From: Verrucomicrobia bacterium LW23
GTDB taxonomy: Bacteria; Verrucomicrobiota; Verrucomicrobiia; Methylacidiphilales; UBA1321
Direction of reading: 5' to 3'
Assembly (NCBI GenBank): GCA_003054695.1
Contig: QAZA01000003.1
Span: 62,001-126,000 of the forward strand
Length of the DNA stretch: 64,000 nt
Made by a program: the position numbers and the translations under genes. The notes under the pieces were generated by a model, which saw only the letters and a list, made by a program, of their open reading frames with translations, made no database searches and had not been told where the DNA came from. This document shows, in pieces, positions 1 to 64,000 of the stretch; positions within the stretch are counted from its first letter, which is position 1, and every line of letters begins with the position of its first letter.

Positions 1-416
1 CTATTTCTATCTGGATAGCGTTAGAGGATGCTACTCTTGAGAACGGATGTATGTGGTTCTCGCCGGGTTCGCACCATCTTGCAACGTATGAGAACAGGGG
101 GATTGGACAGAACATGGGCGAGTTGTTTACTATCTATCCGGCCATGGGCCAAATCGATCCCGTGCCCGCGCCAATGAAGGCCGGGGACTGCAGTTTTCAT
201 AACGGCCTGTGCGCGCATGGCGCCGGCCCCAACATGACGCGTGGGCGTCGCATAGCAATGACTTGCGCCTACATGCCGGTAGGCAGCGAGTTTAACGGGC
301 AGCAGAACATTCTGCCGGACAGCTACTTCCAGACGCTGACCAAGGGTGATGTGCTGCAGAATGACGACTGGAATCCCGTTCTGTACAACAAGGTGAGAGA
401 GTCTTCGTTGGTATAG
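1..416 (+). CDS. Phytanoyl-CoA dioxygenase (PhyH)-family protein, C-terminal part
   Basis: The gene is cut by the left edge; the readable frame begins at base 3 and runs to a TAG at 414-416. The visible 137 residues start with WIALEDATLENGCMWFSPGSHH, close to the PhyH-family sequence after the first metal ligands. They later contain HNGLCAHGAGPNMTRGRR, where the second His is the expected distal Fe(II) ligand and an Arg the expected 2-oxoglutarate contact. The family uses non-haem iron and 2-oxoglutarate to hydroxylate small molecules. The N-terminal HxD ligand pair lies outside the window, so activity cannot be confirmed and the substrate is unknown. No signal peptide can be judged. Confidence 0.8.
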   Translation, partial: ISIWIALEDATLENGCMWFSPGSHHLATYENRGIGQNMGELFTIYPAMGQIDPVPAPMKAGDCSFHNGLCAHGAGPNMTRGRRIAMTCAYMPVGSEFNGQQNILPDSYFQTLTKGDVLQNDDWNPVLYNKVRESSLV

Positions 417-444
417 AAATCGGAAGGGCGAGCCTGAGGAATGG

Positions 445-471
445 CCGGGCAATCTCGCAGGGATTGCCCGG
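445..471 (+). terminator. Hairpin after the PhyH-family gene
   Basis: A perfect 10-bp inverted repeat, CCGGGCAATC and GATTGCCCGG, is separated by a 7-nt loop and begins 28 bases after the stop codon of the dioxygenase gene. It would form a very stable RNA hairpin. No U-run follows immediately (the next T-rich bases are about 12 nt further), so it may stabilise the 3' end rather than act as a classical intrinsic terminator. The rest of the gap to 660 is AT-rich with no recognisable gene. Confidence 0.45.
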
Positions 472-660
472 TGCTGCGGCAATGTTTTAAGCTGCTAACA
501 GTGTTTTCATTTACTAGAATGGATTGTGGTGTGTACGCATATTAGCAGAAGCTTTCTATATTATTTGGTTTTAATTAAAATGGTTGCATCTCCTTCCTTC
601 TTAGCATTTTGTAACCTAATATTGTCTTGCTTTTATATGTAGAAGTGTATATTTAGCGGT

Positions 661-1638
661 ATGAAGTCGAAGGAGAGTACTACCGTCCCGGACTCGAGGG
701 CGGAGAGGGCGGAGACCGCGCTGCGGACTGGTCTGGTGGGTGTGGGCGCGAATCTTGTGCTGGCCGGGGTGAAGATCACGACAGGCGTGTTCGGAAACTC
801 CTACGCGCTTATCGCAGACGGCATTGAGTCGCTGGGCGATATTTTTGCGTCCATTGTTGTGTGGCGAGGCGTGGTGGAGGCCTCGAAGCCGGCGGACGCC
901 GACCACCCGTACGGGCATGGCCGTGCGGAAACCATTGCCACTGGAATAGTTGCGCTGATGTTGATCGGCGCGGGGCTGCTTATCCTAGTGGAGAGCTTCC
1001 GCGAGTTGATGAACCCGCACGGCCCACCGGCCGCGTATACGCTGCTGGTGCTGGGCATGGTTATCGTGGTAAAGGAGGCGCTTTACCGCTTTGTGGAGAA
1101 GGCCGGGACGGATGCGCAAAGCGCTGCGGTTAAGGCGGATGCGTGGCATCATCGGTCCGACGCGCTGACCTCCGCCGCCGCGTTTATCGGCATTGCCGTG
1201 GCGCTGGCGGGCGGCAAGGGCTGGGAGGGCGCGGATGACGTGGCCGCTATGTTTGCGGCATGTGTGATTGCGCTGAACGGCTGGCTCATTCTGCGCCCGG
1301 TTATCGCGGAGATTATGGAGAAGGCGCCGATGGAATCGGTCGAGCATTTTCGTGTGCTGGCGGCGGGATTTGAGCAGGTGCGGCACGTGGACAAATGCCG
1401 TGCCAGCCGCGTGGGAAATCGTGTTTTTGTGGATTTGCACATCCATGTTGACCCGGAGATGACGGTGGCGGTGAGCCATACCCTGGCGCATCGCATCAAG
1501 GATGACATTATGCTGGCATTTGCGGAAGTGGCTGATGTTACGATACATGTGGAACCGAGTGCTTGGCTCGGGCACGGCTCGCGCGTCCCACAGGCGGCGC
1601 GCGGGAGCGTCCGCACGCGATGGCGGACAAAAGCGTAA
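661..1638 (+). CDS. Cation diffusion facilitator (CDF) family transporter
   Basis: This 325-residue inner-membrane protein has the usual CDF layout: an N-terminal bundle of about six membrane segments and a cytoplasmic C-terminal ferredoxin-like domain. Visible marks are ALIADGIESLGD in the first metal-site helix, the HPYGHGRAE loop, AWHHRSDALTS (the HxxxD half of the transport site), and a C-terminal stretch with VDLHIHVDPEMTV and VTIHVEPS, where His/Asp residues may bind metal. CDF proteins export Zn, Mn, Fe or similar divalent ions in exchange for protons. The first site has E and D rather than H and D, so the ion cannot be assigned. It is transcribed alone; no strong ribosome binding site precedes the ATG. 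Confidence 0.92.
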   Translation: MKSKESTTVPDSRAERAETALRTGLVGVGANLVLAGVKITTGVFGNSYALIADGIESLGDIFASIVVWRGVVEASKPADADHPYGHGRAETIATGIVALMLIGAGLLILVESFRELMNPHGPPAAYTLLVLGMVIVVKEALYRFVEKAGTDAQSAAVKADAWHHRSDALTSAAAFIGIAVALAGGKGWEGADDVAAMFAACVIALNGWLILRPVIAEIMEKAPMESVEHFRVLAAGFEQVRHVDKCRASRVGNRVFVDLHIHVDPEMTVAVSHTLAHRIKDDIMLAFAEVADVTIHVEPSAWLGHGSRVPQAARGSVRTRWRTKA

Positions 1639-1828
1639 TGCACGCGAAATAATTGTCATCTTTTGGAAGGGAATCGCGTATACTAGCGGAGGCGGAGCAT
1701 CTCTTGCTTCGCGCCGGGTTATGCGCTATAAAGGCGTATAACGTCAGCAGCAGGCTGCCCTGCGCCTTGGCGCGCGGGCTCTCGCGGACTGGATCCGCGG
1801 CCGCGGCAGCCACCCACCATCCTTTGCG

Positions 1829-4800
1829 ATGACAAGCGCTTCCCCCGAACCCAGGCAAGTCAAGGCCCCCGTTACGGTAAAGCCGCCGGCGCCGCCGCCC
1901 TCCAGCGCGCTGCCGATGCCGCTGGGCGCGTATACCCTGGAGGAGGTGATTGGCCAGGGCGGCATGGGCACGGTGTACAAAGCCAGGCGCCAGGGGCTGG
2001 ACCGGGTGATGGCCGTCAAGCTCATCAATGCCGGTGCGTTTGCCAGCGATGTGGAGCGGCACCGTTTTCGCGTGGAGGCGGAGAACGCCGCCAAGTTGCA
2101 ACACCCTAATATTGTGCAGGTTCTGGAGGTGGGCGACGTGGGTGGCCAGGCTTATTTTGTGATGGAGTATGTGGAGGGGCCCATGTTGTCCTCCATGGTG
2201 CAGGATAAGCCGTTGCAGTGGCGCCAGGCGTGCCGCTATGTCAAAACGCTGGCGGAGGCGGTGCAGTTTGCGCACCAGAAGGGCATCCTGCATCGAGACC
2301 TTAAGCCGCAAAACGTTCTGATTGACCGGTTTGACGCGCCCAAGATTGCGGATTTCGGCCTCTCGCGGCAGATTGGCTACGAAGGTGGCTTGACGGTAAC
2401 GGGGCAGATGATCGGCACGCCCAACTACATGCCGCTGGAGCAGGCGCTGGGCGAGCACAGCAAGGTGGGGCCGTGGAGCGATGTGTATTCGCTGGGAGCC
2501 ATTCTGTACGAGCTGGTTACGACGATTCCGCCGTTTCTCGGCACGACTATTGCGGACATCGTGGACCGCCTGCAGCGGCAGCAGCCGATCTCGCCCATCG
2601 GCGTGAATCCGCAGATCCCTCCGGATCTTAACACTGTCATACTCAAGTGTTTAGAGAAGGATGCCGACCAGCGCTACGAATCCGCCGCCGAGCTGGCTGT
2701 GGAGCTGGGGCGCGTGTTGCGCGACGTGCCGATTGAGGCGCGGCCCATCAGCGCGCCCAACCGGCTGTTGCGCTGGGCCAAACGCAACAAGGCGCTGGCG
2801 GCGCTCTCCACCTTTGCGGTGGTGATGGTGGTGGCGATTGCGCTCGTTTCTACGTACTCCTACTGGCAAACCAGCATGGCGCTGGCTCGCGAGGCCAAGC
2901 TTCGTCAGGATGCGGAAAAGGCGATTCTGGCGGCGGAGGCGGCGAAGAGCGACCTCTCCGTGGCGCTAAGCCGCTCCGACTTTTTACGCGGGCTGGAATT
3001 TATTAACCAGGAGATCCCGAAGCCTTCCGAGGGCTTGGCCTACCTGGCCAGCGCGCTGCGTCACGATCCTCGCAACCAGGCGGCGCAAACGAGGCTTGTG
3101 TCCATGCTGGCCTCGCGCGCGTGGATGATTCCGGCGGGGCCGCCGCTTAAGCACGCGGGCAATGTCATTAAGGTGGTGTATAGCCCTGATGGCAAGACGG
3201 TGCTTACCGGCTCGCGGGATGGCACTGCAATCCTTTGGAACGCAAGGACTTCCGATAAAATCCGCACCTTTGGCAAGCATGAGAAGGAGCTGACCGACAT
3301 CTGCTTTAGCCGCGATGGTAAGCTTATCGCTACTGCCTCGCGCGATGGCACGGCGCGCATTTGGGTAACCGCAACGGGCAAGCAGGCCACCCTACCGCTG
3401 CAGCATAATAATCCCGTTAACTCCGTGGCGTTCGATCCCGATGGCAAGTGGCTGCTGACGGCGGCGGACGGAGGGATTGTTGCGCTTTGGGACACGACTA
3501 CCGGCGACCCCGTGCCGCGTCTTGGCAGCCGTACGCGGCCGCTGAGCGCAGGGGTGGCATTTGCCAAATTTTCGCCTAACGGCAACCTGATTGTCGCTGC
3601 AAGTGGTTCCAACGCCATGATTTGGGAAGTGGGCTCGGGCGATGGCCACCCGACGGGGGAGGACGCGGATGCGCCGCGCCGCCGCGGTACGCAAAGCCTC
3701 AGCATCACCTGCCCGGGGGAGGTTTCGGCGGCGGCCTTCAGCCCGGACAGCGAGCAGCTTGTGGTGGCGTTCGGCGGCTCCAACGCAAGCAGTAAGCGTT
3801 GGTACGCAGAGATTTACAATCCCCATACCGGCTCGCTGATCGGCAGCCGCATGGAGGAGCATACGGCGCGGATTGTCGACGCAAGCTTCAGCCCGGACGG
3901 CAACTACATTGCCACAGCGTCGCTGGATCGCACCGCTCGCGTGTGGGACGCGAAGACGGGGACGCGTGTGGGACAGCGGCTGGAGCACCAGCTTGGCGTT
4001 ACCTCCGCGGTGTTCAGCCCGGATTCGAAGCATCTGCTTACCGCGTCGGTCAGCGGTAACGTGATGCTCTGGAACGTCGGCAGCAGCCGCGCGGAAGTCT
4101 CTCCGCTGCAACAGTCTGAGCAGATTTTGTCCATAACCTTCAGCCCGGACGGCAAGTCGATCGCCACCGCCCTGGCGGATAGTACGGCGCGCATTTACCA
4201 CATCGGCCGGGCCAGCGCGGCACCTGTGCATATGCAGCAGGATGGCGTACTGAAGGCGCGTTTTAATGCGGCGGGGGATCGCGTTATCTCGTGGGGCGTT
4301 GGCAGCGAAGTCTTTTTGTGGGATGCACTTACGGGAAAGCTTATCTCCAAACTGCCGCATCCGGACCAGGGGCGCATTGGTGCCGAATGGAGTGCGGACG
4401 GCAAAACGATTCTCACCTACCAGGCTTTTCGCGCCGCACGTTTGTGGGACGGCGCAACGGGTCAACCCAAAGGCGGATGGCTGGCGGAGGACCCGCGCCT
4501 GCGCATGGCCACTTTAAGCCCGGATGGCTCCTGGATTCTCACGGCCCTGGACCGCAACGAAGTGGGCCTTTTCTCCACGGCGGATGGCAAGCAGGCGGGC
4601 GACTACATTGACGTGCCGGGCGCGATCAGTTACCTGGCTTTCAGCAAGGACAGCAAGCGCTTTGGCGTTGCCATGGCGGCACCCGGCGAGGCATCGGACG
4701 ACCCTGTATCCATGAAAGTATGGACAGTCGCCCCCCTTGCAACCACGGACATCGCGCTTGGGGAGGTCCATGAAGTCCCGCAGCACGAGGGGCGCCTGAG

Positions 4801-5584
4801 CCCGACGGGCGACTTGCAGCTTATCGCGCGCTCCGAGACGCCCGGGCGAGGCGATAACTCCGCCGTCACGCTGTGGGACTTTAAGAAGAGCCGTGAGCAA
4901 AACCGCGAAATGCGTCACGGCGATCCCGTCACCGCGGCTCGCTTCAGCCCCGACGGCAAGTACGTCGTCACTGGCTCCAGCGACAGCACGGCGCGCGTGT
5001 GGGACACGGCCACCGGCAAACCGGTGACGCCTCCGCTGCAGCACGCCGGCGTTGTCAACGCGGTGGCAATGAGCCCCGATTCGGGCTCCATCGCCACAAT
5101 TGCCGGCAACCTCCCCTCGTCCTACTTCCCTACCCGCGCGGATTGCAAGATCGTGGTGTGGGACAAGGAAACGGACATGCCGGTTATCGACGCCCTGACC
5201 CACCCCGGCCCCAACCGCGACCGCGACGCCCGCCCGCGCGACGTCACCTTTAGCCCCGACGGCCGCCGCCTGCTGGTGGCGTGGAACAACGGCTCCATCT
5301 GCATCTGGACCATCAAGCTGGAGCCTGGGGCGACGCCGACGTGGCTGCCCGATATCGCCGAATCCCTGGCTGGCATGCGCATCAACACCCTGGGCGTGCT
5401 GGAAACCATACCCGATCCCGCCGCCCTGCTGCGCTCCGCCAGCGAGCAGTTACCCGACACGCCCGCCAAAAACCAGCGCGTTGCCAGGGAGAAGGACCCA
5501 CTGCGCCGCGTTGTGATGACCGGCGCCCCCCTGGGCCCGCTCAACGCCCTTGCCGCTGCCATTACACAGACGGGGAACGATTAG
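1829..5584 (+). CDS. Membrane-anchored Ser/Thr protein kinase with WD40 repeats
   Basis: The protein has 1251 residues. A Pro-rich N-terminus leads into a Hanks-type kinase domain (about 35-305): glycine loop GQGGMG at 42-47, AVKL with Lys64, HRDLKPQN with catalytic Asp157, and DFG at 175-177. One membrane helix follows near 322-346, then a short linker. Around 16 WD40-type units (about 440-1180), many with FSPDGK...ARVWD signatures, are enough for two beta-propellers. The topology suggests a cytoplasmic kinase and an external propeller sensor. The usual APE motif after the activation loop reads MPLEQA instead of MAPEQA. Such kinase-propeller fusions are typical of Planctomycetota and Verrucomicrobiota. 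Ligand and targets are unknown. Confidence 0.93.
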   Translation: MTSASPEPRQVKAPVTVKPPAPPPSSALPMPLGAYTLEEVIGQGGMGTVYKARRQGLDRVMAVKLINAGAFASDVERHRFRVEAENAAKLQHPNIVQVLEVGDVGGQAYFVMEYVEGPMLSSMVQDKPLQWRQACRYVKTLAEAVQFAHQKGILHRDLKPQNVLIDRFDAPKIADFGLSRQIGYEGGLTVTGQMIGTPNYMPLEQALGEHSKVGPWSDVYSLGAILYELVTTIPPFLGTTIADIVDRLQRQQPISPIGVNPQIPPDLNTVILKCLEKDADQRYESAAELAVELGRVLRDVPIEARPISAPNRLLRWAKRNKALAALSTFAVVMVVAIALVSTYSYWQTSMALAREAKLRQDAEKAILAAEAAKSDLSVALSRSDFLRGLEFINQEIPKPSEGLAYLASALRHDPRNQAAQTRLVSMLASRAWMIPAGPPLKHAGNVIKVVYSPDGKTVLTGSRDGTAILWNARTSDKIRTFGKHEKELTDICFSRDGKLIATASRDGTARIWVTATGKQATLPLQHNNPVNSVAFDPDGKWLLTAADGGIVALWDTTTGDPVPRLGSRTRPLSAGVAFAKFSPNGNLIVAASGSNAMIWEVGSGDGHPTGEDADAPRRRGTQSLSITCPGEVSAAAFSPDSEQLVVAFGGSNASSKRWYAEIYNPHTGSLIGSRMEEHTARIVDASFSPDGNYIATASLDRTARVWDAKTGTRVGQRLEHQLGVTSAVFSPDSKHLLTASVSGNVMLWNVGSSRAEVSPLQQSEQILSITFSPDGKSIATALADSTARIYHIGRASAAPVHMQQDGVLKARFNAAGDRVISWGVGSEVFLWDALTGKLISKLPHPDQGRIGAEWSADGKTILTYQAFRAARLWDGATGQPKGGWLAEDPRLRMATLSPDGSWILTALDRNEVGLFSTADGKQAGDYIDVPGAISYLAFSKDSKRFGVAMAAPGEASDDPVSMKVWTVAPLATTDIALGEVHEVPQHEGRLSPTGDLQLIARSETPGRGDNSAVTLWDFKKSREQNREMRHGDPVTAARFSPDGKYVVTGSSDSTARVWDTATGKPVTPPLQHAGVVNAVAMSPDSGSIATIAGNLPSSYFPTRADCKIVVWDKETDMPVIDALTHPGPNRDRDARPRDVTFSPDGRRLLVAWNNGSICIWTIKLEPGATPTWLPDIAESLAGMRINTLGVLETIPDPAALLRSASEQLPDTPAKNQRVAREKDPLRRVVMTGAPLGPLNALAAAITQTGND

Positions 5585-5948
5585 CCGGCCGCGGATGTTG
5601 ACGAACTGTTGAGGGCACGGCCAGCGAAGGCAACAGGCCGGTGGAGACGTTGGACTAAAAGGCGTGGACTCGTAGGAACGGTCTGCTATGCTGGATTGAG
5701 GGCGGGCCGGCCGGACAAGACTATCGGTGCGGATACGGACCGTGCACCGTAAGTCAGTCAGTTTATCGGCTCCGCGAGAAAAGCATAAGTCTTCCATCGC
5801 TTTGCGGCTGTAAACACGGCCAAGATCGATCCACTACTCGGTTTCGATACAACGGATACTCATTTCGGCGTAAAAGCAGCTGCCTGGCTCGGAATGAAAC
5901 GCAATCAGCACTACAGATCAGGCAAGGAAATTCGACCTCGCGTCCCCT
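5585..5948. other. Intergenic region before the LytS-type kinase gene
   Basis: No supported gene. The segment contains an imperfect palindromic stretch (CGGTGC at 5725-5730 and GCACCG at 5744-5749, with a smaller palindrome inside). A plus-strand open frame of about 55 codons ends at the start of the kinase gene; it has no start codon with a ribosome site and no recognisable motif, so it is not called. The promoter of the downstream two-component operon should lie here, but no convincing -35/-10 pair was found. Confidence 0.4.
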
Positions 5949-7046
5949 ATGAGACTCCGTGATGTTAAAGACTCGTCATTCGTGAGACTACTTCTGGGGC
6001 ATCCTCTCTATTGGGCGTGCCAGGCACTGGTCTGGGGCTGCGTGCTGATGACGAACATCATTCACGTGTTAACGGATCCGCTTTCGGCTCCATTGGCTAA
6101 CCCATACAGCCTTGTTTTTTTTGCATGCCTCGCTGGGTCGACCCATCTTTACCGCATTTTCATCCACCTTGCGGGCTGGAAGAAGCTGAAATGGCGGGAA
6201 TTATTGCCACGGGTACTCATCGCCGCAATCGTGATCGCTGCCGTACAAGCCGTCGCTATTGCGATGATCGTACCACCCGAGATGTTTTCACCTGCTCACC
6301 GGCCTCAGATCCAACTGAGCCTGGGATGGCATATTTTGCTCATCACATGCGGAAACTTCATCTTTATAATGGCCTGGTCGGTCGCTTACTTTGGATACCA
6401 CCTGCATGAGGATTACCAGCAGATCCAGATGAATCAACTGAGGCTGCAGGCAGCGTTGCGCGAAGCAGAACACAGGGCACTCAGTGCGCAGATTAATCCG
6501 CACTTCCTCTTCAATAGTCTCAACACCCTCCGATCCCTCATTTTGGAGAACCCCGAGAAAGCGCGTGATTCGGTTACGGAACTGGCTTGCCTCTTCCGGT
6601 CCTCACTTCAGACGTCCCGGCACAACCTCATTACGTTGCGCGAGGAGATGGAGACTGTTAGGTCGTATCTCTCTTTGGAAAAAGCTCGTTTTGAAAGCCG
6701 GTTAATTATCTCCGACGACGTACCGGAGGAGACGCTGAATGCGAAGCTGCCGCCCTTTCTCTTGCAAACCCTTATTGAAAACGCGATTAAATACGGGGTG
6801 GGCAAGCGGCGCTGTGCGGAGATCTCATACCGGGCTTCACTGGGTGCGGATGGGCTGACGCTGGAGGTGACAAATCCCGGCAAAATTGAGGAACCACTGA
6901 TCTCGGCAACAGGAATCGGCTTGTCAAACTCGAGACTCCGGCTGGAGTTGCTCTTCGGGAGCAGAGCTTTTCTCCATCTCAAGTCGGTGCCCGAGGGAGT
7001 TGTAAGTGCAGAAGCGCTGATACCCCAAATGGAAGTATCTCTATGA
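5949..7046 (+). CDS. Sensor histidine kinase, LytS/YehU type
   Basis: This 365-residue inner-membrane kinase has about four membrane segments in the first 150 residues, with no large extracytoplasmic domain, followed by a short coiled linker and a His_kinase (LytS-type) domain. The H-box is ALSAQINPHFLFNSLNTLR with the phospho-acceptor His185, typical of this non-classical family. The N-box is LLQTLIENAIKYG (Asn277), and a G-box-like GIGLSNSRLRL follows. The stop codon overlaps the start of the LytTR regulator gene by four bases (ATGA), so the pair is translationally coupled. The small membrane sensor suggests it detects a membrane or envelope condition; the signal is unknown. Confidence 0.92.
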   Translation: MRLRDVKDSSFVRLLLGHPLYWACQALVWGCVLMTNIIHVLTDPLSAPLANPYSLVFFACLAGSTHLYRIFIHLAGWKKLKWRELLPRVLIAAIVIAAVQAVAIAMIVPPEMFSPAHRPQIQLSLGWHILLITCGNFIFIMAWSVAYFGYHLHEDYQQIQMNQLRLQAALREAEHRALSAQINPHFLFNSLNTLRSLILENPEKARDSVTELACLFRSSLQTSRHNLITLREEMETVRSYLSLEKARFESRLIISDDVPEETLNAKLPPFLLQTLIENAIKYGVGKRRCAEISYRASLGADGLTLEVTNPGKIEEPLISATGIGLSNSRLRLELLFGSRAFLHLKSVPEGVVSAEALIPQMEVSL

Positions 7047-7795
7047 GAACGCTTATTGTAGATGACGAGCGACATGCACGCGCCGAAATTCGGTATATGC
7101 TATCCACGCATTCCCATGTCAACGTGGTGGGGGAAGCGGAAAACTCGGACCAGGCCCTGGAAATGATTCGCCGGCTGGAGCCACAGCTTCTCTTCCTGGA
7201 CATCCAGTTACAGGGAGATACGGGCTTTGATCTCTTGGCCCGCCTGACCGCGCCTCAACCCAAAATTATCTTTACCACGGCGTACAGCGAGTTTGCACTA
7301 CGTGCCTTTCAGGTAAACGCCCTTGATTACCTTGTAAAACCGGTCAAGGCGGCACTGCTGAACGAAGCATTGCTGCGCGCCATGGCAACTTGCCAGCCAT
7401 CCACTGCTGATCCGGGTGATACAGAGCATCCTCAGGGCACAGATACGGCACAGTTGAAGTTGACCGCGGACGACCGAGTGTTCATCAGAGACGACACCAG
7501 TTGCTGGTTTCTTCCCATCCGGGATATTGTATTGCTTGAGGCCGAAGGCAACTACACGCGTGTCCACTGTTCTCGGGCAAAGCCGCTTATATCCAAAACG
7601 CTCAATGCGTTGGAGGAAAGGCTGCCTGAATCACTGTTCTTCCGGGCCAATCGGTCGCAGATCATCAATTTGACCTGCATTGAAGCGATGGAAAACTGGT
7701 TCAGCGGAAACCTCAAGGCAAGGCTTAACGGTGGGTTGGAAGTAGAAATTTCCAGACGTCAGGCCACCCTGTTTCGCCAGAGGAAGTCGCTTTAA
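7043..7795 (+). CDS. LytTR-type response regulator
   Basis: The 250-residue protein has a receiver domain (1-120) with the acidic pair D7-D8, phospho-acceptor Asp53 in LLFLDIQLQGDTGF, Thr79 and Lys99 (YLVKP). A LytTR DNA-binding domain follows (about 150-245), with EAEGNYTRVH and FFRANRSQIINL as family marks. It is the cognate partner of the overlapping LytS-type kinase. LytTR regulators bind direct repeats upstream of target promoters. The most likely targets are the lipoprotein and exporter genes directly downstream on the same strand, though no repeat could be firmly identified in the 93-bp gap that follows. Confidence 0.93.
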   Translation: MRTLIVDDERHARAEIRYMLSTHSHVNVVGEAENSDQALEMIRRLEPQLLFLDIQLQGDTGFDLLARLTAPQPKIIFTTAYSEFALRAFQVNALDYLVKPVKAALLNEALLRAMATCQPSTADPGDTEHPQGTDTAQLKLTADDRVFIRDDTSCWFLPIRDIVLLEAEGNYTRVHCSRAKPLISKTLNALEERLPESLFFRANRSQIINLTCIEAMENWFSGNLKARLNGGLEVEISRRQATLFRQRKSL

Positions 7796-7888
7796 CATAC
7801 CCGTTAGATTGCTGCCGCTTATCTGCGTTTTAAACCGCAAATCCGAATTCTCACTCAATAATGAAGGAATGCGCTATCCACGGAGGGG

Positions 7889-8713
7889 ATGAGACATATC
7901 GTCCAATCTCTCCAACGGGGCTTAAGGTCACTTTGTGTACATCATGGTAGCACATCTTGTTCTGAATCGCTGTCAGCCGTAGGCAGAGGCCGGATTCTTG
8001 TCTTCATTCTCCTTGGCCTCTGCAGTTTTGCGGTCTCCGGCTGCGCCTCTGTAAGCGTAAAAAATACTCAGGGCCAGAGGGACTCTACATCCAAGCCAAC
8101 TGTCATCCACGTTGCAGATTTTGATACCGAGTCGGGTACATGGCGGGTAGACCGCACCGGTGACGCCCTGGCAAGGCTGAAAGCCAAAATCAGCGATCAA
8201 CTCGCCAACGACATGGTCAAGCGGCTGAACAAGAAAGTGGCGACAGCTGTACGATTGCCGAGAGGTTCATCCCTGCCCTCCTCGGGTTGGCTTGTCACAG
8301 GCAGGTTTACGCGGGTCAACCAGGGGAGCCGAGCCCTGCGCGCGCTGGTGGGCCTGGGAGCGGGCGGCACTAAACTGGAAACTGAGGTGGAGATTCGCGA
8401 CCTCAGTCTCCCTGGCGCCCCGGTGATTCTCAGAACAGAAACGACCGGGGGAACTAACGCTGAACCAGGTGCGATGTTTTCGGTGACTACCTCAACGGCC
8501 ACATTACCCTTTCAGCTGGCCGGAGGGCTGGCCTCAAAATCCGCACCGGGCCTCAGCCGCGACACGATTCGAACATCGCGCATGATTGTCGCTGTTATCT
8601 CTCAGTTCGGCGTCAATCACGGATGGATTAAGCCCGAATCGGGAATGCGGCCAAAAGAGCTGGGCTCCCTGCCGGTAATGTCCCGACGGCAGGCCTCGAA
8701 AGTGAATCCATAA
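7889..8713 (+). CDS. DUF4410-like lipoprotein
   Basis: This predicted 274-residue protein carries a lipoprotein signal: the hydrophobic segment ILVFILLGLCSFAVSGC ends in a lipobox, so Cys52 would be lipidated. The region before the hydrophobic core is long (about 35 residues), so the true start may be elsewhere, but no in-frame ATG, GTG or TTG lies closer. A GGAGGGG stretch sits directly against the ATG at 7889, closer than ideal. The mature part (IHVADFDTE..., ...GWLVTGRFTRVNQGSRALRA..., Gly/Thr-rich strands) resembles DUF4410, a family of envelope lipoproteins of unknown function. It sits between the two-component system and the exporter genes and is probably co-regulated. Confidence 0.65.
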   Translation: MRHIVQSLQRGLRSLCVHHGSTSCSESLSAVGRGRILVFILLGLCSFAVSGCASVSVKNTQGQRDSTSKPTVIHVADFDTESGTWRVDRTGDALARLKAKISDQLANDMVKRLNKKVATAVRLPRGSSLPSSGWLVTGRFTRVNQGSRALRALVGLGAGGTKLETEVEIRDLSLPGAPVILRTETTGGTNAEPGAMFSVTTSTATLPFQLAGGLASKSAPGLSRDTIRTSRMIVAVISQFGVNHGWIKPESGMRPKELGSLPVMSRRQASKVNP

Positions 8714-8771
8714 CAGGCTCACACCGCACGGCATCCATATCCAAAGCGCAACTTCGTAACCACGTTCCCCC

Positions 8772-10145
8772 ATGAAATGCGGCATGCAGCTCCTTATCAG
8801 CACGGTCATGTTGCTTTGCAGCCCGGTTCTGGCGCTGCGGGCTGCTCCGTCCCCCGAAACCCCGAAGAACGGCCGGACCATCACGCTGGAGCAAGCGTAC
8901 GACAGGGCTCTGGCATCGGAGCAATCGATCCTGAAGGCATATATTGAAATACGGAAAGCCAAGCTGCAGCAGTGGAGCTCCCTCACGCCGGTTTTCCCGA
9001 GTATCACTGCAACAGTAAGCAAAAGCAAAAGCGGCTCCAGCAGCTACACCCCCGCCGGCGGCAGCGGCGATACGTCGTACTCCTTTTCCGGTACTACTCA
9101 CTCGCATAGCGATAGTGTATCGCCTGGTATCAATTACCGGCAGACCTTGCTGGATTTCACGGTTATTCCCGGCTGGCGCCAGGCCAGGCTAAACACTCAT
9201 GAATCGCGTCTTACGTACCAGCACACGGTGCGGACAGTACTCTATGATCTGGCTCGCGCTTACTATGATGTACTCAAGCAAAAGCAAATTCTGACAGTTT
9301 CCCGAGAGTCACTCAAGCTTGCCGAGGCGCAGCTTGATATAGCGCAAAAGCGGGCAAATGCAGGAGAGGCCTTGCGCTCCGATGTGCTTAACGCGCGTGT
9401 AACGGTTGAAACAAATCGTCAATTTATGATAGAGGCTGAAAACACATTGGCGTCCAGCCTTAGTACGTTGAGCAAGATCCTTAATCTGCCATGGGACTTT
9501 GAATATCAGGTAGTCGACCCTCCAAATTACCCTCAGGATGTTCCCGCGTACAGCAAGCTTCTGCAACGCGCAATGACTAGTAGGGAAGACCTGCAAGCGC
9601 TCGCTCTGGTCATAGACAAAAATCTCGAGGGGCGGAAGAAAGTGCTTGCACAGTACGCGCCCTCAGTAGCAGCGGAGGCAAATGCGTTTATTGAAAACAC
9701 CAACGGCACCACGTCTTCCCGACAATCATCGTGGAATGCAAGTATTTATGTTGAGATTCCCATCTCTACGGGAGGACAGCGCGAAATCGATCTGCGCAAC
9801 TCGGTCTACCTGATCGATCAAGCACGTCTCGACTATGAATCCCAGGCGAAAACTGTAGAGCAGGAAGTAAAGGATTCGTGGCTTAATGTACGTACACAAA
9901 AAGCGTATATCCAGTCCCTTACCGTACAAGTAGAGGCCGCCAGACAGGCGTATGAAGATATTCAGAATCAGTACAAGGCGGGGACTTCGACCAGCATCGA
10001 GGTTCTTGCCGCACTCAACAGCCTTAATGAATCGCGGCGGGATCTTGCCGGGCGCATCTATGATTACCAGGTGGCCCTGAGACAGCTGGAAGCCTCCATC
10101 GGTGTATTCCAGGACTCCCGGGTGCGAAAGCTGAATACCAGATAG
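8772..10145 (+). CDS. TolC-family outer membrane efflux protein
   Basis: The 457-residue protein begins with a Sec signal peptide (about residues 1-25) and has two repeats of the outer membrane efflux protein fold: ITLEQAYDRALASEQSILKAYIEIRKAKLQ near the start, and a second helical repeat with SWLNVRTQKAYIQSLTVQVEAARQAYEDIQNQYKAGTSTSIEVLAALNSL (compare the first-repeat RANAGEALRSDVLNARVTVE) near the end. Such proteins form trimeric channel-tunnels through the outer membrane. Directly downstream are the periplasmic adaptor, ATPase and permease, so it is the exit duct of this tripartite exporter. A low-complexity Ser/Gly stretch (about 78-115) lies in the first strand-rich region. Confidence 0.9.
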   Translation: MKCGMQLLISTVMLLCSPVLALRAAPSPETPKNGRTITLEQAYDRALASEQSILKAYIEIRKAKLQQWSSLTPVFPSITATVSKSKSGSSSYTPAGGSGDTSYSFSGTTHSHSDSVSPGINYRQTLLDFTVIPGWRQARLNTHESRLTYQHTVRTVLYDLARAYYDVLKQKQILTVSRESLKLAEAQLDIAQKRANAGEALRSDVLNARVTVETNRQFMIEAENTLASSLSTLSKILNLPWDFEYQVVDPPNYPQDVPAYSKLLQRAMTSREDLQALALVIDKNLEGRKKVLAQYAPSVAAEANAFIENTNGTTSSRQSSWNASIYVEIPISTGGQREIDLRNSVYLIDQARLDYESQAKTVEQEVKDSWLNVRTQKAYIQSLTVQVEAARQAYEDIQNQYKAGTSTSIEVLAALNSLNESRRDLAGRIYDYQVALRQLEASIGVFQDSRVRKLNTR

Positions 10146-10173
10146 CGCATTGCCCTTCTTCAAGAATCTTAAC

Positions 10174-11310
10174 ATGCAACGCTTTATGCAAATGACTATG
10201 GCCTGCCTGGGCGTTATTTCCCTTGCAGGATGCAGTCCCGGCTCCCGCTCCTCCACGCCTCGATACGATGCGGTCGCTGTACAGCGCGGAAACATTATCC
10301 AGCTGGTAACGGCTACTGGTTCGCTGAGCGCCGTGGTAAGCGTGGATGTGGGAAGCCAGATTTCCGGCACCATCAAAGCCCTGAACGTGGACTTCAACTC
10401 CACTGTCAAGAAAGGCGATATTGTGGCAGAACTGGACTCGGCGCTCTACAAGGCGTCCGTCCATCAGGCGCAGGGTGAACTTGCCAGCGCAAAAGCTGCA
10501 CGCGAGCTGAGCCGACAAACAATGGAGCGCAAGAAGGTTCTCGTCCCCCAACGGGCCGCAACCCAGGCGGACCTGGACAAAGCTGTCGCGGAACTCGCTC
10601 AGGCAGAAGCCCTTGTAATGATCAAGGAAGGCGTGCTGGAAAAAGCGCAAACGGATCTCGGCTACTGCAGGATAGTCGCCCCAGTGGACGGCATTGTAAT
10701 CTCGCGAAAAGTGGACACGGGCCAGACGCTGGCGGCCGCGATGACCACGCCGGTGCTGTTTACGATTGCGCAGGACATTACCAAAATGCACATCAGCGCA
10801 ACCATTTCTGAGGCTGATATCGGGATGGTGGCGGAGGGCCAAAGCGCCGAATTTTCCGTTGATGCATTTCCCGGGGAAGTCTTTTCCGGCAAGGTGGTTC
10901 AGGTTCGTAAGGCTCCATCAACAACCAATAACGTGGTAACTTACCAGACTATTATTGATGTGGATAATCCGAATCAAAAGCTATTCCCCGGCATGACGGC
11001 AGAGGTCTCACTTGTGGTGGCCAGCCGGGAAAACGTGTTGGTGATTCCAAACTCCGCGCTGCGCTTTACGCCGCCATACGGCAGCCAACTGACAAGGCTG
11101 GATCTGCCCAGACCGGTGCGCAGTCAACGCCGCGTGTACGTGCTGGAGCCCGATGAAAAGACATTGAGGCCGGTCATCATCAATTGCGGCATCACAAACG
11201 GAGTGGTAACAGAGGTACTCACCGGGCTTGCCGAAAAGGACCGGGTCGTTGTCGCCGCCGCAGTGGAGAAGCTAAAGCCCGCCGGCTTTGTCCCTCCCGC
11301 ACCGCAATGA
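10174..11310 (+). CDS. Periplasmic adaptor lipoprotein of a tripartite efflux system (HlyD/MacA type)
   Basis: The ATG at 10174 is chosen because it gives a short lipoprotein signal ending in VISLAGC (Cys20); a TTG at 10150 would add eight residues. The 378-residue protein has the membrane fusion protein order: beta-barrel/lipoyl half (VGSQISGTIKALNVDFNSTVKKGDIVAELD), a helical hairpin (about 95-160), the second lipoyl half (DLGYCRIVAPVDGIVISRKVDTGQTLAA), the beta-barrel and a membrane-proximal domain ending LKPAGFVPPAPQ. It would link the inner-membrane ABC permease to the TolC-like channel. The stop overlaps the ATPase start by four bases. Confidence 0.9.
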   Translation: MQRFMQMTMACLGVISLAGCSPGSRSSTPRYDAVAVQRGNIIQLVTATGSLSAVVSVDVGSQISGTIKALNVDFNSTVKKGDIVAELDSALYKASVHQAQGELASAKAARELSRQTMERKKVLVPQRAATQADLDKAVAELAQAEALVMIKEGVLEKAQTDLGYCRIVAPVDGIVISRKVDTGQTLAAAMTTPVLFTIAQDITKMHISATISEADIGMVAEGQSAEFSVDAFPGEVFSGKVVQVRKAPSTTNNVVTYQTIIDVDNPNQKLFPGMTAEVSLVVASRENVLVIPNSALRFTPPYGSQLTRLDLPRPVRSQRRVYVLEPDEKTLRPVIINCGITNGVVTEVLTGLAEKDRVVVAAAVEKLKPAGFVPPAPQ

Positions 11311-12134
11311 AAGCACTCCCAGCCCATACCAGAGCAGACACGGGGGCACTTTCCTCCCCTGGCGCAACTCCCCTTTCACCGATCATTCGGCTTGCGAGTT
11401 TATGCAAAACGTACCGCAACGCCGAAGTGGAGGTCCATGCAGTGCGGGATGTGTCACTCGACATTTACGCGGGAGACTTTGTTGCGATCATGGGTTCCAG
11501 CGGCTCTGGAAAGTCGACGCTGATGAATATATTAGGTTGCCTTGACACACCCACCACCGGAACTTATGAACTCGCCAGCACAAATGTGTCAACGCTGAGT
11601 CGCAAAAAGCTCGCTACGCTCCGCAACCAGAAACTTGGCTTCGTGTTCCAAAGCTTCAATCTCCTGTCCCGTACCAGTGCGTTGGAGAATGTGGAGCTCC
11701 CGATGTTCTACAGCCATCCCCTCATCTCACTGGAGACCCAACGCTCGCGGGCGCGAGAGGTACTGAACAAGGTCGGTCTCGCTGGTCGCGAGAATCACTG
11801 GCCCAACCAGCTCTCCGGCGGCCAGCAGCAACGCGTTGCCATCGCCCGAGCCCTCGTCAATCATCCCCAGTTGCTGCTGGCTGACGAACCCACCGGCAAC
11901 CTGGACAGTCGTACCAGCATCGAAATCATGGGCCTCTTCCAGGCGCTCAACGCGTCTGGGATCACCATCGTGATGGTGACGCACGAGCTGGAAATCGCCG
12001 CCTATTGCAAGCGTGTCATCATGATGCGCGATGGACGCGTCCTCAGCGATACGATGAATGTCGAGCGCCGTAGTGCCGAAGACGAAATCGCAGCGCTCGA
12101 TGACGCTGAGGGAAATACGATGAAATCTGTCTGA
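11307..12134 (+). CDS. ABC transporter ATP-binding protein, MacB/LolD type
   Basis: The start at 11307 overlaps the adaptor stop (ATGA), which favours it over longer frames. The protein has 275 residues; a non-conserved 30-residue N-terminus precedes the ATPase domain. Walker A is GSSGSGKST, the Q-loop lies in FVFQSFNLL, the signature is LSGGQQQRVAIARAL, Walker B is LLLADEPTGNLDS, and the switch His is in MVTHELEIA. It drives export or mechanotransmission with the permease encoded 44 bp downstream. In classical MacB the ATPase and permease are fused; here they are separate, as in many non-proteobacterial systems. Confidence 0.93.
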   Translation: MKALPAHTRADTGALSSPGATPLSPIIRLASLCKTYRNAEVEVHAVRDVSLDIYAGDFVAIMGSSGSGKSTLMNILGCLDTPTTGTYELASTNVSTLSRKKLATLRNQKLGFVFQSFNLLSRTSALENVELPMFYSHPLISLETQRSRAREVLNKVGLAGRENHWPNQLSGGQQQRVAIARALVNHPQLLLADEPTGNLDSRTSIEIMGLFQALNASGITIVMVTHELEIAAYCKRVIMMRDGRVLSDTMNVERRSAEDEIAALDDAEGNTMKSV

Positions 12135-12178
12135 AACAGGAAACTAATGAGAATGGAGAATAGTCCCGGCAGGCAAGC

Positions 12179-13480
12179 GTGACTTTTGTCAAACACCTTG
12201 AAGAGATTGACTTTATCCTAGCCACTTCTTCCAAAATGCGGTTCCTCATCGAAAGCATCATTCTGCGCCCTGCGCTCACGTCGCTGATTGCTCTACGCGC
12301 TCTGCGCCGCCACAAATTGCGCTCCCTTCTCACCTCTCTCGGCATCATTATCGGCGTAAGCTCCGTCATCGCCATGGTTGCCGTAGGCAATGGGGCACGC
12401 GCCCAGATTCAGGGTCGTGTGGCATCGCTGGGGCAAAATCTTCTTACCGTCTCCGCGGGCAATCGGCGCACAGGCGGAATCAACTCCGGCTTGGGAAGCG
12501 CGAGCGTCCTGACAGTTCAGGACGCGGACGCGATTATTCGCGAGGTTCCCGATGTGGTGGCAATCAGTCCGGAAGTCAGCACTACTGCCCAGGTCATTGG
12601 CAATGGCAACAACTGGTCCACCAGCATTGTGGGGGAATCGGCCGACTACCTGCAAATTCGCGACTGGCCTCTGTCCTCCGGCGTCATGTTTACTGAGCGA
12701 GACGTACGCATCGCGGCGAAAGTCGCAATCATCGGCACCAAAACCGCCGAACAACTTTTTGGACCGCTCGATCCAATCGGTGAAACGGTACGGGTCAAAA
12801 ACATTCCTTTCATCATCATTGGCGTGCTCTCCAACAAAGGCGCGGGCATGGGCGGCATGGATCAGGACGACAGGCTGATTATTCCTTATACGACGGCCAT
12901 GAAGCGGCTTACGGGAGAAAAGTACCTGCGCTCCATCAACGTCCAGGTCGTAAATCAGGAACGCATGGAATTCGCCCAGCAGCAGATTACGGCCCTGCTG
13001 CGCCAGCGGCATCGACTTGAACCGAATCAAAGCGATGACTTCAGCATCCTTAACCAAAAGGAGATAGCGGACACCGTGACTTCAATCAGCAGTACCATCA
13101 CTCTCTTCCTTGCAGCCGTCTCCAGCATGTCGCTCGTCGTCGGAGGTATAGGCATAATGAACATCATGCTGGTGAGTGTAACCGAGCGAACGCGTGAGAT
13201 AGGCATCCGCATCGCCATAGGCGCTCAGTCCCGCGATATCCTGTTCCAGTTCCTCATCGAGGCCACCACCCTTAGCGTCCTTGGTGGCCTCCTCGGCGTG
13301 CTGATTGGAGTTGCCGCTGGTCATCTCGTAAGTCACATCGCCGGTGTCGAAGCAATAGTATCAAGCACATCTATCGCTTTGGCATTTGGAATAAGTTTCG
13401 CCATAGGCGTCTTCTTCGGCTTCTACCCCGCCCGCAAAGCAGCTAACCTCAATCCGATAGATGCCTTAAGGTATGAGTAA
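12179..13480 (+). CDS. ABC transporter permease, MacB/FtsX type
   Basis: The frame starts with GTG at 12179; an ATG at 12236 gives a more usual short N-terminus and may be the true start. The protein (433 residues from the GTG) has the MacB topology: one N-terminal membrane helix (LLTSLGIIIGVSSVIAMV), a large periplasmic domain (about 75-300), and three C-terminal FtsX helices with GGIGIMNIMLVSVTERTREIG, the conserved coupling loop. It ends FGFYPARKAANLNPIDALRYE, the standard MacB-type ending. With the preceding adaptor, TolC-like channel and ATPase it completes an exporter of the MacAB-TolC kind. The substrate (macrolide, peptide, lipid or siderophore) cannot be read from the sequence. Confidence 0.93.
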   Translation: MTFVKHLEEIDFILATSSKMRFLIESIILRPALTSLIALRALRRHKLRSLLTSLGIIIGVSSVIAMVAVGNGARAQIQGRVASLGQNLLTVSAGNRRTGGINSGLGSASVLTVQDADAIIREVPDVVAISPEVSTTAQVIGNGNNWSTSIVGESADYLQIRDWPLSSGVMFTERDVRIAAKVAIIGTKTAEQLFGPLDPIGETVRVKNIPFIIIGVLSNKGAGMGGMDQDDRLIIPYTTAMKRLTGEKYLRSINVQVVNQERMEFAQQQITALLRQRHRLEPNQSDDFSILNQKEIADTVTSISSTITLFLAAVSSMSLVVGGIGIMNIMLVSVTERTREIGIRIAIGAQSRDILFQFLIEATTLSVLGGLLGVLIGVAAGHLVSHIAGVEAIVSSTSIALAFGISFAIGVFFGFYPARKAANLNPIDALRYE

Positions 13481-13836
13481 AGTCCGCCTTTGCGCCTGAA
13501 TCAGGGTGGGATCGTGGAGATAATGACGGGGAGGCGGTTTATGGGGTGGGTTGAGGTGGCGGGGTGGGTGTGGCGTGTAGTGCGCGCGCAAGTCCCATCC
13601 AGCCAACAAGTTGCAGCGGGCGAAAGCCAGTGGGCCCGGCCGGCCGGCGGTGGATGAAATCGAGGACAATATCGCGCGTGTCATGGGGCGTACAGGCGCT
13701 GGCCAGTCCTCCCCCAAGCTCTTTTTTACGCGCACATGCTCCACCATGAGCTCGCCCCGGGGCCGCTTTTGGGCGCATGCTTCATTGGTCCTTCGGTCAT
13801 GATTGAATAGCCATCGCGGGTGCGCGACGCTTTCAG
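13481..13836. other. Intergenic region between two convergent genes
   Basis: GC-rich DNA with G/T-rich runs (about 13520-13580), no recognisable gene, RNA or terminator. Short open frames exist on both strands but have strongly biased composition and no motif. The exporter permease gene and the beta-helix gene converge on it. Confidence 0.4.
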
Positions 13837-16800
13837 TCAGTGCCCGGCCGACTGAGAGTCCGCCAGATTGCTCACTATCTTCTCGCCTTGGGCGTAGGTG
13901 CCGGGGTTGGCCAGGGTGTTGTCGTTTACAACGACGCGGGTGGAGAAATCGACCAGCAGAGCGTGGGCTCCGTGAGGCTGGGGAGTGCCCGCTTTGAGGG
14001 TGTCTTTAGCCTTGCCTCGGGCATACCAGCCGTAGCCGGTGACGCTGTTGCCGGTGATTTCCAGGCCATCCACGCCGCGTGCCTGAATGCCGCAGCCGCC
14101 GGTACGCACGATGGTGTTGCCGTGGATGACAATATCGTGCGGCAGGCGTTGCTCGCGGAAATTGCCTTCGCGAACGACTATGGCCCCTTCTTCGCTTGAG
14201 CCTTTAGAAATGCACGTGTCTTCGAAGCGATTGTTGAGGATCTTTGCGTTATAGACGTAGGGGCCCTCGCCCCAGAAGGATGCGTGGCCGAACATGGAGA
14301 GCCCGTAGCTGGCGGTGCGGGAGATGGAGTTGTTCTCAATCAGCACATCCGGGCTCTGCTGGCGAATGCCGCGCGCCAGAGATCCGCGAAAGCGGTTGCC
14401 GCGAATGATCGCGCCGGCGCTGGAGAACTCTTTGCATGTCACGATGACGTCACCCTTCACTTCGTACGGGGAATCCAGCACGATACGGTGGGCGCTGACC
14501 GTTTTGCCGTAGGCCAGCCCTGCGGCGTCGCCCGAGTTCCATTTGTGGTCGAGATCGGCGGGGCACCTTTCTTTCTGCCAGGCAATGGTCCACTCGGGTA
14601 TGTACTCCACGCGGCGCGCCTTGCGCTCGGCGAGGCGAAGCATGGTTCTGCGTTCAAAGAACTCCAGAGTAAGCTCCTGAGGAATATCGCGACGATTGTT
14701 CAGGACGCTGGTGATGATCTGATCCGACGATTCCTGGGCGATGACGCGGGCCAGGCTGGCGTGGATGTTGATGAAGTCGTCGCCGATGTTCTGGATGACG
14801 CAGTCTTCAATCAGCGGGCCGCGGCTCATATTGGCGCAGTTGATGCCATCCGCGTTGCCGCCAATGAGGCGGTTTGTGCCAGGGCGCGGCACGATTCCGC
14901 ACCGGCGAAACACGGTGCCGCTGCCTGCCCAGGATGCAAATCCGATAAACGGGCTGCTGTAGAGGGTGACGTCCTGCAGCGTGCAATCCGTAATCTCCTC
15001 CAGGCGAACGGCGCGGCCCATGCGGGCCAGGATGACGATGCGATCGCCCGTATCAAGGCCGGACTCTGTGATGGGCCGCTCATAAAAGCCCCGGTACTTC
15101 ACCCGGTAGGATCCGTCGGCATTGCGGTTATCCCACGAGAAGTTAAGGGAGAAACCCGCCTGTCCTTCCTTCAGTTCTCGCGTGTTGCGGTCGAAGGCAA
15201 CCCCTCGCCAGCCTTTGCTGGACGAGCCCGGCCCCATGCGTGGCGTTACCCGCTCGTACCCGGCGTCCAGCGTGACGTCAAACGTGCCTTGTGTCGAATC
15301 TGTCTCCGTGATGACGCCCTGCATGAAGGGGAGAGGATCCCAGTCCAGAAACACATTTTTGAGCATCACGCCCCGGCACTTGCGCATGGTGATGGCGGTG
15401 TGCGGGTGATCGAGCCAGAGCGTGGAGCCCTGGAAATCGAGGGTGACACCATCCAGTCCCTCCCACGTGATGTGCGCGGGATACTTGCCCTGGCTGGTTT
15501 CCGCAAAGCGGTAGTCGCCGCGGGCGATGCGGATCTCCTTGGTGCCGCGGGCCACTTCGTCCTGGATGTGCTTTAGCATGGCGCGGCCCGCCTCGCGCTG
15601 CTTCTGCTTTGTGGCGTCATCCCATGCGGCAATGTCCGCCGGGTAGGGGCCGGTGCCGACGGGGGTGGGAGGGGGAGGCGGTGCAGCGGCGTCGTCCTTA
15701 AAGATCTCGCCTGCAGCGAAGGCGCCGGGGTTGCTGATGCGGTTGCCTTCCAGCACCAGGCCGCCGATATTTTCCAGCGAAACCGCGTACCCTGCGCCCT
15801 TTGCCTTGTCTTTCGCAGTGGCCTTAGCTTTGCCTTCATCCTCACCCGCCTGCCTGGCTGCAGACGCAGGCATCCAGCCATAGCCGGTTATCTCATTCTC
15901 TTTGATGGACAGATTCTCCACACCACGCGCGAGGATGGCGGAGCCGGCAGGCCGGATGAAGCGGTTGCCTTCAATCCGGATATCGTGCGGAAGCCGGTTT
16001 TCCCGGGCGTTTCCTTCGGAGATGATAACAGCCGCGCGATCCTTGTTGACGCCGGAGATGCTGTTGTCCTCAAAGGTGTTGCCCGTCAGCGTGGCACTGT
16101 GGACGTACGGCCCTTCTCCCCAGTAGCCCGCGTGGCCCACCAGAGAGACGCCCGGGCCCATTGTGAGCGCGATGCGGTTATTCTCGATCCGCGCGCCCGG
16201 ACTCTGCATGCGGATTCCTCTGGCCAGCGATCCCCGGAAATCGCAGTTCCGAATCACCGCGCCGGCGCCGGAGAACTTTTCGCAGGCGATAATGATGTCG
16301 CCCTTCAGCTCAATCGGCTGATCCAGCGTGATCTTCTGCAGCGCCATCTTCTTGTGATACTCCAGGCCGGACGCCTCGCCGGAGTGCCATTTGTGGTCGA
16401 GATTTGCCAGGCATTTCTCTTTGGTGATTTCCCACGAGGGCTCGGGCTCGGCGGTGGCAAGGCGGCGGCCCAGTGATTTCATGGTGGCGCGCTCCAGAAA
16501 CTCGATCTCCACTGGCTCTTTGATCGTGCCGCGATAATTCATGCGGCTGCTGATGATTTCCGTCGGCGAGTTCTGCCAGATTACGCGCGCAAGATGGCCA
16601 TGCACATTGACGAAGTCGTCGCCTAACGTCTCCATGCGGCAATTTTCCAGAAGCGGCGGGGCTCCCGCGTTGGCGCAATTGATGCCATCCGCGTTGCCGG
16701 CCAGGAGCCGGTTGGTGCCGGGCCGGCGCAGGATATTGCAGCGGCGGAACGTGGCGCCGTCTCCGGTATTCTGCGCAAAAGCCACGAAAGGGCTGCTGTA

Positions 16801-17583
16801 AAGCGTTATATCCTCCAGAACGCAGCCCTTGCCGCCTTCAATGCGGACGGCTCGCTCCATGCGGGAGAGAATCGCCACCGGGTCACCCACCGCCACGCCG
16901 GATTCGCCGACAGGCGCTTCGTGAAAACCCCGAAACCTCACTTTGTAAGTGCCGTCCGCGTTCCTGTTCTGCCAGGAGAACCCGACGCTGAAACCTTTCT
17001 GCCCGGCCTTGATTTCACGCGTCTTGCTGTCAAACACCAGCCCTCGCCACGATCCCCTGGCGCCCTGCTCCCCCGCCATTCCCGGCAGCACTCGCTCGTA
17101 GCCTTCGTCCAGCCGCATATCGAACGTATTGGCGGCGGTGTCGACAGCCGTGATCGTTCCCTGGAAATAAGGCAGAGGATCCCAGTCCAGCGTCACGTTC
17201 TTCAGCGTCAGGTTCTCGTACTTCGTCAGCACAATGCCGCTGGCCTGCGTCTCAAACCACAGGGTGGAGCCCTGGAAATCAATAGTGAGGTTGCTTATCT
17301 CCTTAAGGAGGATGTGCGTGGGGCGGGCACCGGTTGTCTCCGCAAAGCGGTAATCGCCTTTGGGGATTTTGACTTCCGGCGCTTTCTCCCTCACAGCCTT
17401 TTCGATGAGCGCGAGCATCTCCTTACCGGCCTGCCGCTGCTTGTCCTTAACGGCGGAGTCCCACGCGGCGATTTCCGCCGGATAGGCACCAGGGCCGGGG
17501 TCTGCGTTCGCGGCAGCTGCGAAGAGGATGCCGAGACTGAAGGCAGCGCACATCCATACAAGCTCAGCACGAAATATTTTCAT
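13837..17583 (-). CDS. Secreted right-handed beta-helix protein, tandemly duplicated
   Basis: This 1248-residue protein has a signal peptide (first about 27 residues, ending near ANADP) and two homologous halves. The first spans about 29-629 and the second about 644-1248, joined by a Pro-rich linker (AAAPPPPPTPVGTG). Each half repeats the same landmarks in order: YPA(E/D)IAAWD, KGDYRFAET or RGDYRFAET, DFQGSTLW, VTLDWDPLP or VFLDWDPLP, GNADGINCAN, LGDDFVN or IGDDFIN, LDHKW(H/N)SG, FRGSLARGIR, YWGEGPYV or FWGEGPYV, and LPHDI. The strand repeats with Asn/Asp/Gly turns suggest a pectate-lyase-like parallel beta-helix, probably binding or cleaving polysaccharide; catalytic residues cannot be assigned. 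It diverges from a LacI-type regulator, with a shared palindrome at 17630-17645. Confidence 0.85.
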   Translation of the reverse strand: MKIFRAELVWMCAAFSLGILFAAAANADPGPGAYPAEIAAWDSAVKDKQRQAGKEMLALIEKAVREKAPEVKIPKGDYRFAETTGARPTHILLKEISNLTIDFQGSTLWFETQASGIVLTKYENLTLKNVTLDWDPLPYFQGTITAVDTAANTFDMRLDEGYERVLPGMAGEQGARGSWRGLVFDSKTREIKAGQKGFSVGFSWQNRNADGTYKVRFRGFHEAPVGESGVAVGDPVAILSRMERAVRIEGGKGCVLEDITLYSSPFVAFAQNTGDGATFRRCNILRRPGTNRLLAGNADGINCANAGAPPLLENCRMETLGDDFVNVHGHLARVIWQNSPTEIISSRMNYRGTIKEPVEIEFLERATMKSLGRRLATAEPEPSWEITKEKCLANLDHKWHSGEASGLEYHKKMALQKITLDQPIELKGDIIIACEKFSGAGAVIRNCDFRGSLARGIRMQSPGARIENNRIALTMGPGVSLVGHAGYWGEGPYVHSATLTGNTFEDNSISGVNKDRAAVIISEGNARENRLPHDIRIEGNRFIRPAGSAILARGVENLSIKENEITGYGWMPASAARQAGEDEGKAKATAKDKAKGAGYAVSLENIGGLVLEGNRISNPGAFAAGEIFKDDAAAPPPPPTPVGTGPYPADIAAWDDATKQKQREAGRAMLKHIQDEVARGTKEIRIARGDYRFAETSQGKYPAHITWEGLDGVTLDFQGSTLWLDHPHTAITMRKCRGVMLKNVFLDWDPLPFMQGVITETDSTQGTFDVTLDAGYERVTPRMGPGSSSKGWRGVAFDRNTRELKEGQAGFSLNFSWDNRNADGSYRVKYRGFYERPITESGLDTGDRIVILARMGRAVRLEEITDCTLQDVTLYSSPFIGFASWAGSGTVFRRCGIVPRPGTNRLIGGNADGINCANMSRGPLIEDCVIQNIGDDFINIHASLARVIAQESSDQIITSVLNNRRDIPQELTLEFFERRTMLRLAERKARRVEYIPEWTIAWQKERCPADLDHKWNSGDAAGLAYGKTVSAHRIVLDSPYEVKGDVIVTCKEFSSAGAIIRGNRFRGSLARGIRQQSPDVLIENNSISRTASYGLSMFGHASFWGEGPYVYNAKILNNRFEDTCISKGSSEEGAIVVREGNFREQRLPHDIVIHGNTIVRTGGCGIQARGVDGLEITGNSVTGYGWYARGKAKDTLKAGTPQPHGAHALLVDFSTRVVVNDNTLANPGTYAQGEKIVSNLADSQSAGH

Positions 17584-17629
17584 TGAAAGGACGATGCTCC
17601 TGACCTTTTATAATTGCAATGGCACCCCG

Positions 17630-17645
17630 ACTAATCACGATTAGT
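17630..17645. promoter_or_regulatory. Palindromic operator candidate, site 1
   Basis: ACTAATCACGATTAGT is a perfect 7-bp inverted repeat with a 2-bp centre. It lies in the 130-bp gap between the divergent beta-helix and LacI-type genes. On the minus strand it lies just upstream of an AT-rich TTATAA/TATAAA element (about 17606-17612), so it would overlap the -35 region of the beta-helix promoter. Size, symmetry and position fit an operator for the adjacent LacI-family protein. A 15/16 match to its reverse complement lies at 18977-18992. Confidence 0.7.
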
Positions 17646-17713
17646 GAAGCAGAGGCAGTACTGCTGCTGCGACAAGGGTAAAGATCCAGACGACGTAAGG
17701 AAACACCAACGCC

Positions 17714-18736
17714 ATGGCAAATCAGCGCGAAATCGCCAAAGCACTCGGACTGGCCCAGGCCACCGTGTCCCTTGCCATGCGGGGGCATCCCAGCATACCG
17801 GCCAAAACACAGGAGCTGGTGTGGGAGACTGCAAAGAAGCTGGGGTACCGCCCCAACCCCATGGTGGCCGCGCTGATGGAGAGCATCCGCTCGGGCCGCC
17901 CCGTGAAGGATCAGGGCTGCCTTGCCATCCTTTACGATAAGGACTCGCGCGATCCCTTTCTGCAAAAGCTGAGCGCCTACCGTATCCAGCTGGAGGGCAT
18001 GCAAAATCAGGCTATTCTGCGCGGCTACCGGTCCGAGTGCTTTTACCTGCATAACCCCGGAGTGACGGCAGAGGCGCTGGACCGCCAGTTGTACTCGCGC
18101 GGCATCGCGGGCGTTATCCTGGCGGCACCCAAGTCGGTGGATTCACCCGCGGTACGCATGCAATGGGATCGGTATGCCGCCTCCACCATCAGCTATACGT
18201 GGCAGGTGCCCGCCGTGGACCGCGTTTCCTCCCATCACCGCCACAACGTGGACCTCGCGTTCCAGAAAGTGCTGGAGCGCGGTTACCTGCGCATTGGCAT
18301 GTGCCTGCCCGCGGCGGCCTGCAATGGAGTGGACTCCAACTGGCTGGCCGGCTACCTGGTCTGCGAGTCACATCTGCCCGCCAGGCGCCGCATCCCGCTC
18401 TTCAAAGGCACCATCCATGACACGCCGACGGAAAAATTCCGCGCCTGGCACGAGCGCTGGAAACCCGACGTCATCCTCTCCCTCATGGGCGAGGAAACAC
18501 ATTGGCTGAAGCAGATCGGCATCCCCCGCGAAGCCATGCGCATTGTCTGCCTCAACCTCCAACCCGGCTCCCCCCTCAGCGGCATCGTCGAGAACAACTA
18601 CGACGTCGGCGCTGCCGCCACCGACATCGTGGTGCAAAAGCTCAACCATAACGAGCGCGGCCTGCCCGCCCACCCCCGCCTGCTGCTGATTGACGGCAGC
18701 TGGAAGGAGGGAAATTCTCTGCCGGCGGCGCACTGA
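17714..18736 (+). CDS. LacI-family transcriptional regulator
   Basis: The 340-residue protein has the standard LacI architecture: an N-terminal helix-turn-helix (residues 3-24, REIAKALGLAQATVSLAM), the hinge region KKLGYRPNPMV (about 41-51) and a periplasmic-binding-protein-like effector domain. The effector domain is divergent from sugar repressors (few of the usual sugar-contact motifs), so the inducer is unknown. It is divergently transcribed from the beta-helix gene. Palindromes upstream of that gene and of the following pseudopilin operon suggest it controls both and itself. A weak TAAGGA ribosome site lies about 14 nt before the ATG. Confidence 0.92.
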   Translation: MANQREIAKALGLAQATVSLAMRGHPSIPAKTQELVWETAKKLGYRPNPMVAALMESIRSGRPVKDQGCLAILYDKDSRDPFLQKLSAYRIQLEGMQNQAILRGYRSECFYLHNPGVTAEALDRQLYSRGIAGVILAAPKSVDSPAVRMQWDRYAASTISYTWQVPAVDRVSSHHRHNVDLAFQKVLERGYLRIGMCLPAAACNGVDSNWLAGYLVCESHLPARRRIPLFKGTIHDTPTEKFRAWHERWKPDVILSLMGEETHWLKQIGIPREAMRIVCLNLQPGSPLSGIVENNYDVGAAATDIVVQKLNHNERGLPAHPRLLLIDGSWKEGNSLPAAH

Positions 18737-19060
18737 TTCTACTATGCTTATCAAGCCACGAATGCGTGAATACCGCCGCAGTCTACGCAAAAAGACAGCT
18801 TAACCTGGGTATCGGCGAACCCACACGCTGCCAGGGGCAGCGCGGAAAGCCTCCGGTCTGGAATTCGTCGAAGCGATCGATCGGAAGATTGTTTCACCGA
18901 TGTTGAGCTTCGTCGACCTCCTGCCGGGGTCGTCCGATTTCTGCCGCAGGCGCCATCCAGCCAGATTGTTCCCGTTACTAATCGTGATTAGCGAGGGGGA
19001 CGTTGTCAAAGTCGCCATTGCATCCTACGCTTGCTTTACCAACAAGAAAGGACGAACGTT
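18737..19060. other. Leader region of the pseudopilin cassette
   Basis: No gene is supported. Near its right end are the operator candidate (18977-18992) and a plausible sigma-70-like promoter: TTGTCA at 19003-19008 and TACGCT at 19026-19031, 17 bp apart. An AAAGGA ribosome site (about 19047-19052) precedes the ATG at 19061. The left 200 bp show no recognisable terminator or repeat. Confidence 0.4.
18977..18992. promoter_or_regulatory. Palindromic operator candidate, site 2
   Basis: ACTAATCGTGATTAGC contains the inverted repeat CTAATC/GATTAG with a 2-bp centre and matches the reverse complement of site 1 (17630-17645) at 15 of 16 positions. It lies 68 bp before the start codon of cassette protein D and about 10 bp upstream of the best -35 candidate. 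It would place the pseudopilin operon under the LacI-type regulator encoded just upstream. Binding just above the -35 could repress or activate; the sequence does not decide. Confidence 0.68.
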
Positions 19061-19795
19061 ATGAATCGCTGGAGACTTCAGTTTTCAATGTCATCGCAGG
19101 TGCGCCCGGGATTGCAGGCGCGGCGCGGCAGTCGGGATGAGGCGGCGTTTACGCTGGTGGAGATGATGACGGTGGTCAGCATCACGTTCGTGCTGATGGC
19201 TTTAACGGGGCCGGCATTGCGGTCGTTGATCGGGGGAAACTCGGTAAACCGGGCAGTGGCGGATTTCTCCTCCACGCTGACGATGGCGCGCACCTACGCC
19301 ATGGCTAACAATACATATGTGCGGGTGGTGATGGCAAAGTCCACCTATGGGCCGTACGGCGCCACGCGGCTGGTTATCCTGCCAATCTACTCCGCGGACG
19401 GATCGCTGGATCAGGACAGCAGCACGGATATGCGGGACGCGAGCAAATGGCCCGCACTTTCGCAGGCCGTGGTGCTGGATCAGATGGAGCTGAGCGATAC
19501 GATCAACGCCATCGCGCCCGACACTCAGAACGATGCGTTGCCGGGGGACACCGCCTCGGATATCGCCGACTTTATCCGGCGCGCTCCGGGCCTGGGGAGT
19601 GCCGAGCTCCCCTTCAACGCATGCGTTCAGTTTCAACCGTCCGGAGAGGCGCGTGTGTCGAAGGGCATTCCGGCCCGCTACATCCGCATTGCCGTGGATG
19701 GCAGCGGCGCGAAGGCCGGGCGTAATCCGTTTATCCTGCGCGTCTCCGGAGCCAGCGGCAGCGTGGATGTGCTCCGCGTAGGGGAGCAGATGTGA
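19061..19795 (+). CDS. Verru_Chthon cassette protein D, pseudopilin-like
   Basis: The ATG at 19061 follows an AAAGGA ribosome site; an upstream in-frame TTG at 19031 is less likely. The 244-residue protein has a type IV prepilin N-terminus: a basic leader, then FTLVEMMTVVSITFVLMALTGPAL, where a prepilin peptidase would cut before the Phe and the Glu at +5 is present. The globular part follows (SSTLTMARTYAMANNTYVRVVM..., later ARYIRIAVDGSGAKAGRNPFILRVSG). Its first position in a D-B-C-A gene order matches the four-gene cassette defined in Verrucomicrobium and Chthoniobacter. Function is presumed to be a minor pseudopilin of a secretion or surface-assembly machine; no ATPase or secretin is in the window. 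Confidence 0.85.
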   Translation: MNRWRLQFSMSSQVRPGLQARRGSRDEAAFTLVEMMTVVSITFVLMALTGPALRSLIGGNSVNRAVADFSSTLTMARTYAMANNTYVRVVMAKSTYGPYGATRLVILPIYSADGSLDQDSSTDMRDASKWPALSQAVVLDQMELSDTINAIAPDTQNDALPGDTASDIADFIRRAPGLGSAELPFNACVQFQPSGEARVSKGIPARYIRIAVDGSGAKAGRNPFILRVSGASGSVDVLRVGEQM

Positions 19796-20379
19796 CGCTG
19801 CACGTACGCAGTCGAGGCTCGGCGGCTTTCTCGCTGGTGGAAGTTGCTCTGGCTCTTGGGATTGTGGCGTTTGTTCTGCTTGGCGTGATGGCTCTGCTGC
19901 CACTTGGGGTCAAAAGCAACCAGATATCGAGGGACGAAGCGCGCGCGGCGGGGATCTTGACCGCTCTGGAGGCGGATCTGCGCAATACGCACCCCGCTCT
20001 GGGGGCGGGACCGGCGGGTGCCGGCAAGTCGCTCCAGTTTGGCATGCCGCTGCCCTACACGGTCTCTTCCTCCACTGGCCAGCTCATTTTCAATCCCTCG
20101 CTTGTCAAAAATGACATGACGGGCGGCTACAGCGTCCTTCTGGACGAGACCGAGCTGCCAATGCCGGCAACCGCGCCGGCAGGAGCGCCGGGCCGCTTTC
20201 AGGCCACCATTGTCTACACACGCACGCCGGCGGATATGGATGCCGACACGCTCGCTCCGATTGAAGCGCGCCTCATCGTAAACTGGCCGTCGATCACCAC
20301 CTCCGATATCTCGGATCTCACCAACACAGCAAAAGTCTCCGGCTACGTCGAAGCCTGCGTCACTTTTCCCGCGCCATGA
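19792..20379 (+). CDS. Verru_Chthon cassette protein B, pseudopilin-like
   Basis: The gene starts with GTG and overlaps the D gene stop by four bases (GTGA). The 195-residue protein has a short leader and a prepilin segment, FSLVEVALALGIVAFVLLGVMALLP, with Glu at +5, like GspI/PilV-type minor pseudopilins. The segment LPLGVKSNQISRDEARAAGILTALEADLRNTHP directly after the helix is typical of the B family. The C-terminal part (RFQATIVYTRTP..., LIVNWPSI) is strand-rich. It is translationally coupled to its neighbours and should be processed and assembled with C, D and A. Confidence 0.85.
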   Translation: MTLHVRSRGSAAFSLVEVALALGIVAFVLLGVMALLPLGVKSNQISRDEARAAGILTALEADLRNTHPALGAGPAGAGKSLQFGMPLPYTVSSSTGQLIFNPSLVKNDMTGGYSVLLDETELPMPATAPAGAPGRFQATIVYTRTPADMDADTLAPIEARLIVNWPSITTSDISDLTNTAKVSGYVEACVTFPAP

Positions 20380-21368
20380 TATTCCGCAGCCCCCATTTCC
20401 ACTTGCAGCGCCGCACCATCTTTTGCCGGGGCTTTACCCTGGTGGAGCTGATTACGGCCATGGCGGTGCTGGCTGTGCTGGGGCTGATTATTGCGCAGCT
20501 TACCACCGCCACGGTGCAGATCTCCGATCTTAGCAACCGTGCGATCAACGCCACCGGGCAGGCCCGGCTGGTGCTGGATCGTATCGGTGCGGACCTGGCA
20601 ACGACCGTGCGGCGGCGCGATGTCGATTTTGTCGCCCGTAATCCAGCCGTAGGAGAGCCCGATGTGGAGAAGCGTAATGCCCTGTGGTTTGTGGCGTCCA
20701 CGCCGGCGGCGGATCTGCCTCCCGCAGACAACCGCGGCATCTCGGTTGTTGCGTATCAGGTTGCGCCCCACCCCAATAACGCCAACCGGCTATGCCTGGT
20801 GCGCGCGGGGTTGTCCGTGCCGTGGAATCGCCCGGCCGCGTGGAGCGATACCGACTTTATGGGGATAAAGGCGGATGGCCTGCCCGTGCGGCTCAGCTCC
20901 GCGGACACCTCTTTCCCTCGCGACCTGGTGCCGGCGGCACCGAACTTTGACGTGCTGGCGCCTGGCGTTATCCGAATGGTAGTGGGCTTCCAGCTCTACC
21001 CGGACAATCTCCCCGTGGATCTCGCCGACGGCACGCACTTTGACAATGCGCAAGGCCAGATCGTCTACAGCCCGCCTATACGCTCCGGCACCGGGGCCGT
21101 CGCGTATGTCGATACGGACCGTATAAGCAGCATCGTGGTCGGTGTCGTCGCCTTGGACCTGGAAAGCCTGCGTCTGCTGAACGCCGCACAGGTTATGGCT
21201 CTGGCTCAGCACTTTGGAGGGGTACCCATGAACTCCGTGCCCGTGGCCGCGTGGCGAGCCGCCTCTGACAACGCCGTGTTGAGCGGCGTGCCCCCGCGGG
21301 CGGCGCAGTCGGTCCGCGTTTTCCAACGCTTTTATCCCATGACTCCCAACGGAAGCAAACGCCTATGA
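20376..21368 (+). CDS. Verru_Chthon cassette protein C, pseudopilin-like
   Basis: The ATG overlaps the B gene stop (ATGA). The 330-residue protein has a 23-residue basic leader followed by FTLVELITAMAVLAVLGLIIAQLTT, a canonical prepilin helix with Glu at +5. The next segment, GQARLVLDRIGADLATTVRRRDVDF, is reminiscent of GspJ/PilW-type pseudopilins. The protein includes a repeated claim-to-family stretch FVASTPAADLP and a later GVVALDLESLRLL. It ends FQRFYPMTPNGSKRL. The gene overlaps cassette A by four bases, so the four genes form one tightly coupled operon. Confidence 0.85.
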   Translation: MIFRSPHFHLQRRTIFCRGFTLVELITAMAVLAVLGLIIAQLTTATVQISDLSNRAINATGQARLVLDRIGADLATTVRRRDVDFVARNPAVGEPDVEKRNALWFVASTPAADLPPADNRGISVVAYQVAPHPNNANRLCLVRAGLSVPWNRPAAWSDTDFMGIKADGLPVRLSSADTSFPRDLVPAAPNFDVLAPGVIRMVVGFQLYPDNLPVDLADGTHFDNAQGQIVYSPPIRSGTGAVAYVDTDRISSIVVGVVALDLESLRLLNAAQVMALAQHFGGVPMNSVPVAAWRAASDNAVLSGVPPRAAQSVRVFQRFYPMTPNGSKRL

Positions 21369-24300
21369 AACTGCCGTGCCTTGAACCAATTGGTCTTGCT
21401 CTTCCCCAAGAGCGGCGGTCCTCGTTGCGCAATCGCCGCGGAATGGCGCTGGTCATCACACTGGCTGGGCTGGCGCTCGTCACCGTGCTGATCCTGACAT
21501 TCTTTTCCTCGGCGCAGCTCAATCGCAAGATCGCGCTCAGCGGCTCTAATCTCGTTAAAGTTGACCTCCTTGCGCGATCCGCCATGGATATTGTGGTGGG
21601 CGAGGTGCGGGAAGAACTGCGCACAGGCTCTACAGTATCCGACGGCGGCAACCCGTCGTATCCGCTGATCTATAAGCCGCGAAATGTTGACGATTCGCTT
21701 CTTCGCAAAAACGGTGTGGCCGGCGAAGACGACCTCGCGCGCGTGCTGCTCCGCAAGGTCTCCTCGGACGGCGCGCCGCTGAACGGCAACGCGGGCGGTC
21801 GCATTCTGGCCTCCTCCGTATCCACTGCGGAGAAGAGCCTGAACGGGCGAATCTGGACCGCTTCCAAATGGTACACGGGGTCGAGCAGCCCCGCCCTGGG
21901 CTCCGCCGAGCTGCCCGACTGGGTGCTGGTGACGCGGCGCAACGGTATTGCCGTAAATCCGGGGGTGGAGACGGTACGCGATCCCGCGAACGCCAACTTT
22001 GTCATCGGCCGCTTTGCCTACGCAGTGTATGACATCGGGGGCCTTCTGGACGCGAATACCGCCGGCTTTCCCTCAACGCGTTCGTCGGGTTGCGGCTACA
22101 AGACAACGACCGCGTATGCGGACCTGACGGCGCTTGGTCTGAGTCAGGGCGCGTGCGACAGCTTTGCAGCATGGCGCAACCAGCGGGCGAACGGCACACT
22201 CCTCGACGCAGCGTCGTTTCAGGAATGGGCGACGGGCATGGATCGCAATCTCGGTTCCGCCTCGCCTGCTGCTACGCCCGATGCGATGATGCTGAATACC
22301 GTGAGTGATGGTTATCGCACCGCGCCTTTCGGCTCGAATGTGGTGCTGTCGCGCCGCGATCTGCTGAATCATCCGCATCTTAAGGGCGGGGGAACCGCGT
22401 CGTACTTCACCCACTTTTCCCGCTCCATGAGCGGGCCGGTCTCTGCGGCGGCACCGTTGAATGTTACTCTGTCCAATCCCGTGCTGGCGGACGTCCGCTC
22501 TACCGCGGCGGGGACAATCTCGCACTACCGCGACGACGGCACGATGGAAACCTACAGCGTAGCCGCGGGCACGCCACTGCTGCGCAGCCGCTTCTCCCTC
22601 GCCCGCCTTGCCTGGCTGACCCCGGAAGGCCCGAGCGCGGAGCTCCCCCTCAGCCACCCACAGTACCGGGCCGGTGGAACAGCCGCGGCGGTTCAGGCAT
22701 GCTTTGGCCTCGTCTGGCGGAGCGCGGATGCCCGCTGGGAATACGTCGGCAGCGAAGGAGGTGCCGTAAAATCGACGATCAAGACGCTGGCTACCGTGGC
22801 GGGCGAAAGGCGGGAACCGAATTTCTTCGAGCTGCTGCGTGCCGGCATTGCCGAGGGATCCCTGGGTCAGAAGACCGGAGCGCCCAATCCCATGAGCGGT
22901 GACGCCGGAGCCAGCAAGCCGGACGTCCAGCCCACTCTCGAATCGTCTAAAGACCTGCAGATCATGAAGATAGGCGCCAATATCATCGACTGCGCGGATA
23001 CCGATAACTATCCCACCATCCTGTACTTCGAGCCCGTCGCCGGCCTCGGCATCGAGGTGGCCGGCATCGAGAATTTGCCCTACTTCCACGGAGTCGACAC
23101 ATCTGCACTGAATGAGGCCGTTACCGCCACCAAAACGCTGAACAAGCTGGACTACATGTGGACGCCGGTGCTCTTCAATCCCCACAGCACCGCGTCTGGC
23201 GCCACCACATCGCCACCGGTGGCGGTCGAGGTATCGCTGACGAAAGCGATGATGACGCGCATTCAGCTCCTCGGTATGACGGTGGGCAGCACGGTGGATC
23301 TGGAGATCGATCTCTCCGGCAAACGCTTTTCCATAGACAGCACGGCCTTTCGTGATCGCCCCAACGTGGCACGAGGGTCCGGGCAGCCGCAGTCGCTGGC
23401 CACTCTGGTGCCCTACTGCACGGGAGAAGGTGATGTGCTCACATTCCGCATGTTCTCCTACCCTGCGGACAAACCGGGAGTATTGCCCGCGACCTACACC
23501 AGCAACCCGCAGTTGCGCGTGCAACTTGCCGATGTGCACCTGGAGCTGCGCTATACCACCCCGGGCGGAAAGATTAAGGCGTATGCTTCCCTGGGCAGCT
23601 ATGACGACGGCAAGGGCGGCATCGCTATGGGCACAATGTACCAGGATTGCAATACCATGGCGGGTGGCGCCGCAAATATGAACCAGAAGGTGATCAGCCG
23701 CGCGTCCTATAGTACTATACTGTGGGATCCCCGCACAATTCGCCTCGGGCCCAGCCAGGCATGGACCCGGTCGTCGGTCTCGTCTGTTCCGCTGCCGGAT
23801 AGCGACTCGGTGCGCAATCGCGATCCCTTTGGCTGGGCCGCCAACGCGGCCAATATCCACTGGGGCAAATGGCCGGAAGGTGGCAAGACGGGCGGCTACA
23901 CCAGCGCCCCAGTGGCGGACTACCTTAACATGCGCGACCCGGACGGCGTCACCCGCCCCGCCGACGGCTGGCTCGGCGGCCCGACAACCAACATTTACCG
24001 TAACCTGGCCGATCAGACGCGCCGCCCCGTTATCCTGCAGCGGCCCTATCGCTCCGTGGCCGAGCTGGGCTACGTCTCCCGGGATAATCCGTGGAAGACA
24101 CTGAGCTTTTTCGATAACACCAGCGCGGACGGTGCGCTGCTGGATCTCTTCTCCGTTTCTGACACAGCGCCCATTGTCGCCGGACGCGTGCAGCCCGGCG
24201 CATCCCCGCAACGCGTGGCGGAAGCGCTCTTTCGCGGCGCAGGCCAGGATTCCGCCGGCACCGCGCCTCTCGCGCAACCCGCCCAAGTTGCGAACGCCTG

Positions 24301-24646
24301 GCACTCCAGCGCTCTCGACGCCGCCGGCGGCGCGCTGCCGAGTATGCCTGCCACCGCGGCGGACATCCCCGCCTTCCTGATGTCGCTAAACGGCAACGCC
24401 GCGATGGGTTTGGACGCGATCAAATATCGCCGCGAAGCCGTCGCGCGCTCCCTGGCTGGCACCAGCCAGTTCCGCACCTGGAATCTCCTGATCGACGTCG
24501 TGGCGCAAACCGGCCGCTACCCTGCGTCGGCTACCGGCCTGGCAGACTTTATCGTGGAAGGTGAGAAACGCTATTGGCTCTCGATCGCCATCGACCGCTA
24601 CACCGGCAAAATCCTGGACCGCCACATCGAACCCGTTACGGAGTAG
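21365..24646 (+). CDS. Verru_Chthon cassette protein A
   Basis: The 1093-residue protein has a basic N-terminus and one membrane helix, GMALVITLAGLALVTVLILTFF, without a prepilin cut site (a PilX/GspK-like anchor). A very large extracytoplasmic domain follows. Landmarks shared with the second A-type gene in this window are VVGRFAY/VIGRFAYAVYD, REPNFFELLRAGIAEGSLGQ, RSVAELGYVSRDNPWK, and the C-terminal LLIDVVAQTGRYPASA...VEGEKRYWLSIAIDRYTGK. It is the last gene of the operon. Its size and position suggest it is the tip or cargo-recognition partner of the B/C/D pseudopilins; this is inferred from GspK-like proteins, not shown. Confidence 0.85.
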   Translation: MKLPCLEPIGLALPQERRSSLRNRRGMALVITLAGLALVTVLILTFFSSAQLNRKIALSGSNLVKVDLLARSAMDIVVGEVREELRTGSTVSDGGNPSYPLIYKPRNVDDSLLRKNGVAGEDDLARVLLRKVSSDGAPLNGNAGGRILASSVSTAEKSLNGRIWTASKWYTGSSSPALGSAELPDWVLVTRRNGIAVNPGVETVRDPANANFVIGRFAYAVYDIGGLLDANTAGFPSTRSSGCGYKTTTAYADLTALGLSQGACDSFAAWRNQRANGTLLDAASFQEWATGMDRNLGSASPAATPDAMMLNTVSDGYRTAPFGSNVVLSRRDLLNHPHLKGGGTASYFTHFSRSMSGPVSAAAPLNVTLSNPVLADVRSTAAGTISHYRDDGTMETYSVAAGTPLLRSRFSLARLAWLTPEGPSAELPLSHPQYRAGGTAAAVQACFGLVWRSADARWEYVGSEGGAVKSTIKTLATVAGERREPNFFELLRAGIAEGSLGQKTGAPNPMSGDAGASKPDVQPTLESSKDLQIMKIGANIIDCADTDNYPTILYFEPVAGLGIEVAGIENLPYFHGVDTSALNEAVTATKTLNKLDYMWTPVLFNPHSTASGATTSPPVAVEVSLTKAMMTRIQLLGMTVGSTVDLEIDLSGKRFSIDSTAFRDRPNVARGSGQPQSLATLVPYCTGEGDVLTFRMFSYPADKPGVLPATYTSNPQLRVQLADVHLELRYTTPGGKIKAYASLGSYDDGKGGIAMGTMYQDCNTMAGGAANMNQKVISRASYSTILWDPRTIRLGPSQAWTRSSVSSVPLPDSDSVRNRDPFGWAANAANIHWGKWPEGGKTGGYTSAPVADYLNMRDPDGVTRPADGWLGGPTTNIYRNLADQTRRPVILQRPYRSVAELGYVSRDNPWKTLSFFDNTSADGALLDLFSVSDTAPIVAGRVQPGASPQRVAEALFRGAGQDSAGTAPLAQPAQVANAWHSSALDAAGGALPSMPATAADIPAFLMSLNGNAAMGLDAIKYRREAVARSLAGTSQFRTWNLLIDVVAQTGRYPASATGLADFIVEGEKRYWLSIAIDRYTGKILDRHIEPVTE

Positions 24647-24821
24647 GCGATGCCCATGCCTATGCGTCCTCTATGTTTACTGAAACCTTTGCGCCGGCAG
24701 TCGACAACGTTCATCACCACAAATGACGTAGCTGCTCGCCTTCAAGTAGCGCTCAGTCAAGAATTTCCAGCGCAAATTTTTTGCCGAAGCGGCGATTCTT
24801 CTGGCCGAAACGAACACGCCG

Positions 24822-26522
24822 TCAGTCTGCAAGGGTAAAGACGCAGCCGCCGAACTTCCGGCCCAGCAGCAGGCTGAATTTCGTCTGGGACTCGTGCGTG
24901 AGGCTAAAGGTGGTAACGCCGAGGATATTGTCGGTATCGCACCCCTCAAGATGGGATTCGAACGCAAAAACCTGCCGGGCAATGACGACAATGTCTGACA
25001 GCTGGACTTCGGTCCACCGGGCGTTGCTGTAAATGCGTTCCGCCTTCTCCACCAGGCCGGTCACCACGGCGTGCATATCTGCAAAGTCGCGGTCATTATT
25101 CTCCACTGTCCGCTCCAGCGGACAGCCGAGGCCGGCGTGCTCCACAATTGCGCCATAGATGTGCGACCATGTCTCAAACCCGCGCGCCTCCAGCGAGCAG
25201 GCGGGGCGGCCCGTCTTGTCCCACTCGCGCACCAGCGCCCACAGTGCGGAAAGGATGGTCCGCCGCACGTCCGGCTGGCGCAGCGCCGTGGCGTCCAGCG
25301 GGCGGGTGTGCCTGGGGAGCGTTCTGGTGTCGGCCTCCTCTATATAAAGCTCCGAGCACAGCGCATAGCGCCGGATTTCGGCACTGGTTTCCAGGTTGGT
25401 GCCGGTGACAAACACCGTGCCTGTTTTCTGCGCCGTGCCGGAGCGGGAGCCGCATGCGCCGCGACCTTCCCACGTTGTCGTGGAGAGCAGCGCTTCCAGC
25501 GTGGGGATCTGCTGGTAGCCTTTGACGTTGTCAAAAAAGAGATACGATGCCTCGGCGCGGGTTTCGGTATCCAGCACCTGGCGAAACTCGTCATCATTCG
25601 CCAGCAGGGTCTGCATCCGGCACTCGCCCATCACCGGGATCAGGGCAATCTGCGCCAGCAATGTCTTGCCAGAGCCGGGGCAGTTGGCGTTGTAGATGAA
25701 ATTGAGCCTCCGTGTGTCGTGGGGCAGCAGCATATCGCCAAAGACGGAAAGCATTCCGGCGATCGCCACCGCCCTGTCGCAGCCCGAATTGTCGGGACGC
25801 GAATCGCTGAAGGGAAAATCCCGAAAGAGATTTTGCATCACCATGCGAGCCTCGGGCAGGTCCAGCTTGTCGTACTCAAACCCGCAGTCGCATGTAAAGG
25901 CGCCGCTTTCTTCATCATATCCCACGGGCAGTAACTCCAATTCGCCGCTTTCGCGAAACACGGGCAGCGGCACGGGGTTTATTCTCTCGATCGGATAGAG
26001 CTGCCACAGGAAGGCATCGCTCTCCAGCGTCGCCTCCGCACATTCCGTAGTCATGGTGGCGAGGGAGCGTTCGATATCTCCATCATCATTCCGCCGAAGC
26101 TTGTACGTGGAGGCAAAGTGCTGGATAAACGTCTTGAAGCGGCGCGCCGTCATCTCCGCAACAACGCCGGTTTCGCGGTGCACCGTAACGGGTACCATGC
26201 CCCGCCGAAACAATCCGTTGCCACGCATGAGATCGCCGGCCTGTATCGCAAAACTCAGCAGGCTCGGCCCCGCTTCCCCGGGGAGCTGAATCATCGGCAG
26301 CCCGGAGGAGTCCAGTTCCGCCTCGTCCAGCTGGATGACGTTATCCTTGCGGGCTGTGGAGGCGATGCCGTTGCTCTGGCGCCGCCCGGCTGGGGAGGGC
26401 ATGAGCACGCAGTCTGCCGCGGAGACAGGAATCGCACGGCGCGGCTCGTTCTCGAGGCATGCGTCGGGCGTTATCCGCTTTACGTTGTTCATAATAAGCT
26501 CGCCGGTTTCGAGGATTCTCAT
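24822..26522 (-). CDS. P-loop ATPase resembling mobile-element primase/helicases
   Basis: The 566-residue protein has no signal peptide. Walker A is CPGSGKTLLA (Lys286), a Walker B-like SYLFFDNVKG follows (Asp331), and then a stretch LLSTTTWEGRG...VFVTGTNLETSAEIRRY resembling the sensor and arginine-finger region of helicases carried by phages and integrative elements. A Cys pair, CDCGFEYDKLD (211-221), may be a small metal site. N-terminal about 60 residues are low-complexity. No integrase, att site or plasmid gene is adjacent, so this may be a remnant of an element or a fixed gene. Family name and DNA substrate cannot be fixed from the sequence. Confidence 0.55.
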   Translation of the reverse strand: MRILETGELIMNNVKRITPDACLENEPRRAIPVSAADCVLMPSPAGRRQSNGIASTARKDNVIQLDEAELDSSGLPMIQLPGEAGPSLLSFAIQAGDLMRGNGLFRRGMVPVTVHRETGVVAEMTARRFKTFIQHFASTYKLRRNDDGDIERSLATMTTECAEATLESDAFLWQLYPIERINPVPLPVFRESGELELLPVGYDEESGAFTCDCGFEYDKLDLPEARMVMQNLFRDFPFSDSRPDNSGCDRAVAIAGMLSVFGDMLLPHDTRRLNFIYNANCPGSGKTLLAQIALIPVMGECRMQTLLANDDEFRQVLDTETRAEASYLFFDNVKGYQQIPTLEALLSTTTWEGRGACGSRSGTAQKTGTVFVTGTNLETSAEIRRYALCSELYIEEADTRTLPRHTRPLDATALRQPDVRRTILSALWALVREWDKTGRPACSLEARGFETWSHIYGAIVEHAGLGCPLERTVENNDRDFADMHAVVTGLVEKAERIYSNARWTEVQLSDIVVIARQVFAFESHLEGCDTDNILGVTTFSLTHESQTKFSLLLGRKFGGCVFTLAD

Positions 26523-27029
26523 ACTTGCTTCCTGAGTTTTGAATACACTGTTGTTTTAAAGAAAATATAGCACTACGTCATCCCTATTCATCCCATCTAA
26601 GGTATTTCGAAGCAGAGCTAAGGTTTTCCCTGACACCCCGTCCTCGGCGAACGATCCTCCAATGTTCCCTGTCTCTCCAGGCACTGTGGAGTGCTGCTTG
26701 CGGAAGATTTGTGTTGTCGTACTGGCTGTAGGCATTGCTTCGCTTTGCAAACTAAAGAGCAACTCGGAAGTAGATCCGCCCGAACACTATTTTCTTTGTG
26801 TCTACTGATCCGCTCACTATCACTTTTGATAAACTGTCATTCACAAACTATCCGCACAACCGCGTTTGGGGCGCATCGTTCACTTATAGCATCGGTTTTA
26901 CGTGTAACTGGAAAACGCTTAGCTTATGCGCATCATACATGCAAAGGATGGTAACTGCATCCCGTACTTGCCGGGCTTTTGATGCACTAAGGCCGGGAGG
27001 GCTGGCAGCAGCAGCAACCATCCATTAAC
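26523..27029. other. AT-richer intergenic region
   Basis: About 500 bp of clearly lower GC than the chromosome around it. No convincing gene, RNA or repeat was found. Open frames up to about 87 codons on the plus strand overlap one another and lack start signals and recognisable motifs. It separates the P-loop ATPase gene (minus) from the FG-GAP protein gene (plus), so it should hold both promoters. Confidence 0.4.
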
Positions 27030-28718
27030 ATGATTCGATTCCACATTTTGTCCGTCTTTACAGCGATCATGGCCGTCTCCCAATACCTGTGTGCGAGCCT
27101 GTGCATGGCTCAGGAAAAGCCTGCAGTACTTTATTCGGGAACATTCGAGCGCTTCCAAAAGCGTGGCAATCCATGGGCGGGGGTTGACGAGCAAAGCTTT
27201 ATACGAACATTTGAAGCACGCGCACCCATAGTTACCAATGAAGGAGCAACAGTCAACGAAGCCGTACCTTGTACTCCTAACATCGTTGATCTCAACGGCG
27301 ATGGGCTTTTGGATCTGGTAGTTGTAGATGCAAGAGGCCTGACCTGGTTCTATGCTAATCATGGGAGCAGGACAGAACCGAAATTTTCCTCTGCGGAGAT
27401 TGTTCCCCTCATGCTATCCAACGGGCAAGCACAATGTCCCGGTATGGATGTCGTAAGCTTTGATGATGGAGGCGCTTATAGCCTGGTATATGGTGACTGG
27501 CTTGGACAAATATTCTACGCCCCCAATACAGGAAACAAAACGAGCCCCAGATTTACTCAACCAAAAGATAGTGCCGATTATCTGGTCAAAACAACCTACA
27601 AAGGTAATCTGTGGGGAAACTTCTTCTCTCCCGCTGTATACGACTGGGATCAGGATGGCAGGAAAGATCTCATTATTGGAGAAGGAACGTACTCTGCTAA
27701 TAGCATATGGCTTTTTCTCAATCAAGGGACAAACGGCCAGCCCGTTTTCAACGAGAAGAAGCGACTTCCTCTAGTAAGAGGGCTCGGTCGGGAACATCTT
27801 ACTCCGGTTGTTCTGGACTGGAATGAAGATGGAAAACCAGATATCATAACAGGTGAAAGAGAAGGCTACATTTCTGTCTATTTGAACGAAAGCACTGGGG
27901 AGGAATATAAGTTTCGCGAACCATTTAAGATTCGTATAGGTAATCAGGATAAGTTTGGAAATCTTACCAGGTTCAAATTTGGCGATCTTAATGGCGATGG
28001 ACTTCCAGACCTTGCTATCGGTCGCACTAACGGAAGAATTGGGCTAGCTCTCAACAGGGGTACCAAGGGCAATCCACAATTCAGCGAAATTCGTGATATA
28101 ACGGGAGTAAATCCGTTTCCTCCCTATGCCCAACCTGTAGGCGTCAACTTCTTCGCGCCTGTCCGAAGCACTTATCATATACTGCGGGTTGTTTCTAATA
28201 ACAAGGCAGATGGATTAACCTACGAAGAGGGATTCCAGCCTCCGCCTGGATCGAAGGGAAACTATTCGTTAAAGCTGGAATTTTGTCAGCCCAGGACAAC
28301 GTACTTTAACGGAATCATTCCTTTTGTATGGGACGAAACCGACGGGTCAGGAAATCTCTTCATTATCAATCCAAGAGAACGATTTAAGATAGTCACGAAC
28401 AAGAACTATACAATCTCTTTTTGGATGCGCGCGTCCGGCTTTAAACGGCTTAGATGGAACATTCACGGAGCGGAGACCATCGTTACAGGCAAGGATGAAG
28501 ACGGACTTAATGTCACTGGCAGCCTGCACTACGGGGCCGAACGTGAGTTTACGAACAGTAATGAATGGGTCAATGTTCGTGGAACCATAAGATTTGATCG
28601 AAAGCCCGGTGTAAAAGAGGATAGAGAAATTCAGGCATCACTGGACATAATTTGCGAAGATAAAGGTACTCTTTATCTCGATGATCTTACACTAACCGAA
28701 GGCGATATTCCATTTTAA
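27030..28718 (+). CDS. Secreted FG-GAP/VCBS repeat protein with a C-terminal beta-sandwich domain
   Basis: The 562-residue protein has a signal peptide (about 1-27). Calcium-loop repeats of the FG-GAP/VCBS kind are visible: DLNGDGLLDL (87-96), DWDQDGRKDL (205-214), DWNEDGKPDI (263-272) and DLNGDGLPDL (near 313), together a likely seven-bladed propeller over about 60-365. The last 190 residues (SLKLEFCQPRTTYFNG..., YTISFWMRASGFKRLRWN..., GTLYLDDLTLTEGD) look like a carbohydrate-binding beta-sandwich of the CBM4/9 type. A role in binding a polymer or cell surface is likely. Its codons are AT-richer than those of neighbours, suggesting transfer or a different expression class. Confidence 0.75.
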   Translation: MIRFHILSVFTAIMAVSQYLCASLCMAQEKPAVLYSGTFERFQKRGNPWAGVDEQSFIRTFEARAPIVTNEGATVNEAVPCTPNIVDLNGDGLLDLVVVDARGLTWFYANHGSRTEPKFSSAEIVPLMLSNGQAQCPGMDVVSFDDGGAYSLVYGDWLGQIFYAPNTGNKTSPRFTQPKDSADYLVKTTYKGNLWGNFFSPAVYDWDQDGRKDLIIGEGTYSANSIWLFLNQGTNGQPVFNEKKRLPLVRGLGREHLTPVVLDWNEDGKPDIITGEREGYISVYLNESTGEEYKFREPFKIRIGNQDKFGNLTRFKFGDLNGDGLPDLAIGRTNGRIGLALNRGTKGNPQFSEIRDITGVNPFPPYAQPVGVNFFAPVRSTYHILRVVSNNKADGLTYEEGFQPPPGSKGNYSLKLEFCQPRTTYFNGIIPFVWDETDGSGNLFIINPRERFKIVTNKNYTISFWMRASGFKRLRWNIHGAETIVTGKDEDGLNVTGSLHYGAEREFTNSNEWVNVRGTIRFDRKPGVKEDREIQASLDIICEDKGTLYLDDLTLTEGDIPF

Positions 28719-29346
28719 AGTCACAACGCAGATCTACATACGCAAAATGGTATGATGGAAGTAGTAAATGGCGAAATTCCCGACTAGCTTATGAGGTCAG
28801 CGGCTGCATAGTTGCGAAAACGCTCGTCCTGTGCCTGGAGTGTCAGGATTCCGATGGCGGCACAGAGCAAACAGGGTAGGCAAGCGGATCTCCCAGCTGG
28901 GCTGCAATTTAGCCCCTCGCAACATGCTGGCGAACTCCCTTAAACCACCCAGCGCAAAGTATTCAACAAAAGCGCGTTCCTTGCGATATTGGAACGTGGG
29001 GAGGCGAACCCGTGGTTAAGAATTTCCACATCCTTCGTTGCCCAACAAGAGTGAACTCCACAGGCCAACCATGGAGTACTGACGAGACCATTCCCGATCA
29101 CTGCGACGTCCCGGGAGACTACCCGGGGCCTTCGTAACGGCACGGATCGCGGAGGGGACGGGTGGTCGCATAAGGCAATTGGACGTAAAGGATTAAGTTT
29201 TGCTTTCGGTTGTCTTTGAAAGTCTAATCATTACCCATAATTTATTAAGTTGCAAAGTTGCTGCTTTTCTGACTACACTCTGTCACTTCGATCGGTCCGT
29301 AGCCTGACGTTCGGGAGCGGTCCGCCTCGTGATCTAACTTGCGCGC
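28719..29346. other. Gene-poor region with a possible gene remnant
   Basis: No intact gene. On the minus strand, 28784-29015 reads as protein-like sequence in two frames: RKERAFVEYFALGGLREFA in one, then AAIGILTLQAQDERFRNYAA and a stop in another, with a shift near 28865. This looks like the decayed 3' end of an unidentified gene, but no family was recognised. The right end (29170-29346) is AT-rich and should hold the promoter of the PATAN-FHA gene. Confidence 0.3.
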
Positions 29347-30258
29347 ATGAGCACCTCCGCCAGCCAGATTTTTCATATCCGCGATGTACTGGAACGCCTC
29401 CACCAATATCGCACAACCGGTTGGCTGCACGTATTTTGCGAGACGGGTAGTGCCGACGTTTATGTGCACGAAACGAGTATCGTGGCGGCGAACTGCGGCA
29501 CGCACCGCGACATGGAAGCCATCCATGATGTTCTCTCCTTTGTAGATCCGCAATGGGTGTGGAAGCCGGGCGTACGGCACCCTAATCCTTCGATGAAGGC
29601 GCCGATTCAGGGCATTCTTCTGGAAATTTCCATCGCCACCGATCACCAGCATGTTGTCACTACGGGGGCGGACGGCACGGCGAAGATCCCCAAGCTGGAT
29701 CACCTGAAAGACTCGCGGAACCTGCAAGGTCTTCCCAAATGGCAACTTACGTTTGTTGATAGCGGCGAAACGGTGGCGATTCCCTCCGAGGGCGCCATTT
29801 TGGGCCGCCAGGCGGACTGTCAGATTACCATCTTTCACCCCTCCATCTCGCGCCGCCACTGCCACATTCGCATTACGCCCCGCGGACTGCTGCTGACCGA
29901 CTTGGGCTCGACGAACGGCACTTTTGTCAAGCAGCACCGCATTACGGAAGGCATTATTGGAGAGGACGAGGAATTTGTGCTGGGCGAAGTCTTTTTCCGC
30001 GCCTTCAAGATGCAACAGGCCCGCTCGGGCCCACCGTCGCTGCCCAAATCCACTCCTGCCCCTCCTGTGCCCGTACCTGCTGCGCCAGAGGAAGTTACGC
30101 CGGCGCCCGCCATCAAAAGGACGGAGCTGCGCGACGGGCGCTCCACCGCCGTGGTGCCAAAACCAGCCCCCGCCGGCGCGGCAAGCAGCGTGCGCGTGCC
30201 CTCCGCCCTTACCGGGTCGGAGAAAGTGTCGACCGGAACGTTGCGAAAGCGTTGGTAA
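29347..30258 (+). CDS. PATAN (DUF4388)-FHA signalling protein
   Basis: The 303-residue soluble protein has an N-terminal PATAN/DUF4388-like domain (about 6-95; GWLHVFCETGSADVYVHETSIVAANCG) and a forkhead-associated domain (about 145-215) with GRQADCQI, the phosphothreonine-binding HPSISRRHCHI segment, and LGSTNGTFV. A long Pro/Ala/Thr-rich tail ends in TLRKRW. FHA domains read phosphothreonine marks, so this protein could receive signals from Ser/Thr kinases such as the one at 1829-5584; that link is inference. PATAN domains mediate partner contacts in PatA-like regulators. Another PATAN protein lies at 60805-61524. Confidence 0.8.
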   Translation: MSTSASQIFHIRDVLERLHQYRTTGWLHVFCETGSADVYVHETSIVAANCGTHRDMEAIHDVLSFVDPQWVWKPGVRHPNPSMKAPIQGILLEISIATDHQHVVTTGADGTAKIPKLDHLKDSRNLQGLPKWQLTFVDSGETVAIPSEGAILGRQADCQITIFHPSISRRHCHIRITPRGLLLTDLGSTNGTFVKQHRITEGIIGEDEEFVLGEVFFRAFKMQQARSGPPSLPKSTPAPPVPVPAAPEEVTPAPAIKRTELRDGRSTAVVPKPAPAGAASSVRVPSALTGSEKVSTGTLRKRW

Positions 30259-30296
30259 GCACTTGCGCATTAAGGTGTTGCGTTCGCGTCCGCGGC

Positions 30297-31607
30297 CTAG
30301 GCCGCGATGCCTTCGCGGCCCATGGCACGGAAGAAGCGATCGAAGAAGTCCGGGAATGTTTTGGCTGTGCAACCCGGATCGCGGATGATAAGGCCCGGAA
30401 CGCGTAACCCTGTGACAGCGAACGACATCGCCATGCGGTGATCGTCGTACGTTTCGATCGACGCGGTGTGCGGTGTGCCAGGGAAAATGCGCAGCCCGTC
30501 CTCGAATTCCTCCACCTCAATCCCCATGCGGCGCAGTTCGGTAGCCACCGCCACGATACGATCTGTCTCCTTGTTGCGAATGTGCGCCACGTTGGTGATC
30601 GTCGTCGGGCCATCCGCAAACGGCGCTATTGCAGCGAGCGACATGACGGTGTCGGAGATACCGTTCATGTCGATCGTGATGCCCTTAAGCTGCTTGGGGC
30701 CAAGCACTTCCATACCGCCGGCGACTTCGTTGACGGAGCAACCCATTTGCTCCAGCGCTTTGACAAAGTCGATATCGCCCTGCGCAGAGTCGAGGCCGAG
30801 CCCCGCCACGCGGATGCGACCGCCCGTAAGTGCCGCAGCTGCAAAGAAATACGACGCGCCGGAGGCATCGGGCTCCACCGGGTAGCGGCGCGCGGTGTAG
30901 CGCTGGCCTGCCTTGACAAAAAAGCGCGACCCACCGTCCCACGGCACCTCGATACCAAAATCCTTCATAAGTCGCAGCGTCATATCCACATACGGCCGCG
31001 AAACGAGGTCGCCGTCGATCTCGACGATCGTGTCAGTATCGAAGTAAGGCGCCGTCATCAACAGGGCGGAAAGCTGCTGGCTCGTCTTATTGGCGCGGAT
31101 ACTGACGTGCCCGCCCCTCATTCCACGCGCCGTCAGCGTGCACGGAAAATGGCCTGGCTGCTCCTCAAACGCCACGCTTGCGCCCTGACTCTCCAGCGCT
31201 GTCAGCAAATCCGCCATTGGGCGCTGGCGCATGCGGGCGATGCCGTCCATACGATACGTTCCCCTTCCCAGCGCCACCATGCAGGGCAGCAACCGAGCGG
31301 CCGTGCCGGCGTTGCCAAAAAAGAGATCGGCTTCCGTGGCGGGCACACGGCCGCCCTGCCCCTGAATGCTGAAGCGGCATGCCGCCGCATCGCTGGCCAC
31401 CGTAAACCCAAGGCGCACAAGGCTTTGGCTAAAGCGATCGGTATCCTCGCTAAACAGCGCGTTCTCCAGAATCGTCTCACCCTCCGCAAGCGCGGCGGTG
31501 AGCAGCGCGCGGTTAGTGATGCTTTTGGAGCCCGGCAGCGTTACAGTCGCGTCAAGCGGCTCCGAAAGGTGCGGGATTTCGATCTGGCTAAGGGCGTGGG
31601 AGGACAT
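30297..31607 (-). CDS. aroA: 3-phosphoshikimate 1-carboxyvinyltransferase (EPSP synthase)
   Basis: This enzyme transfers the enolpyruvyl group of PEP to shikimate-3-phosphate, the sixth step of the shikimate pathway, in the cytoplasm. The 436-residue length is normal. Family marks in order are LPGSKSITNRALL, FGNAGTAARLL, RMRQRPMADLL, SRPYVDMTLRLM, EPDASGASYF, IRNKETDRI, ETYDDHRMAM and DPGCTAKTFPDFF. The GNAGTA form belongs to class I enzymes. It is convergent with the PATAN-FHA gene, 38 bp away. A 16-bp perfect palindrome (30291-30306) spans its stop codon. It lies 51 bp downstream of htpG on the same strand and may be co-transcribed with it. Confidence 0.97.
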   Translation of the reverse strand: MSSHALSQIEIPHLSEPLDATVTLPGSKSITNRALLTAALAEGETILENALFSEDTDRFSQSLVRLGFTVASDAAACRFSIQGQGGRVPATEADLFFGNAGTAARLLPCMVALGRGTYRMDGIARMRQRPMADLLTALESQGASVAFEEQPGHFPCTLTARGMRGGHVSIRANKTSQQLSALLMTAPYFDTDTIVEIDGDLVSRPYVDMTLRLMKDFGIEVPWDGGSRFFVKAGQRYTARRYPVEPDASGASYFFAAAALTGGRIRVAGLGLDSAQGDIDFVKALEQMGCSVNEVAGGMEVLGPKQLKGITIDMNGISDTVMSLAAIAPFADGPTTITNVAHIRNKETDRIVAVATELRRMGIEVEEFEDGLRIFPGTPHTASIETYDDHRMAMSFAVTGLRVPGLIIRDPGCTAKTFPDFFDRFFRAMGREGIAA

Positions 31608-31658
31608 GGCAATGGTTTCGTAAGGCGGAGGGATGGGACATGATATGTCCCTGCTACA

Positions 31659-33653
<1,995 letters not shown>

Positions 33654-33897
33654 AAGTGTCTGATTGCGAATAGATTGTGCTTTCCCTCGCGGGAACGGAA
33701 TCGGTTGCGGCCCGGCGCGCGCAAAGGCGCGGCAGTACGCGGGAAAACCGGCATGCTAGCGCAACTGGCGGCGTTTGAAAAGAGGGGAAATTGCCCAGGC
33801 AACGGCGTTTAACCTCGTGTATACTTTGCGTGTTGACTCGCTACGGCTATCGAAAGTCTGTACAATCGCCCTGCCTCTTTGCAAGAATCCCGCCGCC

Positions 33898-34641
33898 ATG
33901 ATCCGCATCTACAACGCGACCAAGAGCTACGGCGAGGGCGAATCCGCAGTGGCCGCCCTGCGCGGTGTATCGCTGGAAGTACCTGCAGGCCAGTTTGTTG
34001 CACTGATGGGGCCGAGCGGCTGCGGCAAAAGCACGCTGCTGCACATTTTGGGCGGGCTGGATACGCTGGAGAAGGGCGAAGTTTACCTGGACGAGCGTCC
34101 GATTCACCGCATGGGGGAGCACGAGCTGACGCTGTTTCGCCGCGAAAAAGTCGGCATTGTGTTTCAATCCTTTAACCTGCTGCCCACGCTTACCGTGGAG
34201 GAAAATGTGATGCTCCCCGGTCTGCTGAGCAACAAGGACGTACCCGGTGGCGGGACGCTCCGCGAGCGAACGCTGGCACTGCTGGACGAAGTGGGGCTGG
34301 GCAAACGCGCGCGCCACATGCTTCACCAGCTTTCCGGCGGCGAGACGCAGCGCGCCGCCCTGGCCCGCGCGCTGCTGCTCAAGCCGCCCGTGCTTCTTGC
34401 GGACGAACCGACAGGCAACCTGGACAGTGAGGCAAGCGCCAACGTGGTGCGCATGCTCCGCGAGCTCGGGCGCAATAACGGTACCACCATCGTGATGGTG
34501 ACGCACAGTCGCGAAGTAGCCGGCATGGCGGACCGCCTGGTGCAGATGCGGGACGGTAAAGTGGTGGATGATCCGGGGGCGGACACCCCGGCGCCCGAAG
34601 CCGTATCCGCACCTGCATCCTCCTCCGCCCCAACGGCTTAG
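33898..34641 (+). CDS. ABC transporter ATP-binding protein, LolD/MacB type
   Basis: The ATG at 33898 is chosen because the family sequence begins MIRIYNATKSYGEGE; a longer frame would add 41 unrelated residues. The 247-residue ATPase has Walker A GPSGCGKST, Q-loop FQSFNLLP, signature LSGGETQRAALARAL, Walker B VLLADEPTGNLDS and switch MVTHSREVA. It is followed 25 bp later by a large FtsX-like permease, so the two form one transporter. The subclass covers lipoprotein release, peptide efflux and mechanotransmission; no adaptor or lipoprotein gene is adjacent, so the job is open. The C-tail is rich in Pro and Ala. Confidence 0.93.
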   Translation: MIRIYNATKSYGEGESAVAALRGVSLEVPAGQFVALMGPSGCGKSTLLHILGGLDTLEKGEVYLDERPIHRMGEHELTLFRREKVGIVFQSFNLLPTLTVEENVMLPGLLSNKDVPGGGTLRERTLALLDEVGLGKRARHMLHQLSGGETQRAALARALLLKPPVLLADEPTGNLDSEASANVVRMLRELGRNNGTTIVMVTHSREVAGMADRLVQMRDGKVVDDPGADTPAPEAVSAPASSSAPTA

Positions 34642-34666
34642 CAATAAGCAACCCTCTTTACTTCCT

Positions 34667-37324
34667 GTGCTTCGCCTTTTTCTCGTCCACAGCATGCGCT
34701 ATTTTGCGCGGCATGGCGTGCAGACGTTACTGAACGTGCTGGGCGTGGCGCTTGGCATTACGGTATTTGTTAGTATACAAATTGTCAATTACAGTGCGAT
34801 TCGCTCCTTTCGGGCATCTGTGGATGTGGTGGCGGGACGTGCGAATCTGGAGGTAACGGGTGACGGCTTGCGGTTTGATGAAGCGCTTTACCCTTTGGTA
34901 CGAAATCACCCGGATGTAGAGAGCGCAACGCCCCTGGTAGAGGTAGTGGTGCCGCTGCCCGATTATAAGGGCGAATACCTGCAGGTGATGGGCGTCGATG
35001 TCTTCTCCAACGCGCCGCTGCGTACCTACGAGTTGACAGAAGGTAGCGACCGCGCGGTCGATCCATCGCGGGCGCTGGAGTTTCTGAGCGACCCCAACCA
35101 GATCGGCCTGACGGAGCCGCTGTGCCGGCGCCTGGGGCTGAAGATTGGCGACGAAATCCGCGTCTCCACACCGCGCGGGCCACGTAAGTTGCGCATTGCG
35201 TTTATGTTACGGCTGGGCCATGACCGCAGCAAGGAGGCGCAGCGCGAGCAGTCCCAGGGCGTGACGGACCAGGTGCTGGAGCCCGACCCGGCCGAAGGCA
35301 GCACCAGCGATGGCGACATGGTGGTGGGCGCCGACGAGCACCTCACTGTCATGGATATCGCAACGGTGCAGGACCTTTTTGCCGCGCAGGGGCTCTCGCG
35401 TATCCTGGCCATTGTGCGGCCCGGCTACAGCCCGGACAAGGTGGCGGCGGATTTGCAGCCGCGCACGCCGGCCAACGTATTTGTGCGGCCGCCGGATCGC
35501 CGAGGGCAAAAGATAGAACGCATGGTGGGGGCGTTTCAGCTCAACCTTACGGCGCTGTCGCTGGTATCGCTGCTGGTTGGCGCTTTTCTCATCTACAACA
35601 CGGTGGCGACGGCCGTGGTGCGTCGACGCACGGAGATTGGCGTGCTGCGATCGCTGGGCATGACTCCGTCGCAGGTGCGGCGCATTTTCCTTGCGGAGGC
35701 GATGCTGCAAGGTATTGCGGGCGTGGTGGTTGGGATTGGGCTGGGCGTGTTGCTTGCCGGGCAGCTTATCGGCGTGGTGTCCAAGACGATCTCCATGCAT
35801 TATATTCTTGTAAGCATCCAGCATCTGTTCATCTCGCCATGGGCAGTCGCAGCCGCCGTGGGGCTGGGGTGCTTTGGCGTGCTGGTGGCGGCGTGGTATC
35901 CGGCCACGGAGGCATCTCGCGTGCCGATTGTGCAAGCCCTTCATACCGGCTTCCTTAGGGAGAAAAGTCTGCGCCACACACGGGCGTGGTTCTGGGGCGG
36001 CGTGGGGATGTTGATCGCTGCTTTTGTGGTTGCTCAGGTAAGCCTGCACCAGGGCCCGGCGTGGCTCAGCTTTGGCTCCGCCCTCTTTATGCTGCTGGGC
36101 GTTGCGTTTTTTGTGCCGCCGGTATGCCTGGCGGTGGCTAACCTGTTGCGGGGCAGAGGGTTCTATTGCAACGTGCTGCTGGATATTGCCGTGGGGCATT
36201 TCGGGCGCTCGCTGCATCGCAACTCCATCACCATTGCGGCGTTAGTCACTGCTATTGCGATGGTTGTGGGGATTTCCACGATGATCTTCAGCTTCCGTAA
36301 ATCGGTGGAAGTATGGCTGAACCAGAGCATTCAAGCCGACGTGTTTCTCTCGCCCGCCTCCACGCTGGTGGGAGTGCGCATGCCAATTCCCACGGAAGTT
36401 ATTGAGATTGCGCGACATGCACCTGGGGTGACGGCAGCCGACCTTTACCGCGAAATCCGCATCCAGTTCCGCGGCCAGACCGTCAAGCTGGCCACGTTTG
36501 ACTTTACGCAGGCGGTGCGGCTGACCTCGCTGACAGTGAACGAGGGCCCGGCCGAGGTGATATTGCCACGCGCGGCGAAGGAAGGGCAAATCCTTGTGAG
36601 TGAAAGCTTTAGCCGCAAAATGAAAGTGCGGTCCGGCGACGTGCTGCCGATCCTGACCACCACCGGGCAGCGCATGCTGACGGTGGCCGGCACTTTTCCA
36701 GACTACACCAGCGAGATGGGGCTGATTATTGTGGATTTGGCCAAATACCGGGAATGGTGGCGCGATGACACCATCAACAGCATCGCCCTTTACGCGGAGC
36801 GAAACGCCTCGGCGCAGGCCATCCAGGACTACCTGCGCGAAAAAGTGGCGCCGTACGGGGAGTTCACCATCTTCTCCAACCTGGCCCTGCGCTTTCTTGT
36901 CTTCAAGATCTTCGACCAAACTTTCTCCGTAACGTATGTGCTTCAGACTGTGGGTATTGTGATTTCCGCGCTGGGCATCGTGCTTAACCTCAGCATCCTG
37001 GTTAACGAGCGCCGGCGCGAGATCGGGCTGTTGCGCGCGGCGGGGGCGTCGCGGCAGCAGGTGGTGCGCATTATCCTGTGGGAGACGGCGCTTATTGCGG
37101 CCGTGGGCGCGTTTTTGGGCATTGCGGCGGGCATGGGGCTGGCGGCGATATTGAGCTATGTCATTAATATGTCGTACTTTGGGTGGACGATTAAGTGGGC
37201 CACGCCGTGGCTGTTTATCTCGCTGCTGCCCCTCTGGGTCGTACTCGCGTCCGTCATCGCCGCCTGGATTCCCGCCCGGCAGGCCTCCGGTATGAATATA
37301 GCGAAAGCGGTGAAGCAGGAATAG
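34667..37324 (+). CDS. ABC transporter permease with two FtsX modules
   Basis: A GTG at 34667 gives the start VLRLFLVHSMRYFARHGVQTLL, which fits the family; the ATG at 34694 is the alternative. From the GTG the protein has 885 residues. It contains two MacB-type periplasmic domains and two FtsX-type membrane modules: helix 1 (LLNVLGVALGITVFV), helices near TALSLVSLLVGAFLIYNTVATAV with RRRTEIGVLRSLGM, and a second set with VGIVISALGIVLNLSILVNERRREIGLLRAAGAS. It ends IPARQASGMNIAKAVKQE. The single-chain duplicated permease resembles large lipoprotein- or lipid-extracting permeases. It partners the ATPase just upstream. Confidence 0.9.
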   Translation: MLRLFLVHSMRYFARHGVQTLLNVLGVALGITVFVSIQIVNYSAIRSFRASVDVVAGRANLEVTGDGLRFDEALYPLVRNHPDVESATPLVEVVVPLPDYKGEYLQVMGVDVFSNAPLRTYELTEGSDRAVDPSRALEFLSDPNQIGLTEPLCRRLGLKIGDEIRVSTPRGPRKLRIAFMLRLGHDRSKEAQREQSQGVTDQVLEPDPAEGSTSDGDMVVGADEHLTVMDIATVQDLFAAQGLSRILAIVRPGYSPDKVAADLQPRTPANVFVRPPDRRGQKIERMVGAFQLNLTALSLVSLLVGAFLIYNTVATAVVRRRTEIGVLRSLGMTPSQVRRIFLAEAMLQGIAGVVVGIGLGVLLAGQLIGVVSKTISMHYILVSIQHLFISPWAVAAAVGLGCFGVLVAAWYPATEASRVPIVQALHTGFLREKSLRHTRAWFWGGVGMLIAAFVVAQVSLHQGPAWLSFGSALFMLLGVAFFVPPVCLAVANLLRGRGFYCNVLLDIAVGHFGRSLHRNSITIAALVTAIAMVVGISTMIFSFRKSVEVWLNQSIQADVFLSPASTLVGVRMPIPTEVIEIARHAPGVTAADLYREIRIQFRGQTVKLATFDFTQAVRLTSLTVNEGPAEVILPRAAKEGQILVSESFSRKMKVRSGDVLPILTTTGQRMLTVAGTFPDYTSEMGLIIVDLAKYREWWRDDTINSIALYAERNASAQAIQDYLREKVAPYGEFTIFSNLALRFLVFKIFDQTFSVTYVLQTVGIVISALGIVLNLSILVNERRREIGLLRAAGASRQQVVRIILWETALIAAVGAFLGIAAGMGLAAILSYVINMSYFGWTIKWATPWLFISLLPLWVVLASVIAAWIPARQASGMNIAKAVKQE

Positions 37325-37395
37325 AGGCAAAGGGCGTGGCCAACAGGTTTCGTTTAAGCTTAAGTCTTTGTGCCCGTAATTGTTACTACGTAGCT

Positions 37396-37923
37396 ATGCC
37401 ATCCAATATTGAGATTAAGGCCCGCTTGAGCAATCCGCAGCGCCAACACGCACTGGCACAACAACTTGCAGACGGCCCGGCGGTGATTATTCCGCAGCGC
37501 GACACCTTCTTCCCCTGCCCTCAGGGCCGGCTGAAGCTGCGCGAGTTTCCCGGCGCGGACGCTCCGGCCGAGCTCATCCTTTACCGCCGCGCCGACCAGC
37601 CCGGGCCGAAGCAGAGCGAGTACCAGATCCTCGCCATGCCGCAGCCCGAGGAGTCGCGCGCGTTCCTCTCCGCCGCGCTGGGCACACTGCGCACCGTCCG
37701 CAAAACGCGCACCCTCTACATGCGCGGCCAAACGCGCATCCACCTGGACGAAGTCGAAGGGCTCGGCTCCTTCCTGGAGCTGGAAGTCGTTCTGCGCGAG
37801 GGACAAACGGCGGCGGACGGGCAGGCCGTGGCGGAGGAGCTGCTGCGGCTTCTGGAGATCCCGGCCGATGCGCTTATCTCCGGCGCGTATGCGGATCTCC
37901 TTGCGGCGCAGGCAGCTACGTAG
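37396..37923 (+). CDS. CYTH-domain protein (class IV adenylate cyclase / ThTPase-like)
   Basis: The ATG at 37396 gives MPSNIEIKARL, where the ExEx(K) pattern at the very start (here IEIKARL) is the hallmark of CYTH domains; the longer frame is not needed. The 175-residue protein then has GRLKLREF, ELILYRRAD, KTRTLYMRGQTRIHLDEVEGLGSFLELEVVL: basic and acidic residues lining the triphosphate tunnel. CYTH enzymes bind triphosphates and metal; the CyaB branch makes cAMP, others hydrolyse thiamine triphosphate or tripolyphosphate. The LGSFLELE signature is common in CyaB-like members, but the reaction cannot be settled. Its 3' end overlaps the convergent gene by 8 bp. Confidence 0.85.
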   Translation: MPSNIEIKARLSNPQRQHALAQQLADGPAVIIPQRDTFFPCPQGRLKLREFPGADAPAELILYRRADQPGPKQSEYQILAMPQPEESRAFLSAALGTLRTVRKTRTLYMRGQTRIHLDEVEGLGSFLELEVVLREGQTAADGQAVAEELLRLLEIPADALISGAYADLLAAQAAT

Positions 37924-38599
37924 ACGTCGAGGTTCGGTGCTTCGTCCAACACTGTATAAGCGTGGTGAAGTTGCGGCCGTAGCGGTCCTTCCATGTGCGG
38001 CTGAAGGTTTCGATGCCCAGCCGAGTCCAGTTCGAGTGCAACTCCAGCTCCTGCAGTTCGCGTCGAAACGGTGTGTCGGACTTGTCGAAACCGAGGAAGG
38101 CGACAATTCGGCAGTCGGGATCCGGTGCCACCTTCGCCTGTCGGCGCTCGGGCCACGATGTGCCGGCCCGAGGCGGATCGGTTAGCCAGTGGATGGCTTC
38201 AGCCAGTCCAAGCTCGTTCCATCGTGCCTTGTAGTTAACGTGCCTGTCCATCTGGTAGCCGTCGCCATATTTGCGTACTTTGAGAACAGAGAGGCGCAGC
38301 AGGCGGATCTCGCACACGTGTTCGGTGTTTGTCATGAGGCGAATTACCGGTTGGCTGAACGAAAACTCCGCACCCTCATCGATTATGCACCCCAGCTCCA
38401 GCAGGCGAGGTTTCAGGGCTTGCTGGTACTCTACCTTCCATCCTGGCACGCGGACGCGAGGCTTCACGCTCGCTGGCAGTTCGGAGTCGAGAGACGCGTA
38501 GAGGCCGAAGCCGGGCAGCGCGACATCCAGGGCGTCCAGGGCGTCAATCAGCACCACGGCGAGGGGCTGGGGTTGGCGCGGCTGATCTGCGGAGTGCAT
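37916..38599 (-). CDS. Protein of unknown function
   Basis: The frame is open from 38995, but the first 132 residues read through the neighbouring gene in a shadow frame and are Pro/Ser/Thr-rich, so the ATG at 38599 (MHSADQPRQPQPLAV) is taken as start, giving 227 residues. No signal peptide or membrane helix. The sequence looks like an ordinary folded protein (KPRVRVPGWKVEYQQALKPRLLELGC, VCEIRLLRLSVLKVRKYGDGYQMD, WHWLTDPP-like AIHWLTDPPRAG) with no family recognised. It is encoded 34 bp downstream of the secreted protein gene 38634-39500 on the same strand and overlaps the CYTH gene tail-to-tail by 8 bp. Confidence 0.6.
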   Translation of the reverse strand: MHSADQPRQPQPLAVVLIDALDALDVALPGFGLYASLDSELPASVKPRVRVPGWKVEYQQALKPRLLELGCIIDEGAEFSFSQPVIRLMTNTEHVCEIRLLRLSVLKVRKYGDGYQMDRHVNYKARWNELGLAEAIHWLTDPPRAGTSWPERRQAKVAPDPDCRIVAFLGFDKSDTPFRRELQELELHSNWTRLGIETFSRTWKDRYGRNFTTLIQCWTKHRTSTST

Positions 38600-38633
38600 A
38601 GCAGAACATGAATCGCCGTACCAGGCGGCCCTC

Positions 38634-39500
38634 TTACAAATACGAAGGAGCGCGCAGTTCCTTTGCGATGCGGTCCAGCTCCTTCTGGAATTTGGCGGGG
38701 ATGACGAGGTGGCCGGTGGGGGGGATGGGGTCGTACTCGATGCGGTAGGTGGCGGTGCCGTCGTCGAGTTGTATGGGGTAGCCGGTGGCGGTGTCGATCC
38801 AGGCCTGATACTCGGCTTCGATGCCCAGGGCGGCGCGCATGTCGCGGGAGAAGTGGAGGCAGGGGCGGCCGTTGAGGGTGGTGGCCTCTTCCCGGTCGCG
38901 CTGGGGGCGAATCCACGAGATGCTGCTTTCGCGCAGGGAGGCCAGTTCGGGCAGGAGGGGGCCGCTGTCGCCGCGGGGCACTTTAATGGAGCCATCCGCG
39001 GCTTCCTCCACCAGCAGGCCGCTGTCGTCGTGCCACACTTCGGTGGAGGCGCCTGTTTGCCAGGCGATGCGGTAGAGCGTTTTGCCGCCCAGGCGGCGGA
39101 TGGTGAGTGTCTGGATGACGGGCCGGCGCGTGGGGCCGGGCTTGCCGCCTTTGCGCGTCACTTCTTCCACGCGCGCCGCTTCCATCTTGTCCGTTACGGT
39201 AATGGTGGCACTATAATTGCCTTGCGGTAGCCTGGGGCGGACGAACTTGCGTTGCCCGGCGCCACCGCCCGGGCCTGCCCCCTCCCCCGCCTCCCGCTGG
39301 CCCTCGATAGCCGTCGCCTGCTGGGCGTGGGCGGCGGTGGTACACAGGGCAAGGGCAAGGGACAGCGCGCAGAAGAGGGACAGCGCAGTGGCCGCAATGG
39401 CAACAGCGGGTCGGCTGCCCGAGGAGCGGGGTCGCCCCCGTCCGGCCCATGGCCCGCATAACAATAGCTTTTGCACATCCATCGCACCCATCGCGTTCAT
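38634..39500 (-). CDS. Secreted protein of unknown function, coupled to the orphan cassette A gene
   Basis: The ATG at 39500 shares one base with the stop codon of the upstream cassette-A-like gene (TGATG), so translation is coupled; a GTG one codon earlier is possible. The 288-residue protein has a long N-region and a clear signal core, ATALSLFCALSLALALCTTAAHA, with cleavage expected after AHA. The mature part has a Gly-rich stretch and then strand-rich sequence (YSATITVTDKMEAARVEEVTRKGG, IQTLTIRRLGGKTLYRIAWQTG, LHFSRDMRAALGIEAEYQAWIDTATGYPIQLDDG), resembling lipoprotein-carrier-like or outer-membrane-associated beta folds. No family is claimed. Its tie to an A-type protein suggests a shared function. 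Confidence 0.65.
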   Translation of the reverse strand: MNAMGAMDVQKLLLCGPWAGRGRPRSSGSRPAVAIAATALSLFCALSLALALCTTAAHAQQATAIEGQREAGEGAGPGGGAGQRKFVRPRLPQGNYSATITVTDKMEAARVEEVTRKGGKPGPTRRPVIQTLTIRRLGGKTLYRIAWQTGASTEVWHDDSGLLVEEAADGSIKVPRGDSGPLLPELASLRESSISWIRPQRDREEATTLNGRPCLHFSRDMRAALGIEAEYQAWIDTATGYPIQLDDGTATYRIEYDPIPPTGHLVIPAKFQKELDRIAKELRAPSYL

Positions 39501-42500
39501 CACAATACAGGCTCCATCTGCAAATGCACGACTTTTCCGGTCGCGCGGTCGATCGCCACGTGGATCCAGTAGCGGCGCTCGCCTTCCACCATAAAGTGTT
39601 GCAGCGACGTAGCGTTACGCCGCAGCCGGCCGGGCTGCGCCACCACGTCGATGAGCAGGTTCCACGTGCGATTCTGGTTAAGCTGGCTGAGCGCGCGTAT
39701 GGGGGCTTCGGCCCAGGCCTTGTTCTTTTTGAAGGGCTTTTCCGTGGCGGAGGCGCCATCGAGCGCGTTGTTGATCGGCTCGGCCAGGCTTAGCGCCATC
39801 TCCGCGTTGTTGCCAAACACGGGCACCGTCCCGCTGGCCAGCTGGGTGCGGATCGCCGTCGCGATCTTGTCCGCCTCGGCGGCGGTGATGAGCTGGAGAG
39901 GCGCGTCGACCGGGCCGGTGCTGGTAGTCGGCGGAATGCGCGCTTTGAGCGCCCCGGAGAGGATCGCCTTGAGCTCCGCCACGCCGGCGCGGTTGAGGTT
40001 GATGCGGCCTGCCGTTACGCTCGGCTCCTCGCGCAGGCAAAAGAGGTCGAGCAGTCCGGCATCGGCGCTGTGTTGCGTCCAGAAGTCGAGGTTCTTGCCG
40101 GGGAGATCGCGGTACACATAGCCCAGCTCCGCCACGGACTCAAACGGGCGGTTGAGGACCACGGGCCGGCGCCGCACGCGGCCGGTGCGATGGGCCGTCT
40201 GGTCGAAGTGATAGAGGTAGTTGCCGTCGCCCGTGGAGGACGCGCTGCCGGGCTCCATGCGGATACCATCGCCGGGACGCACCACGCCGTCGGGATCGGA
40301 GTAATACATCGCGTTGCGGTCGGGCGTTGCCACCACGTCCTTGCGGTTCACCATCAGGCCGCCGGTAAGCACGCTGGTGTAGCCGCCCACGGCCAGGGGC
40401 ATGGGGCCGGGCAGGTAGCGGAAGGTCGTCGTGGTGTTGTGCGGGTAGTCGCCGCCAAAGGTTTCTTCGGTCATGGACTCATTGGCGCCGCTCATCCAGA
40501 TGGTGCGCTCCACCGGCCAGTAGCTGCCCTGCTCGGCGCGGCGCTTGCTCAGGGAGAAGCGGTCGGTGCGTGGATCGGGCGCGTGGCCGGCGGGGCGCGA
40601 CTGAAAGTCGAGCGAGCCGTCGAACAGGTCGGTGTGGCCTGCGTCCCAGTCCGTAACGCCCAGGCCGTGCGTGCCGCCCCAGCCCACAAACGTGCGCGCC
40701 AGTTGGCTGTAGGGCCTCCAGCGGGTGCCGTCCCAGCACTCTACGGCCATGGTAATCAGCGGGTTGGGGGTTATGGAGACTTCCAGGAAGCCGCTGCGCC
40801 ACTGGGTTTGGGTGTAGTTGCGGTAGTAGGGCGCCTCGCCGGCAAAAATGCCTGTGTAGTTGAACTCCACGTAGTTGGTGGCGGTGGGCGGGACGTCCCA
40901 CGTGGAGAAAAAGCGCTGGTAGGTGACATCCGTGGCCGGCTTGATGTTGATGGGCGCGGTTTCCATGCCGGAGACGCCTGTGAGCAGGTCGTTGCGGCGG
41001 ATGACGCGGGGGCGGATGAAGAACCACGAGCTTTCCGCGCCGGGGTCGTCCGCAAAGTAGATATCGCGATAGGTGGGCTGGCCGGGCAGCAGCGGGTTGA
41101 TGTCGTAGTTGATGTTGGGGGTGTCGCCGCGAGTGGCGGGCGTGCTTTGGCGCTGAATGCGCGAGAAGCAGTTGCCGTGCGCGCGAACCCGGAACCGCGC
41201 AGGCCGCGGACCGCCGGTATCCACCCATTGCTGGTGTGGATTCCACAGCTCCACCAGCCACCAGAACTTGAAGTTCTGCTCGTTGGGATCGTTGGGGATG
41301 CTGGTCAGCGGGTCCTGGTAGTTGAGCTTGTGCAGGCGGCTGATGTACGGGAGATTCTCGACGCCGGAGATCAGGTCCTCCAGCTCCTGGCGCTCCGTGC
41401 GGGCGCCGACGCCTGTGGGCGCGGCGTCAATAAGCGTGGGGTAACTGTCTCGGTCGTACTGATCCACAATATTGGCGCCGATTTGCAGCAAATGGCGCGC
41501 GCGGTTGCCGCTGAACTTCTCGAAGTTAACCGCCAGCTTGAAGTAGGTGCCGGGGATGGATGCCACCGGCGTGGAGTACATGGCGGGCGGCGGCCCCTCG
41601 CCGGGGTGCTGGCCCAGAGAGCCGTTGAGGATGCCGGCGTTGAGCATCTCAAAAAAGTTGGGCTCGCGGCCCTCCGCCGCTACCTGGGCCAGCGTCTTGA
41701 TGGCCAGCACGGAGCTGGTGCTGTCAAACTGCAGGTAGCTCCACTTGCCGGTGGACGCATTCCACTGCAGGCCAAAACACTGGCGTATCGCCTCCTCCCT
41801 CTGCGCCGGGGTGACGGACGGTGCGAAGGCCGAGGCCGCCGGGCCGTCCCAGCCCAGCCACGCCAGTTTGGCCAGGGAGAAACGGGCCGTTACGGCGCGG
41901 TCGCCCGTCACTACATCGTAGGGCTCGAATGTGCCGTCATCGGCATAGCGTCGCACGGCGGAGTGCGGGCCCGCAAAGCGCACAAACGGGATGAAGCGGT
42001 TGACGGACGCGTCCGCGTTCGCATCGCCCCGGTAATCCGTGGACGTTACGCCGGCGCCCGCCTGGAAGTTGGGGCTGGTGGAGGAGATAAGCGTCGGCCC
42101 CCATGAAGGATCGGTCGTCGAGACGCTGCTATGCGTAAAGCTGGAGGCCAGCGTGGAGGGCAGCGACTCCGTGCCGAACACCGGGGTGCGCCCGCTGCCG
42201 GCCAGTCCTTCGATGAGATCGCGCCGGCTGACAAAGCGGTTCTGGGTCGATTCGGCGGTGAGGAAGCCCCGCTCATCTCCGCGGCTGAGGTTGGTGTAGA
42301 AGGTATCCGGCGTGGCGATAGCGGCGGCACCGTCGCGCCACGTGGCCAGGCGGGTGATCTCCGTTGTGCCCAGGCCCAGGGTGGTCAGGTCCGCGTACGC
42401 CTGCCAGGTTTTGAGGGGCGCGCGGAGATCGCCGGGCGTGTTTCGGTAACCGGCAATGTTGGCGTCCAGGCGGCCGGAGACATCGTACACCGTGTAGGCA

Positions 42501-43153
42501 AAGCGGCCCACCACGGCCTCCGGCGAGTACGGGTTGGCGCCCTCCGCCACGGAGGGCGTTTCCACGCCCGACCGGGTGGTATACACCCATGTGGGCAGCG
42601 TGGCGGAGCCCAGGCGCGGGCCGCCGGTGCCATACCAGCGGGCCTCGCTTATCGACCGCCCATTGGCGCTGGGGGTGCTGATGGAGACTGCGGAACCGAT
42701 GGTTTGCCGCCCCAGCCCCGTGCCAGTCGTTGCGGGATCCGCCGAGATTTTGATGATGGTGGTGGCCCCGATAGCGTTGGTGCCCGCCACGCCGGAGGGC
42801 AGCGGCAGGCTGTTCTCCGCCACCAGGGGTCGCATGTAAATGGCGCCGGAGGTCGGGTCGGTCGCCACGTCGGAACCCTCGTGCATCTCGCGGCGCAGTT
42901 GCCCGATAATGTAGTCCCCGGACGAACGAGCCATCTGATCCGCCCGCCCCTGGTTGGCACTACTGAAGGAGATTTGCCGGTTGAGCGTGGCGCGACTGAA
43001 GAAGGCGAGGATCACCACCGTAAGCAGGGCGACAACGGCCAGCGTCATCAGCAACGCAAAAGCGCGCCCGCGGCTGCGATGAAGTCGCGCAGGCAGGTGC
43101 GCATGCGGATGCGAGGCGTGCGGCACAGCGAAGAAATGGGGTAGCATTTGCAT
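39500..43153 (-). CDS. Verru_Chthon cassette protein A homologue, stand-alone
   Basis: An ATG at 43153 (MQMLPHFFAVPH) is preferred over a TTG at 43255 that would add 34 residues. The 1217-residue protein has a basic, His-rich N-terminus and one membrane helix, LLMTLAVVALLTVVILAFF, followed by a large outer domain. It shares ordered blocks with the A protein of the complete cassette (21365-24646): VVGRFAYTVYDVSGRLDANIA, REPNFFEMLNAGILNGSLGQ, FESVAELGYVYRDLPGKNLD and LLIDVVAQPGRLRRNAT...VEGERRYWIHVAIDR. No B, C or D gene is adjacent. It may use pseudopilins made elsewhere, for example those at 19061-21368. Confidence 0.8.
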   Translation of the reverse strand: MQMLPHFFAVPHASHPHAHLPARLHRSRGRAFALLMTLAVVALLTVVILAFFSRATLNRQISFSSANQGRADQMARSSGDYIIGQLRREMHEGSDVATDPTSGAIYMRPLVAENSLPLPSGVAGTNAIGATTIIKISADPATTGTGLGRQTIGSAVSISTPSANGRSISEARWYGTGGPRLGSATLPTWVYTTRSGVETPSVAEGANPYSPEAVVGRFAYTVYDVSGRLDANIAGYRNTPGDLRAPLKTWQAYADLTTLGLGTTEITRLATWRDGAAAIATPDTFYTNLSRGDERGFLTAESTQNRFVSRRDLIEGLAGSGRTPVFGTESLPSTLASSFTHSSVSTTDPSWGPTLISSTSPNFQAGAGVTSTDYRGDANADASVNRFIPFVRFAGPHSAVRRYADDGTFEPYDVVTGDRAVTARFSLAKLAWLGWDGPAASAFAPSVTPAQREEAIRQCFGLQWNASTGKWSYLQFDSTSSVLAIKTLAQVAAEGREPNFFEMLNAGILNGSLGQHPGEGPPPAMYSTPVASIPGTYFKLAVNFEKFSGNRARHLLQIGANIVDQYDRDSYPTLIDAAPTGVGARTERQELEDLISGVENLPYISRLHKLNYQDPLTSIPNDPNEQNFKFWWLVELWNPHQQWVDTGGPRPARFRVRAHGNCFSRIQRQSTPATRGDTPNINYDINPLLPGQPTYRDIYFADDPGAESSWFFIRPRVIRRNDLLTGVSGMETAPINIKPATDVTYQRFFSTWDVPPTATNYVEFNYTGIFAGEAPYYRNYTQTQWRSGFLEVSITPNPLITMAVECWDGTRWRPYSQLARTFVGWGGTHGLGVTDWDAGHTDLFDGSLDFQSRPAGHAPDPRTDRFSLSKRRAEQGSYWPVERTIWMSGANESMTEETFGGDYPHNTTTTFRYLPGPMPLAVGGYTSVLTGGLMVNRKDVVATPDRNAMYYSDPDGVVRPGDGIRMEPGSASSTGDGNYLYHFDQTAHRTGRVRRRPVVLNRPFESVAELGYVYRDLPGKNLDFWTQHSADAGLLDLFCLREEPSVTAGRINLNRAGVAELKAILSGALKARIPPTTSTGPVDAPLQLITAAEADKIATAIRTQLASGTVPVFGNNAEMALSLAEPINNALDGASATEKPFKKNKAWAEAPIRALSQLNQNRTWNLLIDVVAQPGRLRRNATSLQHFMVEGERRYWIHVAIDRATGKVVHLQMEPVL

Positions 43154-43556
43154 GGATGCTTCGCAATAGGAGGGAGCAAGGAGAGCGAGTAGAACGAGGA
43201 CGCCGCGCGCGCGCAACCTGAAGGAGGGTGGGAAGCTCAGTTCGGCGGAGGGCAATGTATAAGCGAAAGTCAGGCAGAGGTAAGCGGCGGTCCGGGAGGC
43301 GAGGTGTTGTGAAGGGCTTCGCTCACTCCTTTAAAGAAGTACATCCAACCCCAGCAAAGGTCAATGCTTAAACACCATCGATCGCATTTAACCAGCTCGC
43401 AACGGCAACTCCCACAAGATTCACGCAGCACGCGCCGCGTAAAGCTGCTCAATCAGCGGGTGCGGCGGGCGGCGAAGCTTACCGAATGCATACCGTTTTC
43501 TTGCCATTTTCCCATTGCGGGCGCTGGGGGTACCTGATAGAAACCATGCCTTTTCT
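43154..43556. other. Intergenic region between divergent genes
   Basis: This 400-bp gap holds the promoters of the orphan cassette A gene (minus) and the GT2 gene (plus). The only gene candidate is a 28-codon minus-strand frame at 43421-43507, listed separately. No repeat, terminator or known RNA was recognised. Confidence 0.4.
43421..43507 (-). CDS. Candidate very small basic protein (28 residues)
   Basis: An ATG at 43507 opens a 28-codon frame that starts [10 protein letters not shown] and ends [10 protein letters not shown] before a TGA. The product is strongly basic, with a PPHPL turn in the middle, and looks more like real protein than random sequence. Upstream only a weak GGGAAA stretch could serve as ribosome site. 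It might also be the leftover C-terminus of a lost gene: its [11 protein letters not shown] part resembles HPLIVQLYAVR in HtpG in this window. No family recognised; treat as a candidate. Confidence 0.3.
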
Positions 43557-44291
43557 ATGAATTCTGCGGACTTTACACCCATCGATTCCAGCGTGCCCTA
43601 CCTCTCTGTAGTCATGCCGGTATATAATGAAGCTGCCACGGTACACGTGATTATTGGCCTTGTACTGAAGCAGACGATGGTGAAGGAGCTGATCATTGTC
43701 AACGATTGCTCTACTGACAATACGTATGAAGTATTGAAGGGAATCGCCGCCAATGAGAGCAGGATACGCCTTTACACCCACGACGTAAACCAGGGCAAGG
43801 GCGCGGCGCTGCGCACCGGCATTCAGAAGGCGGAGGGCAGTGTGGTTATCATCCAGGACGCGGATCTGGAGTACGATCCCGCCGAGTACTGCAAGATCCT
43901 CGCCCCCATGCTTAGCGGCCGTGCGGACGTAGTGTATGGCTCCCGCTTCCTGGGCTCCGAGGCGCACCGTGTTCTCTACTACTGGCACTACCTGGGTAAC
44001 AACGTTATTACGCAGGTTTCCAACATGTTTTCCAATCTCAACTGTACGGATATTGAGACGTGCTATAAGGCGTTTCGCCGCGAGATTATCCAGAGCATTA
44101 CGCTGGAGGAAAACCGCTTTGGCTTTGAGCCCGAGGTTACCGCCAAAATCGCCAACTACACGCCCCGCCTTCGCATTTACGAGGTGGCGATCTCCTACTA
44201 CGGCCGCACGTACGAGGAAGGCAAGAAGATTGGCTGGCGCGACGGTTTCCGGGCGATGTACGCGATCGTGAAATACAATCTGTTCCGCTAA
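43557..44291 (+). CDS. Family 2 glycosyltransferase (DPM1/polyprenyl-phosphate type)
   Basis: The ATG at 43557 begins [12 protein letters not shown] and places the GT-A fold at its usual distance; the longer frame is not supported. The 244-residue protein shows [14 protein letters not shown], a nucleotide-sugar site [14 protein letters not shown], the metal-binding DADLEYDP motif, [18 protein letters not shown] and [17 protein letters not shown], characteristic of enzymes moving a sugar from a nucleotide onto a polyprenyl phosphate at the inner face of the membrane. It lacks its own membrane helices. Six bases separate it from the next gene, a large membrane protein that may use or flip the lipid-linked sugar. 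Confidence 0.9.
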
Positions 44292-44297
44292 CGCGCT

Positions 44298-46451
44298 ATG
44301 TCGTTTGGCGATCTCATCTTGTCCCAGGCCGGGATACTCGCCACTTGGATTCTCTACACGCTCGGCTGCCTGGGCTGGGGGTGGAGTGTTACGTCGCGGC
44401 TGAGCGTCTCGCCGCAGCGGCTTTTCCTCTACTCCTTCTTTACGGGTTTTGCCATCGTTCTGGCCCTGGCGGAGCTGTGGCACTTTTTCCTGCCGGTCAG
44501 CCGCGTTACCGCCTTTGCGCTCATCGGCCCCGGCCTGGCGCTGCTGGCGGTGCACGGCTTCCTGTACGGCAAGACGCTGCGCGGGCCCGCGCTGCGCAAC
44601 ATGGGTGTGCAGGCGTTGTTGACGCTGCTGTGCATGGTGCCGCTGGCCCATCGGTCGCTGGATAACATCATCAATTTCGACGCCGGCCTGTACTACCTTA
44701 ACACGCTGGACTGGCTGCATACTTACCCGCTGGTGCCGGGCCTGGCCAATCTCCACGCGCGGCTGGGGTACAACAACATCTTCCTGCTGTTCTCCTCCGT
44801 GCTGGATGTGGGCAGCCTGAATGCGCGCGGCTATTACATGGCCACGGGGCTGGTGGCGGCGCCGTTTATCGGCCATTGCGGGGCGGCGATGCTCCGGGCC
44901 CTGCGCCAGCGCCGCAAACTGCGGCCGCTGGAGTGGCTGGAGATTGCGCTCCTCTTCGCGGGCTCCCTTGTGGTGCAGCACCCGTGGATCGGCCTTTCCT
45001 CGCCCTCGTCGGACGTGGCGTCCGGCTTCCTCAATCTGGTGGCCGCCATCGCTTTTGTGGAGGCCGTCTCGCTGCGCGCGAAGCGTCTGCGGCCGTTTCA
45101 CGTGCTCTTTTTGCTGGGCATTTTCAGTGTCGCCGGGTTTACGCTGAAGCTCAGCGGCATCTTTCTGTGCGCCGGCTTTGCCGGCATGGCGCTGCTGCGC
45201 TTTTGGCGCGAGCTGTTGCCCGCGTGGCCGCGCCTTCTTCTGCCGCTGGTCCTCATCTCCCTGCCGCTGCTGCTGCATATGGGGCGCTCCGTGGTGCTGA
45301 CGGGCTACCCGCTCTATCCCATCCGCGCACTGCGAATCCCCTTCGACTGGCAGGTGCCCAAGGCCACGGTGGTGGAGGAAGCGCGGACCATCGCCGTGTG
45401 GGCCCGCACGCCCGGCCGCATAGACGATCCCCGCGCGCACACCTACACGGAGTGGCTCTCTCCCTGGTGGAAGCATTTTCGCGTGCAGGCCGTGCTGATT
45501 ATCCCAATGGTGCTGGCCGCCCTGCTGGTGCCCTTTATGCTGGTTGTCGCCATCTTCCGCGTGCGACCGTTCCGTGTCTCCCTCGGCGGGCGGGCGTGGC
45601 ATCGCGCCACGGAGCAGGCGCCCGAAGCGCTCCCGGCGACGGAGCCGGAGGAGGCGGCGGCTCCGCCCAGCGCCGAGCTTTGGCCCTCGCCATTCAGAGA
45701 GCCACCGCCCGCTCCCCCTCCCGCTCCGGTCGCCCCCCTCCCGCCCCGCAAGTCCAGGCACTATGGCGTTACCTTCCGCCTGGCCCTCGCACTGGAGTCG
45801 GGCGACGCGCCGGCCCGGAAGTTCGCATCGGTTCCCGGCCGATACCTGTTGCTGCTGCTGGCCATCCCCGTTCTCTTTGCGCTGGGCGCCTGGTTTACCA
45901 ACGCGCCGGACCCTCGCTTTTGCCTGGGGCCGCTTGGCATTATTACGGCGGTGATGGTGGCGCAGATGGGCTTTACCCTCCAGCGTTTCCGGTTCGAGAC
46001 GCTTACCGGCATCGCAATCGCCGCGGTCGGGATCGCGTCGTTCGGACTCATCGGCCGGATCAATGCGGATCCCAACGCGTCCGGAATGGTCCCTGTCATC
46101 ATCGCGGCGGGCGTGCTGATGCTGGGCGCAACCGTGGTGCTTTGCTTCATGTTCCCGCGCGGGCTGCGCTCGGCCAAAATCGGGGTGATGTGCACGCTGG
46201 CGCTCTGTCTCTCTTTCTGGCAGGTCAATATCTGGATCCTGAAAGGCGTGCCCGACCGCAGCCCGCTGGCGCCCTTCCCCCCCACCACGGCGGAGCCCCA
46301 GGTGCTTTCGGACGGCACCACCGTCTACCGCATCACCGGCACCACGCAAAACTGGGATGGCCCGCTGGAGGCCGCGCCGTATATTGATCCGCGACTGATC
46401 CACCGCGGGCCCACGCCCCGCGACGGGTACCGGATTAAGCTCGAAAAGTAG
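44298..46451 (+). CDS. Large polytopic membrane protein, likely sugar-transferring or envelope function
   Basis: The 717-residue protein has more than ten predicted membrane segments, with a Pro/Ala-rich cytoplasmic insertion (about 440-495). The block NFDAGLYYLNTLDWLHTYPLVPGLANLHARLGYNN resembles the first loop of ArnT-like GT-C proteins and of the LIC_10190-type membrane family, in which an Asp in this loop is conserved. A short soluble tail follows. Encoded 6 bp after a GT2 enzyme that makes lipid-linked sugars, it is a plausible acceptor-side transferase for glycan or protein modification. The catalytic role is inference. Confidence 0.6.
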   Translation: MSFGDLILSQAGILATWILYTLGCLGWGWSVTSRLSVSPQRLFLYSFFTGFAIVLALAELWHFFLPVSRVTAFALIGPGLALLAVHGFLYGKTLRGPALRNMGVQALLTLLCMVPLAHRSLDNIINFDAGLYYLNTLDWLHTYPLVPGLANLHARLGYNNIFLLFSSVLDVGSLNARGYYMATGLVAAPFIGHCGAAMLRALRQRRKLRPLEWLEIALLFAGSLVVQHPWIGLSSPSSDVASGFLNLVAAIAFVEAVSLRAKRLRPFHVLFLLGIFSVAGFTLKLSGIFLCAGFAGMALLRFWRELLPAWPRLLLPLVLISLPLLLHMGRSVVLTGYPLYPIRALRIPFDWQVPKATVVEEARTIAVWARTPGRIDDPRAHTYTEWLSPWWKHFRVQAVLIIPMVLAALLVPFMLVVAIFRVRPFRVSLGGRAWHRATEQAPEALPATEPEEAAAPPSAELWPSPFREPPPAPPPAPVAPLPPRKSRHYGVTFRLALALESGDAPARKFASVPGRYLLLLLAIPVLFALGAWFTNAPDPRFCLGPLGIITAVMVAQMGFTLQRFRFETLTGIAIAAVGIASFGLIGRINADPNASGMVPVIIAAGVLMLGATVVLCFMFPRGLRSAKIGVMCTLALCLSFWQVNIWILKGVPDRSPLAPFPPTTAEPQVLSDGTTVYRITGTTQNWDGPLEAAPYIDPRLIHRGPTPRDGYRIKLEK

Positions 46452-46535
46452 ATTAGTAGATTGTCGCAGCTGTGCCGTGGGTGCTAAAAGTGGTGATTCA
46501 ACGCCTCGCACTACCGCGTGGCCCTCACGTAATCC

Positions 46536-48014
46536 ATGCCATCCACCACATCCGACTCTGCCTCCGCCCGACGCCCGAACATCCTCCTCATCACCACCGA
46601 CCAGCAGCGCGGCGACTGCCTGGGGATAAACGGCAACGCGTACATCGAGACTCCTAACCTCGATCACCTCGCCTCCCAGGGCGTCAACTTTACGCGCGGC
46701 TACACCACCTGCCCCGTGTGCGTGCCGGCCCGGCGCACGCTGCTCTCCGGCCAAAGCCCGGATACACATGGGCTGCGGAAGTATCAGGATGGCCTGGAGT
46801 TTAATCCGCCCGCCACGTTGCCTGGCGAGCTGAGCGCCGCCGGATATCAGACGCAGCTTATCGGCAAGATGCACCTGCACCCGCAGGGCAAGCGGTACGG
46901 GTTTGACAACATCGTCCTCTCGGAAACCACACACTACCGCCCGCAGAGTGAATTTCAGAAGCGCAACGACTACGTCTCGTGGCTGGCCGCGCAGGGCGTC
47001 ACGCGCCACCCGCACACGCACGGCATCAATGGCAACGGCCGCATCACCCGCCCGTGGGGGATGGAGGAGCACCTGCACATCAACAACTGGATGGCCGAGG
47101 AAGCCGTTCGCTTTCTTACCGAGCGGCGCGACCCAACCTGCCCTGTCTTCCTGCACCTCTCGTTCTTCCACCCGCACCCGCCGCTGGTGCCGCTGGACCA
47201 CTATTTTCAGCGCTACCTGTCCAAGGATCTGCCCGGGCCGACGCACGGCATGTGGTCGCGCGGCGAGCCCGAGCTCCACCGCCCGGTTATCCCGCCCGAC
47301 AGCGCCACAGGGCCGTATGATCCGGAGATCATTCGCCGGGCCACCGCCGCCTACTACGCGCTGATCAACCACATCGACGACTGCATCGCCTACATACTGG
47401 AGCGCTGGCGCGGCTACGGCAGCCCGGACGGAAACGAGCCGCTCTACATCCTCTTTAGCTCCGACCACGGCGAGATGATGGGCGACCACCAGCTCTTCCG
47501 TAAATCGCTGGGCTACGAGGCCTCGGCGCGGGTTCCGTTTTTCCTCACCGGCCTGGGCACGCCGCCCGTGCCTAACGAGGCGCGCAGCTCGCAGGAGTTG
47601 GTGTGCTGGGAGGATGTGGCGCCCACGCTGCTGGACCTTGCCGGGGTGGCGATCCCGCCGTCCATGGAGGGCATTTCCCTCGCCCCTCTGCTTCGCGGCG
47701 AAGCCCCCGCCCAGCGTCGCGACCACATCTTTGGCCAGTGCGGCGGCCACCACCACAACCTGTGGGTTACCACCGCCACGCACAAGTACCTCTGGTTCCC
47801 CCGCACCAACGAGGAACAGCTCTTTAATCTGGCCGTGGACCCGAAAGAATGCCACGATATCTCAGGCGACGACGCAGGCACCCTGGACAAGATGCGCAAT
47901 CTGCTCGCCACACACGTCGCCACTCGCAAGGATCTCACCTACAAGCGCGAAGACCTGAAGCCCTGCCGCAACCAGGAGCCGCACATCTTCTGGCCGCAGC
48001 CCACGGCTGCGTGA
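46536..48014 (+). CDS. Sulfatase (type I, formylglycine-dependent)
   Basis: The 492-residue protein has the arylsulfatase signature CVPARRTLLSG: Cys62 would be converted to formylglycine and Arg66 completes the CxPxR motif. Metal ligands are visible at NILLITTDQQRGD near the start and in SSDHGEMMGDH. The family hydrolyses sulfate esters, usually on polysaccharides or steroids. No signal peptide is present: the N-terminus is MPSTTSDSASARRPN, so it should be cytoplasmic, which is unusual for polysaccharide sulfatases. Family members with this start are often choline- or N-sulfoglucosamine-like. No maturation enzyme lies in the window. Confidence 0.9.
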   Translation: MPSTTSDSASARRPNILLITTDQQRGDCLGINGNAYIETPNLDHLASQGVNFTRGYTTCPVCVPARRTLLSGQSPDTHGLRKYQDGLEFNPPATLPGELSAAGYQTQLIGKMHLHPQGKRYGFDNIVLSETTHYRPQSEFQKRNDYVSWLAAQGVTRHPHTHGINGNGRITRPWGMEEHLHINNWMAEEAVRFLTERRDPTCPVFLHLSFFHPHPPLVPLDHYFQRYLSKDLPGPTHGMWSRGEPELHRPVIPPDSATGPYDPEIIRRATAAYYALINHIDDCIAYILERWRGYGSPDGNEPLYILFSSDHGEMMGDHQLFRKSLGYEASARVPFFLTGLGTPPVPNEARSSQELVCWEDVAPTLLDLAGVAIPPSMEGISLAPLLRGEAPAQRRDHIFGQCGGHHHNLWVTTATHKYLWFPRTNEEQLFNLAVDPKECHDISGDDAGTLDKMRNLLATHVATRKDLTYKREDLKPCRNQEPHIFWPQPTAA

Positions 48015-48044
48015 GCATAGAAGGATGAAGGAGCAGGACCGGAG

Positions 48045-48818
48045 TTGCCGAACCGAACCACCGATGCGACGCCTGTGAAACCGCAAACCCCACTTCCCGA
48101 TCCCGGCGCGGATGCTCTCCGGCGCGTGTTTGAGGAACTGCGCGATGCCTCGCTGGCGGGTGACGAAGCGAAGGTTTGCGGGATTCTCCGAGGGCTGCTG
48201 CCGGATGCCGAGCGCATCCGGGCAGCCGTCGCGCGGCCGGATTTCACCAGGTACAAGCCGGGGCCCGGGGAGGCTGAGGAAGGCAGGGACTTCGATCCCA
48301 ACGCGGCCTTCGACGACGCCGTGTTTCATTGTCCGGCACGGGGCTTCGCCCTGGCGGCCCTCGACACAAAGGCGATGCTGCGGGCCATGGACATCACCCT
48401 GGCCGGCACGCCTGCTGACGCCCGCCCGGGCGAGGTGCGCGTGCAACGTCTCTCCTCCGCCGAGCTCGCTCAGCCGCAGGATCAAACGTTTGCGGCAAGG
48501 GCCTTCGCCCGCGAGATGCACCTGCGGAACATGGTTTGCCCGTTACGCGCCGACATCGCCTTCTACCTGGTCTGGTTCCTCCAACCGCGCTCGGGACGCA
48601 AAGTCCCCTTCCCCATCCACGTCCTTTACTGGGACGGTCGCGGCTGGAGCGCCCTCTACCAGGCCTGGTGCAACCCCTGGGCACCTGGCTGGAACCGGCC
48701 CGTTGCCCGCGTGTTGCACCTGCTCTTTCCCCTCATGTCCTGTATCGGCGTTCCGGCAGCGCTGATCGACTATGTTTATCGCGATCCCGAAGTGCCTGCG
48801 CCGCAAAGCGTTGCCTGA
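48045..48818 (+). CDS. Protein of unknown function
   Basis: The frame starts with TTG at 48045, about 10 nt after a GAAGGAG ribosome site; no in-frame ATG occurs before codon 111. The 257-residue product starts with a Pro-rich tail and then a helical region (ADALRRVFEELRDASLAGDEAKVCGILRGLLPDAERIRAAV). A middle part with FHCPARGFALAALDTKAMLRAM follows, and then an apparent amphipathic or membrane-proximal C-terminus (ADIAFYLVWFLQPRSGRKVPFPIHVLYWDG, VARVLHLLFPLMSCIGVPAALI). No family recognised. It follows the sulfatase by 30 bp and overlaps the convergent amidohydrolase-like gene by 43 bp. Confidence 0.6.
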   Translation: MPNRTTDATPVKPQTPLPDPGADALRRVFEELRDASLAGDEAKVCGILRGLLPDAERIRAAVARPDFTRYKPGPGEAEEGRDFDPNAAFDDAVFHCPARGFALAALDTKAMLRAMDITLAGTPADARPGEVRVQRLSSAELAQPQDQTFAARAFAREMHLRNMVCPLRADIAFYLVWFLQPRSGRKVPFPIHVLYWDGRGWSALYQAWCNPWAPGWNRPVARVLHLLFPLMSCIGVPAALIDYVYRDPEVPAPQSVA

Positions 48819-49963
48819 TTCTGTTCTATCCGCATCCTCGGGCAGGCCGCCAGCGCGCCTTCGGAGCGAATCCAGGCCTGCAGAGCGGCCGGCGCTGAGC
48901 TCAGCACAAAGGAGCTCCCCGGGTCCTGCGCATCCCAGCGCGGCGCGCCGCTGGCGTGGATGACGAGGCGTGAGCCGGAAACCGAGCGCAAGAGGCGCCA
49001 GAACTCCCCGGGCGGATCCACCGGCGTAATGGCGCCGGAGCCAAAGCGGAAATGCCGGCCCACCACCTCGCTGGGCAACTCGCGCAGCCACGGGCATTCG
49101 GAGCGCAGCGCTTTCCAGTTTTTGTCGAAGCGCCACAGGTAAGGCGGCAGCCAGGCCACGCCGGTGCCCATGCCCAGCACGGTAAGCTCCGGAAAATCCA
49201 CAAACGCGCCACTGGTTACCAGGCTGGTAAGGTGCGCCGTAAATACGGATGTACGCGCCACGCGCATCTCCGCCATCGTGCCCGGCCAGCCGCTGGGCGT
49301 GGGCGGATTGCTGGTGCCCATCCCCTCCGTGCCGGAGACGATCGCCACCGCCAGCCCGCACTCCGCCGCCGCCTTAAAAATGGGCCGGAAGTGCGCGTGC
49401 CCATAGGGCATACGCGCACCGGCGGGCAGCAGCACCTGCACCATGCGGGGGTGCCGCGCGGCGCGATGGATCTCCCGCACCGCTTCCTCCACGTGCTGCG
49501 TGGCCACGGTAATGCTGCCAAACAGGCGCGCATCCGCCTCCAGAAAGCGGTCGGTGATCCACCGGTTAACGGCCCGCGCCACCTCCACCGGGTAGTCCAC
49601 ATCGCCGTAGGTTGCAATCAGCGGGGAATCGTAGCAGCTGATGACGGCAGCCGCCAGGTTATGGGCCTCCAGCCAGTCCCGGGCAAGCACGTCGGGGTGG
49701 GGAAACGCCGCCGCCCCCACGGTGCCCGGCCCCTGCATGGCTGCGGAATAGGCCGCGGCGTCGGGATCGTAATACATCGGCCGCACAACCAGGCCGGCCG
49801 GAGTGTGGCCGCCCGGGGCGCGCAGCCAGCGCTCGTGCCAGGTGGCGCTGAGGTAGGGCAGGATGTCTTCGTCCGCCTGCCAGCGCACGTGCACGTCCGC
49901 GTCTATAGTGGGGATGGAGGCTGCCGTCGTTAGTGAGGGATTCATCGTCGTGGTCGTAGTCAT
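48776..49963 (-). CDS. Amidohydrolase_2-like protein lacking most metal-site residues
   Basis: The 395-residue protein belongs to the amidohydrolase-2 (ACMSD-like decarboxylase/hydrolase) superfamily and aligns along its length with the adjacent paralogue (50435-51583). Compared with it, metal and catalytic residues are replaced: the His pair of AHPTHEG becomes VSGTEG (Val209, Thr212), the Glu of LLEGG becomes Gly266, and the SSDFPHWD motif reads ASGAPRWD (Gly339, Arg342). Only the N-terminal DADVH is kept. It is therefore probably a catalytically silent partner or has a new role. Its start overlaps the Rieske gene stop (ATGA); its 3' end overlaps a convergent gene by 43 bp. Confidence 0.85.
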   Translation of the reverse strand: MTTTTTMNPSLTTAASIPTIDADVHVRWQADEDILPYLSATWHERWLRAPGGHTPAGLVVRPMYYDPDAAAYSAAMQGPGTVGAAAFPHPDVLARDWLEAHNLAAAVISCYDSPLIATYGDVDYPVEVARAVNRWITDRFLEADARLFGSITVATQHVEEAVREIHRAARHPRMVQVLLPAGARMPYGHAHFRPIFKAAAECGLAVAIVSGTEGMGTSNPPTPSGWPGTMAEMRVARTSVFTAHLTSLVTSGAFVDFPELTVLGMGTGVAWLPPYLWRFDKNWKALRSECPWLRELPSEVVGRHFRFGSGAITPVDPPGEFWRLLRSVSGSRLVIHASGAPRWDAQDPGSSFVLSSAPAALQAWIRSEGALAACPRMRIEQNQATLCGAGTSGSR

Positions 49964-50433
49964 TCCGTTTCCTGGGCGCCGCCCTTGCTGCGCAGTTCAA
50001 TCCAAAGTTCGCCGTCGCGGAGAGTCACCGGGTAGGTGCGTACCTTCAGGCGCTCATCAAACACCGCCCGGCCGCTTTCCAGGCTAAACTCCCAGCCGTG
50101 CCACGGGCAGCGCAGGATGGTGCCCACCTGCCCCCAGTTGTACTCGCCCGTGCGCGCGGCGGGCGCGTTGGTGCCGGTTAGCCGCCCGCGACAAAGTTCC
50201 GCCCCCCAGTGCGGGCAAAAATTGCGGAGTGCGTACCAGCGCCCGCCCACGTTAAACACGCCAATGGAGATCTTCCCCACCGCCACAATGCGCCGCCCGC
50301 CCTCGGGGATATCCGCCGCCGCACCCACGCAGATCGAATCCGGCAGCGCGCCGGATCTTGACGTCTCGTCCGCTGTGGAACGCGGCCCGCTCGATGTCCC
50401 GGCTAATGTTGCTGACGCCGTTTCCGTTTTCAT
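49960..50433 (-). CDS. Rieske [2Fe-2S] protein
   Basis: The ATG at 50433 is separated by one base from the stop codon of the upstream amidohydrolase, which favours it over a TTG at 50457. The 157-residue protein has an unstructured N-terminus and one Rieske domain with the two cluster boxes: CPH (Cys73, His75) in NFCPHWGAELC, and CPWH (Cys109, His112) in LRCPWHGWEF. It has no signal peptide, so it acts in the cytoplasm as an electron carrier or redox subunit. No oxygenase catalytic subunit (with a mononuclear iron site) is nearby; its partners are presumably the two amidohydrolase-like proteins. Confidence 0.92.
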   Translation of the reverse strand: MKTETASATLAGTSSGPRSTADETSRSGALPDSICVGAAADIPEGGRRIVAVGKISIGVFNVGGRWYALRNFCPHWGAELCRGRLTGTNAPAARTGEYNWGQVGTILRCPWHGWEFSLESGRAVFDERLKVRTYPVTLRDGELWIELRSKGGAQETE

Positions 50434-50434
50434 G

Positions 50435-51583
50435 TCACGCAGCCTCCGCAACAGCAACGGCCGACTCCAGCGCGGCCAGCTTCCTGCCGTAAAGGCGGCG
50501 CGCGTTCTCCCGCAGGATGCGCCGCTTCAGCTCCGCCCCTGTTTTGCCGGGCAGGATGCGGAAGGGATCATCAAAGTCCCAGTGCGGAAAATCGCTGGAG
50601 AACATGATTTGCGTGGCGCCGCCAATCATCTCGTACGTGTGCAGCAGATCCTCGGTTGCTTTCGGCTCTTCGATCGGCTGTGTGGTATAGAAAAACTGCC
50701 TCTTCAGGTAGTCGCTCGGCTTCTCCTTCAGCAGCGGCATCTCCGCGCGAAGCCGCTTCCAGTCGGCATCCAGCTCCCACATCAGGGGCAGCATCCAGCT
50801 AATGCCCCCTTCCAGCAGCACAAACTGAAAGTCCGGATATTTGGCGAACACGCCCTCGCACACCAGGCTGGCCGCGTGGGTTACCGCATTGGCCGCCAGG
50901 CCGGTGTGGAACTCCAGGTAGGTGGCCGGATAACCCGCCGCTGTCGGTGGAGGCGCTATCCCTTTGCCCTCGTGCGTGGGGTGAGCCGCAACCGGCAGGC
51001 CGCATGCCGCGGCGGCCTCGTAAATGGGGTGAAACAGCCGGTTGCCCAGCGGCAGGCAGCTGACAGTGGGCACGATAATCTCCACCACGCGCGGGTGGCC
51101 GGCCCAGCGCTCGATCTCCCGCACAGCCAGCGCGGGATCCTGCGGCGCAAGCGTTATGGCCGCAAGCAGGCATGGGTCCTGAACCACGAACTCGTTCACC
51201 GTCCAGTTATTGAACGCGCTGGCAAGGGCCGCGGCGTAATCGGCATCCGGCAGCGCGCTGAGAAAATAGAAGTTGCCCGTGCAGATGGCCCACTCGATGT
51301 CAAATGGTTCCAGCAAATAGCGCCGCACAGGCGCCGCATGGTTGGCGTGCAGTTGCTCGCCCGGCACGTCACCGTCGGTGCGATGCCCGCCGCCGCGCTG
51401 GGAGAAGCCGAACTGGGCCGGACCCACATAGCCTCGCGCATAGCGCTCGCGATAACGCTGAGGCAGGTATTTGGCGATCGACTCCCTGTCGGGCGGCGAG
51501 GAGTGAACTTCGATATCGAACACTGGATATCCCAGCCGGGGATGGGGCACGGCGTTGGGGCGTGCCGGCGGATAGGTGGACAT
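50435..51583 (-). CDS. Amidohydrolase_2-family metal-dependent hydrolase or decarboxylase
   Basis: The 382-residue TIM-barrel protein has the metal-site residues of the family: His27 in FDIEVH, His201 and His204 in AHPTHEG, Glu258 in LLEGG, and Asp331/His334 in SSDFPHWD. The superfamily includes ACMSD-type decarboxylases and hydrolases of aromatic or lactone compounds. It is the first gene of a three-gene minus-strand operon with a Rieske protein and a paralogue lacking the metal site. An AraC-type regulator is divergently encoded 89 bp away, which suggests substrate-induced expression. The substrate is unknown. Confidence 0.9.
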   Translation of the reverse strand: MSTYPPARPNAVPHPRLGYPVFDIEVHSSPPDRESIAKYLPQRYRERYARGYVGPAQFGFSQRGGGHRTDGDVPGEQLHANHAAPVRRYLLEPFDIEWAICTGNFYFLSALPDADYAAALASAFNNWTVNEFVVQDPCLLAAITLAPQDPALAVREIERWAGHPRVVEIIVPTVSCLPLGNRLFHPIYEAAAACGLPVAAHPTHEGKGIAPPPTAAGYPATYLEFHTGLAANAVTHAASLVCEGVFAKYPDFQFVLLEGGISWMLPLMWELDADWKRLRAEMPLLKEKPSDYLKRQFFYTTQPIEEPKATEDLLHTYEMIGGATQIMFSSDFPHWDFDDPFRILPGKTGAELKRRILRENARRLYGRKLAALESAVAVAEAA

Positions 51584-51672
51584 GCGTGAACTCTGACGGA
51601 TGCGTTACCGCTTCACAACCCGCTTTGCTTTCACACTTTCGTCATTCCTTTCATTCTGTTATCATCCGCCTC

Positions 51673-52572
51673 ATGTCAATCGCCGCCCAGCCCGCGCCCT
51701 CGCTCACGCCCCACCAGTGGGCCGGCCTGCGCTCGGAGCTGCTCTGGGTCTACGACCATGCGCCCGCCTCCCTCACCGTGGATCACACCTACCAGCAGGG
51801 CCACTGGGCCTGGTACCTGCGCTCCGGCCACGCCCGGATTCAGCGGCCGCAGGGGCGAGCCATGACCGTACGGGCCGGCACCTGGGTCTTTCCGCCGCGG
51901 GAGCGCCTGCGCATTGAATTCTCGCCCGATCTCACGCTCCTCTCCGTGCATTTCCTCTGCCAGTGGCCCGGCGGCAACAACGTGTTTACGCGGGCGGAAC
52001 CCATCACCATGCCCGGCGCCGACTGCCCGGAGCTTCTGCGCCGGGCCGAGCGCCTGGAGCGCCTGACCCGCCGCCACTTCCCCCACGTGGGCCGCGGCTT
52101 TCAGCAGCAGCTGGAGAAGCCGACCGACTACCCACTCTTCCTGCGCCTTCAAAACCACTTTTGCGACTGGCTGGGAACCTGGTTCAGCGCACGCACCCAG
52201 CGCGGCGCCCGCGTTACCGAGCAACTGCGCACTCACGACAACCGCGCGCTCAGCATCCTGCGCCTGCTGAACGAGGCGCCGCTGGAGCACAAGTTCCCCG
52301 CCGCCCAGCTCGTCCGCGACATGGAGCTGAGCGAGGTGCACCTCACCCGCCTCTTCGTCGCCAGCTTTGGCATAAGCCCGGCCAAGTACTGGGAGCAGCG
52401 CCGCATGGAAACCGCGCGGCGCCTGCTGGAGGCCAGCGCCCTTTCGCACAAGGAGATCGCCTTCCGCCTTGGGTTCCGCTCCGCCGCCAACTTTTCCGTG
52501 TGGTTTGGCCGCCTTCAAAACGCCACGCCCGGCCAGTACCGCCGGGCCCAGGCGACCACCGGCCGGGCGTAG
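51673..52572 (+). CDS. AraC-family transcriptional regulator
   Basis: The ATG at 51673 starts MSIAAQPAPSLTPH; longer frames overlap the divergent gene and are not supported. The 299-residue protein has an N-terminal cupin-like effector domain (about 20-110) and a C-terminal AraC domain with two helix-turn-helices: LVRDMELSEVHLTRLFVASFGISPAKYWEQRRM, and SHKEIAFRLGFRSAANFSVWFGRLQNATPGQYRR, with the family ending. It is divergent from the amidohydrolase-Rieske operon, which it probably activates. The 89-bp gap contains CTTTC repeats with roughly helical spacing (about 51627-51658), possible contact sites. Confidence 0.92.
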   Translation: MSIAAQPAPSLTPHQWAGLRSELLWVYDHAPASLTVDHTYQQGHWAWYLRSGHARIQRPQGRAMTVRAGTWVFPPRERLRIEFSPDLTLLSVHFLCQWPGGNNVFTRAEPITMPGADCPELLRRAERLERLTRRHFPHVGRGFQQQLEKPTDYPLFLRLQNHFCDWLGTWFSARTQRGARVTEQLRTHDNRALSILRLLNEAPLEHKFPAAQLVRDMELSEVHLTRLFVASFGISPAKYWEQRRMETARRLLEASALSHKEIAFRLGFRSAANFSVWFGRLQNATPGQYRRAQATTGRA

Positions 52573-52763
52573 CGGTGGATTCCTGGATTGGGCAGGGCGC
52601 GTAGCCTCGTCGACGACCCGCTCGCGCCCGGCTTGCCCGGGGTGGTTACCTCTTAGCGCAGCGATAATTGCGTGTAAGTAATGTATAGCTTGAAAATGGC
52701 GATCGCTTCGTTAGTGTAGGTTGAACTAGAACAGATTTCCCCCCAGCGCTCACCTCCTCTACC

Positions 52764-55700
52764 ATGACTCTCCGAGCCCTCTCCACCTCCTCCTCCCGCG
52801 CCCGCTTCTCCTGGCGGGCTCTCGCCGCCGCCCTGGCCGCCGCCACGCTCTGTCCCATGCCCGGCGCCTTCGCCACGGAAACCGAAAACCGGGGCCTGCG
52901 CGTGCTGCCCAAACCCGCGGCAGCCGTCACCATCGACGGCGAGTTTGCCGCCGACTGGGATCTGAGCGGCGGCATCTTCGCGTGCGGTCAGCTGGAGCAC
53001 CTGCGCGATGACTCGTCGGTGTGGTTCCACGCCATGTACGATGCGGAGAACCTCTACATCCTGGCGCGGTGGAAGGATCCCACGCCCATCAATAATCCGG
53101 AAGCCCTTGGCGGCCATGGCTTTAACGGCGATTGCCTGCAGTTCCGCTGCATCCTTTTTCCGGACAATCCCGCCGAGAAATCCATTACCTGGTGGGACGC
53201 CTGGCGTGATAACAAAGGCCGCATGGTCGTCGGCCGCGAAGCCCCCGGCAAAACGAACGGCGCGCCGGATAACAACCAGCTGCCCCGCATGGCCAACGCC
53301 ACCGAGGAAGGCGTGAAAATGGCGTTCCGCAAGGACGATGACGGCCGCGGCTACTCGCAGGAGATGGCCATTCCCTGGAAGCTGCTGAGCCCCGCCGGCC
53401 GCGCGCCGAAAGTCGGCGAGCGCTTTAAGCTGACGCTGGAGCCTAACTTTACGGCCGGGCAATACGGCCGCATTACCATTAAAGATATTTTTGCCGACGA
53501 AGCCAAAGCGCCCGACCGCATCTTCACCTTCCGCGCCTATAAGGACTGGGGCTGGGCGACGATTGCCCCGGACGGTAAAGTGGAGCCGCAGCCTGTGCGT
53601 ACCGCCGACGGCCGCACGTTCCCCGTCACGATGAGCGAGGGGCTGCCGACCGTGGACTGGACGGGGCTGATCCAGCGCTTTGAGTGGCCGGGCTTTAAGG
53701 CGCTCACGTTCGACATGCCGTTTAACGGCTACGTTTCGCTCAACATCCTGGACAGTAACGGAGTCGTCGTGCGCCATCTGCTGACGCAAAGCGCCCGCGA
53801 CAAAGGCCCCGTTACCGTCCAGTGGGACGGCCTGACCAATGCCACCTACCGCACCCCCGGCCAGCCCGTACCCGCCGGCGAGTACACGTGGAAAGCCATC
53901 GCCCACCCCGGCGCCACGCTTACCCTGCGCGGCTGGGCGTCGTTCAGCGGCAAGGCCCCCTGGCAGGCCACGCCCGAGGACTTTTGGCTGGGCGACCACG
54001 GCGTGCCCACCAGCGTGGTAACGGACGGCCAGCGCATGTACCTGGCCTGCAACGGCGCGGAAGGCGGCCGCCATCTCATCAGCACCGATTTTGACGGCAA
54101 ACTCATCTGGTCCCTGCAAAACACCACGGGATCCGGCGACCCGAACGTGATTGCCGTGGACGGCGGCGTGGTATTTGTCCTGCACCCCAAATCCACCTGG
54201 CTGCGCGAGGGCAAAAGCGTCCTCATCTCCCGCGTGGACGCAAAGACGGGCGCCTACGTGAACTGGCAAGGCAGCGACAGCCATATGTTGTTGCCCAAAA
54301 ACGCCTTCGGCGATGAAGCCAACGCGCTGGACCACCTGGTGGGCATGGACGTCCGCGACGGCAAAATCTATGGCACCACGGGCGACTTCACCATCTACCC
54401 CACGGAAATCTCCGACTGGAAGGAACTGCTAAGCAAAATTGACGCCGACGAGGAGCTGAGCAACGCCGTGCTGAGCACGCTGACGCCCCACGAGCGCGAG
54501 ACCATCAAGCGCTTCCTCGGCAACAAGAATGCGAAGGCGGGCGATCTGTTTGGCAACACCGGTAACTTCGGCACCAAACTGCTGGGTAAAATCAACGCGT
54601 TGCTGAGCAGCAAAACGCTCGTCCCCGGCACGGCAGACCTGAAAAACATGGCCCTGCGCGCGCAGAAGAATCGCGAAGCTCTGGAGCAGCGGCTTGCCCC
54701 CTGCATAAGCAAGGTGGATCACCGCGTCGTCATTATGGACGCCGCGACCGGCAAGCTGGAGCGCAGCTTTCCGCTTCCCCTGGCCGCGGCCATCCGCGTG
54801 GCGGACTCCAAACTGGCCTACGTGGCATGCGGCGACGAGATCCGCGCCGTGGATCTTGCCAACGGCACCAGCAAAGCCGTGCTGACGGGCCTGAGCAATC
54901 CGCGCTCGATCTCGCTTGATCCGGCCGGGCGTCTGCTCGTCTCCCTGGGCGCGCCGGAGAACCAGGTCGTCGTGTACGAGTTGGACCGCGACGCAAAGTC
55001 GGGCACCATCGCCGGCACGGCAAAGGAGGTGGCGCGCATCGGTGGCAAAGGCGGGCGCCATCTGGGCCCGTGGGAGAAGGACAAGCTTCTCGCCCCCACC
55101 GGCATGTGTGTCGATCCCCAGGGCAAACTGTGGGTAATGGAGGCCAACGAGCACCCCAAACGCGTGAGCGTGTGGGCCTACGGCGATGGCAAATCCGCCC
55201 CCACCGCCACCACGCTGGTGCGCGATTTCTTTGGCCCCACCCACTACGGTGCCTCGGGCGGAGCGGTTAACCCCCGCGACCCGGACGTGATGGTGGGCGA
55301 AGGCTGCGAGTGGCGCATCGACCCGAAGGGCGGCCCGGCGCAGTGCCTGGGCACGTTTGACGAGAACTTCCACGGCTTCGCGGCGTTCCGCGAGGGCGCG
55401 AACGGCAAGCTGTATCTGGTAACGAACACGATGCGCTACGGCGTAGGCGACATTACCGTGTGGGAGCGCCTTGGCGACGGTAAGTATCAGAAGCGCGCGG
55501 AGTTACGCAACGACGCGAAGGGCGAGGGCGAGAACCCCAAGGTAGGCGCCAGCGATCTCTGGACCGACCTGAACGACGACGGCAAGGAGCAGCCGGAGGA
55601 AGTGCAGCATCACCCCGGCGCCCTCTACGCGGCGGGCAGCAATTGCTGGTCGCTCAACCTGGGGCCGGACCTGACGCTCTATCCGTTCGATAACTCCGAC

Positions 55701-57101
55701 GCCAAGCTTAAGGCGTTGAAACCGCAAGGCTTTACGCCGGGCGGCACCCCCAAATACAGCTTCACCGCGATGACACCGATGCCCGAAGCAATGAGCACGG
55801 GCTATCGCAAGAACTACAGCTCCGCCATGCCCAGCGCGGATAACAAGACCATCCTCGTGAATCTGGAGGACAAGAAGCACCCCGCGGGCAACCTGTGGAA
55901 CTGCTTTGATCTGGCCACCGGCAAGCTGCTGTGGAGCTACCCCAACCCTTATTTTCAGGTGCACGGCAGCCACAAGGCGCCGGCGCCGGAGGCCGGGCTG
56001 TTCCGCGGCGCGTTTAACCCCGTGGGTGCGGCCAGGCAGCCAGGCGTTGGGCCCTACTGGGGGATTAACGGCAACCTGGGCGAGTGGTGGGCGCTGAGCT
56101 CCGAAGGCTTTTTCGTCACGGGCATCTTTAGCGGCAACGTGTTTGAATGGAAGTGGCCCAACGCCCCCGCCCCCGGCACCGACATGACGCGCCTGCCCGC
56201 CGGCAGCGGTGGCGAGGACTTTGGCGGCAGCCTTACGCAGGGCAAGGACGGCAACGTGTACATCCAGTCCGGCAAAATCGGCATCTGGAACCTGGCCCTC
56301 ACAGGACTGGAGAAGACCGTAGCCATCCCCGGCGGCGCCATCAGCATAACGGAAGCCGATACAAAGAAAGCACTTACGCTGCGCGAGCAGGCGCTGCAGG
56401 CCACCGCTGGCGGAAGCGTTACCGCAGCAAAGGCCACCATCACGTTTACGGGCAACCTGGACGCCGACTTTAAAGGCGCCGCGCTGCTGGACTACCAGAA
56501 AACCGCCGACGCAAGTGTCCGCACCGCACTGGCTTACGACGACAAGAAGCTGTACGTGGCGTGGAAGGTGAAGGACTCCACACCCTGGGTGAACGGCGCG
56601 CCCGATATCTCCCAGATGTACGCCTGCGGCGACACCGTCGATCTGCAGCTGGGCACGTCGGCGGAGGCGGACCCCAAGCGCAAAAAGGCGGTGGAAGGCG
56701 ACATCCGCCTCTCCATCGGCAACTTCCAGGGCAAGCCGACGGCGGTGCTCTACCGGTTCGTCAGCAGCAAGGAGAAGAAACCCCGCACCTTTAGCAGCGG
56801 CGTGGTGCAAGGCTGGCAGGTGGATTATGTGGACGTGCTCGCGACGGAAATCAACGTAAAGGTGGATGCCGGAAAGGGTTACACCGTGGAGGCGGCCATC
56901 CCGCTGGAAGCGCTCGGCCTGGCCCTGAAGCCCGGTGCCCCCACCACACTGCGTGGCGACTTCGGCGTCACGCACGGCGACCCGGCCGGCGTCCGCACCC
57001 GCCTCCGCACGTACTGGTCCAACCAGCAAACCGGCCTCGTCGACGACGTGGTATTTGAGTTGCAGCCCGAGCCCGGCAACTGGGGCGACATCGTCTTCTA
57101 G
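52764..57101 (+). CDS. Very large secreted protein with carbohydrate-binding-like domains at both ends
   Basis: The 1445-residue protein has a signal peptide (about 1-37, ending AFA). A CBM9-like sandwich lies at about 45-265 (AVTIDGEFAADWDLSGG..., YSQEMAIPWKLLSP...) and a FlgD-type Ig fold at about 310-395 (GYVSLNILDSNGVVVRHLL, VPAGEYTWKA). A long beta-propeller-like region runs to about 1200, with repeats such as VPTSVVTDGQRMYLACNG, LAPTGMCVDPQGKLWV. A second CBM9-like sandwich (about 1210-1445; RTALAYDDKKLYVAWKVKDSTPW, YTVEAAIPLEALGLA) ends the chain. No catalytic motif is recognised, so a binding, scaffolding or unusual lyase-type role on extracellular glycans is likely. Confidence 0.75.
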   Translation: MTLRALSTSSSRARFSWRALAAALAAATLCPMPGAFATETENRGLRVLPKPAAAVTIDGEFAADWDLSGGIFACGQLEHLRDDSSVWFHAMYDAENLYILARWKDPTPINNPEALGGHGFNGDCLQFRCILFPDNPAEKSITWWDAWRDNKGRMVVGREAPGKTNGAPDNNQLPRMANATEEGVKMAFRKDDDGRGYSQEMAIPWKLLSPAGRAPKVGERFKLTLEPNFTAGQYGRITIKDIFADEAKAPDRIFTFRAYKDWGWATIAPDGKVEPQPVRTADGRTFPVTMSEGLPTVDWTGLIQRFEWPGFKALTFDMPFNGYVSLNILDSNGVVVRHLLTQSARDKGPVTVQWDGLTNATYRTPGQPVPAGEYTWKAIAHPGATLTLRGWASFSGKAPWQATPEDFWLGDHGVPTSVVTDGQRMYLACNGAEGGRHLISTDFDGKLIWSLQNTTGSGDPNVIAVDGGVVFVLHPKSTWLREGKSVLISRVDAKTGAYVNWQGSDSHMLLPKNAFGDEANALDHLVGMDVRDGKIYGTTGDFTIYPTEISDWKELLSKIDADEELSNAVLSTLTPHERETIKRFLGNKNAKAGDLFGNTGNFGTKLLGKINALLSSKTLVPGTADLKNMALRAQKNREALEQRLAPCISKVDHRVVIMDAATGKLERSFPLPLAAAIRVADSKLAYVACGDEIRAVDLANGTSKAVLTGLSNPRSISLDPAGRLLVSLGAPENQVVVYELDRDAKSGTIAGTAKEVARIGGKGGRHLGPWEKDKLLAPTGMCVDPQGKLWVMEANEHPKRVSVWAYGDGKSAPTATTLVRDFFGPTHYGASGGAVNPRDPDVMVGEGCEWRIDPKGGPAQCLGTFDENFHGFAAFREGANGKLYLVTNTMRYGVGDITVWERLGDGKYQKRAELRNDAKGEGENPKVGASDLWTDLNDDGKEQPEEVQHHPGALYAAGSNCWSLNLGPDLTLYPFDNSDAKLKALKPQGFTPGGTPKYSFTAMTPMPEAMSTGYRKNYSSAMPSADNKTILVNLEDKKHPAGNLWNCFDLATGKLLWSYPNPYFQVHGSHKAPAPEAGLFRGAFNPVGAARQPGVGPYWGINGNLGEWWALSSEGFFVTGIFSGNVFEWKWPNAPAPGTDMTRLPAGSGGEDFGGSLTQGKDGNVYIQSGKIGIWNLALTGLEKTVAIPGGAISITEADTKKALTLREQALQATAGGSVTAAKATITFTGNLDADFKGAALLDYQKTADASVRTALAYDDKKLYVAWKVKDSTPWVNGAPDISQMYACGDTVDLQLGTSAEADPKRKKAVEGDIRLSIGNFQGKPTAVLYRFVSSKEKKPRTFSSGVVQGWQVDYVDVLATEINVKVDAGKGYTVEAAIPLEALGLALKPGAPTTLRGDFGVTHGDPAGVRTRLRTYWSNQQTGLVDDVVFELQPEPGNWGDIVF

Positions 57102-57492
57102 GCTGTCGACAGTCGAAGCCGAATCGCACGCCAGGATCTCGCCATCCCCTCCGTGCAATCCGTGGCTCAATGTCAGCTTAAAGGGACTTATCAACCACGG
57201 AAAGCACGGATTACACGGAGGGGAAATAGGGTGACTCTTCTCTGCGGCCGGTCGAATCTCGTTGGATATTGCTATGCAGAGCAGGTCTAAGGATTGATTT
57301 GCAGTGCAAACAGATCGCCTCTGCCCGCCGTTTTCATTGCCCCCAACGCAGGCTTGGGGTATCATGAACCAGCTGTTGTCGCCGGAAACAGCGGCTCTGA
57401 CTGGCGCTTTGCCCTTCAGGCACAACCACTTACGCGCAAATCACCTGTAGCGCGCAGGTGCGTCTCTCCGCAAATGATCGATCGAATCTGAA
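57102..57492. other. Intergenic region with a CACGGA-type inverted repeat
   Basis: No gene is supported between the giant secreted protein and acs. The main feature is the inverted repeat at 57145-57222. The remainder (about 57225-57492) is AT-richer and should hold the acs promoter, but no clear -35/-10 pair was identified. Confidence 0.4.
57145..57222. repeat. Inverted repeat built of CACGGA units
   Basis: Left arm CCCCTCCGTGCAATCCGTG (57145-57163) and right arm CACGGATTACACGGAGGGG (57204-57222) are inverted with 18 of 19 positions matching, 40 bp apart. Inside the right half CACGGA recurs three times at a 9-bp period (from about 57194). Similar CCACGGA...CACGGA strings are, to my knowledge, frequent in intergenic DNA of environmental bacteria. 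It could form a large hairpin after the upstream gene. Confidence 0.6.
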
Positions 57493-59451
57493 ATGACTAC
57501 CCCCCACAATATCGAGTCGGTTCTCAAGGAAAACCGTGTCTTCCCCCCGAGCGAGGCGTTTTCGCAACAGGCCCACATCAAAAGCCTGGATGAGTACAAG
57601 GCGTTGTACAAGAAGTCGATCGATGAACCCGAGGTCTTCTGGGCCGAGCAGGCCGAAGCGGTGCACTGGTTTAAAAAGTGGGACAAGGTCCTCGATTGGA
57701 ACCTGCCCGACGCAAAATGGTTTATAAATGCCACAACCAACGCCAGTTACAACTGTCTGGACCGCCACCTCACCGGCCCCCGCCGCAACAAGGCCGCCCT
57801 TATTTGGGAGGGCGAACCCGGCGACAGCGCAACGCTGACCTACCAGCAGCTGCATCGCGAAGTGTGCATCATGGCCAACGTGCTGAAAAAGTACGGCATT
57901 ACCAAGGGCGACCGCGTTATCATTTACATGCCGATGATCCCCGAAGCGGCCGTCGCCATGCTGGCCTGCGCGCGCATCGGCGCCCCGCACAGCGTGGTGT
58001 TCGGCGGCTTTGGCGCCGAGGCGCTGAAGGAGCGCATTAACGACAGCGGCGCCAAGGTGATGATCACCGCCGACGGCGGCTTCCGCCGCGGCAAGATTGT
58101 GCAGCTGAAGCCCAACGCCGACACCGCCGCGGAAGGCACCCCCGCGCTGGAGAAAGTGCTTGTGGTTCAACGCACAAAGCAGGACGTAAGCATGAAGGAG
58201 GGCCGCGACTTCTGGTGGCACGACGAGCGCAAAACCGTCAGCGACAAGTGCGAAGCCGAGCAGCTGGACAGCGAGCATCCGCTCTACATCCTCTACACCA
58301 GCGGCAGCACCGGCAAGCCCAAGGGCATTCAGCACACGACCGGCGGTTACCTGGTAGGTACGACGCTTACGACAAAGTATGTATTCGATTTGAAGGATGA
58401 GGATATCTATTTTTGCACAGCGGATATCGGATGGGTTACCGGCCATAGCTATGTCGTCTACGGTGTGCTGAGTAACGGCGGCACCAGCCTGATGTACGAA
58501 GGCGCACCGGATACGCCGAACCCCGACCGCTGGTGGGACATCATTGCCAAGTACAAGGTCAACATCCTCTACACAGCGCCTACCGCCGTTCGCGCCTTTA
58601 TCAAGTGGGGCGATGACTGGCCCAAGAAGCACGACCTGAGCAGCTTGCGCCTGCTGGGCAGCGTGGGAGAGCCGATCAATCCGGAAGCCTGGATGTGGTA
58701 TTACAACGTCATCGGCGGCGGCCGTTGCCCGATTGTCGATACATGGTGGCAGACGGAAACAGGCGCTCACATGATCACGCCGCTCCCCGGTGCAACGCCT
58801 CTCAAACCCGGCTCCGGCTCCCTGCCCTTCTTTGGCGTAGACGCCGCGATTGTGGACGACGATGGGAAGGAAGTGCCCGCGAACGCCGGCGGCAAACTGG
58901 TCATCCGCAAGCCCTGGCCCAGCATGCTGCGCACCATCTATAAGGATCACGACCGCTTCGTCAACACCTACTGGTCGGAAGTGCCCGGCGTTTACCTGGC
59001 CGGCGACGGCGCGCGCCGTGACGAAGACGGCTATTTCTGGATCGTCGGTCGTATCGACGACGTGCTGAACGTGGCCGGCCACCGCCTGGGCACCAGCGAA
59101 GTGGAAAGCGCCCTGGTAAGCCACCCCGCCGTGGCAGAAGCCGCCGCCGTTGGCCGCCCGGATGAACTTAAGGGCCAGGCACTTGTGGTGTTTATCACGC
59201 TGAAAGTCGGCGTGCCTCCCACCGATGCGCTGAAGAAGGAACTGCGCGATCACGTCGCCCGCGAGATCGGACCGATCGCGCGCCCGGACGACATCCGCTT
59301 TGCCGAGGGCCTGCCGAAGACGCGCTCAGGCAAAATCATGCGCCGCATCCTCAAAGACATCGCCGCAGGCGCCCAGGTCAAGGGCGACGTGACGACGATG
59401 GAGGACCTGAACGTCGTCGCCAAGCTCAGCGCCTCCAGCGGCGACGAGTAG
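57493..59451 (+). CDS. acs: Acetyl-CoA synthetase (AMP-forming)
   Basis: The enzyme activates acetate to acetyl-AMP and then acetyl-CoA in the cytoplasm. At 652 residues it has the normal Acs length. Visible motifs are the phosphate-binding [74 protein letters not shown] at the hinge between the two adenylation half-domains, and [13 protein letters not shown] with the catalytic Lys that protein acetylases control. It is transcribed alone and ends at a strong inverted repeat. Confidence 0.97.
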
Positions 59452-59470
59452 GCCCTTCGGATCAGCAATC

Positions 59471-59509
59471 CGGGTTGTATCCCCTTTGTTTACAAGGAGA
59501 TACAACCCG
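59471..59509. terminator. Bidirectional terminator between convergent genes
   Basis: CGGGTTGTATC (59471-59481) and GATACAACCCG (59499-59509) form a perfect 11-bp stem that extends through CCTT/AAGG pairs across a short loop containing a T-rich part. It lies 19 bp after acs and 14 bp before the stop codon of the convergent SGNH gene, so it can end both transcripts. Confidence 0.75.
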
Positions 59510-59523
59510 CGCAGCAAGTTTGT

Positions 59524-60297
59524 CTACTTGCCCAGCGCCTTGCGGATTTCCCCCGCCACCTGCTCGCCCAGCATTTTCGATCCAGCATCCGTAAAGTGCA
59601 CATTGGCAGGGCGTTGCGCTTCCTTCAGGCGCGGAGCCACCAGGGCGTGCAGGTCGTTAACGGGGATGCCTTCCTCCTTCATGATCTGCAGCGCTGCCTC
59701 GTTGTAGGGAAGCTCCGCGGCGGCCTTGCGGCCGGTCGGGCCCTGGTCGGCGCCGGGCGGCACAGGGGTGGTAGTGGCCCAGATGAGCCTGGCACCCGTG
59801 GCCTTGAGACGGTGCACCAGTTGGCGAAGATTTGTCTTATACTCCTCCAACGGAACCTGTTGCGTCGGCTTCCCCGACTGCTGCTTCACATCGTGCAGCC
59901 CCCAGTTAAAGTGAATGACGCTGAATTTAACGTTGCCCAGCCACCCATCCAGGTTGGCCAGCGCGGAGTCCGTGGAGAGGCGCAGCCCGTTTTTGGGCCG
60001 CACCGTCATTTCCTCGCTGCCCTTAATGCGGTAGACATTCGCCACGCCCGCAAGTGCCTTGGTGACAAAGGGTTGGTAGCCAATGCTGATGGAATCGCCC
60101 AGCAACAGCACGTTGGGCAGCGCGGGGTCCGGGCTGGCCGGGGCAAGGTGCTCGTAGGCGGGATCGGCCTGGGCGGCGGCGGCGAAGGCTTCGGTGGGAT
60201 TCATGGTGAGAGGCAGGAGGGCGAGCGGCAGCGTGAGCAGGATCGCCCGGGCCAGGTTCGTAGGCATCATCGACAGCATTAACAGCTTGTGCGCCAT
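59524..60297 (-). CDS. Secreted SGNH/GDSL hydrolase
   Basis: The 257-residue protein has a signal peptide (about 1-40, AFAAAA region). Block I is LLLGDSISIGY with the nucleophilic Ser, block III NWGLHD (Asn of the oxyanion hole), and block V NVHFTDAGSK with catalytic His and, three residues before it in the family, an Asp-equivalent position replaced by Ala. SGNH enzymes remove acyl groups from polysaccharides or lipids; members of this kind are frequent next to glycan-degrading genes. It is the last gene of a minus-strand group and lies 43 bp after the deaminase-like gene. Confidence 0.85.
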   Translation of the reverse strand: MAHKLLMLSMMPTNLARAILLTLPLALLPLTMNPTEAFAAAAQADPAYEHLAPASPDPALPNVLLLGDSISIGYQPFVTKALAGVANVYRIKGSEEMTVRPKNGLRLSTDSALANLDGWLGNVKFSVIHFNWGLHDVKQQSGKPTQQVPLEEYKTNLRQLVHRLKATGARLIWATTTPVPPGADQGPTGRKAAAELPYNEAALQIMKEEGIPVNDLHALVAPRLKEAQRPANVHFTDAGSKMLGEQVAGEIRKALGK

Positions 60298-60340
60298 GGG
60301 GCTATCTTATTCTTGCGGCCCGCGAGGCCCGGCTCTTCGG

Positions 60341-60784
60341 CTACCACTCGGGCTTCCAGCTATGGTCCGTCAGCCAGTGCATGGGCATCAGCTCGCGCAG
60401 CAGCATTTTGCGGCCTTTGGGGAGGATGACGTGGGCGTTGGCGTTGCGGCTGTCGATTTGCAGCAGAAACTCGCGGCAGCGGCCGCAGGGGCTGAGGATC
60501 CAGTCCTTGCTGACGGCGACGATCGACTCGATCTGCGTCTCGCCGTGCTTGATCATCTCGGCGGCGGCGGCGTGCTCGGCGCAGAAGCCGATGCCGCACG
60601 TGAGGTGAATGCACACGCCGGTGTAGATGTTGCCCGAGACAGTACGGATAGCCGACGCGACGCCGCCGGCATCAAAATCGTGCCGCGAGAGAATCATTTT
60701 GCGCACAAAAGGGCGCGCGGCGTTGATAAGCTCCTGATCCTGCGGCGACCTCATGTATGCGTCACTTTCCATTGCAGCCTGCAA
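60341..60784 (-). CDS. Cytidine deaminase-like zinc enzyme
   Basis: The 147-residue soluble protein has the zinc and catalytic motifs of the cytidine deaminase fold: CAEHAAAAEM (Cys68 ligand, Glu70 proton shuttle) and PCGRCREFL (Cys100, Cys103). The Cys-Ala-Glu arrangement and length match the homotetrameric cytidine/blasticidin-S deaminase branch rather than tRNA or dCMP deaminases. Likely substrates are cytidine, deoxycytidine or a related base analogue; a role in salvage is the default. It lies 20 bp after the PATAN protein gene on the same strand. Confidence 0.88.
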   Translation of the reverse strand: MQAAMESDAYMRSPQDQELINAARPFVRKMILSRHDFDAGGVASAIRTVSGNIYTGVCIHLTCGIGFCAEHAAAAEMIKHGETQIESIVAVSKDWILSPCGRCREFLLQIDSRNANAHVILPKGRKMLLRELMPMHWLTDHSWKPEW

Positions 60785-60804
60785 ATCGGCGTGCGGCGTG
60801 CGAG

Positions 60805-61524
60805 TTAGCCCGCCTGGGCCGTGCGATGTTCATCCGCCAGTCGCACTGCGTCCATCAGCAGCGCTTCCCATTTCTTGAAGATGGTCCGCTCCACCTTACT
60901 GTGCGTATCCACCTCGTGGAACGTGCCGTTTTGCCACTTAAGGATGGCGTTGAAGGCGTCAGCGCCGTCCAGCGTGGAGGTTTTGGCATGCACAATCTCG
61001 CCGTTCTCGAAGAAAATCACGCCCGTCTCGTTCAGCGGATTGGTGATAAGCAGAGCCGTTGTAGCCTTCGCAAAACACTTGACCTGAATGAGATCCGCAA
61101 GCTGCAGCTGGCGGATGGAGCCCGCGAACTTGCCGGGTGCCGCCGCGCTGTTGCCCAGCATGCTTTTAATGAGCTCGCCAAAGCTGATCATCTCAAAGGG
61201 CTTTTGCACGTAGCGCACGGAGCCTAGGTCGTGGATGTGGGGCTGGATGTCCTCATAGGGATCGCCCGAGACGAGGATGACTTTGACTTCCGGATACGCG
61301 GTCTTGACGTCGCCGACGAACTCGAACCCGTTGCCGTCCGGGAGGTTAAGGTGGACGATGAGGAGCGAAAAATCGAAGCGGGTGAGCAGGATATTCGCCT
61401 CGCCGATGGTGCGGGCGGGCAGGGCCGTCACATCGGGCAGGATGGTTTTGATGTAGTCTCGAATCATCTCGTTGAGCTTGGTTTGCTCCTCGAGAACGAG
61501 AACGTACCGGGATTTAAAATTCAT
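60805..61524 (-). CDS. Pseudo-receiver plus PATAN (DUF4388) protein
   Basis: The 239-residue protein has a receiver-like domain (about 1-120) with E12-E13, Ser86 and Lys108 (YVQKPFE), but the phospho-acceptor Asp is replaced by His58 (LLIVHLNLPDGNGF). It is therefore probably not phosphorylated in the normal way. A PATAN/DUF4388 domain follows (about 131-215; LQLADLIQVKCFAKATTALLIT, GVIFFENGEIVHAKT). PATAN regulators in cyanobacteria act on motility and phototaxis by protein contact. The gene follows an Hpt-domain gene on the same strand, a suggestive phosphorelay context despite the missing Asp. Confidence 0.85.
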   Translation of the reverse strand: MNFKSRYVLVLEEQTKLNEMIRDYIKTILPDVTALPARTIGEANILLTRFDFSLLIVHLNLPDGNGFEFVGDVKTAYPEVKVILVSGDPYEDIQPHIHDLGSVRYVQKPFEMISFGELIKSMLGNSAAAPGKFAGSIRQLQLADLIQVKCFAKATTALLITNPLNETGVIFFENGEIVHAKTSTLDGADAFNAILKWQNGTFHEVDTHSKVERTIFKKWEALLMDAVRLADEHRTAQAG

Positions 61525-61620
61525 CGTCGCGTGGTGGGGGGCAAAGGCTGGTGTCTAGCCGTACGGCAGGGCGTGTGGATGGGGCGCGTCGGTAGGTGGG
61601 TCGGGATGGGCATGCAGCAA

Positions 61621-62058
61621 TTATGCTGCCAGTTGAGACGCAGTTTTTTGCAGGGACTCGATTTGAAGGATGATCGGCTCCACATCCACGGGCCGTGCCG
61701 TGGGCAGGTGGGGGATGGCGGGCACATCCAGCAAGAGCTTTTTGATAAGCTCCACAACCGTCAGGGAGATCTTGGTGACCTGCGGCTGCAGCGCCTCAAT
61801 CCGCTGGGGCTCAACGCTTTCCAGCAGCGTTTTCATCGCCCCGGAGACGCGGCCGATGCGGAAGTGGCCGATGCTGTTTCCGGCCCCTTTAAGCGTATGG
61901 AACGAGCGGCGCAGGGTGCGGATCGAGCCCACATCCCCCTTGTTGCTGTGCCAGGTGTGCAAGGCCGTTTCGATGGTTTTGATAATTTCCTGCGCTTCCT
62001 CCACAAAAAACGGAAAGAGCTCAGTATCCACATTATCCTGGAAAAGGAAGTCGCTCAT
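61621..62058 (-). CDS. Hpt (histidine phosphotransfer) domain protein
   Basis: The 145-residue protein is a single Hpt four-helix bundle with the phospho-acceptor His54 in RRSFHTLKGAGNSIG, the usual HxxKG motif. The N-terminal FLFQDNVDTELFPFFVEEAQEII resembles ChpA/PilL-type Hpt modules, where such domains begin with an acidic helix. No kinase catalytic domain is attached, so it would shuttle phosphate from a separate kinase. It is the first gene of a minus-strand group with the PATAN pseudo-receiver protein. The C-terminal 30 residues lie outside the bundle. Confidence 0.88.
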   Translation of the reverse strand: MSDFLFQDNVDTELFPFFVEEAQEIIKTIETALHTWHSNKGDVGSIRTLRRSFHTLKGAGNSIGHFRIGRVSGAMKTLLESVEPQRIEALQPQVTKISLTVVELIKKLLLDVPAIPHLPTARPVDVEPIILQIESLQKTASQLAA

Positions 62059-62578
62059 AGTCGGGAAAACAGCGGAATGTTCTGGGGCGGGAACGGCCAG
62101 GCAACAGGCGGAACAGAGCGGCTTCCGGCGATTGGCGGCAGGGATGAAATTCGCAGCAAGGGTTTCGTCGTGGCTAAGGAGTATCGGTGCAGTGGTGCGG
62201 GGATGAAGGGCAAGCTGTTACAATCGCGAAACTTTTTGTTCCCGATCGCATCGCCCCCTGCCGTGAGTCACTCCGCGAGTCACTCGATTGCGCCCCTTCT
62301 CCGCGGCAAAATGGCTAAGGCAGGCCAGCCTTCCCCTGCATTAAACAAATGATACAGCTATCTGACAAGTATGTAACGCAAATAAACGACAATTCTTGTT
62401 ATTGCGACTATGGCATTTTTTGTTTACCGGGCCCTTTCAGGTCGGAGGTCGCCTCAAAGAGGCCCAACATTCTACCCGTAGAATGAAGCTGCGATGTACA
62501 TTCATTGCCATTTAGGCCATGCTTTGCCAGCAACACAGTAGGAAATCCCCTGTTGAGCGCTTCCCTAATATCTTGATT
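62059..62578. other. Intergenic region with an operator-like palindrome
   Basis: About 520 bp between divergent genes, partly AT-rich (62340-62430), holding the promoters of the Hpt gene (minus) and the GH172-like gene (plus). The only distinct feature is the palindrome at 62468-62485. An in-frame upstream ATG of the GH172-like gene at 62519 also falls here. No gene or RNA recognised. Confidence 0.4.
62468..62485. promoter_or_regulatory. Perfect 18-bp palindrome upstream of the GH172-like gene
   Basis: CATTCTACCCGTAGAATG is an 8-bp inverted repeat with a 2-bp centre, 93 bp before the start at 62579. Its size and symmetry are those of a dimeric repressor operator. It does not resemble the ACTAATC/GATTAGT sites near 17.6 and 19.0 kb, so a different regulator would bind it. 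No regulator gene is adjacent. Confidence 0.5.
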
Positions 62579-63649
62579 ATGAGCATCCTGCAACCGCTGG
62601 ACTCCCTTGCGCTGCTAAGCGGCGCTGTCAGCCGGTCTATCAGCCCGGAAAACTTTAGCGGCGAGCCCGGCAAGGGCGCCATGGCGGCACCGACTGGCGA
62701 CTCGCACCCCGCCCGGGAACTGGGCGTTGGCTGGAAAGTTTCGCCCAATGTCGGCATTGAGCCCGGCACCACCTTTACGCTCGCCGACATCACCGGGCCG
62801 GGGCAAATCCAGCACATCTGGATGACGCCCACCGGCAAGTGGCGCGATTCCATCCTGCGCTTTTACTGGGACGACGCGGAGCACCCCTCCGTGGAGTGCC
62901 CGGCGGGTGACTTTTTTGCCTGCGGCTGGGGCAAATACGCGCCCCTTACCTCGCTGGCCGTGTGCGTTAACCCGGGCAGCGCATTTAACTGCTACTGGCC
63001 GATGCCTTTTGCCCGCCGGTGCCGCATTACGATGGAGAATATTGCCCCGGAGGCGATGCGCCTGTACTATCAGGTGGACTACGAGCTGCGGCCGGTGCCG
63101 GAAAACGCCGCCTATTTCCACGCCCAGTTTCGCCGCGTTAACCCGTTGCCGTACAAGGACGTCTATACGATTCTGGACGGCGTGGAAGGCCAGGGCCACT
63201 ACGTTGGCACCTACATGGCGTGGGGCGTCAACAACAGTGGCTGGTGGGGCGAGGGCGAGATCAAATTCTACATGGATGGCGACCGCGAGTACCCGACGAT
63301 TTGCGGCACGGGCACGGAGGATTATTTCTGCGGGTCCTACAATTTCGAGAATCCGCAAACGAAACGCTATGAGACGTTTACGACGCCCTACGCGGGCCTG
63401 AGCCAGGTACTCATTCCGGACGGCCTGTACCAGTCGCAAATGCGCTTTGGTATGTACCGCTGGCACCTTACGGACCCGGTGCGCTTTAAGAAGGAGCTGC
63501 GGGTGACGATGCAGGCGCTGGGGTGGCGCAACGGCGGCCGCTTTTTGCCGCTGCAGGACGATATTGCGAGCGTGGCGTACTGGTACCAGTCCGTGCCCGC
63601 GCGCCCCTTTCCGGCGCTCCCGTCGCGGGATGCGCTGGAGGTGGTGTAA
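62579..63649 (+). CDS. DUF2961 protein, GH172-like glycoside hydrolase
   Basis: The ATG at 62579 gives a 356-residue protein starting MSILQPLDSLALLSGAVS; an in-frame ATG at 62519 would add 20 residues without similarity to the family. The DUF2961 double jelly-roll is recognisable by GPGQIQHIWMT, SILRFYWDDAEHPSVECPAGDFF, and then GEGEIKF (Glu225/227) and GTGTEDYF (Glu247), which likely correspond to the acidic catalytic pair of GH172 enzymes acting on fructose or arabinose-type linkages. No signal peptide is visible, so it should act on imported oligosaccharides in the cytoplasm. Substrate unknown. Confidence 0.88.
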   Translation: MSILQPLDSLALLSGAVSRSISPENFSGEPGKGAMAAPTGDSHPARELGVGWKVSPNVGIEPGTTFTLADITGPGQIQHIWMTPTGKWRDSILRFYWDDAEHPSVECPAGDFFACGWGKYAPLTSLAVCVNPGSAFNCYWPMPFARRCRITMENIAPEAMRLYYQVDYELRPVPENAAYFHAQFRRVNPLPYKDVYTILDGVEGQGHYVGTYMAWGVNNSGWWGEGEIKFYMDGDREYPTICGTGTEDYFCGSYNFENPQTKRYETFTTPYAGLSQVLIPDGLYQSQMRFGMYRWHLTDPVRFKKELRVTMQALGWRNGGRFLPLQDDIASVAYWYQSVPARPFPALPSRDALEVV

Positions 63650-63666
63650 GCGACGGGCACGCCTCG

Positions 63667-64000
63667 TCAGAACGCCTTGGCCGCGTAGAGGTTATCGATG
63701 CGGCGGAGGCGCGAGCTGAGGACGCGGACCAGGTTCTCGATGATGATGGCGTGGTCCGCCGGCCAGAAGACGCCGAACTTGTGGAGCGTGGCGCTGCTGA
63801 TGGAGTAGACCAGCGTGGGCTCCTTGGCGCGCACGGTGGCGGTGCGCAGCACGCTCTCCACCAGGCAAAGCTCGCCAAAAAAGTCGAGCCGTTTGAAGTC
63901 CGCCAGCTTAACCTGGTTGTTGCCCTCGCCCTTCACCACCTCCACACTGCCCCGTGCCAGGATAAAGAGGTGGTGGCCGAAGGCGCCCTCGCGGACGATG
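63667..64000 (-). CDS. Cyclic nucleotide-binding-domain protein, C-terminal part
   Basis: The gene is cut by the right edge; 110 residues are visible on the minus strand, ending at 63667. They form most of a cNMP-binding fold: IVREGAFGHHLFILARGSVEVVKG, then DFFGELCLVESVLRTATVRAKEPTLVYSIS, which contains the phosphate-binding cassette (FGE...RTATVRA), and C-terminal helices. No DNA-binding helix-turn-helix follows, so it is not a Crp-type regulator in its visible part; the domain may gate a transporter, kinase or other partner encoded before the edge. It lies 17 bp from the convergent GH172-like gene. Confidence 0.85.
   Translation of the reverse strand, partial: IVREGAFGHHLFILARGSVEVVKGEGNNQVKLADFKRLDFFGELCLVESVLRTATVRAKEPTLVYSISSATLHKFGVFWPADHAIIIENLVRVLSSRLRRIDNLYAAKAF

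Follow-up and report, generated by a model that had tools for sequence, protein, structure and literature searches.

A predicted giant GspK-type pseudopilin and its conserved, probably secreted partner of LolA-like predicted fold in Verrucomicrobiota

The window analysed here, a stretch of 64,000 nucleotides from Verrucomicrobia bacterium LW23, carries on its reverse strand two adjoining genes, called A and E in what follows, whose positions are collected in Table 1 with those of the other features discussed. The two reading frames meet at the junction TTGTGATGAAC, where the last base of the TGA stop of A is also the first of the ATG of E (TGATG), while an alternative GTG start of E lies 3 bases upstream of this ATG. 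An earlier note on this DNA had described a pair of genes coupled by this overlap; both open reading frames and the overlap itself are confirmed, the strand can now be added, and codon scoring favours both A and E as genes. Gene starts and gene calls throughout come from a simple caller written for this analysis. On its upstream side, A has a divergent glycosyltransferase gene as neighbour (43557-44291); on the downstream side, E is followed by a gene without a Pfam match (38599-37916). The note had also held that genes B, C and D are missing at A, and indeed profile searches of the flanks detected no homologues of these pseudopilins of the Verru_Chthon cassette near it.

Table 1. Positions in the window of the A-E locus, of parts of its two proteins and of the comparison cassette
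Feature	Position	Strand	Basis
A: predicted giant GspK-type minor pseudopilin, 1217 aa	39500..43153	-	Translation; TIGR02600 N-terminal match; model compared with GspK/XcpX/XcpK chains
N-terminal pseudopilin helix of A (predicted), model residues 2-60	42878..43054	-	DSSP of model; profile match to canonical A 7E-13
Beta-sandwich region of A (predicted), model residues 567-824, an insertion relative to GspK with low confidence in parts	40586..41359	-	VIA-align rows
Conserved C-terminal block of A (SVAELGYVYRD, LLDLF, GRINLN), collinear with that of canonical cassette A	39833..40195	-	hhalign 3.5E-09
E: probable secreted partner, 288 aa from ATG 39500 (289 aa from GTG 39503)	38634..39500	-	TGATG overlap, fold model, homologues adjoining A
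E: probable Sec signal peptide, unusually long n-region, AHA|QQ	39324..39503	-	Read by eye from sequence
D-B-C-A cassette of this subfamily lacking E, for comparison	19031..24646	+	D TIGR02596, C TIGR02599 and A TIGR02600 matches

The window holds a second locus of the same A subfamily, which serves as comparison and in which D, C and A match TIGR02596 (2.8e-11), TIGR02599 (6.9e-6) and TIGR02600 (8.6e-7), respectively, all under the models' own cut-offs, whilst B has no NCBIfam match and no E lies downstream. A regulator that by eye is of the LacI type adjoins this cassette (window 17714-24646 for the whole), and regulators like it seem to adjoin several further A loci.

When considered from the point of view of sequence, A is far from the named families. 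The model of Verru_Chthon cassette protein A (TIGR02600) reaches 27.6 bits over residues 33-94 only, against a cut-off of 332.3 bits, and the NCBIfam GspK model NF037980 reaches 16.5 bits at the N-terminus only, against a cut-off of 130 bits; PDB sequence searches with the A and E profiles gave no significant match. A whole-length hhalign comparison of A with canonical cassette A likewise aligned the N-terminus only. When the 61-member A alignment was compared by segment with eight canonical A proteins, three collinear matches were obtained (7E-13, 4.3E-07 and 3.5E-09), the best off-diagonal pair reaching 0.0038. Thus, with three segments in the same order and the remaining pairs weak at best, the sequences indicate that the homology of this subfamily to canonical cassette A extends past the N-terminal helix. 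The ordered blocks that the note had quoted as shared with cassette A correspond to conserved columns in an alignment of the 11 members from the same genome, and its description of A as an orphan relative of that protein is borne out by the collinear segments beyond the helix and by the flanks in which B, C and D were not detected. Compared with the Verru_Chthon cassette as defined in the databases, the locus therefore shares the N-terminal pseudopilin segment and the three blocks of A, but lacks B, C and D (TIGR02598, TIGR02599 and TIGR02596) and has E behind A.

The presumed prepilin site points in the same direction as the fold described below. A Glu at +5 occurs in none of the 56 A rows that were scored (of 61; the row of the window's own A was read by eye), and the -1 residue of this A is, again by eye, Ala and not Gly. 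Sites resembling GF[ST]LxE are found in 75/78 B, 70/83 C and 73/76 D proteins. The absence of Glu at +5 is a known property of GspK, which A shares.

A structural model of A (1185 residues, built with 61 sequences; mean pLDDT 75.8, pTM 0.85) retrieved no PDB match under 0.001 when searched whole with Foldseek. In VIA-align, the GspK chains 9a1f_T, 5vtm_X and 3ci0_K head the list at Z 14.3, 13.7 and 12.9, followed by a next row at 5.7, and the GspK-family matches span model residues 1-1185. Since GspK chains come out on top over the whole model, A is, in its predicted fold, a giant GspK-type minor pseudopilin, enlarged about four times (1217 aa versus 318 aa for the GspK of the same genome). 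It differs from GspK in its inserted beta-sandwich region, in its coupled partner E and in its place outside a gsp operon. The inserted region, with pLDDT under 50 in parts, returned Ig-, arrestin-, C2- and RhoGDI-like rows at Z up to 5.7, a likeness that may reflect just a common arrangement of strands. Recognition of A as a protein of predicted giant GspK fold is new here; the literature searched, which leaves most subscription journals outside, contains no mention of Verru_Chthon, TIGR02596, TIGR02598, TIGR02599 or TIGR02600.

The nine E partners found in this genome form one family (pairwise phmmer within a 13-sequence set), which shows, on visual inspection, a signal peptide and, at the C-terminus, the motif AWID..T..PV. 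When the genome is searched with a profile of these nine, all of them are recovered, the remaining matches being weak (best 3.5e-4). That best weak match is a stand-alone DUF4412 gene located away from any A (L248:3665-4261, at 159 kb of contig C56), distantly like E by hhalign (9E-06); the DUF4412 model itself (PF14371) does not match any of the nine members at E up to 1. For the E of the window, Pfam matches do not go below 0.14 and NCBIfam returns none, and searches of Pfam with the nine members and of NCBIfam with 66 members gave isolated single-member matches only, none of them to the LolA models of either library. The family diverges fast, with 13-24% identity to the E core of the window, and lipobox-like motifs are rare, with 3 occurrences among 84 E proteins.

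A model of this core (207 residues of the window's E, 66 sequences; pLDDT 88.9, pTM 0.84) is more informative. Foldseek matched it to 21 chains at 1.6e-5 to 8.8e-4, among them LprG (1.6e-5), RseB (5.3e-5) and MucB (4.4e-4), as well as LolA3, LppX and ependymin-related proteins, and VIA-align returned the same kinds (RseB, LprF, LprG and others) at Z 10.5 to 9, with RseB at 9.9 and MucB at 8.8. E is therefore predicted to have the LolA/LppX/RseB half-barrel fold. Proteins with the LolA and RseB folds include carriers and peptide binders, and a fold in common does not determine what E does. It is also important to stress that E differs from the LolA, LppX, LprG and RseB proteins in lacking a sequence-family match, in being encoded behind a pseudopilin gene and in the rarity of a lipobox-like motif. 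The description of E as a secreted partner of no recognized family thus holds for Pfam and NCBIfam, but not for the predicted fold, which is a known one; what is new is a family of predicted LolA fold that has no name in the libraries searched.

The value of the pair as a unit depends on whether E keeps its place beside A in relatives, the check that the earlier note had proposed, and the answer is affirmative. In the genome of the window, E lies directly downstream of 9 of the 11 A genes of this subfamily, the exceptions being the cassette at 19-24.6 kb of the window and the gene at C2:51470. None of the 25 other A-type genes of the genome carries E, by which the possibility of E being a general cassette gene is ruled out. 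The survey of relatives covered 90 A loci, 11 from this genome and 79 from named Verrucomicrobiota (the best 80 of 126 relatives, 79 of them distinct); among the named loci, found with the A alignment, E is directly 3' of A in 51/79. Counted over the 86 loci with at least 900 bases after A, E follows A in 58 and is absent from 28. These counts rely on the E profiles derived from A1 or A3; a second-round E profile, contaminated by frame-shadow translations of A, did not enter them.

The reverse search, starting from E, gives an even closer association, with A directly upstream in 28 of the 29 loci examined; these loci partly repeat genomes of the named set and are not independent of it. Within the same family, 32 matches outside the genome of the window yielded 24 with loci, all of which were examined, and A stands directly upstream in 23 (12 genomes); a second search gave five loci from three more genomes, within the order and class, and all five have A in this position. 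In the one exceptional locus (L203/L249), the E-like gene, at L249:4079-5452 of genome G011, sits directly behind a D gene, and no A was detected within the 9.5 kb retrieved. In a sample of the phylum, E was detected in 4 of 288 genomes at 1e-6, which means that E is confined to some clades.

The arrangement of the genes is also well conserved. The median A-E spacing is -4, and 49 of 83 pairs overlap, although the choice of starts favoured small gaps. The order is D-B-C-A in most relatives, and E stays behind A even where pseudopilin genes lie on its far side, as in L146 and L179 (C-A-E-D-B) and in L182 (A-E-D-B-C); in L156 (A-E-D-C), B was not detected and E is again directly behind A. One locus has two tandem E genes behind a single A (L186:9176-10021 and 10173-11213). 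The co-conservation and coupling of A and E are thus observed directly, and their recognition as a conserved unit is new here.

The association is nevertheless not obligatory on the side of A. The presence of E differs between sister A genes in four pairs (L142/L180, L149/L165, L171/L182 and L150/L181) and, on a tree built quickly from 61 A proteins, changes at least 11 times. Since such close sisters differ, A can do its work in the absence of E, and closely related A genes can lose E or acquire it. The pairwise distances of A are correlated with those of E (rho 0.34, n 48; 0/300 permutations as high); where all five genes are present (33 loci), the A-E correlation is 0.18 versus 0.31-0.47 for A with B, C and D, a difference that comes either from saturation or from exchange. 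The distance data therefore fit with or without an exchange of partners between tips. In another clade of A genes, four loci of this genome have a second partner family at the 3' side (L094:7538-8443, L097:2587-3171, L099:2520-3206 and L098:3106-3849), without detectable sequence similarity to E, with evident signal peptides in at least two members and without a Pfam match in the three members tested. Different tips may accordingly carry different partners.

As to the missing B, C and D genes, 71 of the 90 loci could be tabulated, loci with short flanks and five with a broken or fragmentary A being dropped. Orphan A loci, without B, C or D, make up 14 of these, and E is present in 13; in the other 57, at least one of B, C and D is present, and 41 of these loci also have E (Fisher p 0.16). 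E is thus not limited to orphan A genes, and the proposal that an orphan A with its partner forms an alternative to the full cassette does not hold, given those 41 loci. The orphan state changes at least nine times on the tree of 61 A proteins mentioned above, where the A of the window falls together with L066, an orphan of the same genome, and L118, a complete cassette. These recurrent changes, together with the presence of E in both kinds of loci, mean that the orphan A-E pair is a recurrent form and not a separate system: the locus of the window is a normal A-E unit whose B, C and D are missing or located elsewhere.

The genome as a whole encodes 36 A-type genes (L065-L100), a large paralogous expansion of giant pseudopilins which, grouped by hand, comprises 17 that pass the TIGR02600 cut-off, 8 with weaker matches and the 11 of the subfamily under study. 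Beside them, an assembly that is incomplete (95.4%, 56 contigs) holds one prepilin peptidase match, five secretin matches and T2SSF matches in five genes (one each on C9, C17 and C50 and two on C45). Locus L244 encodes, by best NCBIfam match, GspD, E, F, G and J and the 318-aa GspK, all but GspG under the curated cut-offs, and locus L246 encodes PilB and PilC, whose matches are also under the cut-offs. With 36 A-type genes and a single prepilin peptidase match, the sharing of machinery is plausible, as are exchangeable tips on it; to this extent the combinatorial system imagined in the earlier note is a plausible, if unproven, one.

How might A and E act together? GspIJK complexes are capped by GspK, whose tip is contacted by a T2SS substrate, according to one study (PMC4471445), and XcpX sits on top of the XcpVWX/XcpU tip complex as described in another (PMC6211770). 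The reading that we favour, and which we consider about evenly poised between right and wrong, is that A and E form one tip unit, in which E binds the ectodomain of the enlarged GspK-type A in the periplasm. The N-terminal helix of A would anchor in the inner membrane, and A would take its place at the tip of a pseudopilus of the type II secretion or type IV pilus-like kind, with some 1100 residues of ectodomain, the inserted beta-sandwich region among them. E, translated together with A and presumably in similar amounts, would be exported by Sec to the periplasm and bind this ectodomain, where, by analogy with its predicted fold, its role might be to bind a ligand, either hydrophobic or a peptide, or to present a substrate. 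B, C and D, when missing from the locus, would come from other cassettes or from the core Gsp locus. PilY1 and the minor pilins of the type IVa pilus offer a comparison, since there, too, a non-pilin protein is exported as partner, although PilY1 is a large protein of a different fold and the pairing of A and E at a tip is a proposal. PilY1 and minor pilins constitute the priming or tip complex of that pilus, as stated in PMC7541494.

A broader version of the tip unit, offered only tentatively and on the unlikely side, is a plug-in module: one engine, with a single prepilin peptidase and one Gsp locus, would serve dozens of giant GspK tips, a large subclass of which would bear E as a LolA-fold adaptor capturing lipid, peptide or substrate. 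The tip pair would then set what is handled, and orphan A-E pairs would borrow their pseudopilins.

Among the alternatives, a rather doubtful one, though the best of them, is that E is a dedicated periplasmic chaperone or stabilizer of the giant A ectodomain that is not kept in the assembled filament. The overlapping stop and start, the fixed order of A then E, the LolA- and RseB-fold matches of E and its retention in 13 of the 14 orphan loci would all suit such a role, but its absence from 28/86 loci, close sisters included, is odd for an obligatory chaperone and argues against one. E could also be a dedicated exported cargo, released by an A-tipped pseudopilus with A as its receptor, which we hold to be improbable: E looks secreted, diverges fast and can be absent, and a tip complex is contacted by a T2SS substrate (PMC4471445). 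On the other hand, E is predicted to fold like periplasmic carriers and binders, and it is nearly always one gene directly behind A, the only tandem pair being that of L186. Genes for T2SS cargo are usually scattered, and the carrier-like fold and fixed position of E thus argue against ordinary cargo. That E is an RseB/MucB-like periplasmic sensor reporting on A or on the state of the envelope is very improbable, for although RseB and MucB are among its best fold matches, RseB has a second domain for which the 207-aa core is too short (the matched chains have about 260-290 aa), and other LolA-fold proteins match equally well. We give equally little credence to A and E being mere neighbours by descent in a duplicating cassette, without physical contact, which would agree with the named relatives all belonging to one phylum and with the strong paralogous expansion of A-type genes, but not with the frequent A/E overlap or with E staying beside A when B, C and D are lost or lie on the other side.

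The choice of substrates by type II secretion systems is a long-standing open question, and the tip unit of A and E that we propose bears on it, since a single genome contains 36 giant GspK-like genes with a conserved accessory protein on one subclass. Verrucomicrobia are a phylum known for the breakdown of polysaccharides. One report describes 67 homologues of one PulG-like pseudopilin in another Verrucomicrobiota genome, and a pseudopilin gene over-expressed on alginate (PMC13274419). The A and E proteins would constitute a natural series with variable tips and partners on a constant engine, and the Verru_Chthon cassette, so far just a database name, gains a predicted fold and a partner.

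Follow-up and report, generated by a model that had tools for sequence, protein, structure and literature searches.

A predicted heteromeric, Rieske-linked oxygenase in Verrucomicrobia bacterium LW23 with a partner subunit whose metal site has eroded

The closest characterised system to the locus described here is the 2-aminoisobutyrate hydroxylase of Rhodococcus wratislaviensis, which consists of AibH1H2 with AibG and AibF. AibH1H2 is an α2α′2 heterotetramer in which AibH2 is catalytic, with the metal ligands D25, H27, H211, E265, D337 and H340, while AibH1 carries one metal and is required yet non-catalytic (PMC7782822). AibH2 D342 lies in the second sphere, and AibH1 mutants in the Site-0 ligands are insoluble, so that the role of that metal could not be tested there (PMC10401708). 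K282, in the AibH1 loop WKFDK, forms a bond to AibH2 D342 next to the metal site (PMC12141560); K282 and Y287 of AibH1 are assigned here by matching to the PDB chain numbering. A residue supplied by a neighbouring chain has a precedent in the same superfamily, the PDB title of 4ifk (ACMSD) naming an essential arginine from the neighbouring subunit. Enzymes of this kind are amidohydrolase-related dinuclear oxygenases (AROs), whose hallmark is a small Rieske gene next to the gene for the PF04909 protein (PMC10811679).

The window analysed is a stretch of 64,000 nucleotides from Verrucomicrobia bacterium LW23, and all LW23 coordinates refer to it. Three head-to-tail genes lie on its minus strand in the order P2, P3, P1 (Table 1). 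The P3 reading frame extends from 50457 to 49960, with a likely ATG at 50433, 1 nt past the P2 stop, and its own stop overlaps the P1 start as ATGA. Its product matches the Rieske profile in Pfam with CxH...CxxH intact, giving the PF04909 genes on either side the small Rieske neighbour that marks AROs. The start codons of P2 and the divergent AraC-family regulator are 89 bp apart, and no reductase gene adjoins the trio. On the other side, a 257-aa open reading frame at 48045-48818 (+) has no Pfam match and converges on P1, its 3′ end overlapping the P1 gene by 43 bp. The LW23 genome also holds two further ARO genes (L077 on G000:C45 and L078 on G000:C39), each beside its own Rieske gene; a second PF04909 gene was not seen near either.

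Table 1. Features of the P2-P3-P1 region and residues discussed in the text (window coordinates).
Feature	Position	Strand	Basis
P1, PF04909 subunit with eroded metal site, predicted AibH1-like role, 395 aa	48776..49963	-	ORF, profile match, family alignment, AlphaFold model
P3, small Rieske [2Fe-2S] ferredoxin, motif CPH...CPWH intact	49960..50457	-	ORF, Pfam
P2, predicted catalytic PF04909 subunit, AibH2-like, 382 aa	50435..51583	-	ORF, Pfam, alignment
AraC-family regulator, ATG at 51673, divergent from P2	51673..52572	+	
P1 D23-V-H25, kept beta-1 ligand pair	49889..49897	-	
P1 V209; His ligand in relatives (AibH2 H211)	49337..49339	-	
P1 G266; ligand Glu (AibH2 E265)	49166..49168	-	
P1 residues 275-299, YLWRFDKNWKALRSECPWLRELPSE, where conservation in the P1 lineage is highest; contains K281, the counterpart of AibH1 K282	49067..49141	-	
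P1 G339; ligand Asp (AibH2 D337), Asn in both orthologues	48947..48949	-	
P1 R342; ligand His (AibH2 H340), Arg common to all three orthologues	48938..48940	-	
P2 E25; almost all relatives have the ligand Asp	51509..51511	-	

Both P1 and P2 match PF04909 (59.3 and 120.9 bits, respectively, against a cutoff of 26.4), and NCBIfam has no family for either. By sequence, their closest PDB entries are 8SM6-8SM9, which are AROs, and the two AibH1H2 subunits. The AlphaFold model of P1 (pLDDT 87.7) has SfbO (8sm6) as its top PDB match, at a TM-score of up to 0.94, and compares with the AibH1H2 chains at 0.82-0.87 (target-normalised). The relatives of this operon are amidohydrolase-related dinuclear (Fe2 or Mn/Fe) oxygenases (AibH1H2/AibG, SfbO) and not hydrolases, and the original prediction's amidohydrolase label does not hold in the sense of a hydrolase. 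Because the PDB sequence and fold matches are AROs and AibH1H2, and because PF04909 and Rieske genes are paired here, the operon is best read as encoding a predicted oxygenase.

The proposed catalytic copy is P2, whose E25, H27, H201, E258, D331 and H334 align in that order with the six AibH2 ligands and whose D336 occupies the second-sphere position. Five of the six are identical to the ARO set and Glu replaces Asp25, a substitution found among 129 family sequences only in P2 and in its orthologue in genome G169 (L074 8419-9555). Thus P2, which had been taken as intact, is nearly so: five ligands are canonical and the sixth is a Glu for the usual Asp. As a carboxylate, Glu25 could still coordinate metal. 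The same position is the ligand Asp in about 90 other catalytic AROs, and the copy in genome G440 has Asp too. In the mechanism that we propose, P2 would be the TIM-barrel subunit that carries out catalysis, at a dinuclear (Fe2 or Mn/Fe) centre, and P3 would serve as its Rieske electron donor.

P1 shares 31% identity with P2 over 331 residues in pairwise alignment. The family alignment places its V209, T212, G266, G339 and R342 opposite P2 H201, H204, E258, D331 and H334, exactly as first reported, and the coordinates given for the P1 reading frame are likewise correct. The H204/T212 pair was rejected as a ligand position, as relatives carry Gly, Ala, Ser, Thr or other residues there and it does not belong to the AibH2 ligand set; its earlier listing as part of the metal site was mistaken. 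The same list omitted the beta-1 ligand pair D23/H25, which P1 keeps. In total, four of the six ligand positions are lost (V209, G266, G339 and R342), with D23, H25 and second-sphere D344 retained.

Chance or base-calling error is unlikely to lie behind these substitutions. The V209 codon is at least two bases from any His codon and that of G339 at least two from any Asp or Asn codon, the residues flanking G266 differ too, and the beta-5 and beta-6 ligands are near-universal elsewhere in the family. P1 is alone among the 129 sequences in having no beta-6 Glu; every other member with data there keeps it, and its beta-5 residue is His or, rarely, Tyr, Phe or Gln. With four positions gone and an Arg in one of them, metal binding by P1 would most likely have been lost altogether.

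Alternatively, D23, H25 and other residues of P1 might still bind one structural metal, as Site 0 of AibH1 does. These two residues and D344 are kept and could hold a metal weakly, and AibH1 needs its own metal for solubility (PMC10401708). However, the mononuclear site of AibH1 has the ligands D24, H26, H201, E255 and D328, of which just the first two survive in P1 (D, H, V, G and G at the five positions), and an Arg stands at the neighbouring beta-8 position; we regard a structural metal as improbable, though it is the least improbable of the alternatives. A P1 that functions like AibH1 yet departs from its ligand set would most likely be a variant of that type and not a plain member. Since the AibH1 Site-0 ligand mutants are insoluble (PMC10401708), loss of the metal might destabilise P1.

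A phylum-wide whole-genome search returned two P1 orthologues, with 52% (G169) and 44% (G440) identity by BLASTP, from two other families of the class to which LW23 belongs. In G169 (L074) the catalytic copy is followed by the Rieske gene, the P1-like gene and an AraC-type gene. For G440, one contig ends with the catalytic copy and Rieske gene and the P1-like gene begins at the end of another (L075, L076, L116); the orientation fits, and by joining the two contig ends we infer the same gene order as in LW23. The order of catalytic copy, Rieske gene and partner therefore recurs in G169 and, across this join, in G440. An AraC-type gene adjoins the module in LW23, G169 and G440, which suggests an inducible catabolic step. 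In G440, AraC-type regulators flank the joined module on both sides (L075 506-1648 and L116 1721-2656).

No further member of the P1 lineage was found in 384 more genomes drawn from the class. A scan of genome contigs with P1 gave 58 relatives, none of this lineage, and a plasmid collection gave no closer relative, all matches being below 60% identity and the best among those listed about 35%. As additional sampling of the class yielded no extra members, the P1 lineage is rare, and the conservation counts below rest on its three sequences.

In both orthologues the beta-8 Asp has become Asn and the beta-8 His has become Arg, and the beta-5 His and beta-6 Glu are still present. P1 has gone further: the beta-5 His and beta-6 Glu are also gone and Gly stands instead of Asn, with the Arg of R342 common to all three. 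As orthologues without the beta-8 ligands still keep the beta-5 and beta-6 ones, P1 is, on the sequence evidence, the end of a stepwise loss of ligands under purifying selection. The original prediction, which was to be refuted by homologues in the same position that keep the ligands, is borne out at beta-8 alone, where the loss recurs, and not at beta-5 and beta-6.

The reading frame had also been judged not to be decaying randomly, and in this respect the sequence comparisons agree. Between P1 and its G169 orthologue dN is 0.47 and dS 1.85, with divergence of 0.40/0.31/0.59 at the three codon positions; the P2 pair has a dN of 0.37, near the P1 value, although dN/dS is a rough guide since dS is saturated in most comparisons and near saturation for P1/G169. 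P1 retains 113 of the 154 residues (73%) common to its two orthologues, the same measure for the other two members being 78% and 62%. In near-invariant columns of the family it holds most scaffold positions and its losses fall mainly in the active site.

These results bear directly on the possibility that P1 is a decaying duplicate, an early pseudogene still open by chance. Such a gene could well have lost four of six ligand positions and more than its orthologues, and the C-terminal helix motif of P1 is indeed poorly kept. Nevertheless, the frame is open at full length and under purifying selection comparable to that on P2, it is coupled to the Rieske gene by ATGA, its scaffold residues are kept with the losses centred on the active site, and a beta-8-silent partner occurs in two other families, all of which makes decay very unlikely. 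Marginally less probable still is that P1 is an enzyme in its own right, whose former active site now catalyses a reaction without metal. Some PF04909 members have been reported without a cofactor (PMC10811679) and several pocket residues of P1 have changed together, but P1 is tied to P2 and to the Rieske gene, and the pocket residues vary among the three orthologues, a pattern more in keeping with loss than with a new, conserved active site.

A positive role for a silent partner is suggested by the loop that carries the RFDKN motif. In the P1 lineage, residues 275-299 have 21 of 25 columns invariant against a background of 32%, a concentration reached in none of 5000 permutations, whereas the P2 lineage has no significant conservation peak (P 0.10). 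Lys is present in 32 of 32 silent partners and Lys-Asn in 31, as against 7 and none, respectively, of 29 paired catalytic subunits (AibH2, outside these 29, has Tyr), and Lys-Asn is found in 51 of 68 unpaired AROs, although sequences inside one lineage are not independent in such counts. The Lys is missing from the solved ARO SfbO and from several unpaired relatives, and some AROs thus do without it. In the tree the P2 lineage lies close to this Lys-less clade, and the reciprocal pattern may therefore be inherited in part.

With Lys-Asn in the silent partners and in none of the paired catalytic copies, the pattern suggests a split of labour in which one copy keeps the metals and the other keeps the loop and would offer it in trans. 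P1 would complete the dimer interface with P2, and its K281 could reach D336 in the P2 beta-8 loop, as AibH1 K282 reaches AibH2 D342. The near-constancy of Lys-Asn in silent subunits also suggests why they persist, namely for a specific trans contact.

In phylogenetic trees the P1 and P2 lineages form one clade each (SH-aLRT 100 for both; 99.8 for P2 in a second tree), and the tree in which the two are sister copies was no worse than the unconstrained one, and slightly better. Second subunits with an altered metal site fall in three clades, namely that of AibH1, a Chloroflexi/Thermomicrobia group and the P1 lineage. The AU test rejected joining the AibH1 and Chloroflexi groups (p 5e-6) and weakly rejected joining P1 with the latter (p 0.022); P1 and AibH1 are separate in the best tree, but their joining was not rejected (p 0.075), and all these p-values are weakened by groups having been picked after the tree was seen. 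We prefer three separate duplications as the explanation, less firmly for P1. More tentatively, and on balance short of an even chance, heteromeric AROs may have arisen at least three times by duplication with a reciprocal split of metal site and Lys-Asn, P1 being a fully metal-free end point that reaches into the active site of its sister.

Within the AibH1 clade, partners from Actinopolymorpha, Pseudonocardia and Microlunatus (L027, L031, L032, L048, L050 and L055) have changed ligands of their own, the beta-1 His being replaced by Gln or Arg and the beta-5 His by Tyr, Phe or Gln; from the alignment, this is a separate erosion of a partner metal site. At each of the loci L008 and L016, from Peribacillus and Ammoniphilus, three PF04909 genes occur with two Rieske genes, as an AibH1H2-like pair beside a third ARO.

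Taken together, the sequences, gene order, conservation, steps of erosion and predicted fold favour, with a probability of roughly 0.68, a reading in which P2, P3 and P1 encode a multicomponent heteromeric ARO and P1 would be the non-catalytic and probably metal-free partner, supplying interface and trans loop to P2, to which the putative oxygenase activity would belong. The suggestion of a silent subunit coupled to an active one and a Rieske protein thus survives in its main lines (the trio recurs, P1 is under purifying selection and AibH1H2/AibG is an analogue), while its exact substitutions do not recur. Searches of open-access literature turned up no account of an ARO partner without metal. 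P1 and its orthologues amount to a natural stepwise loss of an AibH1-type Site 0, which makes the need for that metal directly testable.

Compared with known systems, the locus shares with AibH1H2 its two PF04909 TIM-barrel subunits and a small Rieske ferredoxin gene. In AibH1H2 the full dinuclear site is in one subunit and the other is non-catalytic, to which P1/P2 are likened from sequence, and the Lys of the RFDKN loop is kept in the silent subunit, AibH1 and P1 being alike in this. AibH1 has five ligands and a Zn/Mn ion, whereas P1 keeps two of those five, and the gene order differs, being H1-H2-G in the Aib system and H2-Rieske-H1 in LW23, where no reductase gene adjoins. SfbO and other single-gene AROs (8SM6-8SM9) resemble the LW23 proteins in fold, in five of the six dinuclear-site ligands (P2 having Glu for one Asp) and in the Rieske neighbour; for SfbO, one amidohydrolase-type protein plus a Rieske ferredoxin has been described, without a silent partner, whereas LW23 has P1. 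The uncharacterised PF04909 pairs of Chloroflexi/Thermomicrobia (L024, L030, L045, L046 and L047) likewise combine a catalytic copy with an altered copy bearing the KN loop. Their two copies are sisters (support 99) from a separate duplication, in the order H2-H1-Rieske, and the changed beta-8 ligands of the second copies are mostly N..N/H with, unlike in P1, the beta-5 His and beta-6 Glu kept.
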